A stretch of 64,000 nt of DNA from Halorubrum yunnanense. GTDB lineage: Archaea > Halobacteriota > Halobacteria > Halobacteriales > Haloferacaceae. A program made the translations under genes and the position numbers. Numbering within the stretch: position 1 is the first letter of the stretch; the number at the start of each line of letters is the position of its first letter. The notes under the pieces are model-generated. The model ran no database searches. It saw nothing but the letters and a program-made list of their open reading frames with translations, and was not told the DNA's origin. The stretch spans positions 1 through 64,000 of the forward strand of contig NZ_JAODIX010000007.1 of the NCBI RefSeq assembly GCF_026586675.1, written 5' to 3'. Below are positions 1 to 64,000 of the stretch, piece after piece.

Positions 1-59
1 ACTCAACACCGTCTTGCTCAACTATCCGCATAAACACCGCCTCGACGCGCCGCTAAACT

Positions 60-384
60 ACAACGGATGGACCACCGACAGGGCGAGAGCGAAGCTCTCT
101 TGCAACCGGCGCGTAGCGCCGGTGACGAGGCTGGGGAGGCGTGAGGTGCTGTGCGGAGCGGTGTGGGGTGGGACTCAAAGGGGCAGTCGCGAGGGCGAAG
201 CACGGCGCAGCAAGTACCGCAGCGAGGAAGCGAACGCGACCGAGCGAGGAACACGGCAAGCCGCGCGAGCCGTCGCGACTGGGGCTTTGGAGGCGTTCAC
301 CGTCGATTCACAGTTACCGATCGCGTAGCACCGAGCGACTGGGGCTTTGGAAGTGTTCTCCCCGTCACTGACAGTAACGATTTA
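60..384 (+). repeat. Dispersed non-coding repeat, copy 1
   Basis: G+C-rich stretch without a convincing gene. It contains the palindrome CCGGCGCGTAGCGCCGG near 106-122, a GAGGTGCTGTGCGGAGCGGT-like stretch near 142-161, and the motif GACTGGGGCTTTGGA twice, 60 bp apart (275 and 335), each followed by GTTC and a CAGTTACCGAT/CAGTAACGAT-like tail. The same blocks recur in opposite orientation at 41698-42000, so this is one member of a dispersed repeat family. Several short ORFs in multiple frames here are by-products of high G+C. Function unknown. Confidence 0.7.
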
Positions 385-411
385 TGAACAGACTCGATCC
401 CGCGTTCGTTG

Positions 412-418
412 TTTATAA
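412..418 (+). promoter_or_regulatory. TATA-like box of the TatD-like gene
   Basis: TTTATAA centred 29 nt before the ATG at 444. This fits the leaderless architecture common in haloarchaea and supports 444 rather than the upstream ATG at 384 as the start. Confidence 0.55.
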
Positions 419-443
419 GCACCAGCCACCACGTCTCTCACGT

Positions 444-1292
444 ATGACCGACGACCTCGACACGCCGGTGCTCGACGACCACCTCCACCTCGACCCGCGT
501 CACGGCCGCGGGGTCGACGCCGTCGAGGACTTCGTCAGGCTCGGCGGCACCCACCTGCTCGTGGTGAACAAGCCCTCGTGGCACCTCGGCGTCGAGCCCG
601 ACGAGCCCGCCGACTTCCGGCCCGTCTTCGAGGAGACGCTCGACGCGGTCGACGCCGCGAACGAGGTCCTCCCCGGCCGCGCGTGGCCCGTCCTCGGCGT
701 CCATCCCGGTCTGATCAGCCGGCTGGTCGACGAGCGCGGCTTCTCCCCGGGGGACGCCCGGGACCTGATGTGCGGCGGGCTGGAGGTCGCGAGCGAGTTC
801 GTCGCCGACGAGCGGGCGCTCGCGCTGAAGTCCGGGCGCCCGCACTACGACGTGAGCGACGCGGTCTGGGACGGCTCGAACGCCGTCACCCGGCGCGCGT
901 TCGAGCTGGGCGCCGCGCTCGACTGCGCCGTCCAACTCCACACGGAGGCGAGCGAGGACCTGAGCGATCTGGCCGCCGTCGCCGAGGAGTCCGGGCTCGA
1001 CCCGACGAACGTCGTGAAACACTACGCCGAAGGCCGGCTCGCGGGCCCCACACCGAGCGTGATGAGCGAAAAGGACCGGCTCGAGCGCGCCGCGGAGTCC
1101 GGCGAGCCGTTCCTGATGGAGACCGACTTCGTCGACGACCCCGAGAAGCCGGGGATGGTGCTCGGCCCGAAGACGGTCCCGCGCCGCGTCCGCTGGCTGC
1201 TGGAGGAGGGGTACGAGGACGCGGTCCGGCGCGCGCACGTCGAGACGCCCGAGGCGGTGTACGGGATCGACACCGAGGCGACGCTGGAGTAG
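444..1292 (+). CDS. TatD-related TIM-barrel metal-dependent hydrolase (COG1831 type)
   Basis: 282 aa. The N-terminal H-x-H metal motif (His13, His15 in DDHLHLDP) is followed by features of the amidohydrolase/TatD superfamily: a VHPG turn, GGLEVASEF with an acidic ligand candidate, QLHTEAS, KHYAEG and METDF. The archaeal COG1831 branch consists of predicted metal-dependent hydrolases with unknown substrate; DNase activity known for some TatD proteins cannot be assumed. The start at 444 is preferred because a TATA-like box lies 29 nt upstream. The gene stands alone between the repeat and the DUF2150 gene. Confidence 0.8.
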   Translation: MTDDLDTPVLDDHLHLDPRHGRGVDAVEDFVRLGGTHLLVVNKPSWHLGVEPDEPADFRPVFEETLDAVDAANEVLPGRAWPVLGVHPGLISRLVDERGFSPGDARDLMCGGLEVASEFVADERALALKSGRPHYDVSDAVWDGSNAVTRRAFELGAALDCAVQLHTEASEDLSDLAAVAEESGLDPTNVVKHYAEGRLAGPTPSVMSEKDRLERAAESGEPFLMETDFVDDPEKPGMVLGPKTVPRRVRWLLEEGYEDAVRRAHVETPEAVYGIDTEATLE

Positions 1293-1463
1293 CGTCGCCA
1301 CCGTTCGCGAGCCGGCGGCGCGACCGGCGAACGCCCGACCGCATCACCTCGCGTTCGACCCGCCCTATCCGATCCCCGAATCCCGCCGTCGAGCGGGTGA
1401 GACGCCCTCTCTCGCGGCGATCGATAGGAAAGGCATTTGAGTAGTCCGGGCGACGTACGGGAC

Positions 1464-2045
1464 ATGACCGACGATGACGCCGTCGAAGCGTTCTATACCG
1501 ACGACCGCTGGCAAAATTGGCTCGACCGGCTGCAGGAGGAGGAGCTCGACCCCGAGAACGAGGACTCGGCGCGGCTCCTCTTGAACCTCCAAGACGACGC
1601 GGCGATCGCCGTGGTGAAGGTGCTCGCGGCGCTCGACGACGAGCGCATCGGCGAGGACCGCGCGGTCGAGGAGATCCGCGACATCCGCGACATCGTCCTC
1701 GCCGACGTCGACTTCGACGACGAGGACAAGGTGATGCTGATCGACGGCGTCCAGACCTCGCTCGTCCCCGTCTTCTACGCGGCCGAGGAGTACGTCGTCG
1801 GCGGCGTCGTCGAGGGCGACGTGACCGAGTTCGTGCACGCGGCCGCCGACGCCGAGGCCGAGGACGACCTCGATGCCGCGCTCGGCTACGTCGTGCAGGC
1901 CGGCACGCGCGTCATCGACGGCGAACTGCTCGACATCGAGGTCGTCGAGGAGCTGGAGTACGGGCTCGTCTCCGAGTGGGTGAACGGGCTCGACTCCCTG
2001 CAGTCCGCGATCGAGGACCCGGAAGTCGTCGAGGAAGAGGACTGA
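1464..2045 (+). CDS. DUF2150 family protein
   Basis: 193 aa, soluble and very acidic, mostly helical by composition, with no membrane segment. The sequence (N-terminal FYTDDRWQNWLDRL, central VMLIDGVQTSLVPVFYAAEE) matches my memory of the haloarchaeal DUF2150 family. Function unknown. I chose ATG 1464 (MTDDDAVEAF) over the longer frame from 1437 because the extension lacks conserved character. It is followed by a separately promoted membrane protein gene. Confidence 0.7.
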   Translation: MTDDDAVEAFYTDDRWQNWLDRLQEEELDPENEDSARLLLNLQDDAAIAVVKVLAALDDERIGEDRAVEEIRDIRDIVLADVDFDDEDKVMLIDGVQTSLVPVFYAAEEYVVGGVVEGDVTEFVHAAADAEAEDDLDAALGYVVQAGTRVIDGELLDIEVVEELEYGLVSEWVNGLDSLQSAIEDPEVVEEED

Positions 2046-2182
2046 GGCCGCGGTCGGTTCGGGTTCCGCTTCTTCTGTTTCGTTTCCGTCCGGCCAGCCG
2101 TCGGGCCACCGAAGGGCCGCGCTGACCGCGGACGGGCGCCTCCGGGGTGAACTGTTATCAACGCGCGCGCCGTGGACGCGAT

Positions 2183-2665
2183 ATGGCGCTCCCCGCGGCC
2201 GAGATCGCGGTCGGGATGCTCGTCGTCTGGACGGCCAGCTCGTTCGTCCCGTTCGTCCCGAGCGGCGTCCTCGCCGCGCTGACCGTCCTCGGATACGCGT
2301 CCACCACCGGGGTCACCGAGCCGGGCCTCGCCGCCCTGACCGCGCTCGTTCTCGTCTCGCTTTCGGCCTCCGCGGCGGAACTGCTGTCGGGGATGGTCTC
2401 CGGGAGGATCGGCGGCGCGTCGACGCGGACGGTCGGTCTCGGTACGGTGGTCGGAATCGCGTTGGTGTTCGTGTTGGGTCCGGTCGGCTTCGTCGTCGGG
2501 CTGGGCGGAACCGTCTTCGTCGCGGGGCTCTTCGAGAACGCTGACGACCCCCGCGCCGCCGCCCGACAGTCGGCCTACGCGGTGATCGGGGCGCTCGCCA
2601 GCTCGGTCATACAGGCGGTCATGCTGGCCAGCGTCACCGTCGCGTTCGCGCTCTCCGTGCTGTGA
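2183..2665 (+). CDS. DUF456 family small membrane protein
   Basis: 160 aa with about four hydrophobic segments and glycine-rich turns (GLGTVVGIALVFVLGPVGF, then GLGGTVFVAGLFEN). The arrangement, with a late Ala/Gly-rich helix after a DDPRAAARQS loop, fits DUF456 membrane proteins of unknown function. ATG 2183 is taken as the start; the longer frame from 2147 adds only a basic, low-complexity stretch. It converges on the DUF63 gene. Confidence 0.65.
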   Translation: MALPAAEIAVGMLVVWTASSFVPFVPSGVLAALTVLGYASTTGVTEPGLAALTALVLVSLSASAAELLSGMVSGRIGGASTRTVGLGTVVGIALVFVLGPVGFVVGLGGTVFVAGLFENADDPRAAARQSAYAVIGALASSVIQAVMLASVTVAFALSVL

Positions 2666-2752
2666 CTCCGACGGGGAGGCGTCCGACGGCGGCTCGACGA
2701 CGGCCCTCGATCGCGATACGCGCGAGGAGCCCGTCCGCCGATTCCCGGTCCG

Positions 2753-3568
2753 TCACGCGGCGACGGTGAACAACAGGAGGTTGTGCGCGGCCGGCCCGAG
2801 GCCGACCCCGGCGACGAAGCCGAGCAGGAGGTACCCCTCCGCCGGTCGGTCCCGGACGTACTCCGCGAACAGCCAGACCACCGCGCTCGCCACCGCGAGC
2901 TTCACCAGCAGGAACACCCACCCCTCGCCGAGCACGGGGACCGACGGGATCCACTCGAAGCCCAGGAGGATCCGGGAGAGGGGCGTTCGCTCGCCGAAGC
3001 CGAGCTGGGTGGTCCCGACCGCGGTCGAGACGCCGTCGAGGGCGTGCCCGAACACCGCGAGCGCGCCCGCGCCGCCGGTGATCGCGGCCTCGGGACGCAG
3101 CCGTGTCAGTCCGACCCAGACGGCGGCGGCGATCGGGACCGTGAGCGCGAGCGCGACCGCGGACCACCGAGCGCCGACCGCGGAGGGCCCGGTCGCGAGC
3201 GCGGCCGCGACGACCGGGACGAGGAGGAGCGCGCCCGCACCGGCGAGGGCCGTCGGGATGCGTTCGGGGGACAGCGCCGCGCTCCCGAGCCACGCCGCGC
3301 CCGCGAGCGTCCCCACCGTGAGGTAGACGGTCGGGGAGCCGGCGAGCGGCGCGAGCGCGGCCGGGAGCGCGTCGACGACGTACAGCACGTGGGCCGCGGA
3401 GCCGAGCGCCATCCACGGCGCGAGCGCGAGCACGTGGCGACCGGCCACTCGCGGGGGTCGCCGGCGGAGGGCCACGCCGACCGCGCCGGCGGCGAGCAGG
3501 ACGCCGACGAGGTACGGGAGCGGCGGGAGCGTCGTGCCCGTGGGGAGGAACGGGATCGCGCCGGCCAT
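2753..3568 (-). CDS. DUF63 family multi-pass membrane protein
   Basis: 271 aa, about seven to eight hydrophobic segments. The sequence around FGHALDGVSTAVGTTQLGFG and ERTPLSRILL resembles the archaeal DUF63 family, which has no assigned function. Its ATG (3566-3568) shares one base with the stop of the upstream universal stress protein gene (TGATG), so the two are probably translationally coupled. The pairing suggests a stress-linked membrane function, which is inference only. Confidence 0.7.
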   Translation of the reverse strand: MAGAIPFLPTGTTLPPLPYLVGVLLAAGAVGVALRRRPPRVAGRHVLALAPWMALGSAAHVLYVVDALPAALAPLAGSPTVYLTVGTLAGAAWLGSAALSPERIPTALAGAGALLLVPVVAAALATGPSAVGARWSAVALALTVPIAAAVWVGLTRLRPEAAITGGAGALAVFGHALDGVSTAVGTTQLGFGERTPLSRILLGFEWIPSVPVLGEGWVFLLVKLAVASAVVWLFAEYVRDRPAEGYLLLGFVAGVGLGPAAHNLLLFTVAA

Positions 3569-4017
3569 CAGACGGACAGGACCGGCTGGCTGGCGTAGAG
3601 GAGGACGTACTCGGCCGCCTTCCCGAGCACCTCGCCCGGGTCGCCCGTGACGGGCTCGCGCGGGACGACGATGAAGTCGGACTCCAGCGCCTCGGCCGTG
3701 TCGAGCACGACGCTGCCCGGGTGGACCGTCTTCACCGTCATCGAGAACCCGGCCGCGATGGAGTTGCTGTGCGGTACTCCGGCCGCCTCCGCGCGCCGCG
3801 CGACGGAGTCCGTGAACGCCTCCGTGTCGTCGGCGACGTCCTCCTCGTCGACCGCGCCGTGGTCGATGGCGCGGACCACGTCCTCGTCTAACACGTACAG
3901 GGCGTGGACGCTCGCGCCGTACTCGGCGGCGACCGTGATCGCGTAGTCGACCGCCTCGTGAGACTCCTCGCTCCCGTCGACGGGAACGAGAACGAGGTCG
4001 ATGTCGAGATCGGTCAT
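3568..4017 (-). CDS. Universal stress protein (UspA family)
   Basis: 149 aa, normal length for a single Usp domain. The N-terminal strand VLVPVDGSEESHEAVDYA is the classic UspA start, followed by VHALYVLDED and a late DFIVVPREPV strand. The canonical ATP-binding GxxGxxGxxxG(S/T) loop is replaced by PREPVTGDPGEVLGKAAEYV, so nucleotide binding may be weak or altered. It is the first gene of a two-gene unit with the DUF63 protein. Start ATG 4017; the upstream extension to 4125 is shadow coding. Confidence 0.85.
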   Translation of the reverse strand: MTDLDIDLVLVPVDGSEESHEAVDYAITVAAEYGASVHALYVLDEDVVRAIDHGAVDEEDVADDTEAFTDSVARRAEAAGVPHSNSIAAGFSMTVKTVHPGSVVLDTAEALESDFIVVPREPVTGDPGEVLGKAAEYVLLYASQPVLSV

Positions 4018-4125
4018 ACGCGTGTCGTCGGCGGGGGAGTTCAAAAAGCCCTCCCCATACGGTCGGCGACGGAACCGGTCGGCCGACACCGCCTGAGAGC
4101 GTCGGCCGCCGCCGTCGGTCCGCAC

Positions 4126-5046
4126 TCAGAAGCCCGAGAGCTCGCGCTGCCCCGCCGAGCCCCGGTCCTCCGGCGGCACGTTCGTCGCGACGATCTCGTC
4201 GACGGCGTCCCGGCTGTCGGGGTCGCTGTTGATCGCCCGGGTCGCGTCCTCCGTCTCGACGCGGAAGCCCGCGTCGGCGTACGGTTCGTACATGACGCCG
4301 CTGTTGCTCAACACGACTCGGACGCCCGCCTCGTCCAGCTCGCTCGCGACGTCGAGCAGCCGGCGCTGGTCCTCGCGGTCGAAGCCGTCGGCGCTGTACT
4401 CGTTGAAGCTCGCGGTCGCGCTCATCGGCTCGTAGGGCGGATCGAAGTAGACGAGGTCGCCGGGATCGGCGGCGTCGAGAACGTACGCGAAGTCGTCGTT
4501 GCGTATCGCCGCCTCCGCGAGTACGTCGCTCGCGCGACGGATCCGGTCGCGCTGGACCCAGTCCGGGTTCGCGTACCGACCCGCGGGGACGTTGAACCCG
4601 CCGTCGGCGTTCTCGCGGTAGAGCCCGTTGTAGCAGGTCCGGTTGAGGTACAACAGGAGCGCCGCCTCCTCCAAGGGGTCGAACGCGCCCTCGTAGGGGC
4701 GCCTGTTGAACCGCGCGCGCTGCTGGTAGTAGTAGCTCTCCACGTCGCGGCCGCGTGCCGTCTCCTCGTGGTACGGCAGCGACGGGTCCGGGTCGGCGTC
4801 CGGGTCGTCGAACGCCTCAAGCCGCTCTATCAGCGCCTCCGGCTCGTCGCGCACCCGCTCGTAGAAGCCGATCAGCCGCGGGTTCGCGTCGTTGATCGCC
4901 GCGTCCGCGGGCTCTAAGTCGAAGAAGAGCGCGCCGCCCCCGACGAACGGCTCGTGGTAGCGCCCGTACGAGGCCGGGAACCGAGCGTACAGCTCGTCAA
5001 GCAGCTGGCGCTTGCCGCCGGCCCACTTCAGGATCGGCTCGGCCAT
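4126..5046 (-). CDS. D12-class adenine-N6 DNA methyltransferase (Dam-like)
   Basis: 306 aa. It carries the N-terminal KWAGGK motif (residues 7-12), the SAM-binding FVGGGALFF (34-42) and the catalytic DPPY (202-205), in the order of the alpha-class/D12 Dam family, with the NRTCYNGLYREN block typical of Dam-like enzymes around 135-146. Members transfer a methyl group to adenine N6, often in GATC; this enzyme's site cannot be read from sequence. No restriction endonuclease or specificity subunit is adjacent, so it looks like an orphan methylase. A small predicted HTH gene lies just upstream in the same direction. Confidence 0.85.
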   Translation of the reverse strand: MAEPILKWAGGKRQLLDELYARFPASYGRYHEPFVGGGALFFDLEPADAAINDANPRLIGFYERVRDEPEALIERLEAFDDPDADPDPSLPYHEETARGRDVESYYYQQRARFNRRPYEGAFDPLEEAALLLYLNRTCYNGLYRENADGGFNVPAGRYANPDWVQRDRIRRASDVLAEAAIRNDDFAYVLDAADPGDLVYFDPPYEPMSATASFNEYSADGFDREDQRRLLDVASELDEAGVRVVLSNSGVMYEPYADAGFRVETEDATRAINSDPDSRDAVDEIVATNVPPEDRGSAGQRELSGF

Positions 5047-5090
5047 GTGACGTCTGCAGTCCCCCGCGGCGGCGTATAAACGTCTCGGGC

Positions 5091-5393
5091 TCAGTCGTCG
5101 GCCTGCTCGCCGTCGGGGACGGGGAGGTCGGCGACGTGAGCGGCGGCCTCGTCGAAGTTCGGCCCCGGCGAAATCGTCCCCGCCTCGCGGTCCCACTCGA
5201 TGTACCCGGCCTCCTCCAACGCGGGGAGGTGGATCTCGCGGAGCTCGTCGTCGATCTCGTCCGCCCGGCCGCGGACGCGGAGGTCGGCGACCGTCTCGAC
5301 CGCTCCGTCGGTGAGCGCGGCGACCGTTCGCCGCGCCTCCGAGGTCTCGAGCGTCGCCGTCCGCGTAGCGGGCGTCCCACGTGTCTTCGACAT
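5091..5393 (-). CDS. Small winged-helix-like protein (DUF7344-like)
   Basis: 100 aa, acidic. The segment DDELREIHLPALEEAGYIEWD followed by a GTISPG turn matches the recognition helix and wing of the small winged-helix proteins that are abundant in haloarchaea (DUF7344 type). The start MSKTRG at 5393 is chosen over the upstream 5441, which adds a segment without conserved features. It lies 44 nt from the Dam-like gene in the same direction, so it might regulate it; this is inference. Confidence 0.6.
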   Translation of the reverse strand: MSKTRGTPATRTATLETSEARRTVAALTDGAVETVADLRVRGRADEIDDELREIHLPALEEAGYIEWDREAGTISPGPNFDEAAAHVADLPVPDGEQADD

Positions 5394-5507
5394 GGCTGTT
5401 CGTAACCGTGAAAAAATGTGCGACAACATAAAACCAGGCAAAAGCGAGCCGTAAAGAACGGGCGGAGCGGCGAGCGAACCGACACGCGGGCGGGCGGTCA
5501 GCCGGAG

Positions 5508-5912
5508 CTACCGAACCCGCAGGGTCCGGTGCAGGGTGTAGCCGGCGATCACGAGGAACACGAACGGAAGCCCCGTGAGCGGGTGAGCCAGCAGCGAGCC
5601 CGCCGCGAGGACGAGGTACCCTTTGTCGGGCGGCGACCACGCGGTCCGGTCCCGCATCGCCGCCAGCTCGGTCGCGAAGGCGTAGAGGAACCCGCCGGCG
5701 ACCGGGACCCACAGCGCCGCCGCCAGGGTCGTCCCGAGCGACGTCCCCGTAACCTCGCCGACTGAGCGGGGGAGCCACCCGACCCCGGCCGCGTACTCCG
5801 GATCGACGAGCCCGCGGGCGGCGATCGACGCCGGCAGGTACAGCGCCCCGACCGCGACCGTCGTCCAGAAGGGGACGTTCGAGCGCGACCGCGAGCGCGG
5901 CGAGGAGCCCAT
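5508..5912 (-). CDS. Small membrane protein, function unknown
   Basis: 134 aa with a basic N-terminus (MGSSPRSRSRS) and about four hydrophobic segments (VAVGALYLPASIAARGL, TLAAALWVPVAGGFLYAF, YLVLAAGSLLAHPL, VFLVIAGYTLH). No family is recognised. The topology is that of a small integral membrane protein. It is divergent from the small membrane protein at 6154. Confidence 0.6.
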   Translation of the reverse strand: MGSSPRSRSRSNVPFWTTVAVGALYLPASIAARGLVDPEYAAGVGWLPRSVGEVTGTSLGTTLAAALWVPVAGGFLYAFATELAAMRDRTAWSPPDKGYLVLAAGSLLAHPLTGLPFVFLVIAGYTLHRTLRVR

Positions 5913-6153
5913 GCGGGACCGCGGGGCCCCGGCGGGAGAAACCCTCCGGTTCGGCCGCGGACGCCGCGCGCCGCTCTCGCCGGCTCGGCGAAACGTCCAA
6001 TTTCCCGAAAGGTGTACGAACGAATACCATGGTACTGTTTATACCGCATTAACAACCGTTTTAGACGTTCTGCGCGCGTGGTCCGTGGTACCACTGCTCA
6101 AAAAGCATACGCAAACTGAAAGGTTTTTACTCCCGGCAGACGTACCGCTGGGT

Positions 6154-6432
6154 ATGCAACCGATGAACGACGGATACACGGCGCGAGCAGTCGCGGCCGG
6201 GTCCGACAGCCCCCCCAACGGCGGCCTCGGCGTGTCGCTCGCGTTCCTGGCGCTGATCATGCTCCCGCTGCTGGCGGCCTCCCACCCGCTCGCCTCCGCG
6301 GGCCTGCTCGCCGGGGGCGTCGCCCTCGTCGCGCTGGGCCGCTCGCTCGCCCGCCACGTCGACCGCGGAACCGTTCGGACGATCAGCTTCCCCGGCCTCG
6401 GCACGGTGGAGTACCGCTTCACGCAGGGCTGA
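6154..6432 (+). CDS. Small two-helix membrane protein, function unknown
   Basis: 92 aa: a polar N-terminus of about 27 residues, two hydrophobic segments (VSLAFLALIMLPLLAAS and GLLAGGVALVALGRSLA), then a soluble tail ending GLGTVEYRFTQG. ATG 6154 sits 27 nt after a T-rich box (AAGGTTTTTAC at 6120-6130), consistent with a leaderless transcript, so I prefer it to the long frame opening at 5911. No family recognised. Confidence 0.6.
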   Translation: MQPMNDGYTARAVAAGSDSPPNGGLGVSLAFLALIMLPLLAASHPLASAGLLAGGVALVALGRSLARHVDRGTVRTISFPGLGTVEYRFTQG

Positions 6433-6548
6433 CTCGGCCGACTCGCGTCGTCGCCGCTCGGACCGGCGGGCGCCGAATTAAAATCCCCCGAGAGAGGGGT
6501 CGAAACGACCGGATTCTCTTAATTGCTGACTGCCGCGACGAGCGTCGC

Positions 6549-7586
6549 CTACAGCCCGTAGACGACGCGCTCGCCCGTATCGAGCCCGTTCGCGATGGCG
6601 GCGTGGAGTCGCCCCTCGCCGGCGACCCAATCGCCGAGGAGGTACAGGTCGTCTTCGCGCGCGGAGTCGATCGGGCCGCGGTCGACACCGTTCTCCGGGA
6701 GCGCGTACCGCCACCCCTGGTGGTCGGTCCACGCCGGGTCCGCCAGCCGCTCGTCTCCCACGATCGAGGCGGCGTGTTCGGCGAGGTCAGCGACGTTCGC
6801 GGCCGGGTCGTCGTCGTAGCGCTCGGCGGACCAGTCGGGGGCCGCCTGGACGACCAGCAGCGTCTCGCCGTCCGGGACGTGTCCCGCCTTGCACTCCTCG
6901 CGGGAGATCCAGCCGACGGGGTGCTCCTTGTCGGTGTTGACCAGGGCGTAGTAGGGGACGTCGACGGCGAAGGGGTAGTGCAGCACCGCGCTCCACACCG
7001 ACCGGTACGCCACCTCGCCCACGGCGTCGACGAGCGACTCGCGGACCGGCGACTCCCACTCGGCGTCCCGGAGGAGCGCGGCGCTCTGCGGCGCCGGCGG
7101 GTTCATGAGGAGGACGTCGAACGGCCCCCACGTCTCCCCGTCGGCGTCGTCGAGCTCCCACCGCTCGCCGACCCGTCGCACGGTCTCGACGCGGGTTCGG
7201 CGGTGGACCGTCGCGTCGGTCCGGCCGAACAGCCGCTTGGCGACCTGGGTGAGCCCACGTCGATAGCTCCACTTGTGCTCGTCGGCGTCGCGGCCGGGGG
7301 ACACCTCCCCGTCGACGTCGAAGGTGTACACCGGCTCGGCGGCGTCGACGAGCCCCTCGTCGTCGAGCGTCTCGGTGACAAGCTCGACGACGCGCTCGTC
7401 GTCGGACTTCAGGTAGTTCGCGCCGTAGTCGTACGTCAGGTCGTCGTGCCGACGGGTCGCCGCGCGGCCGCAGAGGCCCCCCGACTTCTCCAGTACGGTC
7501 ACGTCCGCGTCGGGCGCCGTCTCGTCGACGACGAACGCCGCGGCCGCCGCGCCCGCGCCGGCGCCGACGATGCCGATTTCGGTCAT
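6549..7586 (-). CDS. FAD-dependent amine oxidase/renalase-like oxidoreductase
   Basis: 345 aa. The Rossmann dinucleotide motif GIVGAGAGAAAAAF near the N-terminus is followed by VTVLEKSGGLCGRAATRR and a YDYGANYLKSDD segment, the layout of renalase-like and protoporphyrinogen-oxidase-like flavoproteins. A C-terminal LLGDWVAGEGRLHAAIANGLDTGE corresponds to the second FAD contact. The substrate is unknown. ATG 7586 is used; the ORF opens 24 nt earlier. Monocistronic by spacing. Confidence 0.75.
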   Translation of the reverse strand: MTEIGIVGAGAGAAAAAFVVDETAPDADVTVLEKSGGLCGRAATRRHDDLTYDYGANYLKSDDERVVELVTETLDDEGLVDAAEPVYTFDVDGEVSPGRDADEHKWSYRRGLTQVAKRLFGRTDATVHRRTRVETVRRVGERWELDDADGETWGPFDVLLMNPPAPQSAALLRDAEWESPVRESLVDAVGEVAYRSVWSAVLHYPFAVDVPYYALVNTDKEHPVGWISREECKAGHVPDGETLLVVQAAPDWSAERYDDDPAANVADLAEHAASIVGDERLADPAWTDHQGWRYALPENGVDRGPIDSAREDDLYLLGDWVAGEGRLHAAIANGLDTGERVVYGL

Positions 7587-7672
7587 ACCCGTTGTAGGCG
7601 ACGCGACCACTTAACCGGTCGTCTCGCGGGCCGCCGGCCCCCGCGGAACGCCGCCGCGTTTCAAAAGCGAGG

Positions 7673-8206
7673 TCAGTCGTCGGCGCCGACGACCAGCACC
7701 GGCGCGTCGGCGCCGCGCTGGACCCGAATCGGAAGCGTCTCCGGGTGGACGAGCCGGTCGAGTCCGGTGCGGCGCGCGGAGCCGACCACGATCAGGTCCG
7801 CGTCGTGCGCGTCGGCGAAGTCGAGGACCTCCTCGTGGGGCGTGCCGTACCGGAACTGCTTCTCCACGTCGACGCCGGCCGCCTCGCCGCGGGCCGCCGC
7901 GTCCTCCACGAGCGTCTCGCCCGTGCGCTCGCGGCGCTCGACGACTATGTCCCAGTGCTCGCCGGTGTCGACGACGTACAGCGCGTCGACGGTCGCGCCG
8001 TGGGCGGCGGCGACGTCGAGCCCCGCGTCGACCGCGGCGCGGCCGGCCTCGTCGTCGCCGGTGACGACGAGTACGCGCTCGAAGACCGACCCGCCCCCTA
8101 ACGCCCCAGCGGCGCTCGGGGCGGGGCCCTCGTCGGTCGCGACCGGGTCGGCGGTGTCGGCGGCGTCGATGGCGTCGATCTCGGTGGTGTCGGTTTCGGC
8201 GGACAT
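7673..8206 (-). CDS. Universal stress protein with acidic N-terminal extension
   Basis: 177 aa. Residues 1-40 are a low-complexity, acidic Ala/Asp/Thr extension; a Usp domain follows (FERVLVVTGDDEAGRAAVDA, ALYVVDTGE, DLIVVGSARRTGLDRLVHP and PVLVVGAD at the C-terminus). The VGSARRTGLDRLVHP loop is close to the ATP-binding type of the family. It differs from the Usp at 3568, which lacks this loop. Standalone gene facing the A+T-rich region 8207-8614. Confidence 0.85.
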   Translation of the reverse strand: MSAETDTTEIDAIDAADTADPVATDEGPAPSAAGALGGGSVFERVLVVTGDDEAGRAAVDAGLDVAAAHGATVDALYVVDTGEHWDIVVERRERTGETLVEDAAARGEAAGVDVEKQFRYGTPHEEVLDFADAHDADLIVVGSARRTGLDRLVHPETLPIRVQRGADAPVLVVGADD

Positions 8207-8614
8207 GATGGATCTGTCGGCGTCGCCCGTCTGCGGGCGCCGACCGTGTACGGTATCACGTTGGAGCGCCCGCCTCTTAACGATTTTCGACAGTATAGAC
8301 GATTATCATTATCTATCGAGTAGCGAATCTGCGGAGGAGTTGCGATCTCCGGCGATCCCTCCCGATTTTATTTCACAGACGACAATCCAAACGGGTCCGA
8401 TCCGAGGGTACCCCGTGCGCCGCGTTCCGAGACCGCTCCGATGGCGACGCTGTCCGCTTCTTCCCGCTCGTTCACTTCTCGTTCGTTTCGTTATAACTCG
8501 TCTAATTGCACGTGTAATAGGCGTTTTTACACTCGTTACGCGGATCATGTCGTCGAATCCATATTATAAATACGCTTTTACTATTCTACTGAAACCCGAT
8601 CGTGTCGACAACAT
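8207..8614. other. A+T-rich intergenic region
   Basis: About 400 bp with clearly lower G+C than its surroundings and several TATA-like stretches (for example ATTATAAATACGC near 8564-8576, 40-50 nt before the small ORF at 8615). I see no gene here. In particular there is no trace of the missing N-terminal part of the permease encoded just downstream. Confidence 0.6.
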
Positions 8615-8746
8615 ATGGTGGAAGAAACCTACGAATCGGAGTCAAATGCGATGAGAAACGAAACGAGTCGGAACGAGGCCGTCACCTCCTCGTCCGAGAC
8701 GCGGCCGAAGGCCGTGCTTCAGGGGGAAATCCGTGCTACCAGTTAA
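8615..8746 (+). CDS. Candidate 43-aa small ORF overlapping the permease fragment
   Basis: An ATG at 8615 opens a 43-codon frame (start MVEETYESESNAMRNETSRN, end GEIRATS) that stops at 8746, overlapping by 14 nt the GTG start of the permease fragment at 8733. It is polar, with Ser/Thr/Glu-rich composition. The overlap would suit translational coupling. No homologue is recognised; it may instead be leader sequence left by the deletion that truncated the permease. Confidence 0.35.
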   Translation: MVEETYESESNAMRNETSRNEAVTSSSETRPKAVLQGEIRATS

Positions 8747-9365
8747 CCCGATCTACGCCGGGCTGGCGGCGTTGCCGCTGTTGTTGCTGCTGTTCACGCT
8801 CGTTGTGCTGCGGTGGCGCGCCCACGAGGCTGCGTCGGTCGGCTACTACGAGGGGGCCGCGGCGCGCGCCGACGCGGACCGGTCCGGCTTCACGCGCGCG
8901 GTCCTCGCGACCGCGGTCCCGGCGTCGATCGCGGTGATCTCCTTCCTCGTCATGGCGAAGCTGATGGACCACAGCGGGCAGGTGCTCGTCCTCGCGGAGG
9001 GGACCGCGAGCGTCGCGACGCCGAGCTCCTACGGGTTCCTCTCGCCGCTCATCGGCTCCCTCGGCGCGTTCATGACGTCGAGCAACACCGCGTCGAACAT
9101 CCTGTTCGGCGGGCTCCAACAGCAGACCGCCGCCCAGCTCGGCGGTATCTCGGAGGCGCTGATCCTCGGCGGGCAGAGCGCCGGCGGCGCCATCGGCAAC
9201 GCGATCTCACCGGGCAACGTCATCCTCGGCACGACCGCGGCCGGGATCGTCGGCCGCGAGGGCGACGTCCTCCGGGTGACCATCCCGTGGGTCGCCGCCG
9301 TCGGCGCGCTCGTCGGGCTCGCCATCGTCCTCCTGAACGCCGCGGGGCTCCTAGGGGTGGCCTGA
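8733..9365 (+). pseudogene. L-lactate permease (LctP family), C-terminal part only
   Basis: 210 aa that align by eye with the last third of LctP-family permeases: SYGFLSPLIGSLGAFMTSSN corresponds to the [20 protein letters not shown] region of the E. coli protein, and GGAIGNAISPGNVILGTTAA to its late ISPQ segment. Full-length family members have about 550 residues, so roughly 340 N-terminal residues are absent, and none is encoded in the 500 nt upstream. The frame opens with GTG 8733. About five hydrophobic segments remain. Either a decayed permease or a repurposed fragment. Its stop is one nucleotide before the next ATG (9367). Confidence 0.65.
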
Positions 9366-9366
9366 G

Positions 9367-9549
9367 ATGGACGTCATAGACCGGTACACCCTGGCGTTCG
9401 GCCTGATGGCGCTGTCGCTCCCCCTGGTGAGCTACGGCGCGTCGGCCGAGGTCGCGGCCCTCTGGGCGGTCGGCCTCGCGATGCTGGCCGTCGGGGGGCT
9501 GATCCCGCCGGCGGTGCGGTTCACCGCGGCGGACCCGGACGCGCTCTGA
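9367..9549 (+). CDS. Small two-helix membrane protein
   Basis: 60 aa, two hydrophobic segments (YTLAFGLMALSLPLVSYG and VAALWAVGLAMLAVGGLIPP) joined by a short loop, with an acidic C-terminus. The ATG follows the permease-fragment TGA after one base, so it is probably co-transcribed and coupled. Function unknown; it could be an accessory transport subunit, given its neighbours on both sides. Confidence 0.6.
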   Translation: MDVIDRYTLAFGLMALSLPLVSYGASAEVAALWAVGLAMLAVGGLIPPAVRFTAADPDAL

Positions 9550-9750
9550 GGGCCCTCCGCCCGGACCCGGCGCCGTCTCGGATCCGACCGGGGTCGACGA
9601 GGCAAGAACGACCCCAACGACGCGTTTTAATCGGCGAGTCCGAACAGTACCGGTACGGACGCGAGCGCCGCGGCGGGCCCGTCCCCGCGGCGCGACCCGA
9701 GGCACACGACATGACACGGAACACCACCACGCGGTCGACGGACGGCAACG

Positions 9751-11142
9751 ATGGGTGACGGGGACGGCGGCGACGCCGGGGAAACCCGAGGGCCCGGCGA
9801 GAGCGATCCGGTCGGAGAGGGCGCTCCCGCGACCGACGCCCCCGAACTCGACGAGGCGGAGGGCGGCGTCGACTACGCCGGCCGGGCGTCGTCAGTCCTC
9901 GGCTTCTCCCGCTGGTGGCAGATCGTCGCCGCCGCGGGGATGATGGCGGCCGTGAGCCCGTACCAGTACGTCTGGTCGTCGATCCAGCAGCCGCTGGCCG
10001 CGAGCCTCGACATCGCGCTGCCGGCGCTCGGCGCGGTGTTCTCCTTTTACGTCGTCTTCCAGTCGCTCTCGCAGTTCCCCGCCGGCAAGTGGCGCGACAG
10101 CCGCGGGCCGGGCGCGCTCACCTTCGTCGCGGCGCTGCTCGCGGGCGGCGGGTACATCGGGCTCGCGTACGCGACGGCGGTCTGGCAGCTGTACCTGCTG
10201 TACTCGCTGGGCGCGATCGGCGTGGGGATCGTGTACACGGTCGCGGTGAACACCGCGGTCAAGTGGTTCCCCGACCGCACGGGGCTCACGACCGGTATCG
10301 GCACGATGGCGTTCGCCGCCGGGAGCGCCCTCGTGGTGCCGTACGTGCGGGCGAACGCGACTGTGGCGGCGTACGGCGATGTGCTCCGGAACGTGGGGAT
10401 CGCCATCCTCGTCGTCACGCTCGCCGGGGCGTACCTCCTCCGGGACCCGCCGGACGAGTGGCTCGGGCTGGCGGACCGGGACGACGACGACACCGGCGAC
10501 GAGGGGCTCGCGGCCTCGCTCCGGGGGCGAGCGTACACGACCCGCGAGATGCTCTCGACGTGGCAGTTCTGGCTGTTGTACGCGATGTTCGTCGCGATGG
10601 CCGGCGCCGACCTGATCGTCATCGCCAACGTCGTGCGGTTCGCTGAGCAGTTCGGACTCGCGGCGGTGGTCGCGACCGCGGCGGCGACGCTCCTGCCTGT
10701 CGCCGCTGGCGTCTCCCGGATGATCCTCGGGGAGGCGTCCGACCGCTTCGAGCGCAAGAAGGTGATGGCCGCCTCCTTCGTGCTCGCCGGGGGCTTCCGG
10801 CTCGCGCTGATCGGCGCCGGGCGCGCCGAGGCCGGGATCGCGTTCGTCGCGCTGGTGATGGCGGCGATGTTCTTCTCCTCGCCGCTGTTCGTCTACTTCC
10901 CGTCGGTGATCGCCGACTACTACGGCGCCAAGAACTCCTCGGGCAACTACGCGGTCCTCTACACCGCGAAGGTCGGCGGCGGCGTCTTCGCGGGGACGGT
11001 CACCGGCTACCTCGTCGCGACGCTGGGCTGGGTCCCGACGTTCGCGCTCGGCGGCGGCCTCGCGATCGCCGCCGGGCTGGCGGCGCTCCTCCTCCGCCCC
11101 CCGAGCGGCTCCGGGGTGGAGACGCCGACGCCGGCGGAGTGA
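9751..11142 (+). CDS. MFS transporter, oxalate/formate antiporter (OFA)-like
   Basis: 463 aa. After an acidic 50-residue N-terminus come 12 hydrophobic segments. The loop QFPAGKWRDSRGPGALTF matches the MFS motif between helices 2 and 3, and VKWFPDRTGLTTGIGTMAF is typical of the OFA subgroup, which exchanges or takes up small monocarboxylates. Placement beside a lactate-permease fragment supports an organic-acid substrate (inference). A 15-codon ORF (9711-9758) overlaps the start in another frame and might be a leader peptide. Confidence 0.75.
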   Translation: MGDGDGGDAGETRGPGESDPVGEGAPATDAPELDEAEGGVDYAGRASSVLGFSRWWQIVAAAGMMAAVSPYQYVWSSIQQPLAASLDIALPALGAVFSFYVVFQSLSQFPAGKWRDSRGPGALTFVAALLAGGGYIGLAYATAVWQLYLLYSLGAIGVGIVYTVAVNTAVKWFPDRTGLTTGIGTMAFAAGSALVVPYVRANATVAAYGDVLRNVGIAILVVTLAGAYLLRDPPDEWLGLADRDDDDTGDEGLAASLRGRAYTTREMLSTWQFWLLYAMFVAMAGADLIVIANVVRFAEQFGLAAVVATAAATLLPVAAGVSRMILGEASDRFERKKVMAASFVLAGGFRLALIGAGRAEAGIAFVALVMAAMFFSSPLFVYFPSVIADYYGAKNSSGNYAVLYTAKVGGGVFAGTVTGYLVATLGWVPTFALGGGLAIAAGLAALLLRPPSGSGVETPTPAE

Positions 11143-11163
11143 CCGCCGAAACGGGCGACCGGG

Positions 11164-11790
11164 TCACTCGGCGCCGTCGCTCGCGGGCCTCCGCCCCACG
11201 ACGGCGTAGAACGGGTCGCTCCCGGGGCGCTCCGCGATCCCCTCGGCGACCGCGAGACCGCCGGCTTTTAAATAGCGCTCGACGAGGTCGGCGCGCTCGT
11301 CCATCGACGCGAGCCGCCACGCGCGGACGGCCTTCGTCGGGAACAGCCGATTCGAGAAGCTCACGACGACGACCCCGCCGGGGGCGAGGACGCGCTCGAA
11401 CTCGGCGAACACCGCGCCCGGGTACTGCAGATACTGGACCGACAGGGCACAGCAGACGGCGTCGAAGGCGCCGTCGGCGAAGGGGAGCGCTCGGTCGGCG
11501 TTGAGGTCCCGAACGACGAACTCGTCGAGCCGGTCGTTCGCCGCGAGCTCGGCCTCGTTGAGCCCGTGGCCGACGACGCGGTCGAAGCCGGTCGGCGGGA
11601 GGTGCGAGACCCAACTGCTCATCGCGTCGAGGACGCGGTCGCCCGGGTCGAGGATCTCGTCGTACAGCGCCGTCAGCCGGGCGAGGAACGCGTCGTCGGC
11701 GTGGGTGACGAACCGCGGGTCCTGATAAAACGTCTCGTCGGGTCGGTCGTCGCGCTTCCGTCGGTCGCGGTCGGAGAGGACGGTCGTCAC
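11164..11790 (-). CDS. Class I SAM-dependent methyltransferase
   Basis: 208 aa. A Rossmann SAM fold is suggested by DPGDRVLDAMSSWVSHLP (motif I position, but the usual GxGxG glycines are replaced), DLNADRALPFADGAFDAVCC (motifs II/III) and VLAPGGVVVVSFSNRLFPT (post motif). Because motif I is divergent, cofactor binding may be unusual. The substrate is unknown. It converges on the MFS gene; the next gene upstream is 115 nt away. Confidence 0.7.
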   Translation of the reverse strand: MTTVLSDRDRRKRDDRPDETFYQDPRFVTHADDAFLARLTALYDEILDPGDRVLDAMSSWVSHLPPTGFDRVVGHGLNEAELAANDRLDEFVVRDLNADRALPFADGAFDAVCCALSVQYLQYPGAVFAEFERVLAPGGVVVVSFSNRLFPTKAVRAWRLASMDERADLVERYLKAGGLAVAEGIAERPGSDPFYAVVGRRPASDGAE

Positions 11791-11905
11791 GGGATTCGTG
11801 ATCGGGGCGCGGAGCCCAAGAGCCCGTCGACGGCGGCGGCCGCGCGGCCGGTCGACCGGCCGCCGCGGGGGTCACCGCACGTTCGCCTTTTAAATACGGC
11901 GTCGG

Positions 11906-12745
11906 TTACCCGACGCGCGCCATCGCGCGCTCGGTCCGTCGCGTGAGCCCGTCGAGCCGGTCCCCGACCGCTCCGACCGCGGCGAGGACGGGGTACGTCG
12001 CGGAGACGTTCTGGTAGAGGTACGTCGGGAGATCGACGACGTCGTCGTCGAGCCGGAGTTCGCGGCCGTGCTCCGCGATCGCGCGCTGGCGGCGCGCCGC
12101 GATCCGGTCACAGTCTTCCACGAGGACGCCGGCGCGGGCGCGACAGGCGTCGAGCGCGCCGAACCCGCCCTCCGGAACCGTCGCGTCGAGCGTCTCGATC
12201 TCGCGCCGGACCGCCCCGAGCCGGGAGCTCGCCCGGTCGAGCGACTCCGTCTCGACCCGGAGCCGCTCCACGAGCCGGTCGCGCTCCTCGATCGCGTCAT
12301 CGACCGCGTCGAACAGGGCCCGCCCGTACTCGGGGTGGTAACCCGAGCCCCGGGTGAGCGCGTACGCCAGCTCGGGGCCGAGCTCCGCGGCGACGCTGCG
12401 CTCGTAGGTGTCGTCGTACTCCTCCTCGTAGTGCGGCACGGACATCACGGTCTCGGCGTACGCGTCCCTGACGGCGACCAGTCCCGAGCCGGGGGGTGTC
12501 GCGGGACCCCCGGCCCTCGCGTCGGCCGGGGTACCGGAACCGCTCGGGGAAGCCGTGACGTCCGCTACCCCCGCCGTTGCGGGTGACCCGCCCGGCGAGA
12601 CCGCCTCGGTCGGGACCGACTCGACCCGGCCGCGGAACGCCCGGAACGCCTCGCGCTCGTCGGCGGTGCGGCGCCGCTCGACCCGGACGGCCTCCCGGGC
12701 CTCGTCGATGACCGACCGGTCCGCCTCGTCGGCAGTCGTTGGCAT
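11906..12745 (-). CDS. DUF7260-like haloarchaeal coiled-coil protein
   Basis: 279 aa. Low-complexity Gly/Pro/Ala linker at about 55-85, then a conserved-looking block VRDAYAETVMSVPHYEEEYD and a long charged helical region (EERDRLVERLRVETESLDRA) that probably forms a coiled coil. The layout fits haloarchaeal DUF7260 proteins as I recall them. No catalytic motif and no clear membrane segment. Function unknown. Confidence 0.55.
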   Translation of the reverse strand: MPTTADEADRSVIDEAREAVRVERRRTADEREAFRAFRGRVESVPTEAVSPGGSPATAGVADVTASPSGSGTPADARAGGPATPPGSGLVAVRDAYAETVMSVPHYEEEYDDTYERSVAAELGPELAYALTRGSGYHPEYGRALFDAVDDAIEERDRLVERLRVETESLDRASSRLGAVRREIETLDATVPEGGFGALDACRARAGVLVEDCDRIAARRQRAIAEHGRELRLDDDVVDLPTYLYQNVSATYPVLAAVGAVGDRLDGLTRRTERAMARVG

Positions 12746-12912
12746 ACCCCATCCCTCGCGGGACGCCCTGGTAAACGCTTATATGAGCGGTATCGGGCGG
12801 TCACGAGCGCTCAATAGCGCTCCCGAGACGCCGGGCGCCTCCCTCCGCGGCCGGTCGGACCGGAGCCGGCGACGGGAAACGTACATCCGTCGGCCGGTCC
12901 AAGGGAGCGCCG

Positions 12913-13656
12913 ATGGAAGTCGCGCTGATCACGGTCGGCGACGAGCTGCTCTCGGGCGACACGGTGAACACGAACGCGAACTGGCTCGCCGCCGAGCTGA
13001 GCGACCGCGGCGTCACGGTGGCGCGGATCCTCTCCGTGCCCGACGACCGGGCGGCGATCGCCGAACACGTGCGCGAGTACGCCGCGGCGTTCGACGCCGC
13101 GATCGTCACGGGGGGGATCGGTAGCACCCCGGACGACGTGACGATGGAGGCGGTCGCGGACGCGTTCGACCGCGAGATGGTCGCCACCGACCTCACGCGG
13201 GAGTCGGTCGAGCAGCGGCTCGCCGCGATCCGCGAGCGCGTCCCCGACCGCGAGTTCGACGTCGACGTCGAGGCGGAGGCGGCGGTCCCCGAGGGGAGCC
13301 GCCCGCTGGTGACCGAGGCCGGGCTCGCGCCCGGCTGCGTCATCGAGGGCGTGTACGTGATGCCGGGCATTCCGGACGAGCTGAAGGCCGTCTTCGCGAC
13401 CGTCGCCGACGAGTTCGCGGGCGACCGGCGGTCGCGGTTCCTCTACACGGTGGAGCCCGAGTCGAACATCGTGCCCGCCCTGGAGGAGGCGATGGAGCGC
13501 TTCGACGTCGCCGTCGGCTGTTACCCCGACCGCGAGGCCGACCACAACCGCCTGAAGCTGACCGCGACCGACGGCGACGCGCTCGACGACGCGGCGACGT
13601 GGCTGCTGGCGAACGTCGACGCGAGCGAGACGCCGGTGCGCCGGAACTGGGAGTGA
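12913..13656 (+). CDS. CinA/MoaB-like molybdopterin-binding domain protein
   Basis: 247 aa. The N-terminal ALITVGDELLSGDTVNTNAN and the IVTGGIGSTPDDVTMEAVA motif are diagnostic of the CinA N-terminal (MoCF-binding) domain. The C-terminal amidohydrolase domain of bacterial CinA is absent, as is usual in archaea. Archaeal members are annotated as competence/damage-inducible or nicotinamide-nucleotide related proteins; the true role is uncertain. A second, distinct MoCF-fold protein lies at 58755. Confidence 0.8.
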   Translation: MEVALITVGDELLSGDTVNTNANWLAAELSDRGVTVARILSVPDDRAAIAEHVREYAAAFDAAIVTGGIGSTPDDVTMEAVADAFDREMVATDLTRESVEQRLAAIRERVPDREFDVDVEAEAAVPEGSRPLVTEAGLAPGCVIEGVYVMPGIPDELKAVFATVADEFAGDRRSRFLYTVEPESNIVPALEEAMERFDVAVGCYPDREADHNRLKLTATDGDALDDAATWLLANVDASETPVRRNWE

Positions 13657-13696
13657 TAAAAAAGCGACGCGAGGTCGACCGCGCGGCCGATTCGGC

Positions 13697-14764
13697 TCAG
13701 CCGGTCGTCTCGTTCCCCGAGGGCTGTTGCGGCTCGGAGGGCTGTCCGGGTTCGGTGGGTCCGGTCGGGCCGGTCGGCGACTGCTGACCGCCCGGTCCCG
13801 GCGGCGTCCGGTCGTTCGTCACGAGGAAGTCGGCGAGGTTCCCGATCAGCGCGTCGTTGTCGGCGCGCGCGGCGTTCTCGGGCGAGAGGAAGTCGCTGTC
13901 GCCCACCATCACCACGCCGTCGGTCCGAACGAGCAGCGGCGCCTCGGTCGACGCGCGGGTCGTCGACAGCTCGCTCCCCTCGACGGGGCGGAGCACGTCG
14001 CTACCGGCGATCGTCGTCCCGACCGGCGTCGCCGACGGCAGGACGGCGCGGTCGACGCCCTCGGTCAGCGCGGCGTCGGATTCCTCGGTCGGCTCCGCGT
14101 AGACGCGCTGGTAGTTCAGGTCGTTCTCCTCCATGTTGTACACGTAGCCGGGCTCCGTGGTGACGTCGAGCGTCGCATCGAGCCCGACCGCCCCGGGCTG
14201 ATCGAACGCCGCGTCGGGCTCAGTCGCTACGACCACGTGGCCGCCCGACTCGGCGAACGACTCGATCTCGTCGAGCTCGGCCTCGTCGTAGTCGGTCCGG
14301 AACGTCACGAACGCATCCGCCTCGGCGAGCCGCTCGCCGAGCTGGGTCGGCCCCTGCTCTGCGCCGGGAGGCACCGCCCGACGCTGCTGCTCCGGGTCCG
14401 GCACGTAGACGTCGACGTCGTGGCCGTTCTCGATGAGGGCGTTCGCCAGCGGCCGGACGTCGCGGTCGGCGACGCTCGGCCCGCCGAAGCCGAGCAGGGC
14501 GAGCGGGCTCACCGGAACGGCGCCGGTCGGCTCGACGCCGGGGTCGACGAGCACCGTCTGGGACCGCGTCGCGGTCTCCATCTCGACGTCCGCCTGCCCC
14601 GGCGTGTCGTTCGCGACCGCGTCGCCGTCGACGTAGTGTTCGTTCTGGATCTCGGGCGCGGGGGCGGCGCCGTCGGCGGTCACGAAGCCCGTGAGCGCCG
14701 CGCCGCCGGTGATCGTCGCCAGCGTTACGACGAAGGCGGCGGCCAGCGTCCGGACGTCGCTCAC
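13697..14764 (-). CDS. DUF4350-like secreted/membrane-anchored protein
   Basis: 355 aa. An N-terminal hydrophobic segment (TLAAAFVVTLATITGGAALTG) acts as signal or anchor. The ectodomain contains NALIENGHDVDVYVPD and ADAFVTFRTDYDEAELDEIE, then a flexible SGGHVVVATEPD, matching DUF4350/GldG-like domains, and ends in a Pro/Gly/Gln-rich tail. The GTG start (14764) overlaps the stop of the S49 protease gene by 4 nt (GTGA), so the two are translationally coupled and probably act together at the membrane. Confidence 0.6.
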   Translation of the reverse strand: MSDVRTLAAAFVVTLATITGGAALTGFVTADGAAPAPEIQNEHYVDGDAVANDTPGQADVEMETATRSQTVLVDPGVEPTGAVPVSPLALLGFGGPSVADRDVRPLANALIENGHDVDVYVPDPEQQRRAVPPGAEQGPTQLGERLAEADAFVTFRTDYDEAELDEIESFAESGGHVVVATEPDAAFDQPGAVGLDATLDVTTEPGYVYNMEENDLNYQRVYAEPTEESDAALTEGVDRAVLPSATPVGTTIAGSDVLRPVEGSELSTTRASTEAPLLVRTDGVVMVGDSDFLSPENAARADNDALIGNLADFLVTNDRTPPGPGGQQSPTGPTGPTEPGQPSEPQQPSGNETTG

Positions 14765-15744
14765 GCGCCGACACCTCCGGTGAGCCGCGCCGTCTCGTTG
14801 CCAGTCGCACCCGTGTCGGCCGCCGACCCGCCGCGGTCGAGGTCGCTCTCGGAGAAGCGCTCGACCGTGTCGACGTGCGGGACGGCTTCCAGGTGGACGT
14901 AGGTGAGCCCCATCGGCTCGACCTCGCCGTAGCCGGGGTCGTTCGCGTGGACCGCGACGACTTGGGTGTCGGTGCGGAGCAGGATCGGGAAGCCGATGTC
15001 GGGTCCGGTCTCCCGGGTGTCGACCTCGTACTCGCCGAGGTTCTCCTCGGTCGCGGCGGCGTGGATCGCCTCGTTGAGCGAGCCGATCTCGTCGGCGTAG
15101 CCGTTCTGCACCGCCTCGGTGCCGAGGTACACGTCGGCCTGCGCGACCTCCTCGCGCGGCATCTGGAACTCGTCGCCGCGCTCCGCCATCATCGCGTCGA
15201 CGAAGGTGTCCGCGAGGGTCTGCTGTTCGGCCCACGCCTGGATCTCGTTGCCGCCGGCCTTGTCCGGGCCGCTGGGGCCCTGAACCGGCGCGGTCGTCTG
15301 CGGCGCGGGGGCGTTCAGCCCGATGCTACCGACCGTCGAGGTCGGGAGCACGTAGATCTCGTCCGCGGGCGCCATGGCGTAGTAGCCGCCGGAGGCGCTG
15401 ATCGACTGCACGCTCGCGATCACGGTCATCTGTTCGCTCGTCCGCTGGACTGCTTTATACATCCGCTCGGAGGCGACGGGGGCGCCGCCCGGGGTGTCCA
15501 GCTTGAGAACGACCGCACCGACGGAGTCGTTGGCGCGGATGTCCGCGAGTTCGCTCTCGACGTCGTCCGCGAGGGCCGAAGTGACGGGACCTTCGATCTC
15601 GACGACGGCGACGGTATCGTCCGGGTCGTTGGTCGCCGCGTACACGCTGGGCGCGAGCACGGCGCCGACCACCGCCGCGGCCACCACGACGACGGCGAGC
15701 TGCTGCCGCGACGTGAGGACCGTGGAGGGCTGGTTGGTTGACAT
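14761..15744 (-). CDS. S49-family membrane protease (SppA-like)
   Basis: 327 aa. A single N-terminal transmembrane segment (residues 15-36) is followed by a crotonase-like protease fold: VVLKLDTPGGAPVASERMY and the nucleophile motif SISASGGYYAMAPADEIY with Ser118. Lys162 is the plausible general base of the Ser/Lys dyad used by archaeal SppA. Such enzymes degrade remnant signal peptides or process membrane proteins. The gene heads a two-gene unit with the DUF4350-like protein. The C-terminal 30 residues are polar and Gly-rich. Confidence 0.8.
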   Translation of the reverse strand: MSTNQPSTVLTSRQQLAVVVVAAAVVGAVLAPSVYAATNDPDDTVAVVEIEGPVTSALADDVESELADIRANDSVGAVVLKLDTPGGAPVASERMYKAVQRTSEQMTVIASVQSISASGGYYAMAPADEIYVLPTSTVGSIGLNAPAPQTTAPVQGPSGPDKAGGNEIQAWAEQQTLADTFVDAMMAERGDEFQMPREEVAQADVYLGTEAVQNGYADEIGSLNEAIHAAATEENLGEYEVDTRETGPDIGFPILLRTDTQVVAVHANDPGYGEVEPMGLTYVHLEAVPHVDTVERFSESDLDRGGSAADTGATGNETARLTGGVGA

Positions 15745-15894
15745 GACCGGGTAGACCCAGCGGCAATCAATTGATAAAAATTACGAAAACGAACGCCGCG
15801 AAACCGCCACAAGGCGGCAACCCTTACTTAAACCGGTCGGGCCCGTGATCAGCCTGCCACGAGACGGGATACCGATGGCGGGTCGCCACCCGCC

Positions 15895-16698
15895 TCAGAG
15901 GACGCCCGCGCCGCCGAGCACCAGTCGGACGCCGATGACCGCCAGCAGACCGAGGACCACGCCGCGGCGCAGCCGGTCGCTCACGCGACCGCGGAGCCGC
16001 TTCCCGAAGGCGACGCCGGCGACCGCGGGGACCGCGGCGGCGACCGACGCGAGGGCGAATCCCACGTCCGGGTAAAGCCCGAGCGCGCCCGCGGCGACGA
16101 CGCGCAGGCCGTTGATGCCGACGAACACGAGCGCGACGACGCCGACGAACAGCCCGTGCGAGAGGTCAAAGCTCCGGACGAACGCGACGAGCTGCACGCC
16201 GACGTTCGTCGCCCCGAAGAGGACGCCGGAGACGCCGCCGACGACCGCCATGACGAGCGGCGTATCGGCGAGGTCCCGATCGCTCACACGCGGCAGCGCC
16301 GGGAGGGGGACGGCGCGCTGGTTCGTCGCCACGAAGCCCAGCGAGACGAGCCCGAGGAGGACCCGGACCGGCCCGGCCGGGAGCCGGTCGAGCAGCGCCA
16401 TGCCGAGGATCGTCCCGACGAGGGCGGCGACGAGCAGGGGCGCGAAACGGGTCCCGCACGTGCGGAGCTCCTCGCGGGTGAGCTCCCCGACGAGCGCGAC
16501 GTTCACGGCGAACATCGGGAGGATCATGAACGCGACGGCGGTCGCGGGGTCAACGAGGGTCGCGAGGACCATCGTCCCGACGACGGCGAAGCCGAACCCC
16601 GCCACCCCGTTAACTGCGCCCGCGACCGCGACGACGAGGGCGACCGCCGCTATCAGCTCGGCCGAGAGCGCGAGAGTCACACCGCCTGGACGGGACAT
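15895..16698 (-). CDS. TauE/SafE family sulfite/anion exporter
   Basis: 267 aa, about eight hydrophobic segments. The repeated pattern GFGFAVVGTMVLATLVDPATA and VVGGVSGVLFGATNVGVQLVAF matches the TauE/SafE (DUF81) family, which exports sulfite, organosulfonates or related anions. ATG 16698 is listed, but a strong TATA-like run (16701-16710) lies only 3-12 nt upstream of it; an in-frame GTG at 16680 would sit about 26 nt from that box and may be the real leaderless start. Confidence 0.75.
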   Translation of the reverse strand: MSRPGGVTLALSAELIAAVALVVAVAGAVNGVAGFGFAVVGTMVLATLVDPATAVAFMILPMFAVNVALVGELTREELRTCGTRFAPLLVAALVGTILGMALLDRLPAGPVRVLLGLVSLGFVATNQRAVPLPALPRVSDRDLADTPLVMAVVGGVSGVLFGATNVGVQLVAFVRSFDLSHGLFVGVVALVFVGINGLRVVAAGALGLYPDVGFALASVAAAVPAVAGVAFGKRLRGRVSDRLRRGVVLGLLAVIGVRLVLGGAGVL

Positions 16699-16700
16699 TC

Positions 16701-16710
16701 ATATATAAAT
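16701..16710. promoter_or_regulatory. TATA-like box between divergent genes
   Basis: ATATATAAAT, the only A+T-rich run between the TauE/SafE gene and the divergent flavoprotein gene. It could serve the exporter (in which case the GTG at 16680 is the likely start) or the flavoprotein, which would then have a leader of about 100 nt. Confidence 0.45.
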
Positions 16711-16833
16711 CACCGTCTGCCGTGCGGTGCGAGGGCACGTTCGGATCCGGGTCGCCCGCGGGTCCTCCGCGGTCGTGTGCGGCTCGCGCCACCGGGACCG
16801 GTGTTGATGGGGATGGCCGACGTCGTCGGCGCC

Positions 16834-18294
16834 ATGCAGGAGTTCGACTTCATGGTGATCGGGTCGGGGTCGGGATTGGACGTGGCGAACGCGATGGCCG
16901 GCCGGGGGAACTCGGTCGCGGTCGTCGAGGAGGGACGGCTCGGCGGGACGTGTCTCAACCGCGGCTGTATCCCCTCGAAACAGCTCCTCTACCACGCCGA
17001 CGTCATGGAGACGATCGAGGGCGCGGACGCGTTCGAGATCGACGCCGAGGTGCGCGACGTCGACTTCGCGGAGATCGTCCGGAAAGTGAACGACGACGTG
17101 TCGGGCAGCTCCGAGTCGATCCGAAAGGGGCTCATGTCCTCTGACGCCCACGACCTGTTCTCGGGAACCGGGCGATTCGTCGACGACCGCACGGTCGAAA
17201 TCGTCGACGGTGACGACGAGGGCGCGACGCTCCGGGCGGACACCATCCTCGTCGCCACCGGCACGCGCCCCTCGATCCCCTCGATCGACGGGATCGAGGA
17301 CGTGGAGTATCTCACGAGCACCGAGGCGCTCCGGCTCGAATCGCCGCCGGACCGCCTCGTCATCGTCGGCGGCGGGTACATCGCGGCCGAGCTCGGTCAC
17401 TTCTTCGGAACCTTCGGCAGCGACGTGACGATCGTCGGCCGGCGCGAGCACCTCCTCCCAGAGGCCGACGCAGAGGTCGGCGAGGCGTTTACCGACCGCT
17501 ACGCCGACCGGTTCGACGTGTACGCGGGATACGAGGCCGTCGCGGTCGACGAGGTCCACGGCGAGGTTACCGTCGAGGCCCGGCCGTACCCCGAGGCCGA
17601 CGCGGTGCGGGCGGGCGGCGAGACGGTCGGCGCGCCCGAGGAGGCCGAGGACGTGACCGTCTCGGGCGACGCGCTCTTGGTCGCGGCGGGCCGCCAACCG
17701 AACACGGACGCGCTGAACCTCGACGCGACCGGCGTGAAGACGGATGACGCCGGCTTCGTCGAGACCGACGAGTACCTCCGGACGGACGCCGAGGGCGTGT
17801 GGGCGCTCGGCGACGTGGTCGGCGAGTACCTGCTGAAACACAGCGCGAACCACGAGGCGAAGGCCGTCGTCCGGAACCTGCTCGGCGACGAGCCGGAGCC
17901 GGTCGACTACTCGGCGATGCCGTTCGCCGTCTTCGCCTCGCCCGAGGTCGCCGGCGTCGGGGCGCGCGAGCGGGACCTCCGCGAGGCCGACGCCGAGTAC
18001 GCCACCGGGACCTACGCGTACGACGACACGGCCCGCGGCAGCGCGATGCACGCCGAGGGGTTCGTGAAGGTCCTCATCGATCTGGACGGGAACATCGAGG
18101 GCTGCCATATCATCGGCCCCGAGGCGTCGAACCTGATCGAGGAGGTCGTCGTCGCGATGACCGCCGGCTCGGGGACCGTCGAGGACGTCCGGGACACGGT
18201 CCACATCCACCCCGCGCTCTCCGAGGTCGTCGACCGGGCCTTCTCCGGGCAGTTCTCGCGCAGCGGCGGTCACGACCACGGCCACCAACACTGA
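16834..18294 (+). CDS. Pyridine nucleotide-disulfide oxidoreductase (dihydrolipoyl dehydrogenase-like)
   Basis: 486 aa. FAD-binding VIGSGSGLDVANAMAGRG, redox-active disulfide GGTCLNRGCIPSK (CxxxxC), NAD-binding VIVGGGYIAAELGHFFG, second FAD motif GVWALGDVVGEY, and the C-terminal HIHPALSEVVDRAF His-Glu dyad of the partner subunit are all present. The family includes lipoamide dehydrogenase, mycothione reductase and mercuric reductase; no 2-oxoacid dehydrogenase subunits are nearby, so the substrate is open. The His-rich tail GGHDHGHQH is unusual. Alternative in-frame ATGs lie at 16807 and 16813. Confidence 0.75.
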   Translation: MQEFDFMVIGSGSGLDVANAMAGRGNSVAVVEEGRLGGTCLNRGCIPSKQLLYHADVMETIEGADAFEIDAEVRDVDFAEIVRKVNDDVSGSSESIRKGLMSSDAHDLFSGTGRFVDDRTVEIVDGDDEGATLRADTILVATGTRPSIPSIDGIEDVEYLTSTEALRLESPPDRLVIVGGGYIAAELGHFFGTFGSDVTIVGRREHLLPEADAEVGEAFTDRYADRFDVYAGYEAVAVDEVHGEVTVEARPYPEADAVRAGGETVGAPEEAEDVTVSGDALLVAAGRQPNTDALNLDATGVKTDDAGFVETDEYLRTDAEGVWALGDVVGEYLLKHSANHEAKAVVRNLLGDEPEPVDYSAMPFAVFASPEVAGVGARERDLREADAEYATGTYAYDDTARGSAMHAEGFVKVLIDLDGNIEGCHIIGPEASNLIEEVVVAMTAGSGTVEDVRDTVHIHPALSEVVDRAFSGQFSRSGGHDHGHQH

Positions 18295-18441
18295 GTGGTC
18301 CCGTGGACGCCGAGCGGTACCGCGGACACTGAGGCGGTCGCCGCGTTCGATCGGCATCACCGAGCGCCCGCGAGGTCCCGCGAGAGCATCGCTCGAAGGC
18401 GAGCGTTTACGTCGGCCCGCGCCAACGCCGAACCAACACAC

Positions 18442-20157
18442 ATGGTATCCAGCGACACACGCTCGGTCGGCGAGCTCGAACAGCGCGTCGAGGCGTTCGA
18501 CGCGGCGACGCCGGCCGAGTTGGAGGCGGACGACCGGGCGCGGCTGACCGACGCGCTCGTCGCGCTCGGCGACGCCTACGGCGACCGCGGCGAGTTCGAC
18601 GCGGAGGCCGAGATGATCGCACGGCTGGACCGACTGCGCGGCGCCGGGGACGGCGGCGACGTCGACGTCCACCTCGCGAACGCCCTCGCGAACGCGACGA
18701 GCGTGCGGGGCCGCGACGACGTCTACGAGACCGCGATCGACCCCGATCGGATCGAGGAGTACCGGGAGCGGATCGAGGAGCTGTACGGCCGCCGCCCGGA
18801 GCCAGCGATCGCGGCGCCGCTGGCTCGGGCGACGGCCGAGACGGTCCATGCGAACGGGAAAGGCGGTCGCCGGGATCGGATCGGACCGCTGGTGAAGCGG
18901 CTCGAAGCCGTGTATGACGCCCACTCCGAGCCGGATATCGCCGCCCCGCTGCTGCGGGCGTACGCCCACGCGGAGCTGTATCTCGGCGACGACGGCGCTG
19001 AGGGCGGCGACGCCGACGACGCGGCCCTCGGACGCGATGACTCGGACCCAGGAACCGCGCCGGCCGAGCATGATGCCGGAGGCGACCGCGTGGAGCGCGC
19101 GGAGGAGCTGTTCCGGGTCCACCCGGACGGGGAGGTCGCGGCGGGGCTGGCCGGCGTCCTCGCCGCGCGCACGAACGCGGACGCCGAGCGGACGGACGTG
19201 GCGACGATCGAGGAGCGGATCGGTCGGATCGAGGCGCTCGCCGACCGGTACCCGGCACAGGAGGAGGCGATCGTCCGCTGGCTCCCGGTCGCGACGGCGA
19301 ACGCCGCGCGCGCAAGCTTCGAAGCCGCGGACGTCAGCCGGGTCGAGCACTGGGCGAGCGAGACCGTCGACCGCCACGAACGGCTCTCAACCCCGTCGAG
19401 CGCGACGTGGGCGGCGGTGGCGACGTTCTTCTCCGCGCGGGCGTCCTTCTTCGACGGCGACGTGGAGGCGGGCGAGGCGAAGCTCGAACGCCTCGAGGCG
19501 CTCGAGGAGCGGTACGACAACCCCGTCTTCGCGCACTGGCTCGGCCGGGCGATGTTCGACGCGGCCCGGAGCTACGTGGAGACGGACCGCCCGGAGCCCG
19601 CGCGGGAGATGGTCGACGACCTGTCCGAGTTCGCGGTCGGCCACGAGGACCGCGAGGAGATCGAGGCGGGGCTGGAGGCGCTCCGTTCGCACGCGCCGCA
19701 CCTGTTCGACGACTCGGGCGACTCGGTGGACGGGACTGGCGACTCGGTGGACGAGACTGGCGACTCGGTGGACGAGACTACCGGGCGGCTCGACGCCTCG
19801 GGCGCCGCGACCGAGACGCCGCCGCGGGAAGCCCGCGCGGACGCCGCCGGGCCCGCTGGCACAGACTCGGCCGAGCCCGCGGCTCCGGAGGGCCTCGACG
19901 CGCCCGAGGCCGCCGGCTTGACGGGTCGGGGAGGGGAAGACGCGACCGGCGACGACGCCGACTCCGACCTCCCCGGCTGCGGGAACTGCGGCGAGGACGG
20001 CTGCGGGAACTGCGGGAGCGGCAACGATTTAAAATCCCCGGCGTCCGGCCCGGTGCTCGCCGCCGCGGGGGCGGCCGTCGTCCTCGTCGGCCTCTCCGTC
20101 GCGTACACGCTCTACCGGGCCCAGCGCGTCCTCCGGGACGCGATCGGGCCGTCGTGA
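18442..20157 (+). CDS. Large acidic helical-repeat protein with Cys-rich motif and C-terminal TM anchor
   Basis: 571 aa, no family recognised. Residues 1-410 are Glu/Arg/Ala-rich helices with TPR-like spacing (for example LGDAYGDRGEFDAEAEMI, ARLDRL). A low-complexity linker holds tandem GDSVDET units (near-identical 24-nt repeats at about 19711-19780). A short Cys cluster, two copies of GCGNCG with a third-unit tail (about 19975-20020), is followed by one hydrophobic segment (VLAAAGAAVVLVGLSVAYTLY). The four cysteines look like a metal knuckle next to the membrane. The start at ATG 18442 (MVSSDTRS) avoids a low-complexity extension. Confidence 0.6.
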   Translation: MVSSDTRSVGELEQRVEAFDAATPAELEADDRARLTDALVALGDAYGDRGEFDAEAEMIARLDRLRGAGDGGDVDVHLANALANATSVRGRDDVYETAIDPDRIEEYRERIEELYGRRPEPAIAAPLARATAETVHANGKGGRRDRIGPLVKRLEAVYDAHSEPDIAAPLLRAYAHAELYLGDDGAEGGDADDAALGRDDSDPGTAPAEHDAGGDRVERAEELFRVHPDGEVAAGLAGVLAARTNADAERTDVATIEERIGRIEALADRYPAQEEAIVRWLPVATANAARASFEAADVSRVEHWASETVDRHERLSTPSSATWAAVATFFSARASFFDGDVEAGEAKLERLEALEERYDNPVFAHWLGRAMFDAARSYVETDRPEPAREMVDDLSEFAVGHEDREEIEAGLEALRSHAPHLFDDSGDSVDGTGDSVDETGDSVDETTGRLDASGAATETPPREARADAAGPAGTDSAEPAAPEGLDAPEAAGLTGRGGEDATGDDADSDLPGCGNCGEDGCGNCGSGNDLKSPASGPVLAAAGAAVVLVGLSVAYTLYRAQRVLRDAIGPS

Positions 20158-20413
20158 CGAGGGGCAAAGACGTCTCGCGGCTCGGCGTCGAGCCGGAACG
20201 CATGGCCGACCCTCCGAGCGTTTCCCCCCGTCGCGTCCTGACGGCGTCCGCCGGCGGCGGCGCGCTGGCCGCGCTCGTTCGACGCGAGCGACTGTCCGTG
20301 ACCGTCCCGGGACCGACCCGACCGACAGTGGCACGTGATCGCATGCCGCATCGGCGCCGCGGACACACACCAGCGGGCGGGTTTAGTACGAGTGACGTTT
20401 ATAAGGGACCACG

Positions 20414-20770
20414 ATGGCAAAAGCAGCAATCGTGATTCTTGCCGGCAACGAATCGCACTCTGACTACGGCCGCCTCGCGAACGCGCTGGAGGCCGCGAAG
20501 GAGTTCGCCGAGAACGACGACGACGAGCTCGAACTCATCTTCGACGGCGCTGGGACCCAGTGGATCCCGGAGCTCGAAGAGGAGGAGAGCGACTACCACG
20601 AACTCTACCAGGCGGTCCGCGACGACGCCGCGGTCTGCGACTACTGCTCGGGCGCGTTCGGCGTCGAAGACGCCGTCGCCGACTCGGGACTCGTCACCCT
20701 CGCCGAGTACGACGGGCACCCGAGCGTTCGCTCGCTCGTTGACGACGACTACGAGATCATCACGTTCTAA
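20414..20770 (+). CDS. DsrE-family protein
   Basis: 118 aa. AAIVILAGNESHSDYGRLAN at the N-terminus, ELELIFDGAGTQW in the middle and VCDYCSGAFGVEDAV fit the DsrE/DsrF-like alpha/beta fold. These proteins take part in sulfur relay or small-molecule redox chemistry; two cysteines (CDYC) are candidates for the active thiol. Function in haloarchaea is unproven. It converges on the SDR gene. The start at ATG 20414 gives the family-typical N-terminus. Confidence 0.75.
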   Translation: MAKAAIVILAGNESHSDYGRLANALEAAKEFAENDDDELELIFDGAGTQWIPELEEEESDYHELYQAVRDDAAVCDYCSGAFGVEDAVADSGLVTLAEYDGHPSVRSLVDDDYEIITF

Positions 20771-20813
20771 GCCGGTCGCGGTTTTAAACCCCCTGAACCG
20801 TCGGTCCTCGGTC

Positions 20814-21533
20814 TCAGATAAACTCGGAGGGGTTCGGGCCGTTCGTGACGTGGACCTCAAACGGCTGCGTACCGACGTCGTCGCGCTCCACGAGGTGCCA
20901 GTAGGTCTCGGCGAGCTCGTCGGGATCGAGGAGCGTCTCCCCCTCGCGATCCGGGTCGCGCTCGCGGGCGCCGGGCGAGTCGATCTGGCCGTCGATCACG
21001 ACGTGCGCGACGTGGACGCCCTCGGGACCGAACTCCTGTGCGATGTCCATCGCCATCCCCCGGGCGGCGAACTTCGCGGCCGTGAACCCGACGGCGCCGC
21101 CGCGGCTCCGCACCGCCGAGGTCGCGCCGGTGAAGATCACCGTGCCGCCGCCGGTCCCAAGCATGTCGCCGACCGCTTCCTGCGAGCAGACGAACGCGCC
21201 GCGGCCGTTGACGGCCCACGCCTCCTCGAACGCCTCGACGTCCGTGTCCATCAGCCCGGTCCACGACGCGGCGCTCGCGTGGTTGACGAGGACGTCGACC
21301 GGCCCGAACGCCTCTCGCACCGCCTCGAAGCCGTCTCGGATCGCCTCTGCGTCGGTCAGGTCCGTCGTGACCGCCAACCCCTCCCCAGGGTCGGGGAGGT
21401 CGGCGGCGAGCTCTTCGATGTAGTCAGTCGAGCGGGCGAACAGGGCCACCCGACACCCCTCCGCCGCGAGTTTCCGCGCGAGCGACTCCCCGAGCCCCGG
21501 GCCGACGCCGGCGACGACTGCCGTGCGAGTCAT
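20814..21533 (-). CDS. Short-chain dehydrogenase/reductase (SDR)
   Basis: 239 aa. The N-terminal AVVAGVGPGLGESLARKL is the TGxxxGxG-type cofactor loop; DVLVNHASAASW replaces the usual NNAG. The catalytic Ser is in VIFTGATSAVRSRGG, but the YxxxK position reads VGFTAAKFAARG: the Lys is present while Tyr is replaced by Phe. Catalysis is therefore uncertain. SDRs of this shape are common, with unknown substrates in haloarchaea. Confidence 0.7.
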   Translation of the reverse strand: MTRTAVVAGVGPGLGESLARKLAAEGCRVALFARSTDYIEELAADLPDPGEGLAVTTDLTDAEAIRDGFEAVREAFGPVDVLVNHASAASWTGLMDTDVEAFEEAWAVNGRGAFVCSQEAVGDMLGTGGGTVIFTGATSAVRSRGGAVGFTAAKFAARGMAMDIAQEFGPEGVHVAHVVIDGQIDSPGARERDPDREGETLLDPDELAETYWHLVERDDVGTQPFEVHVTNGPNPSEFI

Positions 21534-21608
21534 ACCCGCGTTACGAACCGCCGGGTGAAAACTGTGTGTTTGGCGGAGGAAGTGGCGTCGCTCAGGGCCG
21601 CGTCGGCT

Positions 21609-21914
21609 TCAGGGCTCCCGCCCGTCGACGGGTCGCTCCGTCGAGGGCGGGGCCACCCGTTCGAGCGGGTGGCCGCGGGACGTCGCCCCGTCGAGCCTGA
21701 CGATCTGCCACCCGTCGCCGCGACACCGGACCGGTTCGAGGACGGCCGTGACGGTGTCACCGCGGCCGAGTTCCCCGAGCCGCTCGCGGGCCGTCTCGCT
21801 CGCGTCGACGACCTGGTATGTCCGGCCGTCGGCGCCGTACAGCAACACCGCTCCGTCGCGATTCGGTTCCGCCGCGAGCGTGCACCGTCGCCGAATCTCG
21901 TCTGTGGCCCCCAT
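21609..21914 (-). CDS. Hypothetical small haloarchaeal protein
   Basis: 101 aa, soluble. The sequence has a beta-rich centre (AVLLYGADGRTYQVVDASE, DTVTAVLEPVRCRGDGWQIV) that resembles a small barrel-like domain. No family recognised with confidence. ATG 21914 (MGATDEIRRR) is chosen; another ATG lies three codons upstream. Standalone. Confidence 0.5.
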   Translation of the reverse strand: MGATDEIRRRCTLAAEPNRDGAVLLYGADGRTYQVVDASETARERLGELGRGDTVTAVLEPVRCRGDGWQIVRLDGATSRGHPLERVAPPSTERPVDGREP

Positions 21915-22035
21915 CGCCGACACGTACGCGTAACGCTGGAATAAAACGAACTATGAGGCCGCTGTACGGCGACGGAGGGCTATTGAGCGCTACCGAGGCC
22001 GAGGTCAGACGCGGCCGCGACTGCCCGGACCGAGT

Positions 22036-23529
22036 TCACTCGCTCGCCGCGGCCGCCCGGAGCTCCGGGAAGTACCGGCCGTGGAAGTCGAACGGGAGCG
22101 CGTGCGGCAGCGTCGCTCGGGCGCGCTCCGCGAGCGTCTCGCCGTCGAGGACGAGCAGGCGCGAGCGGTCGGCGTCGACGTCGAGCGCGACCGTGAGCAC
22201 GACGCCGTCGTCCTCGCGCTCGCCGTCGGGCGCCGGGACGAATATCGGCTCGCCGAAGTAGTCGCCGCCCTCGTCGAAGGTCTCCGTCGTCCCCGTCTCC
22301 GCGTCCAGTTTCACGACCCGCCGCGCCCACTCGGTCACCGGCGTGTCCATGCCCATCGCGTAGACGTATCGGTGTTCGCGACACCACCGCGCGGGCGACG
22401 CGGTCGGTAGCGCGCTGCCGGCGTCGGACAGCGTCTCACGCGACACCGACGCGTCGCCGGGGGCGTATCTGCTCGCGCCGCCGGGAGCCCCGAGGTCGAC
22501 GGTGAACCGCTCGATCCGGCCGACCATGGTGCCCATCTCCCCGGCGCGGACGTTCTCCAAGTAGAGCGAGTCGATCGCGGTCGCGTCCGGGATCGTCTCC
22601 AAGTCGAAGACGATCTCAGTCCCGCCGCCCCGCTCGAAGGCGTTGACGTGGTGGAAACCGAAGAGGGGGTCCGCGGTCGGCTCCGCGACCACGTCGCCCG
22701 TCGTCCGGTCCACCACGACGACCCGGGTCCCGCGCTCCGGCTCCCACTCGAACTGCTCGATGAACGGGGGCTGTCGCCCCGGCTTCAGGAACCGGCGCGG
22801 GTCGAGCCGGAGCGGGAACTCCGTCAGCACGACGTACCGCGGCGTGAGCGCGAAGCTGTGCATATACGCCGGCCGGTCGGTCTCGACGCTGCCGACGTGG
22901 CGCCGGTCCCCGTCAGGGGTCCACGCGGTGACGTGATACCGACTGGTGCGCCCGAAATCGGTGTCGACGGTGACGAGCGCGCCGGTCGCCGGGTCGCGCT
23001 TGAAGTGGGCACAGGAGAGCTGGCCGCTGGGCGCGTCGCCGTCGCGGTCGACGTGACCCGTCGTCGTGAGCGTGCTCGGGTCGAACTCGACGCCGCGCGG
23101 CGACTCGGTCAGCGCCACGTACGCGTCACCGATCCGCTCGGCGACGATGTTCGCGTTGTCGTACGGCTCGGCGAGGAACGTCGACAGCCGCGAGCGGAGC
23201 GTCGTCTCGCCGGTCGCGAACCCGCCCTCGAACTCGCCGCTCGTCGCCGCCTCGTACGCGTCGGTCCGCAGGAACCGGTTGCGGTAGTGGACGGCGTCGC
23301 CGTCGCCGCCCGCTGCCCTCCCGCCGCCGTCCCCCGGATCGAAGGTGAACCGGTACAGCATCGCCAGCCCGTCGAACCAGTGGTCCACGTCGCTCCCGTC
23401 CGGGAACGAGAACGCCCCGGGGCCGTTCCGGACCAGGCTCCCGCGGAGCCACGGGGGTAGGCCCCCCTCGACCGAGATCGACGCGGCGGTCTCCTCGCGG
23501 ATCGAGTGGAACCCGATGTGCGAATCCAT
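22036..23529 (-). CDS. Carotenoid oxygenase (retinal/apocarotenoid forming)
   Basis: 497 aa, full length for the RPE65/CCD seven-bladed propeller family. The N-terminal LPPWLRGSLVRNGPGAFSF is diagnostic. Four histidines suited to the Fe(II) centre are visible: SCAHFKRDPAT, YMHSFALTPRYVV, LFGFHHVNAFERG and FDFHGRYFPEL. These enzymes cleave carotenoid double bonds with O2. In haloarchaea the product could be retinal for rhodopsins, although that role is usually given to Brp/Blh proteins; the exact cleavage site is unknown. Confidence 0.85.
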   Translation of the reverse strand: MDSHIGFHSIREETAASISVEGGLPPWLRGSLVRNGPGAFSFPDGSDVDHWFDGLAMLYRFTFDPGDGGGRAAGGDGDAVHYRNRFLRTDAYEAATSGEFEGGFATGETTLRSRLSTFLAEPYDNANIVAERIGDAYVALTESPRGVEFDPSTLTTTGHVDRDGDAPSGQLSCAHFKRDPATGALVTVDTDFGRTSRYHVTAWTPDGDRRHVGSVETDRPAYMHSFALTPRYVVLTEFPLRLDPRRFLKPGRQPPFIEQFEWEPERGTRVVVVDRTTGDVVAEPTADPLFGFHHVNAFERGGGTEIVFDLETIPDATAIDSLYLENVRAGEMGTMVGRIERFTVDLGAPGGASRYAPGDASVSRETLSDAGSALPTASPARWCREHRYVYAMGMDTPVTEWARRVVKLDAETGTTETFDEGGDYFGEPIFVPAPDGEREDDGVVLTVALDVDADRSRLLVLDGETLAERARATLPHALPFDFHGRYFPELRAAAASE

Positions 23530-23580
23530 GGCATCTTTTGGGGACGCGGCGGGCTAAGGTCTGACGGCGACCCGGACGAC

Positions 23581-24009
23581 TCACGCCGGATCGGCGTCGA
23601 CGACGGTCGAGATCCGGGCGTTCTCCTTGAGCCGGATCCCGGCGCCGCCGACCGACAACGGAACCCGCGGGAGCGCCGTGACGCGGAGTGTGGGGTGAAA
23701 GGCACCCCGCTCCAGCAGGGCGTCCCGCGTCTGGACGGTGAACCGCAGGTCGGCCTCGGCGATCGACTCGTTGTAGTCGACGAGGTACGTCCCCGGGTCG
23801 AGCGACCACCACTCGTACTCGTCGTCCGGGGACCGCTTCTCGCGCTCGTGCGGCTCGGTGGCGGCGGCCTCGAGCTCGCCCCCGCCGAAGTCGACGCGCC
23901 CCGGACCGGTCACCTCGTAGACCTCGGCGACCGTCAGGTCGACGCTGCTCCCCTCGCTCTGCGTCGGTTCGTGGACGAGTCCGTCGATGTGGGTCGAGTA
24001 CGGAGACAT
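23581..24009 (-). CDS. dCTP deaminase/dUTPase family protein
   Basis: 142 aa. SSVDLTVAEVYEVTGPGRVDF and LDPGTYLVDYNESI resemble the dUTPase/Dcd fold, and the late GAGIRLKENARISTV occupies the position of the conserved substrate-binding strand. The protein is shorter than typical Dcd enzymes and lacks an obvious full set of dUTPase motifs, so activity is uncertain. Monocistronic; its start is ATG 24009. Confidence 0.65.
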   Translation of the reverse strand: MSPYSTHIDGLVHEPTQSEGSSVDLTVAEVYEVTGPGRVDFGGGELEAAATEPHEREKRSPDDEYEWWSLDPGTYLVDYNESIAEADLRFTVQTRDALLERGAFHPTLRVTALPRVPLSVGGAGIRLKENARISTVVDADPA

Positions 24010-24195
24010 TCGCGGACCGCTACCGGCCGGAGCGACCTAAAAGCCCGTGCCGACGGTCGGCGCTCCGAGCCGGCCGACCGGCGCCGGCCTGCCACACGTA
24101 CAGCGCGTCGACGACGTACTCGGGCGCGGCCGCGAGCACCGCAAGCACCGCGATCGCGAACGCCGACCGCTTGAAGGCCGGAGAAGTCGAGAAAA

Positions 24196-24270
24196 TGGGT
24201 TGGGGCGGATTTGAACCGCCGGCCTCCTCCATGTCAAGGAGGTGTCATAACCGGACTAGACTACCAACCC
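24196..24270 (-). tRNA. tRNA-Val(GAC)
   Basis: 75-nt cloverleaf on the minus strand. The 7-bp acceptor stem GGGTTGG/CCAACCC is perfect; the anticodon stem-loop has CCTCC/GGAGG around the loop TTGACAT, giving anticodon GAC (Val). The T-arm GGCGG-TTCAAATC-CCGCC is canonical, and the discriminator is A. CCA is not encoded; the gene is followed directly by TTTTC, which can terminate transcription. No intron. Confidence 0.95.
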
Positions 24271-24447
24271 GAGGGGGCTTACTGACGCGTCTCGTCGTAT
24301 CCGGGGGATGTAATTGAACCTTTCGTTTCGACCGGCGACGGCGCGGTGCGGTCCCGCGATTGCCCGCCGGGCTCGCACGGGGATGACGCGCCGCGTGGCG
24401 GGCTCCCTCCGGTCGCGACGTGCTCGCCGCGGTCGGCTTTCGACCGC

Positions 24448-24454
24448 TTTTACT
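24448..24454 (+). promoter_or_regulatory. TATA-like box of the M24-like gene
   Basis: TTTTACT centred 26 nt before ATG 24477, supporting this start over the upstream in-frame start at 24420. Confidence 0.45.
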
Positions 24455-24476
24455 GGATCGGGGAGAGTCGGTTGGT

Positions 24477-25613
24477 ATGGTCGACCTCGCCGCCCGCACC
24501 GACAGGCTCGACGCGTACCTCGACGAGCGCGGGCTCGAAGCGGTCTGGTTCGCCAAGCCGAACGGGTTCGCGTGGCTCACCGGCGGCGACAACGCCGTCG
24601 ACGACGACGCCGACGTCGGCGTCGCCGCGGCCGGCTACGACGGCGCGCTCCGCGCGATCACGGACAACGTCGAGGCGGAGCGACTCGCGGACGAGGAGCT
24701 CCCCGACGCGGCCGCCGTCGAGTCCTTTCCGTGGCACGCCCACTCGCTGGCCGACGCCGTCGCGGAGCGCTCCCCCGCCCCGGCCGCCGCCGACTTCGAC
24801 GTGCCGGGCTTCGAGCGCGCCGACGCGAGTCGGCTTCGCCAGCCCCTCACCGACGACGACGTCGAGCGCTACCGCGAGCTCGGCCGGGAGGCCGCGGCGG
24901 CGGTCGAGACCGTCTGCCGCAACCTCGAGCCCGAGGACCCCGAGTACGAGGTCGCCGCCGGGATCGACATCTCGCTCGCCTCGCGCGACGTCGACACCCC
25001 CGTTGTGCTCGTCGGGGGCGCGGAGCGCGCGCAGCGGTTCCGCCACTACACCCCGAGCGACGCGACCCTCGGCGACTACGCGCTTGTCTCCGTCACGGCC
25101 GAGCGCGCGGGGCTCTACGCCTCCCTGACGCGGACCGTCGCCTTCGACGCGCCCGACTGGCTGGAGGAGCGTCACCGCGCCGCGGCCCGCGTCGAGGCGA
25201 CCGCGCTCGCGGCGACCGAAGCCGCGGCCGCTGGCGAGCTGACGGGCGAGGTCGACGGCGCGGACGCCGCCCCCGACACCGCCGGCGACGTCTTCGAGGC
25301 GATCCGCGAGGCGTACGCCGCGGTCGGCTTCGCCGACGAGTGGGAGAACCACCACCAGGGCGGGGCCGCCGGGTTCGCGGGCCGCGAGTGGTTCGCGGCG
25401 CCCGGGAGCGACGAGCCGGTCCGGCGGCCGATGGGCTACGCGTGGAATCCGACCGTGCGGGGGACGAAAAGCGAGGACACGCACCTCGTCGCCCCCGACT
25501 TCACCGAGACGCTGACGAAGACGGGCCAGTGGCCGACCCACGAGGTCGAGCCGGTCGACGTCGACGGGATCTCGACTGAGCCGCGAGAGCTGTCGGCGCC
25601 GGTCATCCGGTAG
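24477..25613 (+). CDS. M24 (aminopeptidase P-like) homologue with degenerate metal site
   Basis: 378 aa. The N-terminal creatinase-like domain (LDAYLDERGLEAVWFAKPNGF) and the C-terminal pita-bread scaffold of M24 are visible. However, in the stretch GDYALVSVTAERAGLYASLTRT, the two Asp ligands expected before and within the YxSDxTRT motif are Val and Leu, and the first of the two late Glu ligands appears as Asn in WNPTVRGTKSEDT. The His region is ENHHQGGAAGF. It therefore looks like a pseudo-peptidase or an enzyme with another mechanism. Possible substrate-binding role only. Confidence 0.7.
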   Translation: MVDLAARTDRLDAYLDERGLEAVWFAKPNGFAWLTGGDNAVDDDADVGVAAAGYDGALRAITDNVEAERLADEELPDAAAVESFPWHAHSLADAVAERSPAPAAADFDVPGFERADASRLRQPLTDDDVERYRELGREAAAAVETVCRNLEPEDPEYEVAAGIDISLASRDVDTPVVLVGGAERAQRFRHYTPSDATLGDYALVSVTAERAGLYASLTRTVAFDAPDWLEERHRAAARVEATALAATEAAAAGELTGEVDGADAAPDTAGDVFEAIREAYAAVGFADEWENHHQGGAAGFAGREWFAAPGSDEPVRRPMGYAWNPTVRGTKSEDTHLVAPDFTETLTKTGQWPTHEVEPVDVDGISTEPRELSAPVIR

Positions 25614-25631
25614 TCGACGGCGTGAGGCCGA

Positions 25632-27017
25632 TCAGTACACGTACTCGCTCTCGTCGATGCCGACGTAGTCCCGCTTGACGCGCCGCTTGTTCCACTTGTA
25701 GCCGAGCAGCAGCTTCGCCGACTCCCACCCGGAGCGGTACGGCTGCGAGAGCAGCCCGTCACCCCCGGCCGCCAGCATGCCGTCGGCGGCGCCGATGATC
25801 CGGTTCCAGTCGTCCGGCCCATAGTCGGCGACCATGTCGGCCATCGTCACGTTGCGGACGGCCTCGTCGCCGATCGCCTCCTTCCAGCGACGGTTGTAGG
25901 CGGCCATGTCGCCCGCGGCGGCCAGCTCGCCGGCGATGGCGCCGGTGCGGACCGCGACGTGGTCGCCGCCCTCGTGGAAGGCGGAGGTCGTCCCCATCGC
26001 CCCGCCGACGACCGCGACCCCGGCTTCCGTCGGCGAGTCGATCGGGCGCGTCGAGGAGATGGGGTACGTCTCCGTCCCGTCCCGCTTGCCCGCGTCCTCA
26101 ACGATCGGGAAGTCCGCCTCGACGTCGTACTCGTCGCCGTACTGCCACTCCAAGAGGCGACGAATGTACTCGCCGCCCTGCGGGATCGACTCGTCGTCCG
26201 GGTCGAGCAGGGCGTACGCGTCGCGGTCGAACTCGTCGATGTCGAGCCCGATCGGCATCGTCAGCCCGACCCGGCAGACGCGGTCGTCGTTCGGGAATAT
26301 CCACGGGTACGCGGTCTCGCCGGGCATCACGCCCCACCAGAAGACGAGCGCGTCGTTCACCGCCTCGTACACCGCTTCGGGCACGCGACGGTACTCCTGG
26401 TACGCGATGTGGTTCGCCGTCCGAGAGGCGAGCCGCTCTGAGGCGGCCGCGTCTGCGGGGAGGTACTCGTCAAGCACGCGGTTGGTCACGGTGCGCTGGG
26501 GACCGTCCGCGAGCACGACGAAGTCGGCCCCGACCGGCTCCCCGCCGGCGAGTTCGAGCGTGTGCCGGGGGGCGCCGTCGCTCGGGTCGACGGAGAGGTC
26601 GGTGTCGACGCCGCGGACGGACACGCCGGTCCGGTACTCCGCCCCGGCGTCCTCCGCGCGGTCACGGAGCCAGTCGTCGAAGCGGGCGCGCTGGAAGGTG
26701 TAGCCGAACGTGTCGTACGAGGAGTCGATGCCCGTGGCGGTGAGCGTCGCCGCCTCGTCGGGACCGCGGAACTCCGCTCGGGTCAGCTCCCGCTGGACGA
26801 CGCCGTCGTCGAACTCGTCGGGGTGGATCCCCATGATGTCGACCCAGTAGTCCAAGATCCCGGCCGCGTCCGTCGAGTCGGGACCGAGCCGGTCGCGGTC
26901 GGCTCGCGGCACTCCTTTCTCGAGGACGAGGGCGTCGGCGCCGCGGGTCGCGGCCGCGTGCGCTGCGGAGGCGCCGGCCGGACCGCCACCCACGATTGCG
27001 ACGTCTACGCGTTCCAT
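25632..27017 (-). CDS. Geranylgeranyl-reductase family FAD oxidoreductase
   Basis: 461 aa. N-terminal FAD motif VAIVGGGPAGASAAHAAATRG, central FVVLADGP and late VAVVGGAMGTTSAFHEGGDH belong to the geranylgeranyl reductase/PHBH-type flavoprotein group, whose archaeal members saturate isoprenoid chains of membrane lipids or quinones. Several paralogues occur per haloarchaeal genome and this one's substrate is not certain. The C-terminal segment (GYKWNKRRVKRDYVGIDESE) is basic. Gene stands alone, converging on the M24-like gene. Confidence 0.75.
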   Translation of the reverse strand: MERVDVAIVGGGPAGASAAHAAATRGADALVLEKGVPRADRDRLGPDSTDAAGILDYWVDIMGIHPDEFDDGVVQRELTRAEFRGPDEAATLTATGIDSSYDTFGYTFQRARFDDWLRDRAEDAGAEYRTGVSVRGVDTDLSVDPSDGAPRHTLELAGGEPVGADFVVLADGPQRTVTNRVLDEYLPADAAASERLASRTANHIAYQEYRRVPEAVYEAVNDALVFWWGVMPGETAYPWIFPNDDRVCRVGLTMPIGLDIDEFDRDAYALLDPDDESIPQGGEYIRRLLEWQYGDEYDVEADFPIVEDAGKRDGTETYPISSTRPIDSPTEAGVAVVGGAMGTTSAFHEGGDHVAVRTGAIAGELAAAGDMAAYNRRWKEAIGDEAVRNVTMADMVADYGPDDWNRIIGAADGMLAAGGDGLLSQPYRSGWESAKLLLGYKWNKRRVKRDYVGIDESEYVY

Positions 27018-27048
27018 ATCCCGTGAGGTCGCCGTCCGGCTATTAAAT

Positions 27049-27945
27049 TCACGGTCCGGGACCGGGCGGCTCTCCGCCGCGTAGCAGCGCGGAGTGGTCC
27101 GCGATGACGCCGTCGACGCCCGCCGCCGCGAGCCGGTCGGCCTGATACCGCGTCTCGACTGTCCAGACGTTCACCGCGCGGCCCTCGTCGTGCGCGGCCG
27201 CGACGAGGTCGGTCTCGCCGGCCGCCGCGGCGCCGCCGAACCGCTCGGCGTCGAACAGCGGCGTGCCCCGGACCGCGTCGATCGGGGGGTGAACCGCGGT
27301 CGCGTCGTGCTCGCGGGCGATCGCGAGCCCGTCCGCGATCGACTCGGCGAACAGCGGGGCGACCGGCAGCGACGACAGCTCTCGGACCGCCGCGAGCGCT
27401 CCCTCGCAGAACGACGAGAACAGGAGGTCGTTCTCGCACCCCTCGGCGACGTCGAGCACGCTCTCGACGAACGGCCGCCAGACGGCGGTCCTGGCCGCGA
27501 GCGCGTCGCCCGCGAGCTTCTCGTCGGGGTGGAGGTGCCGCCGGCCGGGGTTCTTGAGCTCGACGTTCACGCCGACGTCCGAGGGGACCGCGCCGAGCGC
27601 GTCGGCGAGGAGCGGGACGGTCTCCCCGCTGTCGAGCACCTCGGCGCCGGTGACGGTCGCGGTGTCGGTCTCCCAGACGACGCCCGTCGCGTCCGTGAGC
27701 CCGCCGTCGTCGCGGCCGGAGAGCTGCGAGTCGTGAATAACGACGACGTCGCCGTCGGCGGTGGGCATGACGTCGATCTCGACCCAGTCGGCCCGTCGCC
27801 CGCCAGAGTCGTCCGAGCCGCCGGGGTCCTCCGCTCCCGCGGCTCCGGCGGCCCGCTCGACCGCCAGCACGGTGTTCTCGGGGTTCTCGCCGGCGAACCC
27901 GCGGTGGGCGATCAGGGTCGGATCGGGGTCGCCGAGGCCCGTCAT
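27049..27945 (-). CDS. Glycerophosphodiester phosphodiesterase (GDPD)
   Basis: 298 aa TIM barrel. The signature LIAHRGFAGENPENTVLA holds the first catalytic His; WVEIDVMPTADGDVVVIHD supplies the Glu/Asp metal ligands and second His; GVNVELKNPG and the C-terminal VNVWTV strand complete the site. Insertions rich in Gly/Asp at about 40-55 are typical haloarchaeal loops. It hydrolyses deacylated or dealkylated phosphodiesters to glycerol phosphate and an alcohol. Its ATG overlaps the stop of a 42-aa upstream gene by 4 nt (ATGA). Confidence 0.9.
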   Translation of the reverse strand: MTGLGDPDPTLIAHRGFAGENPENTVLAVERAAGAAGAEDPGGSDDSGGRRADWVEIDVMPTADGDVVVIHDSQLSGRDDGGLTDATGVVWETDTATVTGAEVLDSGETVPLLADALGAVPSDVGVNVELKNPGRRHLHPDEKLAGDALAARTAVWRPFVESVLDVAEGCENDLLFSSFCEGALAAVRELSSLPVAPLFAESIADGLAIAREHDATAVHPPIDAVRGTPLFDAERFGGAAAAGETDLVAAAHDEGRAVNVWTVETRYQADRLAAAGVDGVIADHSALLRGGEPPGPGP

Positions 27946-28070
27946 ATCGCGTCGAGCGCGGCGTCGACGACGACGCCGACCGCCTCGGTGACGGCGGACT
28001 TGGCCCGCTCGAGCGGGCCGGTCGACTCCTCGCCGTCGTCACGGGCCCGATCGTCGGTTTCCTCGGCCAT
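27942..28070 (-). CDS. 42-aa protein coupled to GDPD
   Basis: ATG 28070 opens a 43-codon frame (MAEETDDRARDDGEEST start) whose TGA overlaps the GDPD ATG (ATGA). The N-terminal half is acidic and polar; the C-terminal part PLERAKSAVTEAVGVVVDAA is an amphipathic or weakly hydrophobic helix. The overlap and lack of any other explanation for this interval support a real gene. No homologue recognised; a peripheral membrane or regulatory peptide for the phosphodiesterase is possible. Confidence 0.55.
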   Translation of the reverse strand: MAEETDDRARDDGEESTGPLERAKSAVTEAVGVVVDAALDAI

Positions 28071-28083
28071 CGTCGAACCGCCG

Positions 28084-28740
28084 TCAGACGTGCTCCTCGT
28101 ACGGCTGCACGACGACGAAGCCGTCGGGGCCGTCGAAGCGCATCTGGTACCGCTCCCCGGACTCCTGGCCGATCATGTCCGAGAGGCTGCGATTGACCTC
28201 GACGCTCGGGGAGGTACCGCCCCAGGCGACTGTCGCGCTCGGGTCCGTTGACACGGGCGGCTCCAAGGCGATCGGGTCGCCGTGGGTGGTGAGCGCGACG
28301 TAGCCCGGCCCCTCGAGGTAGACGTTGCTGAAGCCGCCGGCGAACGAGCCGGCGAGGCTGTCGATCGTGCTGATCTCGTAGGAGAGCGCCTCCTCGAAGG
28401 CGAGCACGTCCTCGCCGTTGACCGTGATCGACTCGCCGGCGTCGAGCTCGACGACCTGCACCTTCTTGCCGCCGTCGGCGAAGTAGACGTGGCCTCGCCC
28501 TTCGACGGCCATGATCGGGGTCCCTTCGCCGGTGGCCGCCTCCTTGAGGAAGCCCGTGATCCCGCCCTCCGCGGACGCCTTCCCGGTGAACGAGACGTCG
28601 CCGGTGTACGCGACCATCGACCCGGCCTTCGCCATCACGGTGCCGTCGACCTCGACGTCGAGGGTGTAGCTGTTCTCTCGCTGGAACGGTTCCGCGCTCT
28701 CCGTCGGCGCGTTCTCGGTGGTGAACTGATCGAGATTCAT
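28084..28740 (-). CDS. AIM24/TIGR00266 family protein
   Basis: 218 aa, beta-rich. The stretches VDGTVMAKAGSMVAYTGDVSF, GHVYFADGGKKVQVVELD and SGERYQMRFDGPDGFVVVQ match the AIM24 family (DUF124), which forms trimers of double beta-sandwiches. In mitochondria AIM24 is linked to respiratory complexes; the archaeal role is unknown. ATG 28740 gives the shortest sensible N-terminus (MNLDQFTTEN). Separated from the CcdA gene by 95 nt, so probably its own unit. Confidence 0.8.
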   Translation of the reverse strand: MNLDQFTTENAPTESAEPFQRENSYTLDVEVDGTVMAKAGSMVAYTGDVSFTGKASAEGGITGFLKEAATGEGTPIMAVEGRGHVYFADGGKKVQVVELDAGESITVNGEDVLAFEEALSYEISTIDSLAGSFAGGFSNVYLEGPGYVALTTHGDPIALEPPVSTDPSATVAWGGTSPSVEVNRSLSDMIGQESGERYQMRFDGPDGFVVVQPYEEHV

Positions 28741-28835
28741 ATTGCGGGGACCGAACGCGTCGGTTCGGCTACGGCCCGATTCCGCGCCATCGAATATGAA
28801 TGTAGGGTCCGTGGCCGCCGTTTCTCGTCGAGCGT

Positions 28836-29501
28836 TCAGTAGACCACGAGCGAGAGGTACAGCTGGCCGACGCCGGCGGCAACCATCACCGCGCCGGCGA
28901 CCCGCTTCAGGGTCCCAGCGTGGGCCATCACGCGGTTCGCGTTGCCGATGAGCCCCACGCCAGTCGCCACGGTCGTCGCGGCCATCAGGATCGCGACAGT
29001 ACACCCGTAGACAGCGATGAGGACGAGGGCGGCGTCGCCCGGGAGCGCGATAGCGCGCGCGACGATGGCGAGGAAGATGGGGGCGACGCAGCCCGCGCCG
29101 GCGAGCGCGTACCCCGCACCGAACACTCCGAACCCCAAGACGCTCGACCGCCGCTTCGGGAGCGAGACCGAGAACGAGGGCGCCCGCCCGACGAGGACGA
29201 GCAGCCCGAAGGCGACGAGCAGCCCGCCGACGAGCGTCTCGAAGACGGCGATGCCCGACAGCGTCGACTGCCCGACCCTGACCGTCGCGCCCGCGAGCGC
29301 CGCGAACGTGGCTAACACGCCGAGCGCGGCCGCGAGGCCGCGCACCCCCGCTCCGGCCACCGAGGCCTCGTCGGCGTCGACGGAGTTCACGTAGAAGCCG
29401 ACGTACCCCGGCAGCAGCGGGTACGCGCACGGCGAGAAGAACGTCGCGACTCCCGCGGTCAGGGCGAACGGGACGTTGGTCGCGAGCGAGACGTCGGTCA
29501 T
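28836..29501 (-). CDS. CcdA-type cytochrome c biogenesis/thiol transfer membrane protein
   Basis: 221 aa, six hydrophobic segments. The first contains ATFFSPCAYPLLPGYVGFYV with Cys-Pro geometry, and the fourth YALAGAGCVAPIFLAIVA supplies the second cysteine of the membrane redox pair, as in CcdA/DsbD. It carries electrons across the membrane to extracytoplasmic thioredoxin-like partners. The gene follows the TlpA-like gene after a 16-nt gap in the same direction, completing an SCO-TlpA-CcdA operon. Confidence 0.85.
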   Translation of the reverse strand: MTDVSLATNVPFALTAGVATFFSPCAYPLLPGYVGFYVNSVDADEASVAGAGVRGLAAALGVLATFAALAGATVRVGQSTLSGIAVFETLVGGLLVAFGLLVLVGRAPSFSVSLPKRRSSVLGFGVFGAGYALAGAGCVAPIFLAIVARAIALPGDAALVLIAVYGCTVAILMAATTVATGVGLIGNANRVMAHAGTLKRVAGAVMVAAGVGQLYLSLVVY

Positions 29502-29517
29502 CGGTCGATCCCTCCCG

Positions 29518-30060
29518 TCATCGGTCGAGCGCCGTCTCGATTCCCTCCACGAACTCTTCCGTCGTGTGGGTCCCGGACGTCGCCCACCGGACGCGTCCCG
29601 TCGCGTCGACGGCGCGCGCGCTCGGGTAGCCGCCGACGTTGAGCCGAGCCGCGAGCTCGGCGGTCACGTCCGCGGCGACGAGCCAGTCGCCGTCGTGCTC
29701 GGTCCACCAGTCGGCGACCGTCTCCTCGCTGACCGCGCCGCCGACGTCCTCTGGCGTGACCGAGACGAACAGCACCTCGTCACCGAGCCGGTCGTGCGCC
29801 TCGACGAGGTCGGGCATCTGCTCGATGCAGGGCTTACACCACGTCGCGAAGAAGTCGATGAACGTCGGGCGGTCGAGGGCCGGGAGCGTCACCTCGCCGT
29901 CGCGGCTCCCCGGCGCGTCGACCGTGTCGAGCGTCACCGGGTCGACCGGCTCGGGGGCGTCGCCGCCGGGCGCGGCGGGGACGTTCCCCGTCGCGACGGC
30001 GCCGGCGCCTCCGAGAGCCCCGACGCTGGCGATCCCGGCGAGGAGGTGGCGGCGCCTCAC
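29518..30060 (-). CDS. TlpA/ResA-like thioredoxin-fold protein, exported
   Basis: 180 aa. N-terminal MRRRHLLAGIASVGALGGAG is a twin-arginine-style signal. The thioredoxin fold follows with the redox motif TWCKPCIEQMPDLVEAH (CKPC) and DVLFVSVTPED-like strand. Such proteins reduce extracytoplasmic disulfides of heme-binding or copper-binding partners. GTG start at 30060 overlaps the SCO1 stop (GTGA), and CcdA lies immediately downstream to recharge it with electrons. Confidence 0.85.
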   Translation of the reverse strand: MRRRHLLAGIASVGALGGAGAVATGNVPAAPGGDAPEPVDPVTLDTVDAPGSRDGEVTLPALDRPTFIDFFATWCKPCIEQMPDLVEAHDRLGDEVLFVSVTPEDVGGAVSEETVADWWTEHDGDWLVAADVTAELAARLNVGGYPSARAVDATGRVRWATSGTHTTEEFVEGIETALDR

Positions 30061-30749
30061 GCGGTGATCACCCGATCGAAGTCGTCCACGAGCGCCTCGA
30101 TGTCCGTGTTCGTTCCGCCGGGGTACGCCCGTTCGACGATCCCCTGCTCGTTGACGAGCAGAATGAGACCGTAGTGCGGGAACGTGTACTCCGTCTCGTA
30201 CTGGTCGGGGTCAGTCTTCTCGATCTTCAGCCCGAAGTTGTCCATCATCAGTTCCTTGCCCGCCTCGTAGCTCTCAGGGCGGAGGAAGTGCCAGTTGCCC
30301 GCGTCGAGGTCGACGCCCTGCTGACCGGCGTACTCGCGGAGAGCCTCGGCGGTGTCGCGCTGGGGATCGAACGTGAGCGGGAGGAACGCAGCCCGGTCGC
30401 CGTATCCCTGCTCGGCGGCGTACTCCTGCGCGCGCCGAAGCCGGAGGATCAGCGCCGGACAGACGCCCTTGGGGCAGTTCGTGTAGAAGGAGGTCCAGAG
30501 GAACGCGCGGTCTCCCTCGAACTGTCCGGTCGACACCTCCTCGCCCGTGATCGGATCCGGGACGGTGAACTCGGGCATCTCGTCGCCGTAGCTCGGGTGG
30601 ACGGCCTCGCTGAGGTCCTGCTCCGGCGGTCCGAGCACCGCGCCCTCGGCCCCCGAGTCGCCGAGGACGCCGAGACAGCCGGCGGTGCCGACGGCCGCGC
30701 CGACGCCGGTCCCGGCCGCGAGCGACCGCAGGTAGGTGCGACGGTCCAT
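30057..30749 (-). CDS. SCO1/SenC family copper chaperone, Tat lipoprotein
   Basis: 230 aa. MDRRTYLRSLAAGTG with a later VGTAGCLG lipobox indicates Tat export and lipid anchoring. The SCO domain holds the copper-binding Cys pair in FYTNCPKGVCPALI (CxxxC) and a His in the late FPHYGLILLV strand. SCO proteins deliver copper to the CuA centre of cytochrome oxidase or act as thiol reductases. First gene of the SCO-TlpA-CcdA unit, coupled by 4-nt overlap to TlpA. Confidence 0.85.
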   Translation of the reverse strand: MDRRTYLRSLAAGTGVGAAVGTAGCLGVLGDSGAEGAVLGPPEQDLSEAVHPSYGDEMPEFTVPDPITGEEVSTGQFEGDRAFLWTSFYTNCPKGVCPALILRLRRAQEYAAEQGYGDRAAFLPLTFDPQRDTAEALREYAGQQGVDLDAGNWHFLRPESYEAGKELMMDNFGLKIEKTDPDQYETEYTFPHYGLILLVNEQGIVERAYPGGTNTDIEALVDDFDRVITA

Positions 30750-30957
30750 AGTTCTGTTCGGATCTACGTGGGCGCTCGTAAATGAACCTCGCGACTGGTC
30801 GCATCGCGTGGCGACGGGCGCACGAGCACCGGACCGCCGTCGTTGGGAGCGATCCCGACGTGAATCCGCCGGAATCGAACCCGATCGACGCCGGAACGGT
30901 CATGGTACCACGACCCTCGCAAGCGTTATCCCCGGAACGCCCGTCTGTTTGGCTGCA

Positions 30958-31164
30958 ATGGCAAACGGTAAGGTTGACTTCTTCAACGACACTGGCGGCT
31001 ACGGTTTCATTTCGACTGACGACGGCGATCTCGACGACGACGAGGACGTGTTCTTCCACATGGAAGACGTCGGCGGCCCGGACCTCGAGGAGGGCCAAGA
31101 GGTCGAATTCGACATCGAGTCGTCCCCCAAGGGACCCCGCGCGACGAACCTCGTCCGCAACTAA
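30958..31164 (+). CDS. cspA: Cold-shock domain protein (CspA-like)
   Basis: 68 aa, a single cold-shock domain. It has the RNP-1-like NDTGGYGFIST and RNP-2-like DVFFHMED motifs and ends GPRATNLVRN, as in haloarchaeal CspA. It binds single-stranded RNA/DNA. The Lys residues of bacterial RNP-1 are largely replaced by acidic or neutral ones, as expected for a halophile. A tandem relative with a zinc ribbon is encoded at 59669. Confidence 0.9.
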   Translation: MANGKVDFFNDTGGYGFISTDDGDLDDDEDVFFHMEDVGGPDLEEGQEVEFDIESSPKGPRATNLVRN

Positions 31165-31346
31165 CGATTCTACCGCGGACGCCGCGTCCGCACGCATTAC
31201 CGGACTTCGTCGCCGGTCGGCCGGACCGGCGACCGTTCCGTTCTTTCACGCTTATTCCACCCCGACGAGCGACGCGCTCGGTCACGCACCGACACTCGCT
31301 GGCGGGCGACTGCCGGCCGTCGGCCGCGATCCGCCGCGATCGACCA

Positions 31347-31354
31347 TTTAAATA
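31347..31354 (+). promoter_or_regulatory. TATA box of radB
   Basis: TTTAAATA centred about 28 nt upstream of the GTG at 31379, the spacing expected for a leaderless haloarchaeal gene. Confidence 0.7.
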
Positions 31355-31378
31355 CGGGCGCGGGCAAGGCGTCAGATA

Positions 31379-32086
31379 GTGAGCGATCCGATCCCGACCG
31401 GCTGTCGGCCGGTCGACGACCTGTTGGGCGGCGGATTCGAGCGCGGAGTCGTCACGCAGGTGTACGGCCCGCCCGCAGCCGGGAAGACGAACCTCGCGCT
31501 GGCCGCGGCCGTCGAGGTCGCCGGCGGGGGCGACCGGGCCCTCTACATTGACACTGAGGGGCTCTCCATCGACCGGTTCGAGCAGCTGGCCGCGGGACGC
31601 GCTGACGACCCCGACGTCGACGACACGGTCGAGGAGATCGCGTCGCGGCTGGTGATCTCCGAGGCGTACGACTTCGACGACCAGCGGGAGGCGGTCCGCG
31701 ACGCCGAGGAGCTCGCCGCGGAGGTCGATCTGATCGTGTTGGACTCCGCGACGGGCTTCTACCGACTTGAGCGCGCGGGCGACACCGAGGGCGGCGAGTC
31801 GCTCCGGAAGGTCGCCAAGCAGGTGACGCATCTCCTCTCGTTGGCCCGCCGCCACGATCTGGCCGTCGTGATCACGAACCAGGTGTTCACCGACCCCGAC
31901 TCCGACCGCGACCGCGCGCTCGGGGGCAACACGCTGAATCACTGGACCGGCGCAATCGTCCGCGTCGACCGCTTCCGTGGCGGGAACCGGCGAGCCACGC
32001 TGGAGAAACACCGTTCGAAGCCCGCCGGCGACTCCGCCACCTTCCGGATCGTCGCCGACGGGCTGGCGGAGGGCGGAGACGCGTAG
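31379..32086 (+). CDS. radB: DNA repair and recombination protein RadB
   Basis: 235 aa, shorter than RadA because the N-terminal HhH domain is absent. Walker A VYGPPAAGKTNLAL and Walker B DLIVLDSATGFYR are intact, preceded by IPTGCRPVDDLLGGGFERGVV, the typical RadB start. C-terminal KHRSKPAGDSATFRI matches archaeal RadB. It is a RecA-family paralogue that assists RadA in homologous recombination. GTG start, supported by a TATA box. Confidence 0.92.
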   Translation: MSDPIPTGCRPVDDLLGGGFERGVVTQVYGPPAAGKTNLALAAAVEVAGGGDRALYIDTEGLSIDRFEQLAAGRADDPDVDDTVEEIASRLVISEAYDFDDQREAVRDAEELAAEVDLIVLDSATGFYRLERAGDTEGGESLRKVAKQVTHLLSLARRHDLAVVITNQVFTDPDSDRDRALGGNTLNHWTGAIVRVDRFRGGNRRATLEKHRSKPAGDSATFRIVADGLAEGGDA

Positions 32087-32251
32087 TCTCCGCGTTGTGC
32101 CGGAGCGTTCATCGCTTTCTCCGGAGCCCGACGAACGACCGAGCGCGTCGACTCGGACGAGCGACCGCCCCGCTGCTGGCCGTTGTCGGCCCCCGTTTCG
32201 AGGGTCACCTCGAGCGGGAGAGTTAAGCCCCTTCTTCCGACCTAACACGTA

Positions 32252-35200
32252 ATGAGCGATCGGGCGAGTCGGCTCGGACGAGCGACCGTCCTGCTCGTAG
32301 TTGCGTGCGTCCTCGTTTCGGGGGTTGCCCCGGCGGTGATGGCCGGCGGTCTCGGCGGCGCGGGACCCGGTGAGGGCGACGCCGTCTCGTCACAGCCGTC
32401 CGACGCGGTCGCGACGGCCAGCGGTTCCGGGGCGCCCGACGCCGTCGGTACCGGGCTGCGATCGGCGACCGGCACCGTCGAGGTCGTCGTGCGCTTCGAG
32501 GGCGACGCCGAGTTCGGACCACGGGCCGCCAGCAACGGGGAAGGAATGTCGACTGCCGACCTCAAGTCGAGCGCCGAGAGCGCGCAGGGCGACTTCGAGC
32601 GCTTCGCAGAGCGGAAGCCCGGCGTCACGGTCGAGCGGAGCTTCTGGCTCGCGAACGCGATGCTCGTCACGGTCGACACCGAGAGCGTCGCGGTCGAACG
32701 CCTCCTCGACGTGCGCGGCGTCGAACGCGTCCACGAGAACTTCCGGGTCGAACTCGACTCAGCGGCGGGAGCTGGCGGCGGAGGCGGCGACAGTGAAACT
32801 GCGGTCGGCGCTCCCAGTCCTGTCGCCGGTCCCACAGCCGGGGCCGTCTCGGCGAGCTCGACGTCGGCGAACGCGACATACGGCGTCGAGATGGTCCGGG
32901 CGCCCGAAGTCTGGGAGGAGTTCGACACGAGGGGCGCGGGCGCGACGGTCGCGGTACTGGACACCGGGATCGATCCGAATCATCCGGACCTCACCGTGAG
33001 CGGGTGGGCGGAGTACGATGCGGAGGGAAACCTGGTGAGTGACGATGTCTCAGATGCGTCTGACGTCAACGGCCACGGCACCCACGTCGCGGGGACCGTC
33101 GCCGGCGGGAACGCGAGCGGGACGGCGATCGGTGTCGCCCCGGAGGCGGACCTGTACGGCGTGAAGGTGTTGGGCGACGACGGGACCGGCAGCTTCGCGC
33201 AGGTCGTCGCGGGAATGGAGTACGCAACGGACAACACGAGCGCGGACGTGCTTCAGATGAGCCTCGGCGCTCAGGGGTACGAGAGCGGATTCATCGAGCC
33301 GGTCCAGAACGCTCGGAGTACCGGGAAGGTCGTGGTCGCCTCGGCCGGAAACAGCGGGAGCGGGGCGTCGAGCTCGCCCGGGAACGTGTACGATTCGTTC
33401 GCCGTGGGTGCCGTCGACGCCAACCGCGACGTCGCCTCTTTCTCCGGGGGCGAGACGCTGAACACGAGCGCGGACTGGAACGACACGAACGGGACGGCGG
33501 AGTGGCCGGCGGAGTACGTCGTTCCCGACGCGTCGGCGCCGGGCGTAGACGTCAACTCCTCACTATCGGGCGGCGGATACGGATTGAAGGACGGAACCTC
33601 CATGGCCGCGCCCCACGTCTCCGGCGTGGCGGCGCTGGTGCTCTCGTCGACGTCGCGGAACGTCTCCGACGATGAGCTCTACGACGCGATCAGGAGTACC
33701 GCGAACCACCCGAAGAACAATTCTACCGCCGACACCCGGTACGGAACCGGGATCGTCGACGCCTACGCGGCCGTCTCGTCGACGGAGCCGTCCTACGACG
33801 TGTCCGATCTCGGCTCGCCCCCGATCGTCGAGCGGAACGGGACGATCGACGCCACGGCAACCGTGACGAACGCGGGGCGGATACCCGGCGAGAACCGCAC
33901 CGTCGAACTCCGACTGACAGATCCGGCGAACGAGAGCGACGTACGCGAACTGGCCGCGACGAACGTCTCACTCGGCGTCGATAACGCCACGACCGTCGCG
34001 CTCGACGGGACCGTTCCGAGCGACTTCGGAACCGGCGAGACGGCAGTCGCGCTCGCCACGCCCGAGGGGACGGTTAACGCGACGGCCCGAGTCGCCGACG
34101 CGGTCGGCACGGTGAACGGCACCGTCACCGACGCGGAGACGAACGCGACCCTCTCCGCCGTCGACGTGGTTGTCCGAAACGGCACCGAGACGGTCGCAGA
34201 GACGACGACCGGCGAGAGCGGAAGCTACGACGTCGACGTCCCGGCGACCAGTCTCACCGCCACCGCGAGCAACGCGACGTACGCGCCCGCCAACGAGACG
34301 GTCGATCTGAACGGTTCCGGCGACGCCGCCACCGCGAACTTCTCGCTGACGCTCCGAAACGGGACGCTCGCCGGGTTCGTGAACGCGAGCGACGACCTCG
34401 GCCGCCCGTCGAACGCGACGGTGACTGTCACGAACGAGACGAACGCGACCGTCGCCGCTGTCGACGCGGCGGATGACGGGTCGTACGCGATCGATCTCCG
34501 ACCCGGGTCGTACGACGTCACCGCGGAGGCGCCTGACTTCCTCCCAGACGCGCGAGCCGGCCTGACGGTCGATCCGAACGCGACTACGGATCCGGAACTC
34601 GTACTCGATCCGAAAGCGGCGACGCTCTCCGGAACGGTGACGAACGAGAGCAGCGGCGACCCGGTCGCCGGCGCGACGGTGACCGCCGGATCGGCCTCGA
34701 CCGACACCGGAACCGATGGGAACTACTCGGTCACGGTCGATCGCGGCGATCGGACGCTGGCAGTCTCGGCGGCCGGCTACAACGAGTCGTCGCGGACGCT
34801 CGACCTCGCGGCGAACGAGTCGCGCGAGGCGGACGTCCCGCTGACCCCGACGGCGGTGTTCGCGGTTGCCTCGATCTCCGGGCCGAACGAGATCGAACAG
34901 GGGTCGAGCGGCGAGTTCACGATCGAGGTCCGCAACGACGGCAGAGCGGCCGGGACCGTCACCGCGATCGCAGCCGTCTCGCCGAGCGGAACGGTCGACC
35001 CGGCGTCGCAGTCGTTCTCGGGCGTCGCGGTCGGTGCGACTCGATCGGCGACTGTGATGGTCTCGCTCGGGGACGGCGCGTCGACCGAGAAGCACGAGTT
35101 CACCGCCTCGATCGAGAGCGGCGACGACGCTCAAACGCGTTCGTTCGACGCGGTCAGTGGCGGAGATAACGATGATGAGAACACGGACGACGGGGGCAGT

Positions 35201-35626
35201 GGCGGCGGCGGGGGAGCCGGAGGCGGCGGAGGAACTGGGGGCGGCGGCTCCACCGTCTCAGACGGCGAAGCGGAGACGACGGAACCGACCAACGAGACGG
35301 ACGACCCCACGAACGAGACGACGGAACCGACCAACGAGACGACGGAACCGACCAACGAGACGGACGACATCGCGAACGGGACGGCGGAGCCGACCGACGA
35401 GGGAGAGCCAGTCGACGACGAGCCGACGGCTGACGACGCGGACGGGTCTGACGAGAGCGACGGTGTGAGCGGATCCGACGGCGTCGAAGCAGACGAAAAC
35501 GGCGACACGGCTGCGCCCGACGACGACACCTCCGACGACGAGGCGCCGGGCTTCGGGGTGATCGCGGGCGTCGCCGCGTTGCTGTCAGCGGCGCTGGTCG
35601 CGCGGCTGCGCGGAGGAACCGGCTGA
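32252..35626 (+). CDS. Large subtilisin-like protease with repeat domains and PGF-CTERM anchor
   Basis: 1124 aa. N-terminal signal peptide without twin-arginine (LGRATVLLVVACVLVSGVAP), inhibitor-like prodomain (about 70-170), then a subtilase domain with Asp237 (VAVLDTGID), His275 (NGHGTHVAGT) and Ser450 (GTSMAAPHVSG). The second half carries several carboxypeptidase-regulatory-like/CARDB-type beta domains, many N-x-T/S sequons, and an acidic stalk with repeated EPTNETTE units near 35275-35370. The C-terminus EAPGFGVIAGVAALLSAALV plus Arg is a PGF-CTERM signal for archaeosortase and lipid anchoring. Surface-attached, probably processing or degrading extracellular proteins. TTAAG 27 nt upstream of ATG. 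Confidence 0.88.
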   Translation: MSDRASRLGRATVLLVVACVLVSGVAPAVMAGGLGGAGPGEGDAVSSQPSDAVATASGSGAPDAVGTGLRSATGTVEVVVRFEGDAEFGPRAASNGEGMSTADLKSSAESAQGDFERFAERKPGVTVERSFWLANAMLVTVDTESVAVERLLDVRGVERVHENFRVELDSAAGAGGGGGDSETAVGAPSPVAGPTAGAVSASSTSANATYGVEMVRAPEVWEEFDTRGAGATVAVLDTGIDPNHPDLTVSGWAEYDAEGNLVSDDVSDASDVNGHGTHVAGTVAGGNASGTAIGVAPEADLYGVKVLGDDGTGSFAQVVAGMEYATDNTSADVLQMSLGAQGYESGFIEPVQNARSTGKVVVASAGNSGSGASSSPGNVYDSFAVGAVDANRDVASFSGGETLNTSADWNDTNGTAEWPAEYVVPDASAPGVDVNSSLSGGGYGLKDGTSMAAPHVSGVAALVLSSTSRNVSDDELYDAIRSTANHPKNNSTADTRYGTGIVDAYAAVSSTEPSYDVSDLGSPPIVERNGTIDATATVTNAGRIPGENRTVELRLTDPANESDVRELAATNVSLGVDNATTVALDGTVPSDFGTGETAVALATPEGTVNATARVADAVGTVNGTVTDAETNATLSAVDVVVRNGTETVAETTTGESGSYDVDVPATSLTATASNATYAPANETVDLNGSGDAATANFSLTLRNGTLAGFVNASDDLGRPSNATVTVTNETNATVAAVDAADDGSYAIDLRPGSYDVTAEAPDFLPDARAGLTVDPNATTDPELVLDPKAATLSGTVTNESSGDPVAGATVTAGSASTDTGTDGNYSVTVDRGDRTLAVSAAGYNESSRTLDLAANESREADVPLTPTAVFAVASISGPNEIEQGSSGEFTIEVRNDGRAAGTVTAIAAVSPSGTVDPASQSFSGVAVGATRSATVMVSLGDGASTEKHEFTASIESGDDAQTRSFDAVSGGDNDDENTDDGGSGGGGGAGGGGGTGGGGSTVSDGEAETTEPTNETDDPTNETTEPTNETTEPTNETDDIANGTAEPTDEGEPVDDEPTADDADGSDESDGVSGSDGVEADENGDTAAPDDDTSDDEAPGFGVIAGVAALLSAALVARLRGGTG

Positions 35627-35687
35627 GACCGGGCCGACGAGTTAAATATAAAAAGCGATCCGAACCGCCGAGCGTCGTCCTACCGGC

Positions 35688-36827
35688 TCACAGCTGGCCG
35701 AGCTTGCGGAGCAGCTGGCCGCGGTACTCCTCGTCCGCGTTGACGCCTTTGATCTCTAAGACGTTGCGCTCCAGCTTGTCGAGCGCGACGTGGAAGGCGT
35801 GTTCGGCGCCGTACCCCTCGCCGGAGCCGCCGACCTGACCCTCGTTGGTTCGGAGGCGGATCTGACACTGGATCAGGGGCGTGCCGCGGAGCTTCTCCTT
35901 GTGTGCGTGGAGGCGGACGTGCGCGTGGATGACGCGCATGTCCGCGTACTTGTTCACGACCTGTTCGATGGACTCGATGATGTGCTCCCGCGAGGTGGTG
36001 TCCAGCAGGTCGACGTTGGTGATCTGGACGTCCATCGAGTCCTCCTCGGTGAACGTGAGCGCGCGGAGGACGTCGGTCTTCGTCACCATCCCGGCGACGG
36101 TGTCGGCCCCGTCCGGCGTGACGACGAGCCCCGAGATGTCGTTGTCGAACATGCGCTGGACGACGCCCTGCGCGGTCTCGTCGGCGGTCGCGGTGACGAC
36201 GGGACTCGACATGATGTCGTAGACGGGGATGTCGAGCATCCGGTCGATGTCGCCGGCCCGGTCGCCGCTCCCCTGTCGCTCGTGGTCCCGGACGACGAAC
36301 TCGACGATGTCGTTGGTGGTGACGACGCCGACCAGCTGGCCGTCCTCGTCGAGGGCCGGGAGCCGGGAGATCCCGTTCTCGCGGAGGAGGTTGATCGCGC
36401 GGCCGACGGTGTCCTTGTCGTTGATCCCGATGACGTCCTCCGTCGCGATCTGCCCGACGGTGATCGCGTCGAGGCTGTCGAGGACGGCCTCGAGGATCTG
36501 GTCGACCGTGACGATGCCGTAGAGCTTCTCGCCCTCGTAGACGGGAGCGATCTTCACGTCGCCCTCGACGAGGAGGCGGGCCGTCTCCCGCACGTCCTCG
36601 TGGCGGTCGACGGAGGGCGCGGGCTTCATGACGGCCGACACCTTCGTGTCGTCCTCCATGCGCGAGCGCATGAGCTGTTTCTCTCCGACTACGCCGGCGT
36701 ACTCGCCGTCCTCGGTGACGACGATCCCCTTCGGATTCTCGCGCTCGAAGATGGACCGGACCTTGGCGAGTCGCTCATCGACGTCGACCTCGACGTACTC
36801 CGGCACCGCGATATCAACAATATTCAT
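35688..36827 (-). CDS. Four-CBS protein with C-terminal ribosome-hibernation-factor-like domain
   Basis: 379 aa. CBS motifs at about 10-60, 67-115, 124-178 and 203-260 form two Bateman pairs that normally bind AMP, ATP or SAM. Residues 265-361 (VQITNVDLLDTTSREHIIES..., HAHVRLHAHKEK, and FHVALDKLERNVLEIKG) follow the beta-alpha-beta-beta-beta-alpha order of HPF/RaiA (S30AE) proteins, ending in the same ALDKLER helix. I infer a nucleotide-sensing ribosome-binding protein; annotation as plain CBS protein is the conservative alternative. ATG 36827; the longer frame to 37364 is noise. Confidence 0.75.
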   Translation of the reverse strand: MNIVDIAVPEYVEVDVDERLAKVRSIFERENPKGIVVTEDGEYAGVVGEKQLMRSRMEDDTKVSAVMKPAPSVDRHEDVRETARLLVEGDVKIAPVYEGEKLYGIVTVDQILEAVLDSLDAITVGQIATEDVIGINDKDTVGRAINLLRENGISRLPALDEDGQLVGVVTTNDIVEFVVRDHERQGSGDRAGDIDRMLDIPVYDIMSSPVVTATADETAQGVVQRMFDNDISGLVVTPDGADTVAGMVTKTDVLRALTFTEEDSMDVQITNVDLLDTTSREHIIESIEQVVNKYADMRVIHAHVRLHAHKEKLRGTPLIQCQIRLRTNEGQVGGSGEGYGAEHAFHVALDKLERNVLEIKGVNADEEYRGQLLRKLGQL

Positions 36828-37191
36828 GGTCCAGCCTGCGAGTTCGTCGCGCCGGGTATTGAAAGTGCGGGAGGCGTCTCCGCCGATGGGATCGCCGTCG
36901 TCGCAGCGAACGCCCCTGATCCCGGTTGCGTTCGGGCGACGAAAAGGGGGCGCGAGACCCCCCACGGCGCCGACCACGACCGGCCCCCTACACGTCGCGG
37001 TTCCGCTCCCGATTCCGTGCGTCGGCCTGACCGGCGGGACGCTCGTCCGGACAGTCGATATCGTACGCAGGCCGCTCGGCGCGTGAGGCCGCGCAGACCG
37101 CCGCCGGGTCGGAACGGGGAGTCGCAACGAGGGGCCAGAGCCGCGTTGTGCCGGTGAAAGCTTTTTGACGGCTACCCACGGAGGGGGACTC

Positions 37192-37881
37192 GTGTACGAC
37201 GCCGTCGTTCTCGACAAAGACGGGGTGCTCGTCGGGCGGACGCCGTTCGACACGCTCCGCGAGGCCGCCTGGGACGCGTTCGTGAGCCTCGGCGTCGAGG
37301 ACCCCGACCTGGCCCACGTCGACGACGTCGCCGTCGGCGTCGACCCCGCGACGCTGACCGACATCTGCGAGCGCTACGGGCTGGAGCCGGCAGAGTTCTG
37401 GCGCGTCCGCGACGAGATGGCCGCGACCGCCCAGGTCGACGCGGCCCGGAAGGGGCGGAAGACGCCGTACGAGGACGTCGACGCGCTCCGATTTATCGAC
37501 GCCCCCCTCGGCGTGGTCTCCTCGAACCAGCAGGCGACCGTCGACGCCGTGCTGGACCTCTTCGACCTCGCCGGGCGGTTCGAGGTCGCGTACGGCCGAG
37601 ACCCGTCGATCGCCAGCCTCTCGCGGAAGAAGCCCTCGCCGTACTACCTCGAACGCGCCCTGGAGGACCTCGGCGCCGAGACCGCGCTGTTCGTCGGCGA
37701 CAACGAGTCCGACGTGCGCGCCGCCGACAACGCCGGCATCGACTCGGCGTTCGTCCGGCGCCCGCACCGCCGCTCCGCGGAGCTCTCCTGCCAGCCGACC
37801 TACGAGATCGACGACCTCCACGACCTCGTGAGCATCTGCGGGCGGGCGCCCGTGAACCCGGACTCGGGCGACCGCGTCTGA
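37192..37881 (+). CDS. HAD-family hydrolase (phosphoglycolate phosphatase-like)
   Basis: 229 aa. Motif I AVVLDKDGVLVGRTPFD (the nucleophile Asp within DKDG), motif II GVVSSNQQATVDAV (Ser), motif III Lys in SRKKPSPYYLERAL, and motif IV FVGDNESDVRAADNAGI are all present, with an alpha-helical C1 cap between I and II. Probably a small-molecule phosphatase of unknown substrate. GTG 37192 is taken as start (M-YDAVVLDKDG); the upstream in-frame TTG is less likely. The following 460 bp is IS debris. Confidence 0.85.
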   Translation: MYDAVVLDKDGVLVGRTPFDTLREAAWDAFVSLGVEDPDLAHVDDVAVGVDPATLTDICERYGLEPAEFWRVRDEMAATAQVDAARKGRKTPYEDVDALRFIDAPLGVVSSNQQATVDAVLDLFDLAGRFEVAYGRDPSIASLSRKKPSPYYLERALEDLGAETALFVGDNESDVRAADNAGIDSAFVRRPHRRSAELSCQPTYEIDDLHDLVSICGRAPVNPDSGDRV

Positions 37882-37954
37882 GCCGTCAGCGTCGGCGGGG
37901 GACGAACGGAACCGCGAATCGACGGAGCGGCGCAATCGTATTACCGATCACCCC

Positions 37955-38323
37955 TTGACATCCTCCCCGCGCTGAAGCGCGAGGATTCCCACGGCACCGC
38001 ACCGCTGGGTTGGGATGTTTACGGTTTGTAGCGACCTTAGAAGGCGGCTACTGGCTGTGCCAACCAGCCGTTACTCCTATCCCGGCATGGGATTCAGAGA
38101 TACTTTTGCTGACTACACTCCGAGTTCCACAGCAAAAAGGGGTGCTTTCTGTGTGGAATCGGGGAATCCCGATATTGTCCGATTAAGCGGGCGGGCAGGC
38201 CGCCTCGGCTAACTGGTAGTACAACAATAGATTAGTTAAAACATCCGACCGGGGCGGTGGTCGTGGTTGATGTAGAATACTGTCGGATTCATCCCCGCGC
38301 TAAAGCACGGGGCTTTCTCCTTG
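37955..38323 (-). mobile_element. IS200/IS605 (IS1341-type) remnant with two end hairpins
   Basis: The interval between the HAD and MFS genes holds no gene. Near its left edge lies TTGACATCCTCCCCGCGCTG with AAGCGCG completing a hairpin (37955-37989), matching the terminal hairpin beside the TnpB remnant at 49868. At the right edge (38281-38323) a second hairpin type (ATTCATCCCCGCGC/TAAAGCACGGGG) appears, like that at 45213. The middle 290 bp are A+T-richer and look like a decayed tnpB 3' part on the minus strand. The right hairpin ends about 20 nt before the next ATG. Confidence 0.6.
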
Positions 38324-38344
38324 ATTCTCCGTAACGCTCCACGG

Positions 38345-39604
38345 ATGACGGACGAGACGAGGGCGACGACCGACGCGGGGTCGCGATCGTCGGCTCCGGG
38401 ACCCGGACGGGCGACGCTGTGGGTCATCCTCGCGTCGGCGACGCTGACCGTGATGGCGGGCGCGATCCTCGGGCCAATCGTCCCCGCCATCCAGTCGAAC
38501 CTCGGCGTCTCGGAGTCGCTCGCGGGCCTCATCATCACGACGCACGGCGCGCTCATCGTCGCCGTCAGCCCGGTCGCCGGCTGGGTCATCGACCGCGTCG
38601 GTCCCCGGCGCCCGTTCGTCGCGGGGCTCCTGTTGTACGGGGCGGGGGGCGGTGCCGGCCTCGTCGTCGACTCGTTCGCCCCGCTACTCGCCTCGCGCGC
38701 CGTGCTCGGCATCGGCGTCGCGTTCGTGTACGTCGGCGTCACGGTGCTGATCTACGACTGCTACGAGGGGCGGCGGATGAGCCGGGCGCTCGGGCTGCGG
38801 TCCAGCGCGAACAGCGTCGGCGCGGTCGTCTGGCCGCTCGTCGGCGGCGGCCTGGGGACGCTCTCGTGGCAGGCGCCCTTCGGCGTGTACCTGATCGCGG
38901 TCCCGCTGGGGGTGGTCGCGGCCGCGACGGTCCCCGAGACGGGGCGGTCGGCAGCCGGGGAGAGCGACGGGCACGGAGCCGACGGTCCAGACGCGACGGA
39001 CGACGGGGACGAGGACGGCGCGGACGGGGTCACCGGCGTCCTCGCCGCCCTCCGACGCCGGCCCGGGCTGCTCTCGGTGTACCTGCTGTACTTCGCGGCG
39101 AACGCTCTGTTGTACGCCATCGTCGTCTTCTACCCGGGGCTGCTGGAGGGGATCGGGCTCACGTCGTCGCTGTCGATCAGCCTCTACCTCGCCGCCAACG
39201 GGGCGGCCGGCGGGACCTCGGCCGCGCTGTACGACCGGCTCGTCGAGCGGACCGGCCGCCACGCGCTCGTCGGCGCCGCGGTCGCGCTCTGGGTCGTCGC
39301 GTTCGCGTTCGCCGCGGCCGCCGACTCCGCGCTGACCGCGGTGCCGGCGGTCGTCGCGTTCGGGCTCGGGCAGGGGCTCGTCTTCCCCGCGTCGTTCGCG
39401 TGGATCGAGGCGCTCGCGCCGGCCGCGAGGCAGGGCCAGTACAGCTCGTACCTCGCCTCGGCGGGATACACCGGCCAGTTCGTATCGCCGGTGCTGTTCG
39501 GCCCGCTCGTCCCCGCGTTCGGGGTGCGCGGCGTGTTCGTCGCGGCCGCGGCGCTCTCGGCGGCCGGGGGCGTCGCGTTCGCCGTCGCGCTGACTCGGCG
39601 ATAG
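38345..39604 (+). CDS. MFS transporter (DHA1-like)
   Basis: 419 aa, 12 hydrophobic segments with an acidic Asp/Gly-rich central loop (about 205-230). Motif A region VAGWVIDRVGPRRPFVAG between helices 2 and 3 is intact, and YLSSYLASAG-like sequences near helix 11 fit drug/metabolite efflux families. Substrate unknown. ATG 38345 (MTDETRATTD) is chosen; the IS end hairpin lies about 20 nt upstream, so its promoter is probably within transposon-derived DNA. Confidence 0.8.
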   Translation: MTDETRATTDAGSRSSAPGPGRATLWVILASATLTVMAGAILGPIVPAIQSNLGVSESLAGLIITTHGALIVAVSPVAGWVIDRVGPRRPFVAGLLLYGAGGGAGLVVDSFAPLLASRAVLGIGVAFVYVGVTVLIYDCYEGRRMSRALGLRSSANSVGAVVWPLVGGGLGTLSWQAPFGVYLIAVPLGVVAAATVPETGRSAAGESDGHGADGPDATDDGDEDGADGVTGVLAALRRRPGLLSVYLLYFAANALLYAIVVFYPGLLEGIGLTSSLSISLYLAANGAAGGTSAALYDRLVERTGRHALVGAAVALWVVAFAFAAAADSALTAVPAVVAFGLGQGLVFPASFAWIEALAPAARQGQYSSYLASAGYTGQFVSPVLFGPLVPAFGVRGVFVAAAALSAAGGVAFAVALTRR

Positions 39605-39671
39605 GAAGCGAACCGACGGGGGTGGCCGGGGCGGCGAAACGGCGAGAATGGCCGCTGTGCGGAGACAGGCC

Positions 39672-39678
39672 TTTTTAC
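39672..39678 (+). promoter_or_regulatory. TATA-like box of the aldo/keto reductase gene
   Basis: TTTTTAC centred 28 nt upstream of ATG 39703, fitting a leaderless transcript separate from the MFS gene. Confidence 0.45.
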
Positions 39679-39702
39679 TCTCGGCCGGCCGGACGCTCGG
39701 TC

Positions 39703-40482
39703 ATGGACCTCCCGCCCGTCGGTCTCGGCACGATGGGGATCGAAGACCCGGACCCGGTTGCTACGGCGCTCTCGGTCGGCTACCGCCACCTCGACACCGC
39801 GCGGATATACGACAACGAGGGCGTCGTCGGCGAGGGGCTCGCCGCCGGCCTCGCCGCGAGCGACAGCCCGAGCCGCGAGGACGTGACCGTCGCGACGAAG
39901 CTGTGGATCGACGACCTCGCACAGGCCGAAGTCGGGCCGGCCGCCCGCGAGAGCGCCGACCGGCTCGGCGTCGAGAGGCTCGACCTCCTCTACGTCCACC
40001 GCCCGCGGGGCGATTACGACCCGGAGGCGACGCTGCCCGCGCTGGACCGGCTGGTCGAGCGGGGGCTCGTCAGGAACGTCGGCGTCTCCAACTTCGAGAT
40101 CGAGCAGTTGGACCGCGCGATCGACGTCCTCGACGCGCCGCTCGCGGCCCACCAGACCGAGCTTCACCCGCTCTTTTATAAGCCGGCGCTGCTGGAGCAC
40201 GCCCGCGAGCACGGGTACACCGTTGTCGCCTACTCGCCGCTGGCCGGCGGGCGGGTGCGCGAGATCGACGCCGTGGTCGCGGTCGCGGAGGCGCACGACG
40301 CCGCGCCCGAGGCGGTCGCCATCGCGTGGGCGACCGGGAAGGAGCCGGTTGTGACGATCCCGAAGGCGTCGAGCGCGGACCACCTCCGCGCAAATCTCGC
40401 GGCCGCGGAGCTGGAACTGAGTTCGGAGGAGATCGCCGCGATCGACGCCGTCGGTCGCGAGGAGGAGCTGTTCCCGGAGTAG
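39703..40482 (+). CDS. Aldo/keto reductase
   Basis: 259 aa. GYRHLDTARIYDNEGVVGEGL includes the catalytic Asp and Tyr; VTVATKLWIDD holds the Lys; LLYVHRPRGDY the His; and VVTIPKASSADHLRANLAA is the NADP(H) phosphate-binding loop. All four catalytic residues (Asp, Tyr, Lys, His) are present, so this is an active-looking NADPH-dependent carbonyl reductase. The natural substrate is unknown. The C-terminal REEELFPE is typical for haloarchaeal members. Confidence 0.88.
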   Translation: MDLPPVGLGTMGIEDPDPVATALSVGYRHLDTARIYDNEGVVGEGLAAGLAASDSPSREDVTVATKLWIDDLAQAEVGPAARESADRLGVERLDLLYVHRPRGDYDPEATLPALDRLVERGLVRNVGVSNFEIEQLDRAIDVLDAPLAAHQTELHPLFYKPALLEHAREHGYTVVAYSPLAGGRVREIDAVVAVAEAHDAAPEAVAIAWATGKEPVVTIPKASSADHLRANLAAAELELSSEEIAAIDAVGREEELFPE

Positions 40483-40558
40483 CCCCCGGCGCAGACTATG
40501 CAGGGTTGTGTATAATATCGGCTGTGCGTTCGTCGAGATCGACACGATCCCGCGTCAC

Positions 40559-40565
40559 TTTTGTA
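40559..40565 (+). promoter_or_regulatory. TATA-like box of folD
   Basis: TTTTGTA centred about 26 nt upstream of ATG 40588; supports that start and a leaderless mRNA. Confidence 0.45.
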
Positions 40566-40587
40566 CCGCCTCGTCCTCGAGACGGGT

Positions 40588-41541
40588 ATGACCGAGAGTT
40601 CGGACGGCGCAGACGACGCCGACACCGATGCCGCCGACGACGCGGACGCGACGACGATCATCGACGGCGAGGCCGTCGCGGCCGACGTGCGCGCCGACGT
40701 GACCGCGCACGTCGAGGAGCTGGAGGCCGCGGGCGTGACCCCCGGGCTCGCGACCGTGCTGATGAGCGACGACCCCGCGAGCGAGACGTACGTCTCGATG
40801 AAGCAGCGCGACTGCGAGGAGGTCGGCATCGAGAGCGTTCACGTCGAGATCGACGCCGACGCCCCGGCCGCGGAGCTGTACGAGACGATTGACGAGCTCA
40901 ACGAGCGCGACGACGTCCACGGAATCTTAGTCCAACTCCCCGTCCCCGACCACGTCGACAAGCGGAGCGTTCTCCGGCGCATCGCCCCCGAGAAGGACGT
41001 GGACGGCTTCCACCCGGAGAACGTCGGCCGGCTCGTCGCCGGCGACGCTCGGTTTAAGCCCTGCACGCCCCACGGCGTCCAGAAGCTCCTCGCGGCGTAC
41101 GGCGTGGAGACCGAGGGCGCGGACGCGGTCGTGGTCGGCCGGTCGGACATCGTCGGGAAGCCGATGGCGAACCTCCTGATCCAGAAAGACCCGGTCGGGA
41201 ACGCGACGACGACGGTCTGCCACTCCCGAACGGAGGACTTAGAGGCGAGGGTCGGCGGTGCCGACATCGTGATCGCCGCCGCCGGCATCCCGGAGTTCAT
41301 CGACGGATCGATGCTGAAGCCGGGTGCGGCCGTGATCGACGTGGGGATCAATCGCGTGGACGCGGAGACGGAGAAGGGGTACGAGCTCGTCGGCGACGTG
41401 GAGTACGAGTCGGCGAAGGAGGTCGCGGGGGCGATTACGCCGGTCCCCGGCGGCGTGGGCCCGATGACGCGCGCGATGCTCCTTTATAATACGGTCAAGG
41501 CGGCCGGCCTCCGGCACGACGTCGACGTAGAATTGGAGTGA
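40588..41541 (+). CDS. folD: Methylenetetrahydrofolate dehydrogenase/cyclohydrolase FolD
   Basis: 317 aa. After an acidic 20-residue N-terminus come SDDPASETYVSMKQRDCEEVG (with the active-site Tyr and Lys), VHGILVQLPVPDHVD, PEKDVDGFHPENVGRL, the NAD(P)-binding VVVGRSDIVGKPMANLL and the signature TPVPGGVGPMTRAMLL. It interconverts methylene-, methenyl- and formyl-tetrahydrofolate for one-carbon metabolism. Haloarchaea are among the archaea that use folate C1 carriers. No folate neighbours. Confidence 0.93.
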   Translation: MTESSDGADDADTDAADDADATTIIDGEAVAADVRADVTAHVEELEAAGVTPGLATVLMSDDPASETYVSMKQRDCEEVGIESVHVEIDADAPAAELYETIDELNERDDVHGILVQLPVPDHVDKRSVLRRIAPEKDVDGFHPENVGRLVAGDARFKPCTPHGVQKLLAAYGVETEGADAVVVGRSDIVGKPMANLLIQKDPVGNATTTVCHSRTEDLEARVGGADIVIAAAGIPEFIDGSMLKPGAAVIDVGINRVDAETEKGYELVGDVEYESAKEVAGAITPVPGGVGPMTRAMLLYNTVKAAGLRHDVDVELE

Positions 41542-41586
41542 GACCGAGACGAGCAGACGGCGAACTCGATCGGTCCTCTCGTGGTT

Positions 41587-42010
41587 GCCATTTATAAATC
41601 GTTGGACTGCCAGTTATAAATGGCTGACAGCGGATCGGCGTCCAGATCGTCCAGAGCCTCAGCCGCTCGCTTATAAATAGTTGATCGCGGACTGGCAGTG
41701 AACACCTCCAAAGCCCCAGCCGCGAGGGCGGCGCACGCTTGCTGTGCGCTTCGGTCGCTCGCGTTGCTCGCTCCCTGCAGTGCTTACGTCGCCTGCGTCG
41801 CCCTCGCGGCTGCCCCTTTGATTCCCACCCCGTACAGCACCGCCCCGCACCTCACACCTCCCCAGCCTCGCGGTTCGCGCTCTCCGAGCGCTCACCGCGT
41901 CCAGCGAGGGACCTCCGGTCCCTCTGGCAGCCGGCGCGTAGCGCCGGCGACCTCGCGCGTGCGACTCGCGGGCGATGGCCCGCTCGTCGGCACGCGCCAC
42001 CGCGGTTCGT
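41587..42010 (-). repeat. Dispersed non-coding repeat, copy 2, with TTATAAAT boxes
   Basis: 41698-42000 repeats the blocks of the element at 60-384 in inverted orientation: CTCCAAAGCCCCAG, the CCCCAGCCTCG and GTACAGCACCGCCCCGCACC stretches, and CCGGCGCGTAGCGCCGG (near 41932). Next to it are three TTATAAAT boxes (41592, 41614, 41671). Two of them lie within a perfect 11-bp inverted repeat, GCCATTTATAA (41587-41597) and TTATAAATGGC (41614-41624). I see no gene in this 500-bp interval; the boxes may act as promoters or protein-binding sites. Confidence 0.65.
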
Positions 42011-42042
42011 TTATAAGCAATCGTCCGTCGTCGCGGTCTCAG

Positions 42043-43467
42043 TCAGTCGTCGGCCACGGCGGTCCGGTTTCGGATCTCGATGCGCCCCTCGATCTCGGGG
42101 TCGATCCCGTGTTCGCGGGCGTAGGCGGCGAGCACCTCGTACTGGATGTCGGCCTCGTCGATCCGGTGGCGCTGCGCGAGCGTGGGGTACTCGTGTTCGG
42201 AGTGGAGGAGGTACTCCGAGACGGCGACGGTGTACCGCGCCTCGGGGTCGATCGGCTCGCCGCCGACCGCGGCTTCGAGGACGAGTTCGGCGTCGGCGTC
42301 CCAGACGACCTCGGCGTTGGAGACGTGCCCGTGCCACCAGTCGTCCTCGCCGAAGTCGACGTCGGGCGCGGCCATCTCGCGGAGCACGTCGTGGAGCTCC
42401 GCGCCCGTCACCGACGCGAGCGTCACGGGCTCCTCGAACGGGATCAGGCTGATCAGGTCCGCCTTCGTCACCGCGCCGACCCACGGGTCCCCCTGTCGGA
42501 GCCCGCCGGCGTTCGAGAGCCCGACGTCGGCGTCGTGAGCCCACCGGAACGCGTCCGCGACGAAGTTACCGACGCGGCACTCGCCGCCGTGAACGACCTC
42601 GCCCGTGCGCTCGATCGGCTCGTCGACGACGTCGACGGTCTCGTCGAGGTCGGCCGCGGCCATCCGCTCCGCGAGCGCGTCGGCCAGCCCCGGAACGGGC
42701 GTCGCGCCGTCGGGCTCGTGGAGGGTCGCGGCTGGAACGGAAGAGTCCAGGTCGACCTCGGCGACCGTCTCGCCGTTGACGCCGGGACGGACGACCCGGG
42801 TGCCGGCGACGACGTCGTTCCGCCGACTGTGGACGTGGCCGCCGAGGACCGCGTCGACGTCCAGCTCGCGGGCGAGGTCGTCGTCGCCCGCGCCGAGATG
42901 CGAGAGGACGACGGCGTGGTCGAGCGCGGTAGGGCCGTCGGCCCCTTCACCCTCCCCGCGCTCGGCGACCGCGGTCCGCATCTCGGCGAGCGCGTCGCGC
43001 GCCGCCTCGACCGGGTCGTCGAAGGAGAGCTCGGCGGCCATCGGGTTCAGCGAGTCGGTCGCGGGGTCGGTGACGCCGACGAAGCCCACCGTGGCGCCGT
43101 CGATCTCGAGGGTCGCCCGCGGGACGACGCCCTCGTCGCGGCCGAAGGGCTCCCCCGCCTCGTCGCGGACGTTCGCGGAGACGAACGTCGCGGGCGCGTC
43201 GGCGACGAGGCCGCGTAAGGCGTCCGGCCCGTAGTCGAACTCGTGGTTGCCGAACGTGTCGAGGGCGGTGTCGGTGGCCTCGTAGAAGTCGATGACCTGC
43301 CGCCCGCTCGCGACCAGCGAGAGGACGCCCGGCGCGGTCGTGTCGCCGGTGGCGACGACCGCGGCGTCGGGGCCCGAGAGCGCCCGGATCCGGCCGGCGA
43401 GGCGCGCCGCCCGCTCGGGCGAGTCGAAGACGTTCTCGATGTCTGAGTAGTGAACGAGACGGACCAT
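42043..43467 (-). CDS. 5'-nucleotidase/cyclic phosphodiesterase family metallophosphoesterase
   Basis: 474 aa with two domains. The N-terminal metallophosphatase shows VHYSDIENVF (variant of the D-x-H motif), VVATGDTTAPG, TFGNHEFDYG and GGHVHSRRND. The C-terminal 5'-nucleotidase domain follows (GNFVADAFRWAHDADVGLSN, ISLIPFEEPV, HDVLREM). No signal peptide is visible, so a cytoplasmic site is likely, unlike bacterial UshA. Probable substrates are nucleotides or 2',3'-cyclic nucleotides. Start ATG 43467. Confidence 0.82.
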   Translation of the reverse strand: MVRLVHYSDIENVFDSPERAARLAGRIRALSGPDAAVVATGDTTAPGVLSLVASGRQVIDFYEATDTALDTFGNHEFDYGPDALRGLVADAPATFVSANVRDEAGEPFGRDEGVVPRATLEIDGATVGFVGVTDPATDSLNPMAAELSFDDPVEAARDALAEMRTAVAERGEGEGADGPTALDHAVVLSHLGAGDDDLARELDVDAVLGGHVHSRRNDVVAGTRVVRPGVNGETVAEVDLDSSVPAATLHEPDGATPVPGLADALAERMAAADLDETVDVVDEPIERTGEVVHGGECRVGNFVADAFRWAHDADVGLSNAGGLRQGDPWVGAVTKADLISLIPFEEPVTLASVTGAELHDVLREMAAPDVDFGEDDWWHGHVSNAEVVWDADAELVLEAAVGGEPIDPEARYTVAVSEYLLHSEHEYPTLAQRHRIDEADIQYEVLAAYAREHGIDPEIEGRIEIRNRTAVADD

Positions 43468-43602
43468 TCGATGTCCGAGGTGAGGGGCGAGCGAGGCTTA
43501 AAAAACGCGGAGTCCGGCGACGGCAGGGAGGGCGCCCGGGTGCGCGAGGCCGATTTCCGCCCCGTGACTCCCGCTCGCACACGCGGGGGACATTGAAAGC
43601 GC

Positions 43603-43610
43603 TTTTATGG
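43603..43610 (+). promoter_or_regulatory. TATA-like box of the rpl7ae-ndk operon
   Basis: TTTTATGG preceded by a purine-rich GAAAGC that can act as BRE. Transcription would start near 43630, giving a leader of about 90 nt before the L7Ae ATG, in contrast to the leaderless genes around it. Confidence 0.55.
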
Positions 43611-43640
43611 ACGTCCGGACTACGTCGGGTCACAGCCTCT

Positions 43641-43717
43641 GTGGGGTTGATGATGTGCCGTTCCGTTAGGGATCGACCACGGAACGGGCACGCGAGCCCG
43701 CGCGGAGGATAGGTGAA
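43641..43717 (+). promoter_or_regulatory. Structured leader of the L7Ae operon, candidate autoregulatory element
   Basis: A 12-bp stem (GTGCCGTTCCGT 43655-43666 with ACGGAACGGGCAC 43679-43691, one bulged G) with a 12-nt loop. Below it, TGATGA (43648-43653) faces GA (43694-43695), and GGGT (43644-43647) can pair with GCCC (43696-43699). This resembles a kink-turn, the ligand of L7Ae, though the bulge is 4 nt and one extra G is present. A Shine-Dalgarno-like GGAGGATAGGTGA precedes ATG 43724. Autoregulation by L7Ae is inferred. Confidence 0.5.
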
Positions 43718-43723
43718 CAACAT

Positions 43724-44086
43724 ATGCCCGTTTACGTAGACTACGAAACCCCGGCCGACCTCGCCGAGCGATCGCTCGAGGCGCTCGAGGTTGCCCGAGA
43801 CACAGGTACCGTGAAGAAAGGAACCAACGAGACCACCAAGGCCGTCGAGCGCGGCAACGCCGATCTCGTCATCGTCGCGGAGGACGTCTCCCCCGAGGAG
43901 ATCGTCATGCACCTCCCCGAGCTCGCCGACGAGAAGGGGATCCCGGTCGTCTTCGTCGACACGCAGGACGACGTCGGCCACGCCGCCGGCCTCGAGGTCG
44001 GCTCGGCCGCCGCCGCGGTCGTCGACGCCGGCGACGCCGACGACGACGTCGAGGACATCGGTGAGAAGGTCGCGGAGCTTCGATAA
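43724..44086 (+). CDS. rpl7ae: Ribosomal protein L7Ae
   Basis: 120 aa. [35 protein letters not shown] is the L7Ae/L30e RNA-binding signature (read in pieces: [12 protein letters not shown] with the K-turn contact residues, then [12 protein letters not shown]). It binds K-turns in 23S rRNA and in box C/D and H/ACA guide RNAs and RNase P RNA. First gene of the operon with S28e, L24e and Ndk; preceded by a structured leader and a Shine-Dalgarno sequence. Confidence 0.96.
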
Positions 44087-44092
44087 CCACCC

Positions 44093-44317
44093 ATGAGCGC
44101 AGAAGAGAGTATCGACGGCTCGACGACCGCGGAGGTCATCGAGGTCGTCGGCAAGACCGGGATGCACGGCGAGGCCATGCAGGTCAAGTGCCGCATCCAG
44201 GAGGGATCGAACCAGGGACGGATCATCACCCGGAACGTCCTGGGCCCCGTCCGCATGGGCGACGTGCTCCAGCTCCGGGAGACCCAGCGCGACGCCGACT
44301 CCATCGGAGGGCGATAA
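44093..44317 (+). CDS. rps28e: Ribosomal protein S28e
   Basis: 74 aa. [20 protein letters not shown] followed by [20 protein letters not shown] and the C-terminal [14 protein letters not shown] are the S28e hallmark (OB-fold small-subunit protein). It starts 6 nt after L7Ae and ends 3 nt before L24e, as in other haloarchaeal operons. Confidence 0.96.
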
Positions 44318-44320
44318 CCA

Positions 44321-44509
44321 ATGGTCGAGACACGCACCTGCGACTACACCGGCGAGGATATCGAGCCCGGCACGGGCACGATGTACGTCAAGACGAACGG
44401 ACAGATCCTCCACTTCGTCGACTCGAAGGCGGAGAAGAACTACCTGCTCGGCCGCGAGGCGCGCGACCTCGAGTGGACCGAAGAGGGTCGCGAGCACGGA
44501 GGCGAGTAG
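44321..44509 (+). CDS. rpl24e: Ribosomal protein L24e, zinc-ligand cysteines mostly lost
   Basis: 62 aa. CDYTGEDIEPGTGTMYVK and LGREARDLEWTEEG identify L24e. Zinc-binding forms such as that of Haloarcula marismortui, as I remember it, have C-x2-C and C-x3-C (CDYCG and FCSSKC). Here only the first Cys remains: the others read Thr (CDYTG), Val and Ala (FVDSKAE). It should therefore fold without zinc. Located between S28e and Ndk with no gap to ndk. Confidence 0.94.
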   Translation: MVETRTCDYTGEDIEPGTGTMYVKTNGQILHFVDSKAEKNYLLGREARDLEWTEEGREHGGE

Positions 44510-44989
44510 ATGAGCCACCACGACGAGCGCACCTTCGTGATGGTCAAGCCCGACGGGGTCCAGCGCGGTCTCATCGGTGAGATCGTCTCCCGGTTCGAGG
44601 AGCGCGGCCTGAAGCTCGTCGGCGGCAAGTTCATGCAGATCGACGAGGACCTCGCCCACGATCACTACGGCGAGCACGAGGACAAGCCGTTCTTCGACGG
44701 CCTCGTCGAGTTCATCACCTCCGGCCCCGTCTTCGCGATGGTGTGGGAGGGCGCGGACGCGACCCGACAGGTCCGCGCGATGGTCGGCGAGACCGACCCC
44801 GCCGAGTCCGCCCCGGGCACGATCCGCGGCGACTTCGGCCTGGACCTCGGCCACAACGTGATCCACGCGTCGGACCACGAGGACGAGGGCGCCAACGAGC
44901 GCGAGATCGACCTCTTCTTCGACGAGGGGGAGCTCGTCGACTACGGCCTCGACACCGCCGCGTGGGTGTACGAGGACGAGCAGCACTAA
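44510..44989 (+). CDS. ndk: Nucleoside diphosphate kinase
   Basis: 159 aa. [22 protein letters not shown] at the N-terminus, the active-site NVIHASD with phosphohistidine His119, and the C-terminal WVYEDEQ complete the fold. It transfers the gamma-phosphate between nucleoside triphosphates and diphosphates. The ATG follows directly on the L24e stop codon, so the gene is the last of the L7Ae-S28e-L24e-Ndk operon and is co-expressed with translation proteins. Confidence 0.96.
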
Positions 44990-45188
44990 GCCCGCAAAGC
45001 GATTTTTCTCCGTCGCTGGACGCCCGCGGGGACCGGAGAGCCGTCGCTCCGTCGACACACCGCGTTTCCGGTGAAAAAACGCCGTCAATACGGCCGAGTC
45101 GGGGGATTCGCCGTCAGCGCGACTAGCGTTATAGTTGCGTCGTGAGTAAAAGTTCGGGTTGAGAACGGTGGAATATCCAAACCTGCTA

Positions 45189-45455
45189 TCAATAGTGGAC
45201 TGAGGAATGAGTTGTCGGATTCATCCCGCGCCTAAAGGCGCGGGTATTCTCCTTGTTCTCTATAATGCGGACCGGCGGGAACCCGGACTCCGCGTCAGTG
45301 AATTGACTCGCCGTCTCGCACTCCACAGGCGGATACGCCCGTTCGAATCGCGTCAGCACCACCGGCTCAACGACGACCACGCCGGGCTCCGGGTCGACCG
45401 TCTCGGCCGTCGGTTCTATCGACGCCGTCTCTCCCGACAACGTCATCAACGTCAT
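45189..45455 (-). mobile_element. IS200/IS605-type remnant with end hairpin
   Basis: Hairpin CATCCCGCGCC-TAAA-GGCGCGGG at 45213-45255, bounded by TGTCGGATT and TTCTCCTTG as at 38281. A short minus-strand frame (45455-45189) runs into it and reads ...RIIENKENTRAFRRGMNPTT, a peptide style seen when haloarchaeal tnpB-type ORFs read into their right end; compare RRIKEKAPCFSAGMNPT across the 38281 hairpin. No complete tnpB or tnpA is present. The rest of 44990-45632 holds no other gene, only A+T-rich promoter DNA. Confidence 0.5.
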
Positions 45456-45588
45456 CTCCGGCGTGCAGCGCGGCGCGGTCCTACTGAGCCTCGTCGAGGG
45501 GGCTCCCGCGATATGCAGCTATGATGAGACGCCGTCCTCGCCGCAAATTCCCAGCGCTGAAATCAGTTTTGGTGGGGCACTATACTTG

Positions 45589-45624
45589 TTTATATTCATA
45601 ATTCATAATGTGCGTTAGCCGTAT
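45589..45624 (+). promoter_or_regulatory. A+T-rich promoter with a candidate operator
   Basis: TTTATATT (45589-45596) as TATA-like box, then ATAATGTGCGTTAGCCGTA (45605-45623). A nearly identical ATAATGTATGTTAGCGTA lies at 57933-57950, also between a TATA-like box and a start codon. The shared word is a candidate regulator site. Confidence 0.4.
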
Positions 45625-45632
45625 ACAATAGT

Positions 45633-46829
45633 ATGTCCGATGCCAATCGGTTCGGTGCAGAGCGTGTCAACAAAATCTACCGAGAGGGGATGCTCGAGGA
45701 AACTACGCAAGACATTCCCGTTTCGTTTGAAGACCTTCGCGAGGAGGCTCACGACGCCATGAGCGAGGAGGGCCGTGCGTACGTTCACGGCGGCGCCGGA
45801 AGTGAGGAAACGTTCGAACGCAACAAGGACTTCTCGGAGTGGCGTATCGTTCCGCGCATGCTTCGCGGGGTCGAAGAGCGGGACCTATCCGTTGACTTCC
45901 TCGGTCAGACGCATTCGTACCCACTAATGTTAACGCCGCTTGGCGTCCAGTCGCTCCTCCACGACGAGGCCGAACTCGGTACCGCCGCGGGCGCGGCGGA
46001 CCTCGACGTGCCGCTGACTCTCAGTTCGCTTTCATCGAGGACGATGGAAGACGTCTCCGAGGCACTGGGTGACACGCCGAAGCTGTTCCAGTTTTATTGG
46101 TCATCGAACCAAGCGATTGCGAAGAGCTTCTTAGACCGCGCCGAGCGGGCGGGGTACGACGCTATCGTGGTCACCGTCGACGCCCCGATCCTCGGGTGGC
46201 GTGAGCGACTTATCGAGCGAGGCTACTACCCGTTCCTCGAAGGCGAAGGGGTCGCCAACTACTTTTCCGACCCCGAGTTCCGGTCCCAACTCGACGACCC
46301 GCCAGAAGACGACCCCGAGGTCGCAGTCGAACACTTCCTCGATATTTTCGGTGATTCGAGCCTCACGTGGGAGGACCTGCAGTTCGTCCACGACAACACC
46401 GACCTTCCGGTCGTGATCAAAGGGGTTCTCGACCCGCGTGACGCTCGTCTCGCCATTCAACACGGCGCAGACGCCATCGGCGTCTCGACCCACGGCGGTC
46501 GCCAGGTTGATGGTTCCATTACGGCGTTCGAGGCGCTGCCAGCCGTCGCCGAAGAGGTCGACGGTGAGGTGCCGATCACCTTCGACAGCGGTGTGCGTCG
46601 CGCGTCCGACGCGTACAAAGCGCTCGCGCTCGGCGCCGACTCCGTTCTGCTTGGCCGCCCGTACGCATACGGTCTCGCGGTCGACGGTGCGAACGGAGTT
46701 CGGACGGTTCTCAAAAACTTCATCGCGGAGTTCGACCTGACGATGGGGCTAGCCGGTAATCGGAATGTCGAAGATATCGGCCGCGACTCAGTCACGCACG
46801 AGACCGAACTGTACGAGACGGGTCGGTAG
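45633..46829 (+). CDS. FMN-dependent alpha-hydroxy acid oxidase (lactate monooxygenase-like)
   Basis: 398 aa TIM barrel. HGGAGSEETFERN and FYWSSNQAIAKSFLDRAERA belong to the lactate 2-monooxygenase subgroup; IKGVLDPRDARLA supplies the FMN-contact Lys, VSTHGGRQVDG the catalytic His and Arg, and FDSGVRRASDAYKALALGAD the phosphate-binding end. It oxidises L-lactate or related 2-hydroxy acids. Codon use is visibly less G+C-rich than its neighbours (more A/T third positions), and an IS relic lies upstream, suggesting recent acquisition. Confidence 0.85.
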   Translation: MSDANRFGAERVNKIYREGMLEETTQDIPVSFEDLREEAHDAMSEEGRAYVHGGAGSEETFERNKDFSEWRIVPRMLRGVEERDLSVDFLGQTHSYPLMLTPLGVQSLLHDEAELGTAAGAADLDVPLTLSSLSSRTMEDVSEALGDTPKLFQFYWSSNQAIAKSFLDRAERAGYDAIVVTVDAPILGWRERLIERGYYPFLEGEGVANYFSDPEFRSQLDDPPEDDPEVAVEHFLDIFGDSSLTWEDLQFVHDNTDLPVVIKGVLDPRDARLAIQHGADAIGVSTHGGRQVDGSITAFEALPAVAEEVDGEVPITFDSGVRRASDAYKALALGADSVLLGRPYAYGLAVDGANGVRTVLKNFIAEFDLTMGLAGNRNVEDIGRDSVTHETELYETGR

Positions 46830-46887
46830 AAGGCCGCTTTCTACGCGGTGACGTTCTCGATAAATGCCCAAGGCACAGGCGGGCGTT

Positions 46888-47643
46888 TCAGTCTCGCACC
46901 ACCCGCATCTCGCCGTCCTCGACGACCACGTCCAGCCCGTGTTCGTGGACGAACGCGGCGGTGTAGTCTGGGACGACGCGCTGCGCGGCGAACCGCGCGC
47001 GCAACAGCGGGACGGCGTCGAGCAGGTCGTCGCCCTCGACCATCGACGGTGAGGACTCCAGGAACTCCACGTCGAGGTCGGCGTCGTGGCCGCGCGACGC
47101 CAGCGTCGTCAGGGCCGGGGCCTCGAACGCGCCGTCGAAGTCGATCGGCGCGGTGAAGCCGGCGTAGTAGGTGCGCCCGCGGGAGGAGGGGCCGAGCACG
47201 ACCTCGTTCGTTCGGAGCTTCATCGCCGCCGAGTCGATGACGGTGCGCGAGAGCAGCGGTGCCTGCGGGGTGACGACGGCGACGGAGTCGGCGCCCTCCT
47301 CGCGGAGCAGGTGCGTCACGGTGTTGCCGGCGCGCGCGCCGAACGACGACCCGACCTGTCGCTCGAAGCGGGCGTCCTCGGTGCCGCCGAGGGTGTCGGC
47401 GACGAGCGTGCGCAGCTCGGCCTCGGGCGGGGTGTCGGTGCGGTGCTCGGCGGGGAGGTCGCCGTCGACCGGGTAGTTGACGAGGAGCTCGGCGCCGGAG
47501 CGATCGACCGCGAGGGCGGCGTCGCGGAACAACGCCTCGTACAGGTCGGCGGCCTCGGCGGTCGAGAGCGGCGTCGACTCCGCGATCCCGGTCGCGACGA
47601 GCCCCTCTCGGGGCGGTTTCGCCATGACGACGACGACGGTCAT
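46888..47643 (-). CDS. DUF2064/glycosyltransferase-A-like protein
   Basis: 251 aa. VVVVMAKPPREGLVATGIAE at the N-terminus and ADSVAVVTPQAPLLSRTVID (replacing the usual GxD(C/S)P strand) resemble the DUF2064 nucleotide-sugar-transferase-like fold related to CofC. The metal-binding Asp appears to be missing (TPQAPLL), so transferase activity is doubtful. Alone between the oxidase and idi genes. Confidence 0.65.
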   Translation of the reverse strand: MTVVVVMAKPPREGLVATGIAESTPLSTAEAADLYEALFRDAALAVDRSGAELLVNYPVDGDLPAEHRTDTPPEAELRTLVADTLGGTEDARFERQVGSSFGARAGNTVTHLLREEGADSVAVVTPQAPLLSRTVIDSAAMKLRTNEVVLGPSSRGRTYYAGFTAPIDFDGAFEAPALTTLASRGHDADLDVEFLESSPSMVEGDDLLDAVPLLRARFAAQRVVPDYTAAFVHEHGLDVVVEDGEMRVVRD

Positions 47644-47718
47644 ACCCGAACGAGTCGCCCGCGCGCCTTCAACGCGCCGCTTCGGACCGGCGCTCGGGGC
47701 GAAACCGGGGACGGGCGC

Positions 47719-48306
47719 TCAGGAGAAGTCGCGCCGCATCGCGATCTCGAACCACGGGCAGAGCCGAAGCTGGCGGTACAGCTCCGGGTTCGCGTGGAGG
47801 TGCTGGTAGTCGGCCCACAGCATGCCGCCGATCTCCGCCTCGTCGGGGTCGAGCGAGGTGTCGTCGAGGGTGACCTTCAGCACCGAGCAGACCTCCCATT
47901 CGACGCCTTCGTTCGGGTAGTAACGCTTGTACTCGAACTTGTCCGTCACGCGGAGGTCGTCGTACTGGTCCGGCGTGATCCCCAGCTCCTCCTCAAGGCG
48001 CTGCGCGGTCGCGTCCGCCTGCGTCTGCCCGTCGACGGGGTGGGAGGCGACGGTGCCGTCCCAGTGGCCGTCCCAGAGCCGCTTGGCCGGCGCGCGCTGG
48101 GCCAGCAGAATTCGGTCGTCCGCGTCGTACACGAGGCACGTGAACGCTCGGTGGCGGATCCCGTCGCCGGTGTGGGCGTCGAGCCGGTTCACTGTCCCCT
48201 GCTCCGCGTCGTCGGGGTCGACGGCGATCACGTCCTGGAGCGCGTTCTCGTGGTCCTCGCCGGTGTCGGCCTCCCCGGCGGGGTCGCCGGCCTCCTCTGA
48301 GCTCAT
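47719..48306 (-). CDS. idi: Isopentenyl-diphosphate delta-isomerase, type I
   Basis: 195 aa. Nudix-type IDI: RHRAFTCLVYDADDRILLAQR, LWDGHWDGTVASHPVDGQT, RLEEELGI and GVEWEVCSVL. It isomerises IPP to DMAPP for archaeal lipids and carotenoids. Glu136 and Glu138 occupy the catalytic Glu region, but the catalytic Cys (Cys67 of E. coli, in SVCGHP) is Ala87 here (TVASHP). A Cys140 sits after the Glu pair. Start ATG 48306, with a TATTAG box about 27 nt upstream. Confidence 0.88.
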   Translation of the reverse strand: MSSEEAGDPAGEADTGEDHENALQDVIAVDPDDAEQGTVNRLDAHTGDGIRHRAFTCLVYDADDRILLAQRAPAKRLWDGHWDGTVASHPVDGQTQADATAQRLEEELGITPDQYDDLRVTDKFEYKRYYPNEGVEWEVCSVLKVTLDDTSLDPDEAEIGGMLWADYQHLHANPELYRQLRLCPWFEIAMRRDFS

Positions 48307-48446
48307 GGGAATTAGGTCGAACACCAGGGCTAATAAGCGTTCGATACGTCGGCAGCGCGTCGCCGGACGCGTCCGAGCGGCGAAACGCGCCCCGTGACGG
48401 ACGCGGTTCGACGCGCTTAACCGCGTCCCGCGGCTACGTCGCGCGG

Positions 48447-49856
48447 ATGAGTGACCCGGCGCTCGACGTCGTCGAGTTCGTGCTGACGACGCACCTCTAC
48501 ACGGAGAACCGCGACCTCGACGAGAACGATCTCCCCCCGCGCTTCCGCCAAGTGTTCTGGTCGGACGCCGCCGCCGAAGACGCGCCCGGGGGCGTCGAGC
48601 GACCCCTCAAGGCGACGAGCGAGACGACGCGCACCGCGACGGGCGCCGAGCACCCGTGGGACGCCGTCTCCGACCTCCTCTTCACCCAGCGCACCGAGTT
48701 CTCCGGCGAGATATCCCTGACGCAGCCGGCGATGGCGCTGGAGTGGTACCGGGACCACGCCGACGCCGACCGGGTCGCCGAGAACCCGACGATCGTCGCC
48801 GCGCTCGAGAACGCCGAGGACCTCGACGCGCCCGTCACCCACGAGGAGGCGCGCGACAGCGTCCGGCCGATCCAGGCCGACCGCGTCTGGATCGACGCCC
48901 TGCTCGAGGAGTATTTCGACGACGACGAGGACGGCGAGATGCTCGACCTCGTCAACGTGCAGGCCCCCGAGGAGATCGAGACGACGCTCGCCGACCTCGT
49001 GCTCACCGGCGATCAGGAGGGCGAGATCCAGAAGATCGTGAAGGCGATCGAGCACCGCGAGTACCTCGCGAGCATCGGGCTCCGCGAGATCGGGAAGCTG
49101 CTGTTCGTCGGCCCGCCGGGGACCGGCAAGACCACGGTCTCGCGGGCGCTCGCTCATCAGCTGGGCATTCCGCTCGTCGAGGTGAAGATGTCGATGATCA
49201 CGAGCCAGTACCTCGGCGAGACGGCCAAGAACGTCGAGAAGACGTTCGAGGTCGCCAAGCGCCTCTCGCCGTGTATCCTCTTCATCGACGAGTTCGACTC
49301 GGTCGCGAAGACCCGCCGCTCCGACGAGCACGCCGCCCTGAAGCGCGCGGTCAACACCCTCCTCAAGTCGATCGACGAGGTGTCGCTCGTGCGCGACGAG
49401 GTCCTCCTCATCGGCGCGACGAACCACCCCGACCAGCTCGACGCGGCCGCCTGGCGCCGCTTCGACGAGATCGTCAACTTCCCCAAGCCGGACCGGGACA
49501 TGCGCGCGGACATCCTCCGGGTCGTCACCCGCGAGATGCAGATCGCCGACTTCGACCCCGATGAGGTCGCCGATCGGACCAGCGGGCTCACGGGCTCCGA
49601 CCTCCGGATGGTGCTGCGCGAGGCCGTCCTCGGCGCGCTCACGGAAGATCGGATGACGATCACTCAGGAGGACGTGATGGAGGCCGTCGAGGACTTCGAG
49701 GAGCGAGACAACCTCAAGAACATGGACATGATCGACGGGGAGGGCGCCGAGGTGCTCGGCGAGACGGACTCCGGCGAGCAGGACCACACCCACGACGACG
49801 CGGCCGACGAGGGGGCCGCCCACGACCACGGCGCGCACAGCCACTCACACGACTGA
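48447..49856 (+). CDS. AAA family ATPase with His/Asp-rich tail
   Basis: 469 aa. N-terminal helical region (1-175) is followed by a single AAA module: Walker A FVGPPGTGKTTVSRA near 222, Walker B CILFIDEFDSVAK, sensor GATNHPDQLDAAAWRRFDE with arginine-finger region, and a helical lid. Closest in style to proteasomal/Cdc48-like AAA proteins, but with one ATPase domain. The tail holds HTHDD and HDHGAHSHSHD, likely metal binding. Function unknown; protein remodelling is the reasonable guess. CTTAACC 27 nt upstream acts as TATA. Confidence 0.78.
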   Translation: MSDPALDVVEFVLTTHLYTENRDLDENDLPPRFRQVFWSDAAAEDAPGGVERPLKATSETTRTATGAEHPWDAVSDLLFTQRTEFSGEISLTQPAMALEWYRDHADADRVAENPTIVAALENAEDLDAPVTHEEARDSVRPIQADRVWIDALLEEYFDDDEDGEMLDLVNVQAPEEIETTLADLVLTGDQEGEIQKIVKAIEHREYLASIGLREIGKLLFVGPPGTGKTTVSRALAHQLGIPLVEVKMSMITSQYLGETAKNVEKTFEVAKRLSPCILFIDEFDSVAKTRRSDEHAALKRAVNTLLKSIDEVSLVRDEVLLIGATNHPDQLDAAAWRRFDEIVNFPKPDRDMRADILRVVTREMQIADFDPDEVADRTSGLTGSDLRMVLREAVLGALTEDRMTITQEDVMEAVEDFEERDNLKNMDMIDGEGAEVLGETDSGEQDHTHDDAADEGAAHDHGAHSHSHD

Positions 49857-49864
49857 GCCGCGAC

Positions 49865-50332
<468 letters not shown>

Positions 50333-50402
50333 TTTAACCGGGTAGCGAGTGCGGATTGCCTCGGCCGCGGTCTACACCCCGAGCGACCGCGTTGCGCCGG
50401 CC

Positions 50403-50949
50403 TCACTTCGGAAGAAGTTGGTACCGGTGACCCATCAGGGTGGTCAGATACGCGACCGCGACGTGAGCCACCACCATCACCGAGAGGAACCCGACGTTGA
50501 TCCACGCGGCGTTGTACCAGACGAGGTCGATACCGAGAGGCTGGCTGTACACGGGCCAGAGGGGTTCTATCGCCCTCGAGAGGTCGGGCGCCGAGAGGAT
50601 GTCGGCGAAGACGTGGCTGAGTCCCCCGGCCAGAAATCCCGCAGTCAAGAACGCGAACGGACCGGACGCGTCGAACCGCTCGCTCTCGATCCGGTCGTCG
50701 ATCCGATCGCTGAACGCCCCGGCGAGGACCGCACCGACGACGCTCGCGACCGTCACGAACACGACCGTGTGCGCCACGCCGTGGTGGTGTACCGCATGGA
50801 AGAACCACCGACTGAGCCACAAGTCGATGTCCGGGAACAGCGAGCCGACGACCGCCAGGCCGACGAATCCGACGCTGGCCCCGTCGTCCCAGAGGAACCA
50901 CGCCGGGAGAGAGAAGCCCGAACGCGACGTGACCCGTGATGTCTACCAT
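50403..50949 (-). pseudogene. DUF457 (YdjM-type) membrane-bound hydrolase homologue, frameshifted
   Basis: The start MVDITGHVAFGLLS (ATG 50949) is in one frame, while PAWFLWDDGASVGFVGLAV, FPDIDLWLSRWFFHAVHHHG, and GGLSHVFADIL continue in another. The switch falls in a CT-dinucleotide tract (TTCTCTCTCCC, near 50905-50917). One missing CT unit or one extra base would explain it. The second frame has no start codon of its own near the top. Repaired, the protein would be about 182 aa with the HHHGVAHT metal motif of DUF457. Either a pseudogene, a phase-variable gene or a sequencing error. Confidence 0.6.
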
Positions 50950-50985
50950 CGTCTCTGCGCGTTCGACGGCGGCGACCGCTCCGAC

Positions 50986-51618
50986 TTATCGGCGGGCGGC
51001 GTCACCGTCAGCTCCGACGGCGGCCGCGTCGTCACCACCGGACAGACCCGCGACGCCGGCGAGCGTGTAGCCGAAGCCGCGGTCGACGATCCGGGGGTCG
51101 AGGCCGGCGTCGTCGAACGCGCTCGCGAGGTCTGACGGCGTCCGGAACCGCGATGTCATCCCGATCGCGTGTTCCGCGGCGACGAGGGCGCGCCCCAGCG
51201 GGTGCGCGGGGTCGAACTCCCGGACCACGAGCGCGCCCCCCGGCGCGAGGACCCGCCCGGCCTCTCGGATCGCGGCCTCCTGATCGGGCAGGTGGTGGAA
51301 CGCGTCGACGACCGTTATCGCGTCGACCGACACGTCGCGGAACGGGAGCCGCCCCGCGTCGCCGGCGACGCCCGAGAGCCCCCGCTCGTCGCGAGCGCGA
51401 CCGAGCATCCCGAGGGAGACATCGACGACCGTTCTCTCCGGCCCGGTCAGCGCGGCGGCGGCCCGGCCCGACCCGCCGCCGACGTCGAGCAGGCGATCGA
51501 TCGACCGCGTCGCGTGGTCGAGCCCCGCGGCCAGCGCCTCGCCGTTCGCCGGCGGCATGACGCGGTCGTACAGGGGGGCCATCCGGTCGAAGAAGCGGAC
51601 GTCGCCGAAGCCGTGCAT
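50986..51618 (-). CDS. Class I SAM-dependent methyltransferase (UbiE-like)
   Basis: 210 aa. RLLDVGGGSGRAAAALTG is motif I, TVVDVSLGMLGRAR motif II, AGDAGRLPFRDVSVDAITVV motif III, and EAGRVLAPGGALVVREFD the post motif. N-terminal FFDRMAPLYDRVMPPANGE resembles UbiE/MenG quinone methyltransferases. The quinone role is possible but not shown. A palindromic TATA (ATTTAAAT, 51641-51648) lies about 26 nt upstream of its ATG; the GNAT gene is divergent. Confidence 0.85.
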   Translation of the reverse strand: MHGFGDVRFFDRMAPLYDRVMPPANGEALAAGLDHATRSIDRLLDVGGGSGRAAAALTGPERTVVDVSLGMLGRARDERGLSGVAGDAGRLPFRDVSVDAITVVDAFHHLPDQEAAIREAGRVLAPGGALVVREFDPAHPLGRALVAAEHAIGMTSRFRTPSDLASAFDDAGLDPRIVDRGFGYTLAGVAGLSGGDDAAAVGADGDAARR

Positions 51619-51640
51619 AGTCGCTCTCGACGCCGACGGT

Positions 51641-51681
51641 ATTTAAATAGTCGCGGCGGCGCGCCGCTCTACATTTATATA
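51641..51681. promoter_or_regulatory. Divergent leaderless promoters
   Basis: ATTTAAAT (51641-51648) serves the minus-strand methyltransferase (start 51618) and TTTATATA (51674-51681) the plus-strand acetyltransferase (start 51701), each about 24-27 nt from its start codon. Confidence 0.6.
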
Positions 51682-51700
51682 GGCGGGACGTAGCGCGGCC

Positions 51701-52360
51701 ATGGAGTACGCGCTCGTCGGCGCTCCGGGCTCGGGGGCGACCCTGCGGCTCGACTACCGGGCGTTCGCCTACGCCGGCAAGTTCGTCGTCGGCGCGCCCG
51801 GGAAGGCGGTGTTGCGGACGCCGGACGGCTCGCCGGCGGTCCCGGGGTGGGAGCCGGACGAGCCCCTCCCGCCGACCGTCGACGCGAGCGAGTTCGACGA
51901 CGACGTGGTGGCCGCCGTCTCCTTCTCGCCGGACCGGACCGACCCGGCCTGCTGTCGGCTCCGATACGTCACCGTACACGTCGCGCGCCGGGGCGAGGGG
52001 CTCGGCCCGCGCCTGATCGATCGGGCCGTCTCGCGGCTCGCGGCCGACGGCTACGACCGGGTTCGGATCGCCGTGAACAACCCGTTCGCCTACGCGGCGC
52101 TTTATAAATGCGGCTTCGCGTACACCGGCGAGCGGACCGGGATCGCGGAGCTGGAGCTTGAGCGTCCGGCGAGCGAACCGGCCCCTGAGAGCGATGTCGA
52201 CGGAGAGGGTGACGTCGACGGCCACGAGCGTGACGTCGACGGCGAGGACGACCGGTACCGCGCCGGGCTCCGGGCGTTCCGCGAAGACGACCGCGAGCTC
52301 GACCCCCGCGAGCGGGCATTTATCAGCGAACGGCTCGAAGAGGAACGGGAGTCCGGCTGA
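51701..52360 (+). CDS. GNAT-family N-acetyltransferase
   Basis: 219 aa. The acetyl-CoA site is VTVHVARRGEGLGPRLIDRA (R/Q-x-x-G-x-G/A as RRGEGLG), followed by VRIAVNNPFAYAALYKCGFAYTGE, the usual motif B region. The N-terminal 85 residues form the substrate side; the C-terminal 60 are a highly charged Asp/Glu/Arg tail with direct DVDGE-type repeats. Substrate unknown. The downstream gene is convergent. Confidence 0.82.
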   Translation: MEYALVGAPGSGATLRLDYRAFAYAGKFVVGAPGKAVLRTPDGSPAVPGWEPDEPLPPTVDASEFDDDVVAAVSFSPDRTDPACCRLRYVTVHVARRGEGLGPRLIDRAVSRLAADGYDRVRIAVNNPFAYAALYKCGFAYTGERTGIAELELERPASEPAPESDVDGEGDVDGHERDVDGEDDRYRAGLRAFREDDRELDPRERAFISERLEEERESG

Positions 52361-52401
52361 CGGTGGTCGTCATCGCGGTCGGTCGCCCCCGACTCCGGGG
52401 C

Positions 52402-53489
52402 TCAGATCGCGTCGTAGTCCTCCCGGAACGTCTCCAGCGTCGCCGCGAGCACGCCGATGACGATGGGCCCGACGAACAGTCCAGTGAACCCGACCGAGTG
52501 AACTGCTTCGGGGTCAAGCCCCGAGGCACTCGCCTTGCTTATCTGTAGATCCCGCCGAAGACGCCGAGGAGGATCACCGCGGGGTTCAGGTGCGCCTGCT
52601 GGTCGATGACCAGCGGCCGGGCGTAGTTGTCCACCATCGCGATGACGAACACGCCGTACAGCGCGAGCAACGCCCCGGCCGTGGCCTGGTCGACGACGAC
52701 GAGGTACGCCGCGGCCGGCCCCCAGACGAAGAACGCCCCGATCAGCGGGAGCAGCGCGAGCACGGCCATGACGAACGTCCAGAAGACGACGTTCGGGATC
52801 CCGGCCGCCCAGAGGCCGACGCCGGCGATCAGCGCCTGCAGCAGCGCCACGATGATGTGGCCGATCACCACCCCTCGGGTCATCGCGTCGACGCGGTCGA
52901 CGAGGTCTGCGGTGACCGCCGAGGGGAGCGGGCTCGTCTCCCGGAGCCACCCCACGAACGCCGGCCCGTCGAGCAAGGCGTAGTAGACCAAAAAGAGGGC
53001 GAGCGAGAGCCCCACCGACGCGCGGATCGCGGTGCCGACGACCCCGCTCACTCCCCCGAACAGCGTGTTGACGAGGGTCTGTCCGGCCGTCGCCAGCACG
53101 TCGCCGACCTCGACGCGCTGTCCGGTGAGCGCCGCGATCTCCGCCTCTATCGCCGCGACGTCGATATCGGTGTTCCCCCGCGCGATCGCCGTGAGGTCCC
53201 GGACGAACACCCACGAGATGTACGCGAGCGGGAGGATGATGGCGACGATGGAGGCGACGATGAGCGAGACGCCGGAGAGCATCCGCCCGAGCCGACGCGA
53301 CATCGACTCTCGCACGCGGCCAGACAACGCCGCTCGGATCCCCCGCGAGAGTCGCACGTGGAGGGGGTAGAGGACGTACGCGAAGATCGCCGACGCGATG
53401 ACGTACTCGACGAACGGCAGGATGACGAACAGCGTTAGCAGCGCGACCGTGCCGATGAGGAGCAGGAGGAACGATTGGCCGCGATTCAT
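52402..53489 (-). pseudogene. AI-2E family transporter (PerM/YdiK-like), interrupted by a 50-nt palindromic insertion
   Basis: From ATG 53489 the frame encodes about 316 residues with the eight-helix layout of the AI-2E/UPF0118 family, ending ...VILLGVFGGIYR and a stop. The expected continuation, GFTGLFVGPIVIGVLAATLE to the end at 52402, is in another frame. Between the two lies a 50-nt block (52495-52544) with a stem-loop. Without it the frames join as in intact family members. The truncated protein lacks the last transmembrane segment and tail. Confidence 0.75.
52495..52544 (-). mobile_element. Short palindromic insertion (PATE/IS200-IS605 end-like)
   Basis: The 50-nt insert contains GCTTCGGGG-TCAA(G)-CCCCGAGGC, a 9-bp stem with one G-T wobble and a loop of about 5 nt. 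It brings an in-frame TAA directly after the GGIY codons of the host gene. Its length is congruent with 2 modulo 3, as the frame difference requires. The form resembles palindrome-associated elements moved by IS200/IS605 transposases in haloarchaea; assignment is by structure only. Confidence 0.55.
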
Positions 53490-53587
53490 GTCGGGGGCTC
53501 TCGCCGCCGAGATATAAACCTGCGCGGCTCTCGGGGGTGTGACCCGCTCACCACGCTACGCGCCGGTCCTACTACGCGCCGGTCGCG

Positions 53588-54184
53588 CTACGCGCTCGCC
53601 TCGTCCTCGTCGAGCCCGGGCGCCGCGGACGGGTCGACGTCCTCGGGCTCTTCCGTCTCGCCACCGACGACCGTGTCGCCCTCGTCGGTCTCGACGTACA
53701 CGTCGTCCGCGAAGCCGGCGAGCGCGTTCTCGTACTCCGCGGTCTCCAGCCGCTCCGGGGTCCCGGGCGCCTCAGCGACGCCCTCGGCCGGCCGGAACTC
53801 GCCGAGCGGGTCGTCGATGGTGATCCCGTGTTCGGCGAAGAACGCTTCGTAGCGCCGGTAATGCTCCTCGAGCTCGTCTCCCGGTATCTCCATCATCTCC
53901 GTCCAGCCGCGGTTGAAGAAGTCGAAGTTGGCCTGCACGTGGGTGATCTCGCGGGCCTCGGCCTCCGTGAATCCCGCTTCGAGGGCGGCGACGTACGCGT
54001 CCATCGTCGCGTCGAAGAAGTCGTCGAGGTGCTCGCGGCGCTCCTCGCGGCGCTCCTCGTCGGCCTTGTTGAGGAAGATGCTCGTGTGGAGGTCTACCAG
54101 CTTGTCGTTCGCGACGTCGCCGACGACCGGCGTGGTCAACGCCTTCTTGGCGGCCCAGTGGCGGATGTTCTGCCGGATCTTCAT
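53588..54184 (-). CDS. DUF6149-like haloarchaeal protein
   Basis: 198 aa, acidic, helical. MKIRQNIRHWAAKKALTTPV, then a Glu/Arg-rich helix EERREERREHLDDFFDATMD and QANFDFFNRGWTEMMEIP. I recall this arrangement as DUF6149, function unknown. The C-terminal 60 residues are disordered and acidic. Beyond the stop codon there are imperfect copies of CTACGCGCCGGTC (53555-53590). Confidence 0.6.
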   Translation of the reverse strand: MKIRQNIRHWAAKKALTTPVVGDVANDKLVDLHTSIFLNKADEERREERREHLDDFFDATMDAYVAALEAGFTEAEAREITHVQANFDFFNRGWTEMMEIPGDELEEHYRRYEAFFAEHGITIDDPLGEFRPAEGVAEAPGTPERLETAEYENALAGFADDVYVETDEGDTVVGGETEEPEDVDPSAAPGLDEDEASA

Positions 54185-54304
54185 GGTTTTTGTTGGGACG
54201 GGACGACCTTGAATCTGTGGCGTTCGACCGGTCTCTGCGTGGGAGTATCACGATCTTCAACGCGGATGACAACCCACATTAACCCCGAATCCGAACGCTC
54301 GGAT

Positions 54305-55543
54305 ATGAGCGATTCGTACGTGATCGTCGGGGACGGTATCGCGGGCGCGTCCGCGGCCGAGACGCTGCGCGAGCAAGCGCCTGACGCCGAGATCACGGTT
54401 CTCACCGACGAGGGGGAGTCCCTCTACAACCGGATCTTGATCAAGGAGTACGCGAAGGGGAAGCTCCCCGAGGCGCCGATCTCGATCCACCAAGAGGAGT
54501 GGTACGACGACCACGACGTTGACCTCCGCCTCAACACGGTCGTCGTCGACATCGACGTCGAGAGCGACGCGATTCACACCCACGAGGGCGAGACGTTCGA
54601 GTACGACGCCCTCCTGCTCGCGATCGGCGGCACCCCCCAGCAGCTCCCGGTCGACAACGCTGACGCCGACGGGATCCACCACTTCTGGACGTTCCAGGAC
54701 GCCCGCCGGATCAAAGAGAGCGTCGAGGGCGCCGAGGAGGCCGTCATCGTCGGCGCCGGACTCCTCGGCATCGACTTCGCGGCCATCTGCGGCGCGCAGG
54801 ACGTCGAGGCGAAGTACCTGATGCGCGGCGACAACTGGTGGCGCTACGCCCTCTCGGAGGAGGGCGCGGAGATCATGCACGACGCGATGCGCGAGCGCGG
54901 CGTCGAGCCCGTCTTCGGCTCCGGCGTCGACCACTTCGAGGTCGACGACGACGGCCACGTCGAGGCCGCGGTCGACCCGAACGGCGAGCGTTACGAGTGC
55001 GACTTCGCCGGCGTCGCCATCGGTCTGAACTTCAACACCGAACTCGTCGAGAACACGCCGCTGGAGGTCGAGGACGGCCTCGTCGTCGACGAGTTCATGC
55101 GCACCAACGTCGACAACGTGTTCGCGGCCGGCGACATCACCACCTTCAAGGACCTGGTCCTCGGCGACCGGGCGAAGAACGGCTCGTGGGGCTCGGCGAA
55201 AGAGCAGGGGACGATTGCCGCCCGCAACATGCTCGAGTACGGCAGCGAATCGTTCGAGTGGGTCTCCTCGTACTCGATCACGCACTTCGACTTCCCGTTC
55301 CTCTCCTTCGGCCACCCGACGCTCGGCGACGACTCGGTCGAGGCGACCACCGCCGAGGGCGAGTGGCGCCGCGTCGCGCTCAAAGACGGCAAGGTCGTGG
55401 GCGGCGTCCTCATCGGCGACCTCGCGCCGCAGTCCGCGTTCAAACAGCTCATGCGCGAGGGCCGCGACGTGAGCGACCAGGCGGACGTCCTCATGCGACC
55501 GGGCTTCTCGGTCGAGGACCTGGCGCCGACGACCGAGCAGTAG
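54305..55543 (+). CDS. FAD-dependent NAD(P)H oxidoreductase (NirB N-domain/rubredoxin reductase-like)
   Basis: 412 aa. VIVGDGIAGASAAETLREQ is the FAD-binding start, LYNRILIKEYAKGKLP a typical substrate/FAD contact, VIVGAGLLGIDFAAICG the NAD(P) motif, and VDNVFAAGDITTFKD the second FAD motif. No redox-active disulfide. Similar proteins reduce rubredoxin, ferredoxin or form the FAD domain of assimilatory nitrite reductase; the partner is not encoded nearby. Start ATG 54305 gives the shortest clean N-terminus. Confidence 0.8.
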   Translation: MSDSYVIVGDGIAGASAAETLREQAPDAEITVLTDEGESLYNRILIKEYAKGKLPEAPISIHQEEWYDDHDVDLRLNTVVVDIDVESDAIHTHEGETFEYDALLLAIGGTPQQLPVDNADADGIHHFWTFQDARRIKESVEGAEEAVIVGAGLLGIDFAAICGAQDVEAKYLMRGDNWWRYALSEEGAEIMHDAMRERGVEPVFGSGVDHFEVDDDGHVEAAVDPNGERYECDFAGVAIGLNFNTELVENTPLEVEDGLVVDEFMRTNVDNVFAAGDITTFKDLVLGDRAKNGSWGSAKEQGTIAARNMLEYGSESFEWVSSYSITHFDFPFLSFGHPTLGDDSVEATTAEGEWRRVALKDGKVVGGVLIGDLAPQSAFKQLMREGRDVSDQADVLMRPGFSVEDLAPTTEQ

Positions 55544-55672
55544 ATCGGGTCCCGTCCCCGGCCCGACCCTCCGGGTTCGCCTCGCGATCCTCCCCGTCGC
55601 TCGCTCCGTTCTCACGGACGTGAAAAACGGGCCAGTAGCTTTTCACGTCGAGCCTTCGTACCTTCTACAGCG

Positions 55673-57862
55673 ATGTCACGCGAATCGCCCGTCGACCCGC
55701 CGTCGGCGGCGGAAGGCGATTTCTTCGCCTCGTTCGTCGAGGAGTGTTCGGACCCGGTCCTCTCCGTCGACGGCGACGGCGTCGTCGTCTACGCGAACCC
55801 GGCGGTCGAGTCGGCGCTCGGCTACGATCCCCCCGCTCTTCGCGGACGGCGCCTCGCGGAGCTGATCCCCGAGGACCCCGACGACGAGCGGGTCCGCTCG
55901 CTCCGTCGGCGACTGTCGAGCGACGCGGACCCGAGCGAGGCCGGTAGCTTCGCCTGTCCCCTGCGACGCGCCGACGGGAGTACGGTGGCCTTCTCCGTGC
56001 GGTTCCACGAGCACCAGTCGTCGGGCGAGCCCGTCTACACCGGCGTGTTCCGAGACGGCGTCGAGGAGGCGACCGCACGCGACCTGCGGACCTTTCGTAA
56101 CCTCATCGAGCACTCCGGTCACGCCGTCTACGTCACCGACCCCAGCGGGACGATCGAGTACGTCAACCCGGCGTTCACCGACAACACGGGGTACGAGCCC
56201 GGCGACGCGATCGGTGAGACGCCGGCGATACTCAGCTCGGGGGAGGTGTCCGACGAGTACTTCGCCGCGCTGTGGGAGACGATCGAGTCCGGCGAGGTGT
56301 GGCAAGAGGACATCGTCGACCGGCGGCGCGACGGCGAGCCGAACCACGTCCACCAGACGATCGCGCCGGTGTTCGACGAGGACGGCGGCGTCTCCCGGTT
56401 CGTCGCGATCCAGACCGACGTCACGGAGAACCAGGAGGCGGCGGGGCGCCTGAAGCAGTACCGCGAGATTGTGGAGGCGATCGACGACCCGATCCTCCTC
56501 CAGAACCTCGACGGCGAGTTCGAGCTGCTTAACGAGGCGGTGAGCGAGTTCGCCGGCGTCCCTCGGGAGGAGCTGTACGGGACCGACGAGTTCGCGTTCA
56601 TGGACCCCGAGACGGCGGCCGAGATCGCCGACCGCCGGCGGGAGGTGATCGAGACCGAGGAGCCGGTCGCGTACGAGACCTCGCCGACGCTCGAGCGCAG
56701 CGGCCGCGAGGCGGCGTTCAGCACGCGGCGGTACCCCCACTACGACCCGGACGGCGAGCTGGCGGGCACGTTCGCGGTCTGCCGCGACGTCACCGAGATA
56801 AAGCGCCGGGAGGCGGAACTCGAGCGCTACGAGCGCGCCGTCAACGGGGCGACCGACCTCATCGCCGCGGTCGACCGCGAGGGGGGCTTCCTGTTTGCGA
56901 ACCCCCAATACCGGGCGTACCACGGGATCGAGGCGGACGACGTGCGCGACCTCTCGATTTCGGACGTCGTCGGCGACGATCGATTCTCTGACGTGAAACG
57001 GCACGTGGACCGCGCGCTGCAGGGGGAGGCCGTGGAGTACCGAACGAAACGGACGCATCCGGACCGGGGGATGCGGACGTTCGACGTCCGGTACTACCCG
57101 CTCGAGGACCCCGACGGAGACGAGATAGCCGGCGTGGTCGGCGTCCTCCGGGACGTGACCGACAGCGAGAACCGGGCCCGCCAGCTCAGCGTCGTGGACA
57201 GGGTGCTCCAGCACAACCTCCGGAACGCGCTGACGGTGATCCGCGGGCGGGCGCGAGAGGTCGCCGAGGCGACTTCCGACGGCGACGGCACCGATCAGGA
57301 CTCCGACGCCGACGCCGCCGAGGCGGCCTCGTACATCGTCTCGCGGGCGGACGACCTCTTGACGACGAGCGAGAAGGCCCACCATATCACCGAGATCCTG
57401 AGCGACGTCCCCGAAGTGGAGCCGATGGACGTGGGCCGTGCCGTCGACGAGCTGGTCGAGTCGCTCGCCGCCGACTACCCGCACGCGGACATCTCGGTGT
57501 CGACGCCGGCAAACGGGGAGGCCGTCGCCTCGGCGACCGCGTGGCTTGACCGCGCGCTGAGCGAGTTGGTCCGGAACGCGATCGTCCACCACGACGGAGC
57601 GCAGCCGACCGTCGACGTCGCCGTCGAGGGGGCCGCGGACGAGATCGAGGTGCGGATCGCCGACGACGGGCCCGGGCTGAACGACATGGACCGCGACGTG
57701 CTCGAGACGGGCCGCGCCGTGGACGCGCTGTACCACGGGAGCGGGCTCGGCCTGTGGCTCGTCTACTGGGTCCTCCAGCAGTCGGGCGGGTCCGCGGCGG
57801 TCGAGGACGCAGACCCCCGCGGCACCGTCGTGACGGTGACGCTGGCGCGCGCGACGGAGTAG
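55673..57862 (+). CDS. Four-PAS sensor histidine kinase, soluble
   Basis: 729 aa without membrane segments. PAS domains begin near 14 (ECSDPVLSVDGDGVVVYANP), 143 (RNLIEHSGHAVYVTDPSG), 263 (REIVEAIDDPILLQNLDGEF) and 384 (ERAVNGATDLIAAVDREGG). The H-box is LQHNLRNALTVIRG with His514, the haloarchaeal HNLRN form. The ATPase domain shows ELVRNAIVHHD (N box), RIADDGPGL and GSGLGLWLVYWVLQQSGG. It autophosphorylates in response to a cytoplasmic, redox or light signal; no response regulator is adjacent. Confidence 0.9.
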   Translation: MSRESPVDPPSAAEGDFFASFVEECSDPVLSVDGDGVVVYANPAVESALGYDPPALRGRRLAELIPEDPDDERVRSLRRRLSSDADPSEAGSFACPLRRADGSTVAFSVRFHEHQSSGEPVYTGVFRDGVEEATARDLRTFRNLIEHSGHAVYVTDPSGTIEYVNPAFTDNTGYEPGDAIGETPAILSSGEVSDEYFAALWETIESGEVWQEDIVDRRRDGEPNHVHQTIAPVFDEDGGVSRFVAIQTDVTENQEAAGRLKQYREIVEAIDDPILLQNLDGEFELLNEAVSEFAGVPREELYGTDEFAFMDPETAAEIADRRREVIETEEPVAYETSPTLERSGREAAFSTRRYPHYDPDGELAGTFAVCRDVTEIKRREAELERYERAVNGATDLIAAVDREGGFLFANPQYRAYHGIEADDVRDLSISDVVGDDRFSDVKRHVDRALQGEAVEYRTKRTHPDRGMRTFDVRYYPLEDPDGDEIAGVVGVLRDVTDSENRARQLSVVDRVLQHNLRNALTVIRGRAREVAEATSDGDGTDQDSDADAAEAASYIVSRADDLLTTSEKAHHITEILSDVPEVEPMDVGRAVDELVESLAADYPHADISVSTPANGEAVASATAWLDRALSELVRNAIVHHDGAQPTVDVAVEGAADEIEVRIADDGPGLNDMDRDVLETGRAVDALYHGSGLGLWLVYWVLQQSGGSAAVEDADPRGTVVTVTLARATE

Positions 57863-57932
57863 CGGCGCTCCAAGTCGGCGGCCTCGGCGCCGTCTCGCGC
57901 GCTCGGAACCGGCGCAACATTTATCATTAATT

Positions 57933-57950
57933 ATAATGTATGTTAGCGTA
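57933..57950 (+). promoter_or_regulatory. Candidate operator shared with the oxidase promoter
   Basis: ATAATGTATGTTAGCGTA, ending in the first base of the ATG at 57950 and lying after a TTTATCAT box (57920-57927). It matches ATAATGTGCGTTAGCCGTA at 45605-45623 at nearly all positions. Confidence 0.4.
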
Positions 57951-58165
57951 TGTCACTCCGTGAAACGGGACGACGGCTTCGGCTCCGCCGCACCGGCTGG
58001 GTCCCCCCGGACGCGCGGGTCCGTCACTACGACGAGCTCGGCGAGGAGACCCAGATCCTCGTCAGGGAGCTCGCCGGCCGGCCGCAGACGGCGCCGGACA
58101 CCGGCGACCTCGACGACGGCGACTTCGTGAAGTTCGTCGACTACTACCAGGTCCGCACGCGCTGA
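57950..58165 (+). CDS. Small basic-N-terminus protein, function unknown
   Basis: 71 aa. A basic start (SLRETGRRLRLRRTGWVPPD) is followed by acidic VRHYDELGEETQILVRELAG and DDGDFVKFVDYYQVR. It resembles short conserved haloarchaeal proteins, but I do not recognise a family. A TATA-like box 23-30 nt upstream and the operator-like word support expression from ATG 57950. Confidence 0.6.
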   Translation: MSLRETGRRLRLRRTGWVPPDARVRHYDELGEETQILVRELAGRPQTAPDTGDLDDGDFVKFVDYYQVRTR

Positions 58166-58255
58166 GAGGGCCCTCTCCCGGCGTCCGGCTCGCACTCCGC
58201 CAGGGCCCTCTCCCGGAAGCGAAGTTGTTTTCGCCCGCCGCGAGAAGGCGTACTC

Positions 58256-58675
58256 ATGGACAGTGGCGGATCTACGGACATGACGCTCGCGTTCGAGCTG
58301 GAGGCGCTGAAGGCGCTCGCAGACCCCAACGACGTGTTCAACAACGCGCGGCAGTGGACCGAGTACGTCGGCGTCGTCAGCGAGAAGCCGACCTACGTCG
58401 TCACCAACTTCACCCGCAAACACCGCGTGCGCCAGGACTTCTTCTCGGGCCCGCGCGGCGTCGAGGAGAGCCTGGAGAACATCGCCGGTCAGTTCGATAC
58501 GGACAGGCACGTCTTCGTCGGCGTCGACGACGACGACGAGGCGGTCGCCGAGGGCACCGGCTGGGAGTTCCTCCACGTCGAGGACGCGGCCGAGGCCGCC
58601 GGCTGGATCCTCGCGACGGCCGACCCCGACGAGGGGGAGCCGTCCGAGGAGTCGTCGCGGGACGACTGGCCCTGA
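58256..58675 (+). CDS. DUF7124-like haloarchaeal protein
   Basis: 139 aa, acidic. MTLAFELEALKALADPNDVF, VGVVSEKPTYVVTNFTRKHR and QDFFSGPRGVEESLENIAGQ form a conserved-looking core that I recall as DUF7124. No catalytic motif. ATG 58256 is used; a Met eight codons later is an alternative start. It is followed after 79 nt by the MogA-like gene in the same direction. Confidence 0.6.
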   Translation: MDSGGSTDMTLAFELEALKALADPNDVFNNARQWTEYVGVVSEKPTYVVTNFTRKHRVRQDFFSGPRGVEESLENIAGQFDTDRHVFVGVDDDDEAVAEGTGWEFLHVEDAAEAAGWILATADPDEGEPSEESSRDDWP

Positions 58676-58754
58676 GCCGGCCTCGACCGAGCGCGAGTCG
58701 ATCGACCGCCGCGACGGGGCGGTGTTTTTCACCGTCGGCGGGAAACGTGGCGCC

Positions 58755-59465
58755 ATGAGCGACGCGCACGACCGCGACGAGGGGAGCCATCACGACGACG
58801 GGAGCGACCACGAAGGAGACGCCGGAGGCCACGACGACGACGGAAACGGCGATCGCCCCGACGACGACCACAGCCACCACCACCACGACGCCGACTCGGT
58901 GGAAGTCGCGATCGTCACGGTCTCGTCCTCGCGGTCGCTCGACGAGGACCCCTCCGGTGACCGCGTCGCCGCCGCGTTCGAGGACGCCGGCCACGAGGTC
59001 GCCGTCCGCGAGCTGGTCCCCGACGAGTACGACAGCGTCCAAGGGACCGTCGATCGGCTGGCCCGCCGCGAGGACACCGACGTCGTCGTGACCACGGGCG
59101 GGACGGGCGTGACGCCCGACGACGTGACGCCGGAAGCGGTCGACGGCCTCTTCGCGAAAGAGCTCCCCGGGTTCGGGGAGCTGTTCCGCCGGCTCTCGCA
59201 AGAGGCGATCGGGACGCGGACGATCGGGTCGCGAGCGATCGCCGGGATCGCCTCCGCCACGCCCGTCTTCTGTCTGCCCGGCTCCGAGAACGCGGTTCGG
59301 CTTGGGGTCGACGAGATCATCCTCCCCGAGGTCGGCCACCTCGTCGGGCTCGCCGGGCGCGGCGTCGACGAGACCGGCGAGGAGGTGAAGGCGGAAGACG
59401 CCGGCGAGGCCGAGTCCGAAGGCGGCGACGAGAGCGGGGAGTCGGGGAACGGAAACGCGGAGTGA
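58755..59465 (+). CDS. MogA/MoaB-family molybdenum cofactor protein with His-rich N-terminus
   Basis: 236 aa. The N-terminal 50 residues are Asp/His-rich (GSHHDDGSDHEGD, then DDDHSHHHHDADS). The MoCF domain follows: VAIVTVSSSRSLDEDPSGD, VVVTTGGTGVTPDDVTPEAV and LPGFGELFRRLSQEAIGTRT. MoaB/MogA proteins adenylylate molybdopterin before metal insertion. The His tract could hold a metal ion or buffer metals. The C-terminus is a Glu/Gly-rich tail. No other Moco genes are in the window. Confidence 0.85.
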   Translation: MSDAHDRDEGSHHDDGSDHEGDAGGHDDDGNGDRPDDDHSHHHHDADSVEVAIVTVSSSRSLDEDPSGDRVAAAFEDAGHEVAVRELVPDEYDSVQGTVDRLARREDTDVVVTTGGTGVTPDDVTPEAVDGLFAKELPGFGELFRRLSQEAIGTRTIGSRAIAGIASATPVFCLPGSENAVRLGVDEIILPEVGHLVGLAGRGVDETGEEVKAEDAGEAESEGGDESGESGNGNAE

Positions 59466-59668
59466 GGGCCACGTAGCTGCGGCCCTCCGGTGTCTGTTTT
59501 AACTCTCTGTTACAACCTCCAGTAGGTGATTCGTGTTGCTCTCGTTGCGGTCAATCCAGATCAAGCAGATACCGCTCTGGACAGGAGTGCTCTGTTGCGA
59601 GAGCCGCGTTCCGTCGTGTCTCCCCCCAGGCCCGAACAATTTAAACGACGGCTGGATTATGTTTCCTT

Positions 59669-60427
59669 ATGCAGGATCATCAAGGTGTCATCGACTTCTG
59701 GAACGACACCGGAGGGTACGGGTTCATCGAATCTCCCGCTTCGGACGAAGACGTCTTTTTCCACGGAGAGGATAGTGTTGATACTGGATTCTCCGAAGGT
59801 GATGCGGTCGAGTTCGATATCAAACCCGCCGATAAAGGCCCTCGCGCCGTGAATCTCCGCAAGGCGGGAGCAGACCGGACGCTTCAGTCACAGTCTCGAT
59901 CACAGTCCCAGCAGTCCAGTACAGGCAGCAGGACCTCTTCCTCCTCGACTGACGGAGCATCTGGCTCCGATCTGTGGGGCACGGTCGATTTCTTCAATGA
60001 CACCGGTGGCTACGGGTTCATCGAGACATCGGGCCACGACGAGGATGTGTTCTTCCACATGGAGGATATTGGTGGCCCATCGTTGACCGAGGGGACTAAC
60101 GTCACGTTTCGAATTGAGGAGTCAGACAAGGGTCCCAGAGCGGTTGACGTCAGACGTGGACACATATCCGCTCCTTCGTCTAATTCCACGACTTCCGGGC
60201 ACTCGAGCGGCTCTTCTCCCGAACAGACGGGAGATACGCAAGTGTATGACTCCGGTGATGACACCGACCAGACCGGCGTGTACGACCCCGACGGTGGGGC
60301 GTCGGCGGACGATGGGAGTCCAACGATGACGGATAGCTCGTCTCCGACGTTCTGTCCGTACTGTGGCACGGACCTATCGGGGTATCCGGATGGCGCCTTT
60401 TGCCCGGACTGCGGCGAAGAGCTTTAA
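59669..60427 (+). CDS. Tandem cold-shock protein with C-terminal zinc ribbon
   Basis: 252 aa. Cold-shock domain 1 (about 5-65) has FWNDTGGYGFIESPASDEDVFFHGED, given here as two motifs, FWNDTGGYGFI and DEDVFFHGED. Domain 2 (about 103-163) has FFNDTGGYGFI and DEDVFFHMED, nearly the sequence of the free CspA at 30958. They are joined by a Ser/Gln-rich linker and followed by an acidic Ser/Thr linker and a CPYCG...CPDCG zinc ribbon (about 229-250). G+C is lower than in neighbours. Likely a nucleic-acid-binding protein with several contacts. Confidence 0.85.
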   Translation: MQDHQGVIDFWNDTGGYGFIESPASDEDVFFHGEDSVDTGFSEGDAVEFDIKPADKGPRAVNLRKAGADRTLQSQSRSQSQQSSTGSRTSSSSTDGASGSDLWGTVDFFNDTGGYGFIETSGHDEDVFFHMEDIGGPSLTEGTNVTFRIEESDKGPRAVDVRRGHISAPSSNSTTSGHSSGSSPEQTGDTQVYDSGDDTDQTGVYDPDGGASADDGSPTMTDSSSPTFCPYCGTDLSGYPDGAFCPDCGEEL

Positions 60428-60436
60428 TTACAGCCG

Positions 60437-60688
60437 CTACCTCGATCTGTTTGACTCTGCTTTGGTGAATAGACGCTGAGTCATAGTTAGAGCGGCTGTC
60501 AGTTCATCGAGGACGGCGGAGATGTGTGCGCCTTCGAGCGCGTCGACGGACGTGTCGTGGAACGCCGCCTGCGTCCCGTTGGCGAGCAGAAGCGTCCCCG
60601 TTTCGTCGGCGGCGTACAACGGGTGAGGAAGCGAATCGATAATCTCTCGCAGCCGTTGGTGTTCTGCTAGAATCTGCTTGGAGGGCAG
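60437..60688 (-). pseudogene. PAS-like remnant
   Basis: An open minus-strand stretch reads LAEHQRLREIIDSLPHPLYA then ADETGTLLLANGTQAAF, the opening of a PAS domain, and continues to a stop at 60437. It has no ATG or GTG: the frame is bounded by a stop directly upstream (60689-60691), and only TTG or CTG codons could start it. No kinase or regulator domain follows. Lower G+C than its surroundings. Probably the residue of a signalling gene. Confidence 0.35.
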
Positions 60689-60859
60689 TCATCATAAGCG
60701 AAGACAGAAACAGCATCTGAATGAATTTTCTCCTCAGAGGCGGACTGGTTCCGTTGTTTCCTCCAGAAACAAGGAGCCTTATTCGCTCAAGAGGCAGTTT
60801 TCAGCGAACAGCCGTTTCAGACACAAAACGTCTGAGAAAGAAGAGTTCAACAGAACAGC
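60689..60859. terminator. A+T-richer intergenic DNA with a hairpin beyond the trp operon
   Basis: TCAGAC (60817-60822) and GTCTGA (60830-60835) form a 6-bp stem with loop ACAAAAC, about 25 nt beyond the trpG stop in the minus direction and followed by T-rich DNA. It can act as the end of the trp transcript. I see no gene in this interval. A second small inverted repeat, TTGTTTC/GAAACAA, lies near 60754-60772. Confidence 0.4.
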
Positions 60860-61492
60860 TCACACGGACGCGAGGAAGTTCTGGATCAGATCGTGGCCGG
60901 CCGCGGTCAACACGCTCTCGGGGTGGAACTGCACCGCCTCGATCGGGTGGTCGCGGTGGCGGATCCCCATCACGATCTCGTCGCCCTCGTGGTCGGTCGT
61001 CGCCGTCACCGCGAAGGCGTCGGGGACCGCGGTGGCGGCGAGCGAGTGGTAGCGCCCCGCGCGGAACCCCTGATCGAGCCCGGCGAACACACCCTCCCCG
61101 TCGTGCTCGACCGGGAACGCCTTCCCGTGGATCGGCTCCGGCGCGTGGCCGACGCTGCCGCCGTACTCGTACACGGCGGCCTCGAGGCCGAGACAGACGC
61201 CGAGCGTCGGGACGTCGGGCGAGAGGTCCTGTAGCACGTCCATCGTCACGCCCACGTCGCGCTCGTTCTTCGGGTGCCCGGGGCCGGGACTGATGAGGAC
61301 GGCGTCCGGGTCGGCGTCGCGGATCTCGGACAGCGACGCGGTGTTCTTCAAAACGGTCACGTCGATCGGCTCCGGCGCTCCGGTCGCGGCTTCCCCGCTC
61401 GCGCCGTCCTCCCCGCCGAGCGCTTGGTCCGAGACGTACTCGACGAGGTTGTACGTGAACGAGTCGAAGTTGTCGACGACGACGACGTTCAT
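60860..61492 (-). CDS. trpG: Anthranilate synthase component II (glutamine amidotransferase)
   Basis: 210 aa. VVVDNFDSFTYNLVEYVSDQ, ISPGPGHPKNERDVG, the nucleophile loop GVCLGLEAAV and the C-terminal HPESVLT with His and Glu define a class I glutaminase. It feeds ammonia to TrpE. The ATG overlaps the trpE stop by 4 nt (ATGA). Acidic inserts near 30-45 are halophilic. Last gene of the trpDFEG operon; a hairpin follows. Confidence 0.95.
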   Translation of the reverse strand: MNVVVVDNFDSFTYNLVEYVSDQALGGEDGASGEAATGAPEPIDVTVLKNTASLSEIRDADPDAVLISPGPGHPKNERDVGVTMDVLQDLSPDVPTLGVCLGLEAAVYEYGGSVGHAPEPIHGKAFPVEHDGEGVFAGLDQGFRAGRYHSLAATAVPDAFAVTATTDHEGDEIVMGIRHRDHPIEAVQFHPESVLTAAGHDLIQNFLASV

Positions 61493-63171
61493 TCGTCGAC
61501 CTCCGTGCCGGCCGGGAGGGGGTCGTCGGCGGAGTCGGGGGAAGAGTCGTCCCCGTCGCCCTCCCGGATCCGGTCGATCGCGGTCAGCGCGCCGTCCATC
61601 TTCTGCTCGGTCTCCTCGTACTCGGCGGCCGGGTCGGAGTCGGCGACGAGGCCGGCGCCGGCTCGGACCGTCACCGCGGTCTCGTCCGGGTCGCTCGCGC
61701 CCGCCGGCGACTCGTCGAGCGTCGCGGTCCGGATCACGATGGCGAAGTCGGCGTCGCCGCTCCACGCGTAGTAGCCGACGCCCCCGCCGTACGCCTCCCG
61801 CGGGGTCGTCTCCAGCTCCTCGATAATCTCCATCGCGCGCACCTTCGGCGCGCCCGTGAGGGTGCCGGCCGGGAACGTCGCGCGCGTCGCGTCGAAGGCG
61901 TCGGCGTCGGCCGCCAGCGTCCCGGTCACGGTCGACTCGATGTGCTGGACGTGGCTGTACTTCAGCACGTTCATGAACTCCTCGACGCGGACCGACCCCG
62001 CCTCCGAGACGCGCCGGACGTCGTTGCGCGCGAGGTCGACGAGCATCGTGTGCTCGGCGCGTTCCTTCCCGTCGGCGAGCATCTCGCCCGCGAGCCGGCG
62101 GTCCTCGACCGGGCTCGTCCCGCGGGGACAGGTGCCCGCGATCGGGTTCGAGACGATCCGGTCGCCCTGCACCGACACGAGCGTCTCCGGGCTCGCGCCG
62201 ACGATGCTGCGGTCGTCGTGGCGCAGCACGTACATGTACGGCGAGGGGTTCACCTCGCGGAGCGCCGCGTACAGCCCGAGCGAGTCGACCTCGCCGCGAA
62301 GCTCTCGGCTCCGCGAGATCACGCCCTGATAAATGTCGCCGTCGAGCACGCGGCGCTTGGCGGTTCGAACGGCCTCCTCGTACTCCTCGCGGGGGTCGGC
62401 CGACTCCGAGTCGACCCGGATCCCCCCGGGGTCTGGCGGCGCGGCCTCGCCCAACTCCGCTCGCACGCGCTCCGCCTCGTCGACGAGGCCGTCGTAGACG
62501 GCCGCCGGGTCGTCGTCGACGCCGACGACGGGGGTGCAGACGAGCTCGACGGTCCCCTCCTTGTCGTCGAAGACGACGGTCCGCGTCGTCAGTGCGAACT
62601 CGGCGTCGGGGAACTCCGTCTCGGGCCGCTCGACGCCGACCTCTTCCAGCCAGAGGTCGTAGACGGCCTCGTACGCGAGGAAGCCGACGAACCCGCCGGA
62701 GAGAATCTGCCGGTCGGTGTCGGGGAAGCCGCGCAGGCTCACGTCCGGGAACGCCGCGCGGACCCGGTCGATCGCGTCGCCGGCGGCGGGGCCGAGACCG
62801 CCTTCGGCGTCCGGATCGCCGTCTGCCCCCTCCCCGACGAACTCGGCCGCCGGCCCGAGCCGTGTCACGTCGGTTCGGTCGGGGCGGACGGAGATGACGG
62901 CCTCCGGGTCGTAGCCCACGAACGAGTAGCGGGCGTGTTTGTCCGCCTTTCCGCCCGACGTGAACGCCCCGTCCGGGTCGCTGGAGGCGACCTTCTCGCC
63001 GGACTCTAAGAGGAAGCCGTACGGCCCCTCGCCGACGAGAGTCGCGTACGCGGCGAGGGGGGTCACGTCGGCGTCGAGCGTCGCGGACGCCCGGACGACG
63101 ACGGGCCTCTCCGCGTCGGCGGCGAGGTCGACGAACTCGGCCTTCGAGCGGTCGAGCGGGGACCCGCTCAT
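61489..63171 (-). CDS. trpE: Anthranilate synthase component I
   Basis: 560 aa. The N-terminal half has YSFVGYDPEAVISVRPDR and GGFVGFLAYEAVYDLW; the chorismate-binding C-terminal half shows DGDIYQGVISRSRELRG, NPIAGTCPRGTSP, HTMLVDLARNDVRRVS and FPAGTLTGAPKVRAMEII, the anthranilate synthase signature. It converts chorismate with ammonia to anthranilate. The start ATG 63171 overlaps the trpF stop (ATGA). The C-terminus ends in an acidic tail. Confidence 0.95.
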   Translation of the reverse strand: MSGSPLDRSKAEFVDLAADAERPVVVRASATLDADVTPLAAYATLVGEGPYGFLLESGEKVASSDPDGAFTSGGKADKHARYSFVGYDPEAVISVRPDRTDVTRLGPAAEFVGEGADGDPDAEGGLGPAAGDAIDRVRAAFPDVSLRGFPDTDRQILSGGFVGFLAYEAVYDLWLEEVGVERPETEFPDAEFALTTRTVVFDDKEGTVELVCTPVVGVDDDPAAVYDGLVDEAERVRAELGEAAPPDPGGIRVDSESADPREEYEEAVRTAKRRVLDGDIYQGVISRSRELRGEVDSLGLYAALREVNPSPYMYVLRHDDRSIVGASPETLVSVQGDRIVSNPIAGTCPRGTSPVEDRRLAGEMLADGKERAEHTMLVDLARNDVRRVSEAGSVRVEEFMNVLKYSHVQHIESTVTGTLAADADAFDATRATFPAGTLTGAPKVRAMEIIEELETTPREAYGGGVGYYAWSGDADFAIVIRTATLDESPAGASDPDETAVTVRAGAGLVADSDPAAEYEETEQKMDGALTAIDRIREGDGDDSSPDSADDPLPAGTEVDE

Positions 63172-63812
63172 GCGATCTCCATCTCCCGCCCCGCGTTGGC
63201 GACGAAGCGGGCCACCGCGTTGTGGTCTTTCCGCCCCTCGGACAGCTCGACGCCCGAGGCGACGTCGACGGCGAACGGGTCGGCGACGCGGACGGCCTCG
63301 GCGACGTTGTCGGCCGTGAGCCCGCCCGCGAGCACGACCGGCGACGTGAGCCGGGACGCCAGGTCGCCCGTCTTCGCCCAGTCGTGGGTCTCGCCGGTGC
63401 CGCCGGCGCCCGAGTCGTCGGCCGAGTCGATCACGAGCGCGTCGGCGACCGCGTCGAACTCCTCGGCCCGGAGCGGGTCGTCGGCGTCGACCGCCAGCAG
63501 CACCTTCCGCTCGGTCTCGGCCCGGATGTACCGGATCTCGTCGGGCGTCCACTCGCCGTGGAGCTGGAGCGCGTCGGGGCCGACCGTCCGCAGGAGCTCG
63601 ACCGCGCGCTCCGCGGAGTCGGGCATCGTGACGAGCGTCGCGGTGACGAACGGCGGGACGTCGGCGAGGAGTTCGGCCGCCGTCGCGGGGTCGACCTCGC
63701 GCCCGGAGTCGACCGGGACCTCCGAGATCACGCCGACCGCGTCGGCGCCGGCCTCGACCGCGGCCCGGAGGTCCGCGCCGCGCGCGAGCCCGCAGATCTT
63801 CACCCGCGCCAT
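63168..63812 (-). CDS. trpF: Phosphoribosylanthranilate isomerase
   Basis: 214 aa TIM barrel. VKICGLARGADLRAAVEAGA is the TrpF start with the active-site Cys, LQLHGEWTPDEI and VVLAGGLTADNVAEAV, with the late Asp in VASGVELSEGRKD. It isomerises PRA to CdRP in tryptophan synthesis. The ATG shares one base with the trpD stop (TGATG), and the stop overlaps trpE by 4 nt. Confidence 0.95.
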   Translation of the reverse strand: MARVKICGLARGADLRAAVEAGADAVGVISEVPVDSGREVDPATAAELLADVPPFVTATLVTMPDSAERAVELLRTVGPDALQLHGEWTPDEIRYIRAETERKVLLAVDADDPLRAEEFDAVADALVIDSADDSGAGGTGETHDWAKTGDLASRLTSPVVLAGGLTADNVAEAVRVADPFAVDVASGVELSEGRKDHNAVARFVANAGREMEIA

Positions 63813-64000
63813 CAGTCGTCCTCCGGGCCCGCGGTCGTCTCCGCGTCGGCCTCGGCCCCTTGGTCCTCCCCGCACAGCGCCGCGAACTTCTCGGCGGCCG
63901 CGCCGGAGTCGATCGCCTCCGCGGCGCGCTCGACCCCCGCTTCCAGCGAGTCGGCCTCGCCGGCGACGTAGATCGCCGCGCCGGCGTTCGCCAGGATCAG
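63812..64000 (-). CDS. trpD: Anthranilate phosphoribosyltransferase, C-terminal end (runs off window)
   Basis: The last 62 codons before the stop at 63812 encode LILANAGAAIYVAGEADSLE, then AAEAIDSGAAAEKFAAL, as in the final helices of TrpD, plus an acidic tail. The window ends inside the gene, which continues to higher coordinates on the minus strand. It heads the trpDFEG arrangement known in other haloarchaea. Confidence 0.88.
   Translation of the reverse strand: MILANAGAAIYVAGEADSLEAGVERAAEAIDSGAAAEKFAALCGEDQGAEADAETTAGPEDD

Follow-up and report, generated by a model that had tools for sequence, protein, structure and literature searches.

The HibA family of archaeal ribosome hibernation factors, in which four CBS domains are followed by a C-terminal HPF/RaiA domain, was published in April 2026 (PMC13324472). 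In Pyrococcus abyssi, where HibA is the protein Pab0961, the C-terminal domain binds in the mRNA channel of the 30S subunit and the CBS module takes up three positions over the 50S tRNA sites; HibA also inhibits translation in extract, and deletion of hibA in T. barophilus leaves about 60% less 70S in stationary phase (PMC13324472). The demonstrations of 30S/70S binding, translation inhibition and preservation of 70S in stationary phase by HibA come from Thermococcales only (PMC13324472). Among haloarchaea, HVO_2384 of Haloferax volcanii was described in 2025 as a protein with tandem CBS domains and a ribosome hibernation factor domain, and was found co-purifying with a Pat2 variant (PMC12607858). 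Ribosome-bound four-CBS modules are also represented by Dri of Pyrobaculum calidifontis (9e6q) and by SriA-D of Methanosarcina (9znf, 9zng, 9zni), which were matched by the protein studied here by sequence and fold. Unlike that protein, Dri and SriA-D carry no HPF/RaiA domain; as Dri consists of two four-CBS modules (PMC13324472) rather than one such module plus HPF/RaiA, the gene described below was not classed as Dri. Bacterial HPF/RaiA/YfiA proteins and chloroplast pY, on the other hand, share the fold of the HibA C-terminal domain but have no CBS module.

The window analyzed here is a stretch of 64,000 nucleotides from Halorubrum yunnanense. It contains a reading frame that starts with ATG, begins MNIVDIAVPEYV and comprises 379 codons plus a stop codon (Table 1). 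This frame stays open upstream to position 37364; as the homologues begin at the ATG used here, and a conserved promoter-like block lies 37 nt before it, this ATG was taken as the start. An overlapping plus-strand open reading frame (35790-37157, 455 aa) was rejected as a gene, as it looks like an artefact of high G+C content. Overall, we are highly confident that the product is haloarchaeal HibA, i.e., a ribosome hibernation factor, and that it is a Halorubrum member of the core clade defined below.

Table 1. Features of the hibA locus and its surroundings (positions in the window).
Feature	Position	Strand	Description
radB	31379..32086	+	recombination mediator, Rad51/RecA family; conserved convergent neighbour of hibA
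Subtilase gene	32252..35626	+	1124 aa, carboxypeptidase-regulatory-like repeats; between radB and hibA
hibA	35688..36827	-	core haloarchaeal clade; 379 aa, four CBS domains plus HPF/RaiA domain
CBS1	36660..36827	-	residues about 1-56; degenerate nucleotide motif GVVGEKQ
CBS2	36477..36647	-	residues about 61-117; motif without the conserved final Asp
CBS3	36291..36458	-	residues 124-179; GVVTTND; invariant Asp173, counterpart of P. abyssi Asp181
PTC loop counterpart	36231..36284	-	residues 182-199, HERQGSGDRAGDIDRMLD; length equal to P. abyssi 190-207
CBS4	36054..36230	-	residues about 200-258; GMVTKTD; invariant Asp252, counterpart of P. abyssi Asp259
HPF/RaiA (S30AE) domain	35691..36044	-	residues 262-379; profile, PDB sequence matches and predicted fold
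Promoter-like element	36852..36864	-	TTTCAATACCCGG, conserved, at about -37 of hibA; once in the genome even with one mismatch

This identification is carried by comparisons with ribosome-bound chains of the same architecture. When the full protein was compared to PDB sequences with phmmer, it matched 9l96_a (E 1.5e-71) and 9sr9_H (E 3.9e-48, residues 4-376), both of which are ribosome-bound chains with four CBS domains and an HPF/RaiA domain; the C-terminal domain alone also matched both (5.2e-19 and 1.7e-8, respectively). We took 9sr9 chain H to be P. abyssi HibA, as its length of 392 residues and its domain boundaries agree with those given in PMC13324472. P. abyssi HibA aligns from end to end with the Halorubrum protein and shows the same domain order, the same Asp motifs in CBS3 and CBS4 and the same 18-aa length of the PTC loop, and invariant C-terminal domain residues such as Glu311, Arg314, Gly315, Gly336, Glu337, Gly340, Ala344 and Arg354 are common to the two. 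The identity between these two proteins is, however, only 32% (over 371 positions), and the top-scoring solved chain, 9l96_a, falls into an accessory clade, whereas the gene in the window belongs to the core clade. Chain 9l96_a, a CBS domain-containing ribosome chain of 406 aa, is 40% identical to the window protein and shares its architecture, but has a PTC loop of about 43 residues and a CBS1 motif with T/S-R-R. Proteins of Haloferax species other than H. volcanii, the source of HVO_2384, are 66-69% identical to the window protein over its full length.

Profile searches gave a consistent picture of the domain layout. The four CBS stretches of the N-terminal part scored 128.2 bits (E 1.4e-37, Pfam), and the secondary structure of the AlphaFold model agrees with them. 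With the S30AE profile (PF02482), the whole sequence reached 23.0 bits, slightly less than the Pfam cut-off of 23.7, and residues 262-379 alone reached 25.6 bits, i.e., over the cut-off. Sequence similarity to the bacterial family is weak: the bacterial HPF model TIGR00741 (NCBI) reached 20.3 bits on the C-terminal domain, well below its cut-off of 40.9, which indicates that this domain is HPF-like and not a member of the bacterial HPF equivalog. A sequence-only reading of this DNA had described four CBS domains followed by an HPF/RaiA-like domain at these coordinates, and Pfam, the AlphaFold model, Foldseek and VIA-align all agree with it on these points. The C-terminal domain, which that reading put at about 97 residues, is in fact some 20 residues longer (about 118), since the last helix reaches the C-terminus in the AlphaFold models. 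The novelty that the reading implied fails; the CBS-HPF/RaiA fusion is the published HibA family (PMC13324472), and HVO_2384 had been described before (PMC12607858). The fusion was nevertheless correctly recognised by eye, and its characterisation dates only from 2026. PADLOC did not match the hibA gene and thus gave no sign of an anti-phage function, and a PHROGs search with the C-terminal domain returned only weak matches of unknown function and no phage family.

Because two ribosome-bound chains with this domain layout are homologous to Halorubrum HibA, ribosome binding by the latter is a well-supported prediction. Translation inhibition, 70S preservation and a preference for AMP, as well as ribosome binding itself, are properties that we infer for haloarchaeal HibA by analogy with P. 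abyssi and T. barophilus. When cells are resting or under stress, the HPF/RaiA domain would occupy the 30S mRNA channel and decoding region while the four-CBS module would fill tRNA sites left vacant on the 50S subunit, and the short loop between CBS3 and CBS4 may be able to enter the peptidyl transferase centre. Such an arrangement would block translation reversibly and protect 70S from degradation. The CBS3/CBS4 site would probably hold one AMP, ADP or ATP, and the adenylate may bring about release or the binding of a partner such as RadB.

Of the 292 genomes of the class, 291 have the C-terminal domain, and all 77 genera are represented among them. At 17 positions of this domain, the residue kept by at least 95% of the core sequences is also that of P. 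abyssi HibA and the majority residue in the accessory clade. Such occurrence and conservation lie far beyond chance. One genome (G128) gave only a weak C-terminal domain match, and another (G130) gave none although it is about 96% complete. In the genome from which the window was taken, the other CBS matches stop short of the HPF part, so that hibA is present in one copy. A PF02482 search of this genome for a stand-alone HPF found nothing over the cut-off and one weak place with 12.7 bits, a weak negative, as hibA itself was also unreported. Among 116 sampled genomes, about a third (38) showed more than one match to the C-terminal half of the 9l96 type. The tree of these proteins splits cleanly into a core clade (support 99/98) and an accessory clade (96/96) that includes 9l96; as the P. 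abyssi outgroup sits on a very long branch, the position of the root is uncertain, and with it the relative age of the two clades. The PTC loop is 18 aa long in each of the 78 core sequences, just as it is in P. abyssi, as compared to 33-43 Gly/Ser-rich residues in the accessory clade, which also differs from the core clade in its C-terminal tail. Accessory genes (L039-L068) are distributed patchily in Halobacteria; in one genome (G049, locus L047) the accessory gene adjoins the core gene, and in another (G021) the single HibA (C101:30271-30792) is accessory-like. As HibA is near-universal in Halobacteria and single-copy in the genome studied here, and as Haloferax volcanii is easy to manipulate, haloarchaea offer a good test ground for the family.

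The conserved part of the CBS module lies in its second half. Asp173 in CBS3 and Asp252 in CBS4 are invariant in the core (78/78) and accessory (30/30) sequences and also occur in P. abyssi. The nucleotide motifs of CBS1 and CBS2 are degenerate in Halorubrum HibA; for example, the CBS1 motif GVVGEKQ stands in place of GVLTQDL in P. abyssi. P. abyssi HibA binds one AMP at the CBS3/CBS4 interface with a Kd of 12 µM, as compared to 65 µM for ADP and 113 µM for ATP, and does not bind GMP or GTP (PMC13324472). As the two aspartates are invariant and the P. abyssi orthologue binds AMP at this place, the sequence comparison makes it likely that Halorubrum HibA has one adenylate site, at CBS3/CBS4, and that it binds AMP. 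That adenylate gates hibernation is a hypothesis. On P. abyssi ribosomes, however, AMP and ATP caused no clear change in HibA binding or conformations, except for a weak additional state with ATP (PMC13324472), which leaves an energy link unproven.

A switch of this kind, in which AMP promotes and ATP prevents ribosome binding and translation is tied directly to energy charge, would fit the invariant aspartates, the tighter binding of AMP than of ADP or ATP, and the resemblance of the CBS part to AMPK gamma; in a fold search with the full-length AlphaFold model (pLDDT 78.6), this part matched Methanosarcina SriA/B, SriD, MJ1225 and Dri as well as AMPK gamma. Cellular ATP, on the other hand, usually far exceeds the Kd values of P. 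abyssi HibA, and AMP and ATP had no clear effect on binding to P. abyssi ribosomes; we consider the switch rather unlikely. The sequence-only reading had proposed that a single protein senses AMP/ATP and binds ribosomes, thereby linking energy state directly to hibernation; its ribosome-binding part is well supported and adenylate binding is likely, but the direct link is not supported by the P. abyssi results.

A second function of haloarchaeal HibA may be reflected in its genomic neighbourhood. The positions of both core hibA and radB were available for 110 haloarchaeal genomes. The two genes converge at a distance of less than 2 kb in 70 of these and within 6 kb in 79, and they lie within 20 kb of each other, in any orientation, in 94; the chance expectation for the last count is about 1%, although the genomes share ancestry. 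The linkage is looser in one family (f3), where the two genes mostly lie 6-20 kb apart in another orientation or at a greater distance, and in a few others. In Haloferax, radB is HVO_2383 and thus numerically adjacent to HVO_2384, and while radB is the conserved neighbour of haloarchaeal hibA, GINS23 is found nearby in Pyrococcus. No mention of the haloarchaeal radB-hibA pair was found in the passages of the literature that were consulted. With regard to the other neighbours, 11 of 67 related loci gave a match to a subtilase related to the one in the window. An HAD-family hydrolase gene (37165-37881, plus strand), divergent from hibA, has a match in 37 of the 67, which comprise nearly all Halorubrum loci, and was not matched in the flanks of hibA in most other genera.

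These observations could mean that haloarchaeal HibA mainly or additionally regulates homologous recombination and replication, binding RadB (and RadA) according to adenylate level, with the ribosome role second or derived. Pab0961 co-purified with RadB, and HVO_2384 is said, on the strength of a personal communication, to interact physically with RadA and RadB (both in PMC3820547); recombination and replication partners have also been mentioned as possible sequestering factors for HibA (PMC13324472). These reports of an association with RadB, and with replication proteins (PMC3820547), suggest that HibA may have functions in addition to hibernation and speak against a pure hibernation role. 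However, convergent neighbours are not co-transcribed, synteny inside one class reflects shared ancestry and not many independent events, and the linkage itself is loosened in some lineages. Moreover, affinity purifications often contain proteins that are abundant or associated with RNA, and the HPF domain and the ribosome-bound structures favour the ribosome role, so that we consider a primary or parallel recombination function unlikely. It is quite improbable, albeit conceivable, that haloarchaeal HibA serves two clients, i.e., ribosomes and RadB (with RadA), chosen by the adenylate-binding CBS module, and that the long-loop clade is a separately regulated, ribosome-only version; if this were true, one protein would coordinate translation shutdown with the restart of recombination or replication. 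Two questions carried over from PMC13324472, the purpose of AMP/ATP binding and the reason for the association of HibA with RadB and replication proteins, are testable in haloarchaea, and the conserved radB-hibA pair and the second, long-loop HibA clade provide concrete handles on them.

The identification as HibA, a ribosome hibernation factor, is further borne out by the fold of the C-terminal domain. An AlphaFold model of this domain was made blind and then compared to the PDB by Foldseek and VIA-align. The best Foldseek matches (4.5e-6, probability 1.00) were to HPF/RaiA/pY structures, led by chloroplast pY, mycobacterial RafH, Listeria HPF, YfiA and E. coli HPF, and all 21 matches with E ≤ 0.001 belong to the HPF/RaiA family. 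VIA-align gave Z scores of 12.8 to V. cholerae HPF (89 residues, 2.0 Å) and 12.7 to E. coli HPF; HPF/RaiA chains aligned with 87-112 residues of the domain. HPF/RaiA thus came out on top and no unrelated fold was found, in line with the earlier assignment. That the domain is dsRBD-like, or another unrelated alpha/beta domain merely resembling HPF, is extremely improbable and is already refuted by profile, sequence and fold results: dsRBD chains do occur lower in the fold lists (VIA Z about 7-8, at most 8.0, as compared to 8.0-12.8 across HPF/RaiA-type chains), but HPF/RaiA chains are clearly first, S30AE is over its Pfam cut-off and the solved HibA chains align by sequence.

An exact copy of the element TTTCAATACCCGG lies upstream of hibA, amid otherwise divergent sequence, in 47 of the 78 core loci, nearly all Halorubrum loci among them. 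A search for a regulon in the genome found none: hibA has the only copy of the 13-mer, and CTTTCAAKA, its shorter core, was no commoner than the reversed control (4 vs 5). The pentamer TTCAA is present about 20 to 55 nt upstream in every core locus, as compared to 1 of 29 accessory loci, and in other Haloferacaceae TTCAA(G/T) stands at a similar position upstream of hibA. The conserved element probably represents the BRE/TATA region or an operator.

Follow-up and report, generated by a model that had tools for sequence, protein, structure and literature searches.

What has broken the AI-2E family transporter gene on the minus strand of this stretch of Halorubrum yunnanense DNA (64,000 nucleotides, here called the window), and in which steps did the break arise? 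The gene is identified by a match to PF01594 (E = 3.8e-29). The first-pass annotation had described a transporter which is normal up to GGIY and then meets a foreign block with an in-frame stop, after which GFTGLFVGPIVIG picks up in a different frame; translation bears out both statements. We suggest that the block is what is left of a full IS200/IS605 insertion of about 2 kb which afterwards lost its core, and we put the probability of this reading at roughly 77%. The features of the locus are as follows.

52545 to 53489, minus strand: 5′ part of the AI-2E family transporter gene, 315 codons (PF01594; the frame continues in 28 of 28 same-genus homologues)
52545 to 52549, minus strand: target pentanucleotide TCTAC beside the left end (motif also at the left ends of full elements and of single-hairpin copies)
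52498 to 52544, minus strand: 47-nt block, probable terminal-only (single-hairpin) IS200/IS605 remnant (flanks abut in 28 of 28 relatives; left part as in the resident left ends on contigs C41 and C50)
52539 to 52541, minus strand: in-frame stop within the block; the product ends in GGIYR and has 316 aa
52528 to 52544, minus strand: left-end spacer AGATAAGCAAGGCGAGT, identical to the left ends of the resident element
52505 to 52527, minus strand: hairpin GCCTCGGGG-CTTGA-CCCCGAAGC, 8 of 9 pairs; its core is the direct repeat common to the left and right ends of full elements
52498 to 52504, minus strand: right-end tail AGTTCAC, exactly as at the resident element's right ends (contigs C23 and C24)
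52402 to 52497, minus strand: 3′ part of the transporter gene, out of frame, GFTGLFVGPIVIGVLAATLETFREDYDAI (translation; frame check in homologues)

We searched 34 same-genus genomes and found the homologous locus in 28. At all 28 loci the sequences on either side of the block are directly joined (gap exactly 0). The block was therefore inserted directly 3′ of TCTAC, and no target nucleotides were duplicated or lost. An insertion of 50 nt had been proposed; the insertion stands, but its length is corrected by these empty sites to 47 nt. That an insert of 2 modulo 3 accounts for the change of frame remains valid, since 47 is 2 modulo 3. In the homologues the frame is open through the site, with GGIY or GGVY, two residues and then GFTGLFVGP or GFVGLFVGP. 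This open frame measures 330–349 aa in 27 of the 28 loci. At the remaining one (L020, genome G031) 209 aa were recovered, and the gene there may have another, unrelated break further upstream or a problem with its start. No relative with the block in frame was found; none of the 28 has it at the transporter site.

The 9-bp stem-loop reported earlier exists as a hairpin but is not fully paired, as one C-A mismatch leaves 8 of 9 pairs around the loop CTTGA. When the block and its flanks are folded together as single-stranded DNA, the z-score is –2.15, and 5 of 200 shuffled sequences fold as well. The block is non-coding and too short for a transposase gene. Terminal inverted repeats and target duplication are both absent and there is a single near-palindrome; these are marks of IS200/IS605 ends. 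An Rfam scan of the window found a tRNA alone.

Kin of the block recur within the same genome. With up to 3 mismatches, the 21-nt hairpin core occurs 10 times (the transporter copy included) and a 29-nt core 5 times, whereas the reversed controls gave 0 in both searches; the recurrence is thus not due to chance. The view of the block as an inserted element implied that it should not be absent from all other sites, and this proved correct. On contigs C41 and C50 the hairpin forms the left end of a larger element, which agrees at every position with the transporter copy over the 42 nt that run from TCTAC into the hairpin. On contigs C23 and C24 it forms the right end of a larger element, with the tail AGTTCAC as in the block. 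Both outer halves of the block are those of a resident element, of which the genome contains two left and two right junctions. The interior of this element is absent from the draft assembly (116 contigs), as is expected when a repeat collapses in assembly. From the relatives described below we infer its transposase; the genome itself has four Y1_Tnp matches, which may be of RAYT or of IS200 type. The stem mismatch of the block, GAAGC for GAGGC, is found in neither resident end and so arose later or came from a variant. The window also contains a remnant of a TnpB gene (positions 49919–50332, minus strand; PF07282, a 137-aa frame which has lost its N-terminal part), followed by a different hairpin end, CGCGCTTTAGCGCG. 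This remnant was considered as the source of the block and dropped, as its end sequence differs.

Full elements are preserved in relatives. Seven were measured, six of 1434–1999 nt and one of 2938 nt, together with 14 of 16 single-hairpin loci (L062 and L063 were left out, as they have other tails and do not match the pattern). The full elements have TCTAC at the left (TCTAT in one case) and a hairpin near each end; GCCTCGGGGCTTGACCCCGAGG is present in both hairpins as a direct repeat. In the examples checked, a Y1 transposase TnpA (PF01797, E = 7.5e-39) and a TnpB with a PF07282 domain are encoded in opposite orientation. A separate kind of element, of about 350 nt, was seen at L044, L048, L051 and L055; it has a left and a right hairpin and the tail TACTTCAC and leaves no space for a transposase. 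Genome G030 contains two very similar two-hairpin elements of this size at different sites.

How a full element becomes a single hairpin can be followed at two other sites. At a Halorubrum-type site, genome G012 has a full element of 1959 nt, G019 a single-hairpin form of 48 nt and G003 nothing. The flanks of G012 and G019 are about 95% identical on both sides, and the short form of G019 has the same spacer and tail as the full element of G012. The empty site of G003 reads TTCTAT where TTCTAC stands in the occupied genomes. At a Natrinema site, with flanks 92–98% identical, N. hispanicum DSM 18328 has a full element of 2081 nt, N. hispanicum CDM_6 a form of 48 nt, and N. limicola is empty. The Halorubrum-type comparison covered 14 sites with the best 6 candidates per genome scored; the Natrinema comparison used 6 of 8 copies, since L126, L134 and L156 share flanks. 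We found two single-copy sites occupied in more than one genome, and each includes one genome with the full element. A site with a single hairpin in all three Natrinema genomes (L126) was excluded from this count because many partial copies of the sequence exist.

The trios in two genera indicate that in-place loss of the core can give rise to the short form. That full elements collapse there to the single-hairpin form is the simplest reading of these alignments. Alternatively, one TCTAC may have been hit twice independently, but the spacer and tail that the two forms have in common argue against this.

Some further details of these loci are recorded here as separate observations. The full element of N. 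hispanicum DSM 18328 (L374) has a damaged left hairpin from which stem bases are missing; the single-hairpin copy that its relative has there is intact. Length differences of 10–40 nt, at low identity, were seen in several genomes at the L069 site. In the flanks of L050 and L070, close to where a G019 contig of 300 kb ends, a motif of about 20 nt, ACCCCTCTATCGATGTGTTC, is repeated several times in both orientations; these repeats are perhaps binding sites of a replication origin.

For the transporter we suggest the following course of events. An IS200/IS605 element resident in this genome, about 2 kb long and with divergent tnpA and tnpB, would have inserted 3′ of TCTAC, without target duplication, as is usual for elements of this family. 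Near-identical hairpins at its left and right ends would have formed a direct repeat. Deletion from one hairpin copy to the other, presumably repeat-mediated by slippage or single-strand annealing, could then have taken out the entire core, so that a single hairpin remained. With the spacer of the left end on one side and the tail of the right end on the other, the remainder would measure 47 nt, and as this is 2 modulo 3 the gene would stay broken. None of the relatives compared has a full element at the transporter site; that the transporter copy took the same path from full to single form we infer from the other sites. The first-pass annotation had spoken of a minute non-autonomous element. 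This describes the present state well; as to the origin, the two three-state sites make a full insertion followed by core deletion likelier.

The same annotation had called the insertion recent. This is supported by the empty sites in 28 of 28 relatives and by the lineage-specific substitutions 5′ of the insertion, which are 8 synonymous and 4 non-synonymous in the interrupted gene and 9 and 4 in its nearest relative, the sister lineage. By this comparison the transporter shows no sign of faster decay. The insertion would then be recent, or the truncated 316-aa product may still be under selection.

How widespread is the short form? In public genomes the exact single-hairpin pattern occurs in 113 copies on 112 stretches, with 62 distinct sequences. 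The 80 stretches listed are all archaeal by title and nearly all haloarchaeal by name; an exact 18-nt pattern had no match in viral contigs. One genome analysed here in detail, G043 (2.66 Mb, from another family), has 88 hairpins at up to 3 mismatches, and in 46 of 94 hairpins a target-like left side is combined with a tail-like right side. On its contig C1 (for example L241–L280) three types of target are seen, namely TCTAC, TGTAC and TTTAC/TTCAC. Single-hairpin copies outnumber recognisable complete elements in this genome. Left ends that belong to right ends were found for two full elements (L262 by the left-end pattern, L278 by the hairpin scan), and none was convincing for the others listed. 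At another locus, L142, an older single-hairpin copy, now decayed, has been separated from its TCTAC by a second one that inserted exactly at the junction; the target motif has been used twice and the two hairpins now lie in tandem.

The stems of G043 carry a signature. Classing as single-hairpin those copies whose right tail is not preceded by AAG or AGG (some of them without a clear target motif), the outer stem half is mismatched in 40 of 58 single-hairpin copies versus 5 of 26 right ends (Fisher p = 3.6e-5, with related copies treated as independent and the outcome depending on how copies are classed). For the inner stem half the figures are 21 of 58 and 14 of 26 (p = 0.16). Such an excess in the outer half is what the fusion of unlike left and right arms would leave. 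Among 392 genomes of the order, 4 contain a hybrid type with the left arm GCCTCGGGG and the right arm CCCCGGAGC (7 copies in G043, 2 in G055, 2 in G090 and 1 in G177), and G177 also has a full-type right end with a perfect arm matching the hybrid type. The hybrid copies differ in their left spacers. One identical hybrid copy is found at different sites in three families. An extra C shared by two G043 copies was tried as a test and dropped, since C-runs of other lengths exist elsewhere.

It is very improbable that the block is a sequencing or assembly error or a naturally variable region of the transporter. In a draft genome of 116 contigs local errors are possible; however, the block is an exact element with defined ends and its own target motif, and it has kin elsewhere in the genome. 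Moreover, 28 of 28 homologues lack it and are open in frame, and on these empty sites a natural variant was rejected. Next to no weight can be given to a classical MITE, that is, an element with terminal inverted repeats mobilised by a DDE transposase. The block is short and non-coding and contains a palindrome, as a MITE might, but it lacks terminal inverted repeats and target duplication. The gap of 0 at 28 of 28 empty sites contradicts a MITE, and we rejected it.

More serious, although we consider it unlikely, is the proposal that the 47-nt single-hairpin form is itself mobile: TnpA acting in trans would excise and insert the unit, which would have entered the transporter as such. One hairpin would suffice on this proposal, having a left cleavage site at the spacing of left ends and a right one at the spacing of right ends. 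Many copies are dispersed (the 113 exact ones with their 62 sequences), the hairpins of G043 with both sides (46 of 94) fit this proposal, and so do the hybrid type, shared 7/2/2/1 by 4 of 392 genomes, and its identical copy in three families. The many single-hairpin copies and few left ends in G043 suggest that short copies could also spread by themselves. Further, sister genomes look empty at the 14 Halorubrum-type sites where both flanks match closely, the trio excepted (among the matches listed). For the six strain-specific 52-bp copies of ISHwa23, mobilisation is thought possible in the account of these copies in PMC3119063. Against this, both shared single-copy sites include one genome with the full element, and the left spacers of the hybrid copies differ, unlike in a fresh burst from one founder. 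TnpA of the IS200/IS605 family binds the hairpins at both ends, according to the description in PMC6006769, and for bacterial REPs the treatment in PMC3116915 takes singlets for defunct remnants and sees the mobile unit in the doublet. Either the same fusion recurred again and again, or some short copies move. It is rather doubtful that some haloarchaeal fused-end remnants became mobile units of 47–49 nt for which one hairpin suffices, and that in genomes like G043 they represent an archaeal counterpart of REP sequences at its origin. For the transporter we prefer the full insertion followed by core deletion.

Compared with IS200/IS605 elements, to which the parent belongs, the block has the target motif 5′ of the left end, a subterminal hairpin and no target duplication; unlike them, it encodes no Y1 transposase and has one hairpin instead of two. 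With REP sequences and REPINs and their RAYT (TnpA-REP) it shares the short single hairpin, the many dispersed copies and the kinship to IS200-type ends. REPs are defined in the relevant section of PMC6006769 by GTAG or GTGG within 0–2 nt 5′ of the hairpin foot, whereas the foot of the block reads GAGT; the block also keeps the target motif and the right-end tail, and it is intragenic. The three-state sites offer material on how REP-like repeats could start.

The closest match are the palindrome-associated transposable elements (PATEs) of Haloquadratum walsbyi (Dyall-Smith et al. 2011, PMC3119063). In its description of the short copies, this source presents the terminal-only PATEs of 52 bp as core-deletion forms of HqIRS46 and ISHwa23, which arose when IS605-type elements lost what lies between their near-terminal palindromes. 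The block agrees with them, as there described, in its size of about 50 bp, its single near-terminal palindrome, its fused IS605-type ends and its lack of inverted repeats, target duplication and transposase. Their origin by deletion between near-terminal direct repeats is what we see at two other sites. Judged by its sequence, the block is a terminal-only PATE, a kind described in 2011, with core deletion seen at those other sites and not here. Among titles and abstracts, mostly from outside subscription journals, we recognised no other description of such forms in haloarchaea. Unlike the H. walsbyi PATEs as presented there, the block belongs to another genus and another element type, it interrupts a conserved gene of which 28 homologues have the empty site, and trios exist in two further genera. 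Our reading accounts for the broken transporter, and it implies that a transposon of about 2 kb can shrink to a frame-breaking scar of 47 nt which is easily missed in annotation. New with respect to 2011 are the wider census, the two three-state sites and the mismatched-stem signature; the three-state sites bear on a question that the 2011 discussion of the short copies leaves open, namely their origin.
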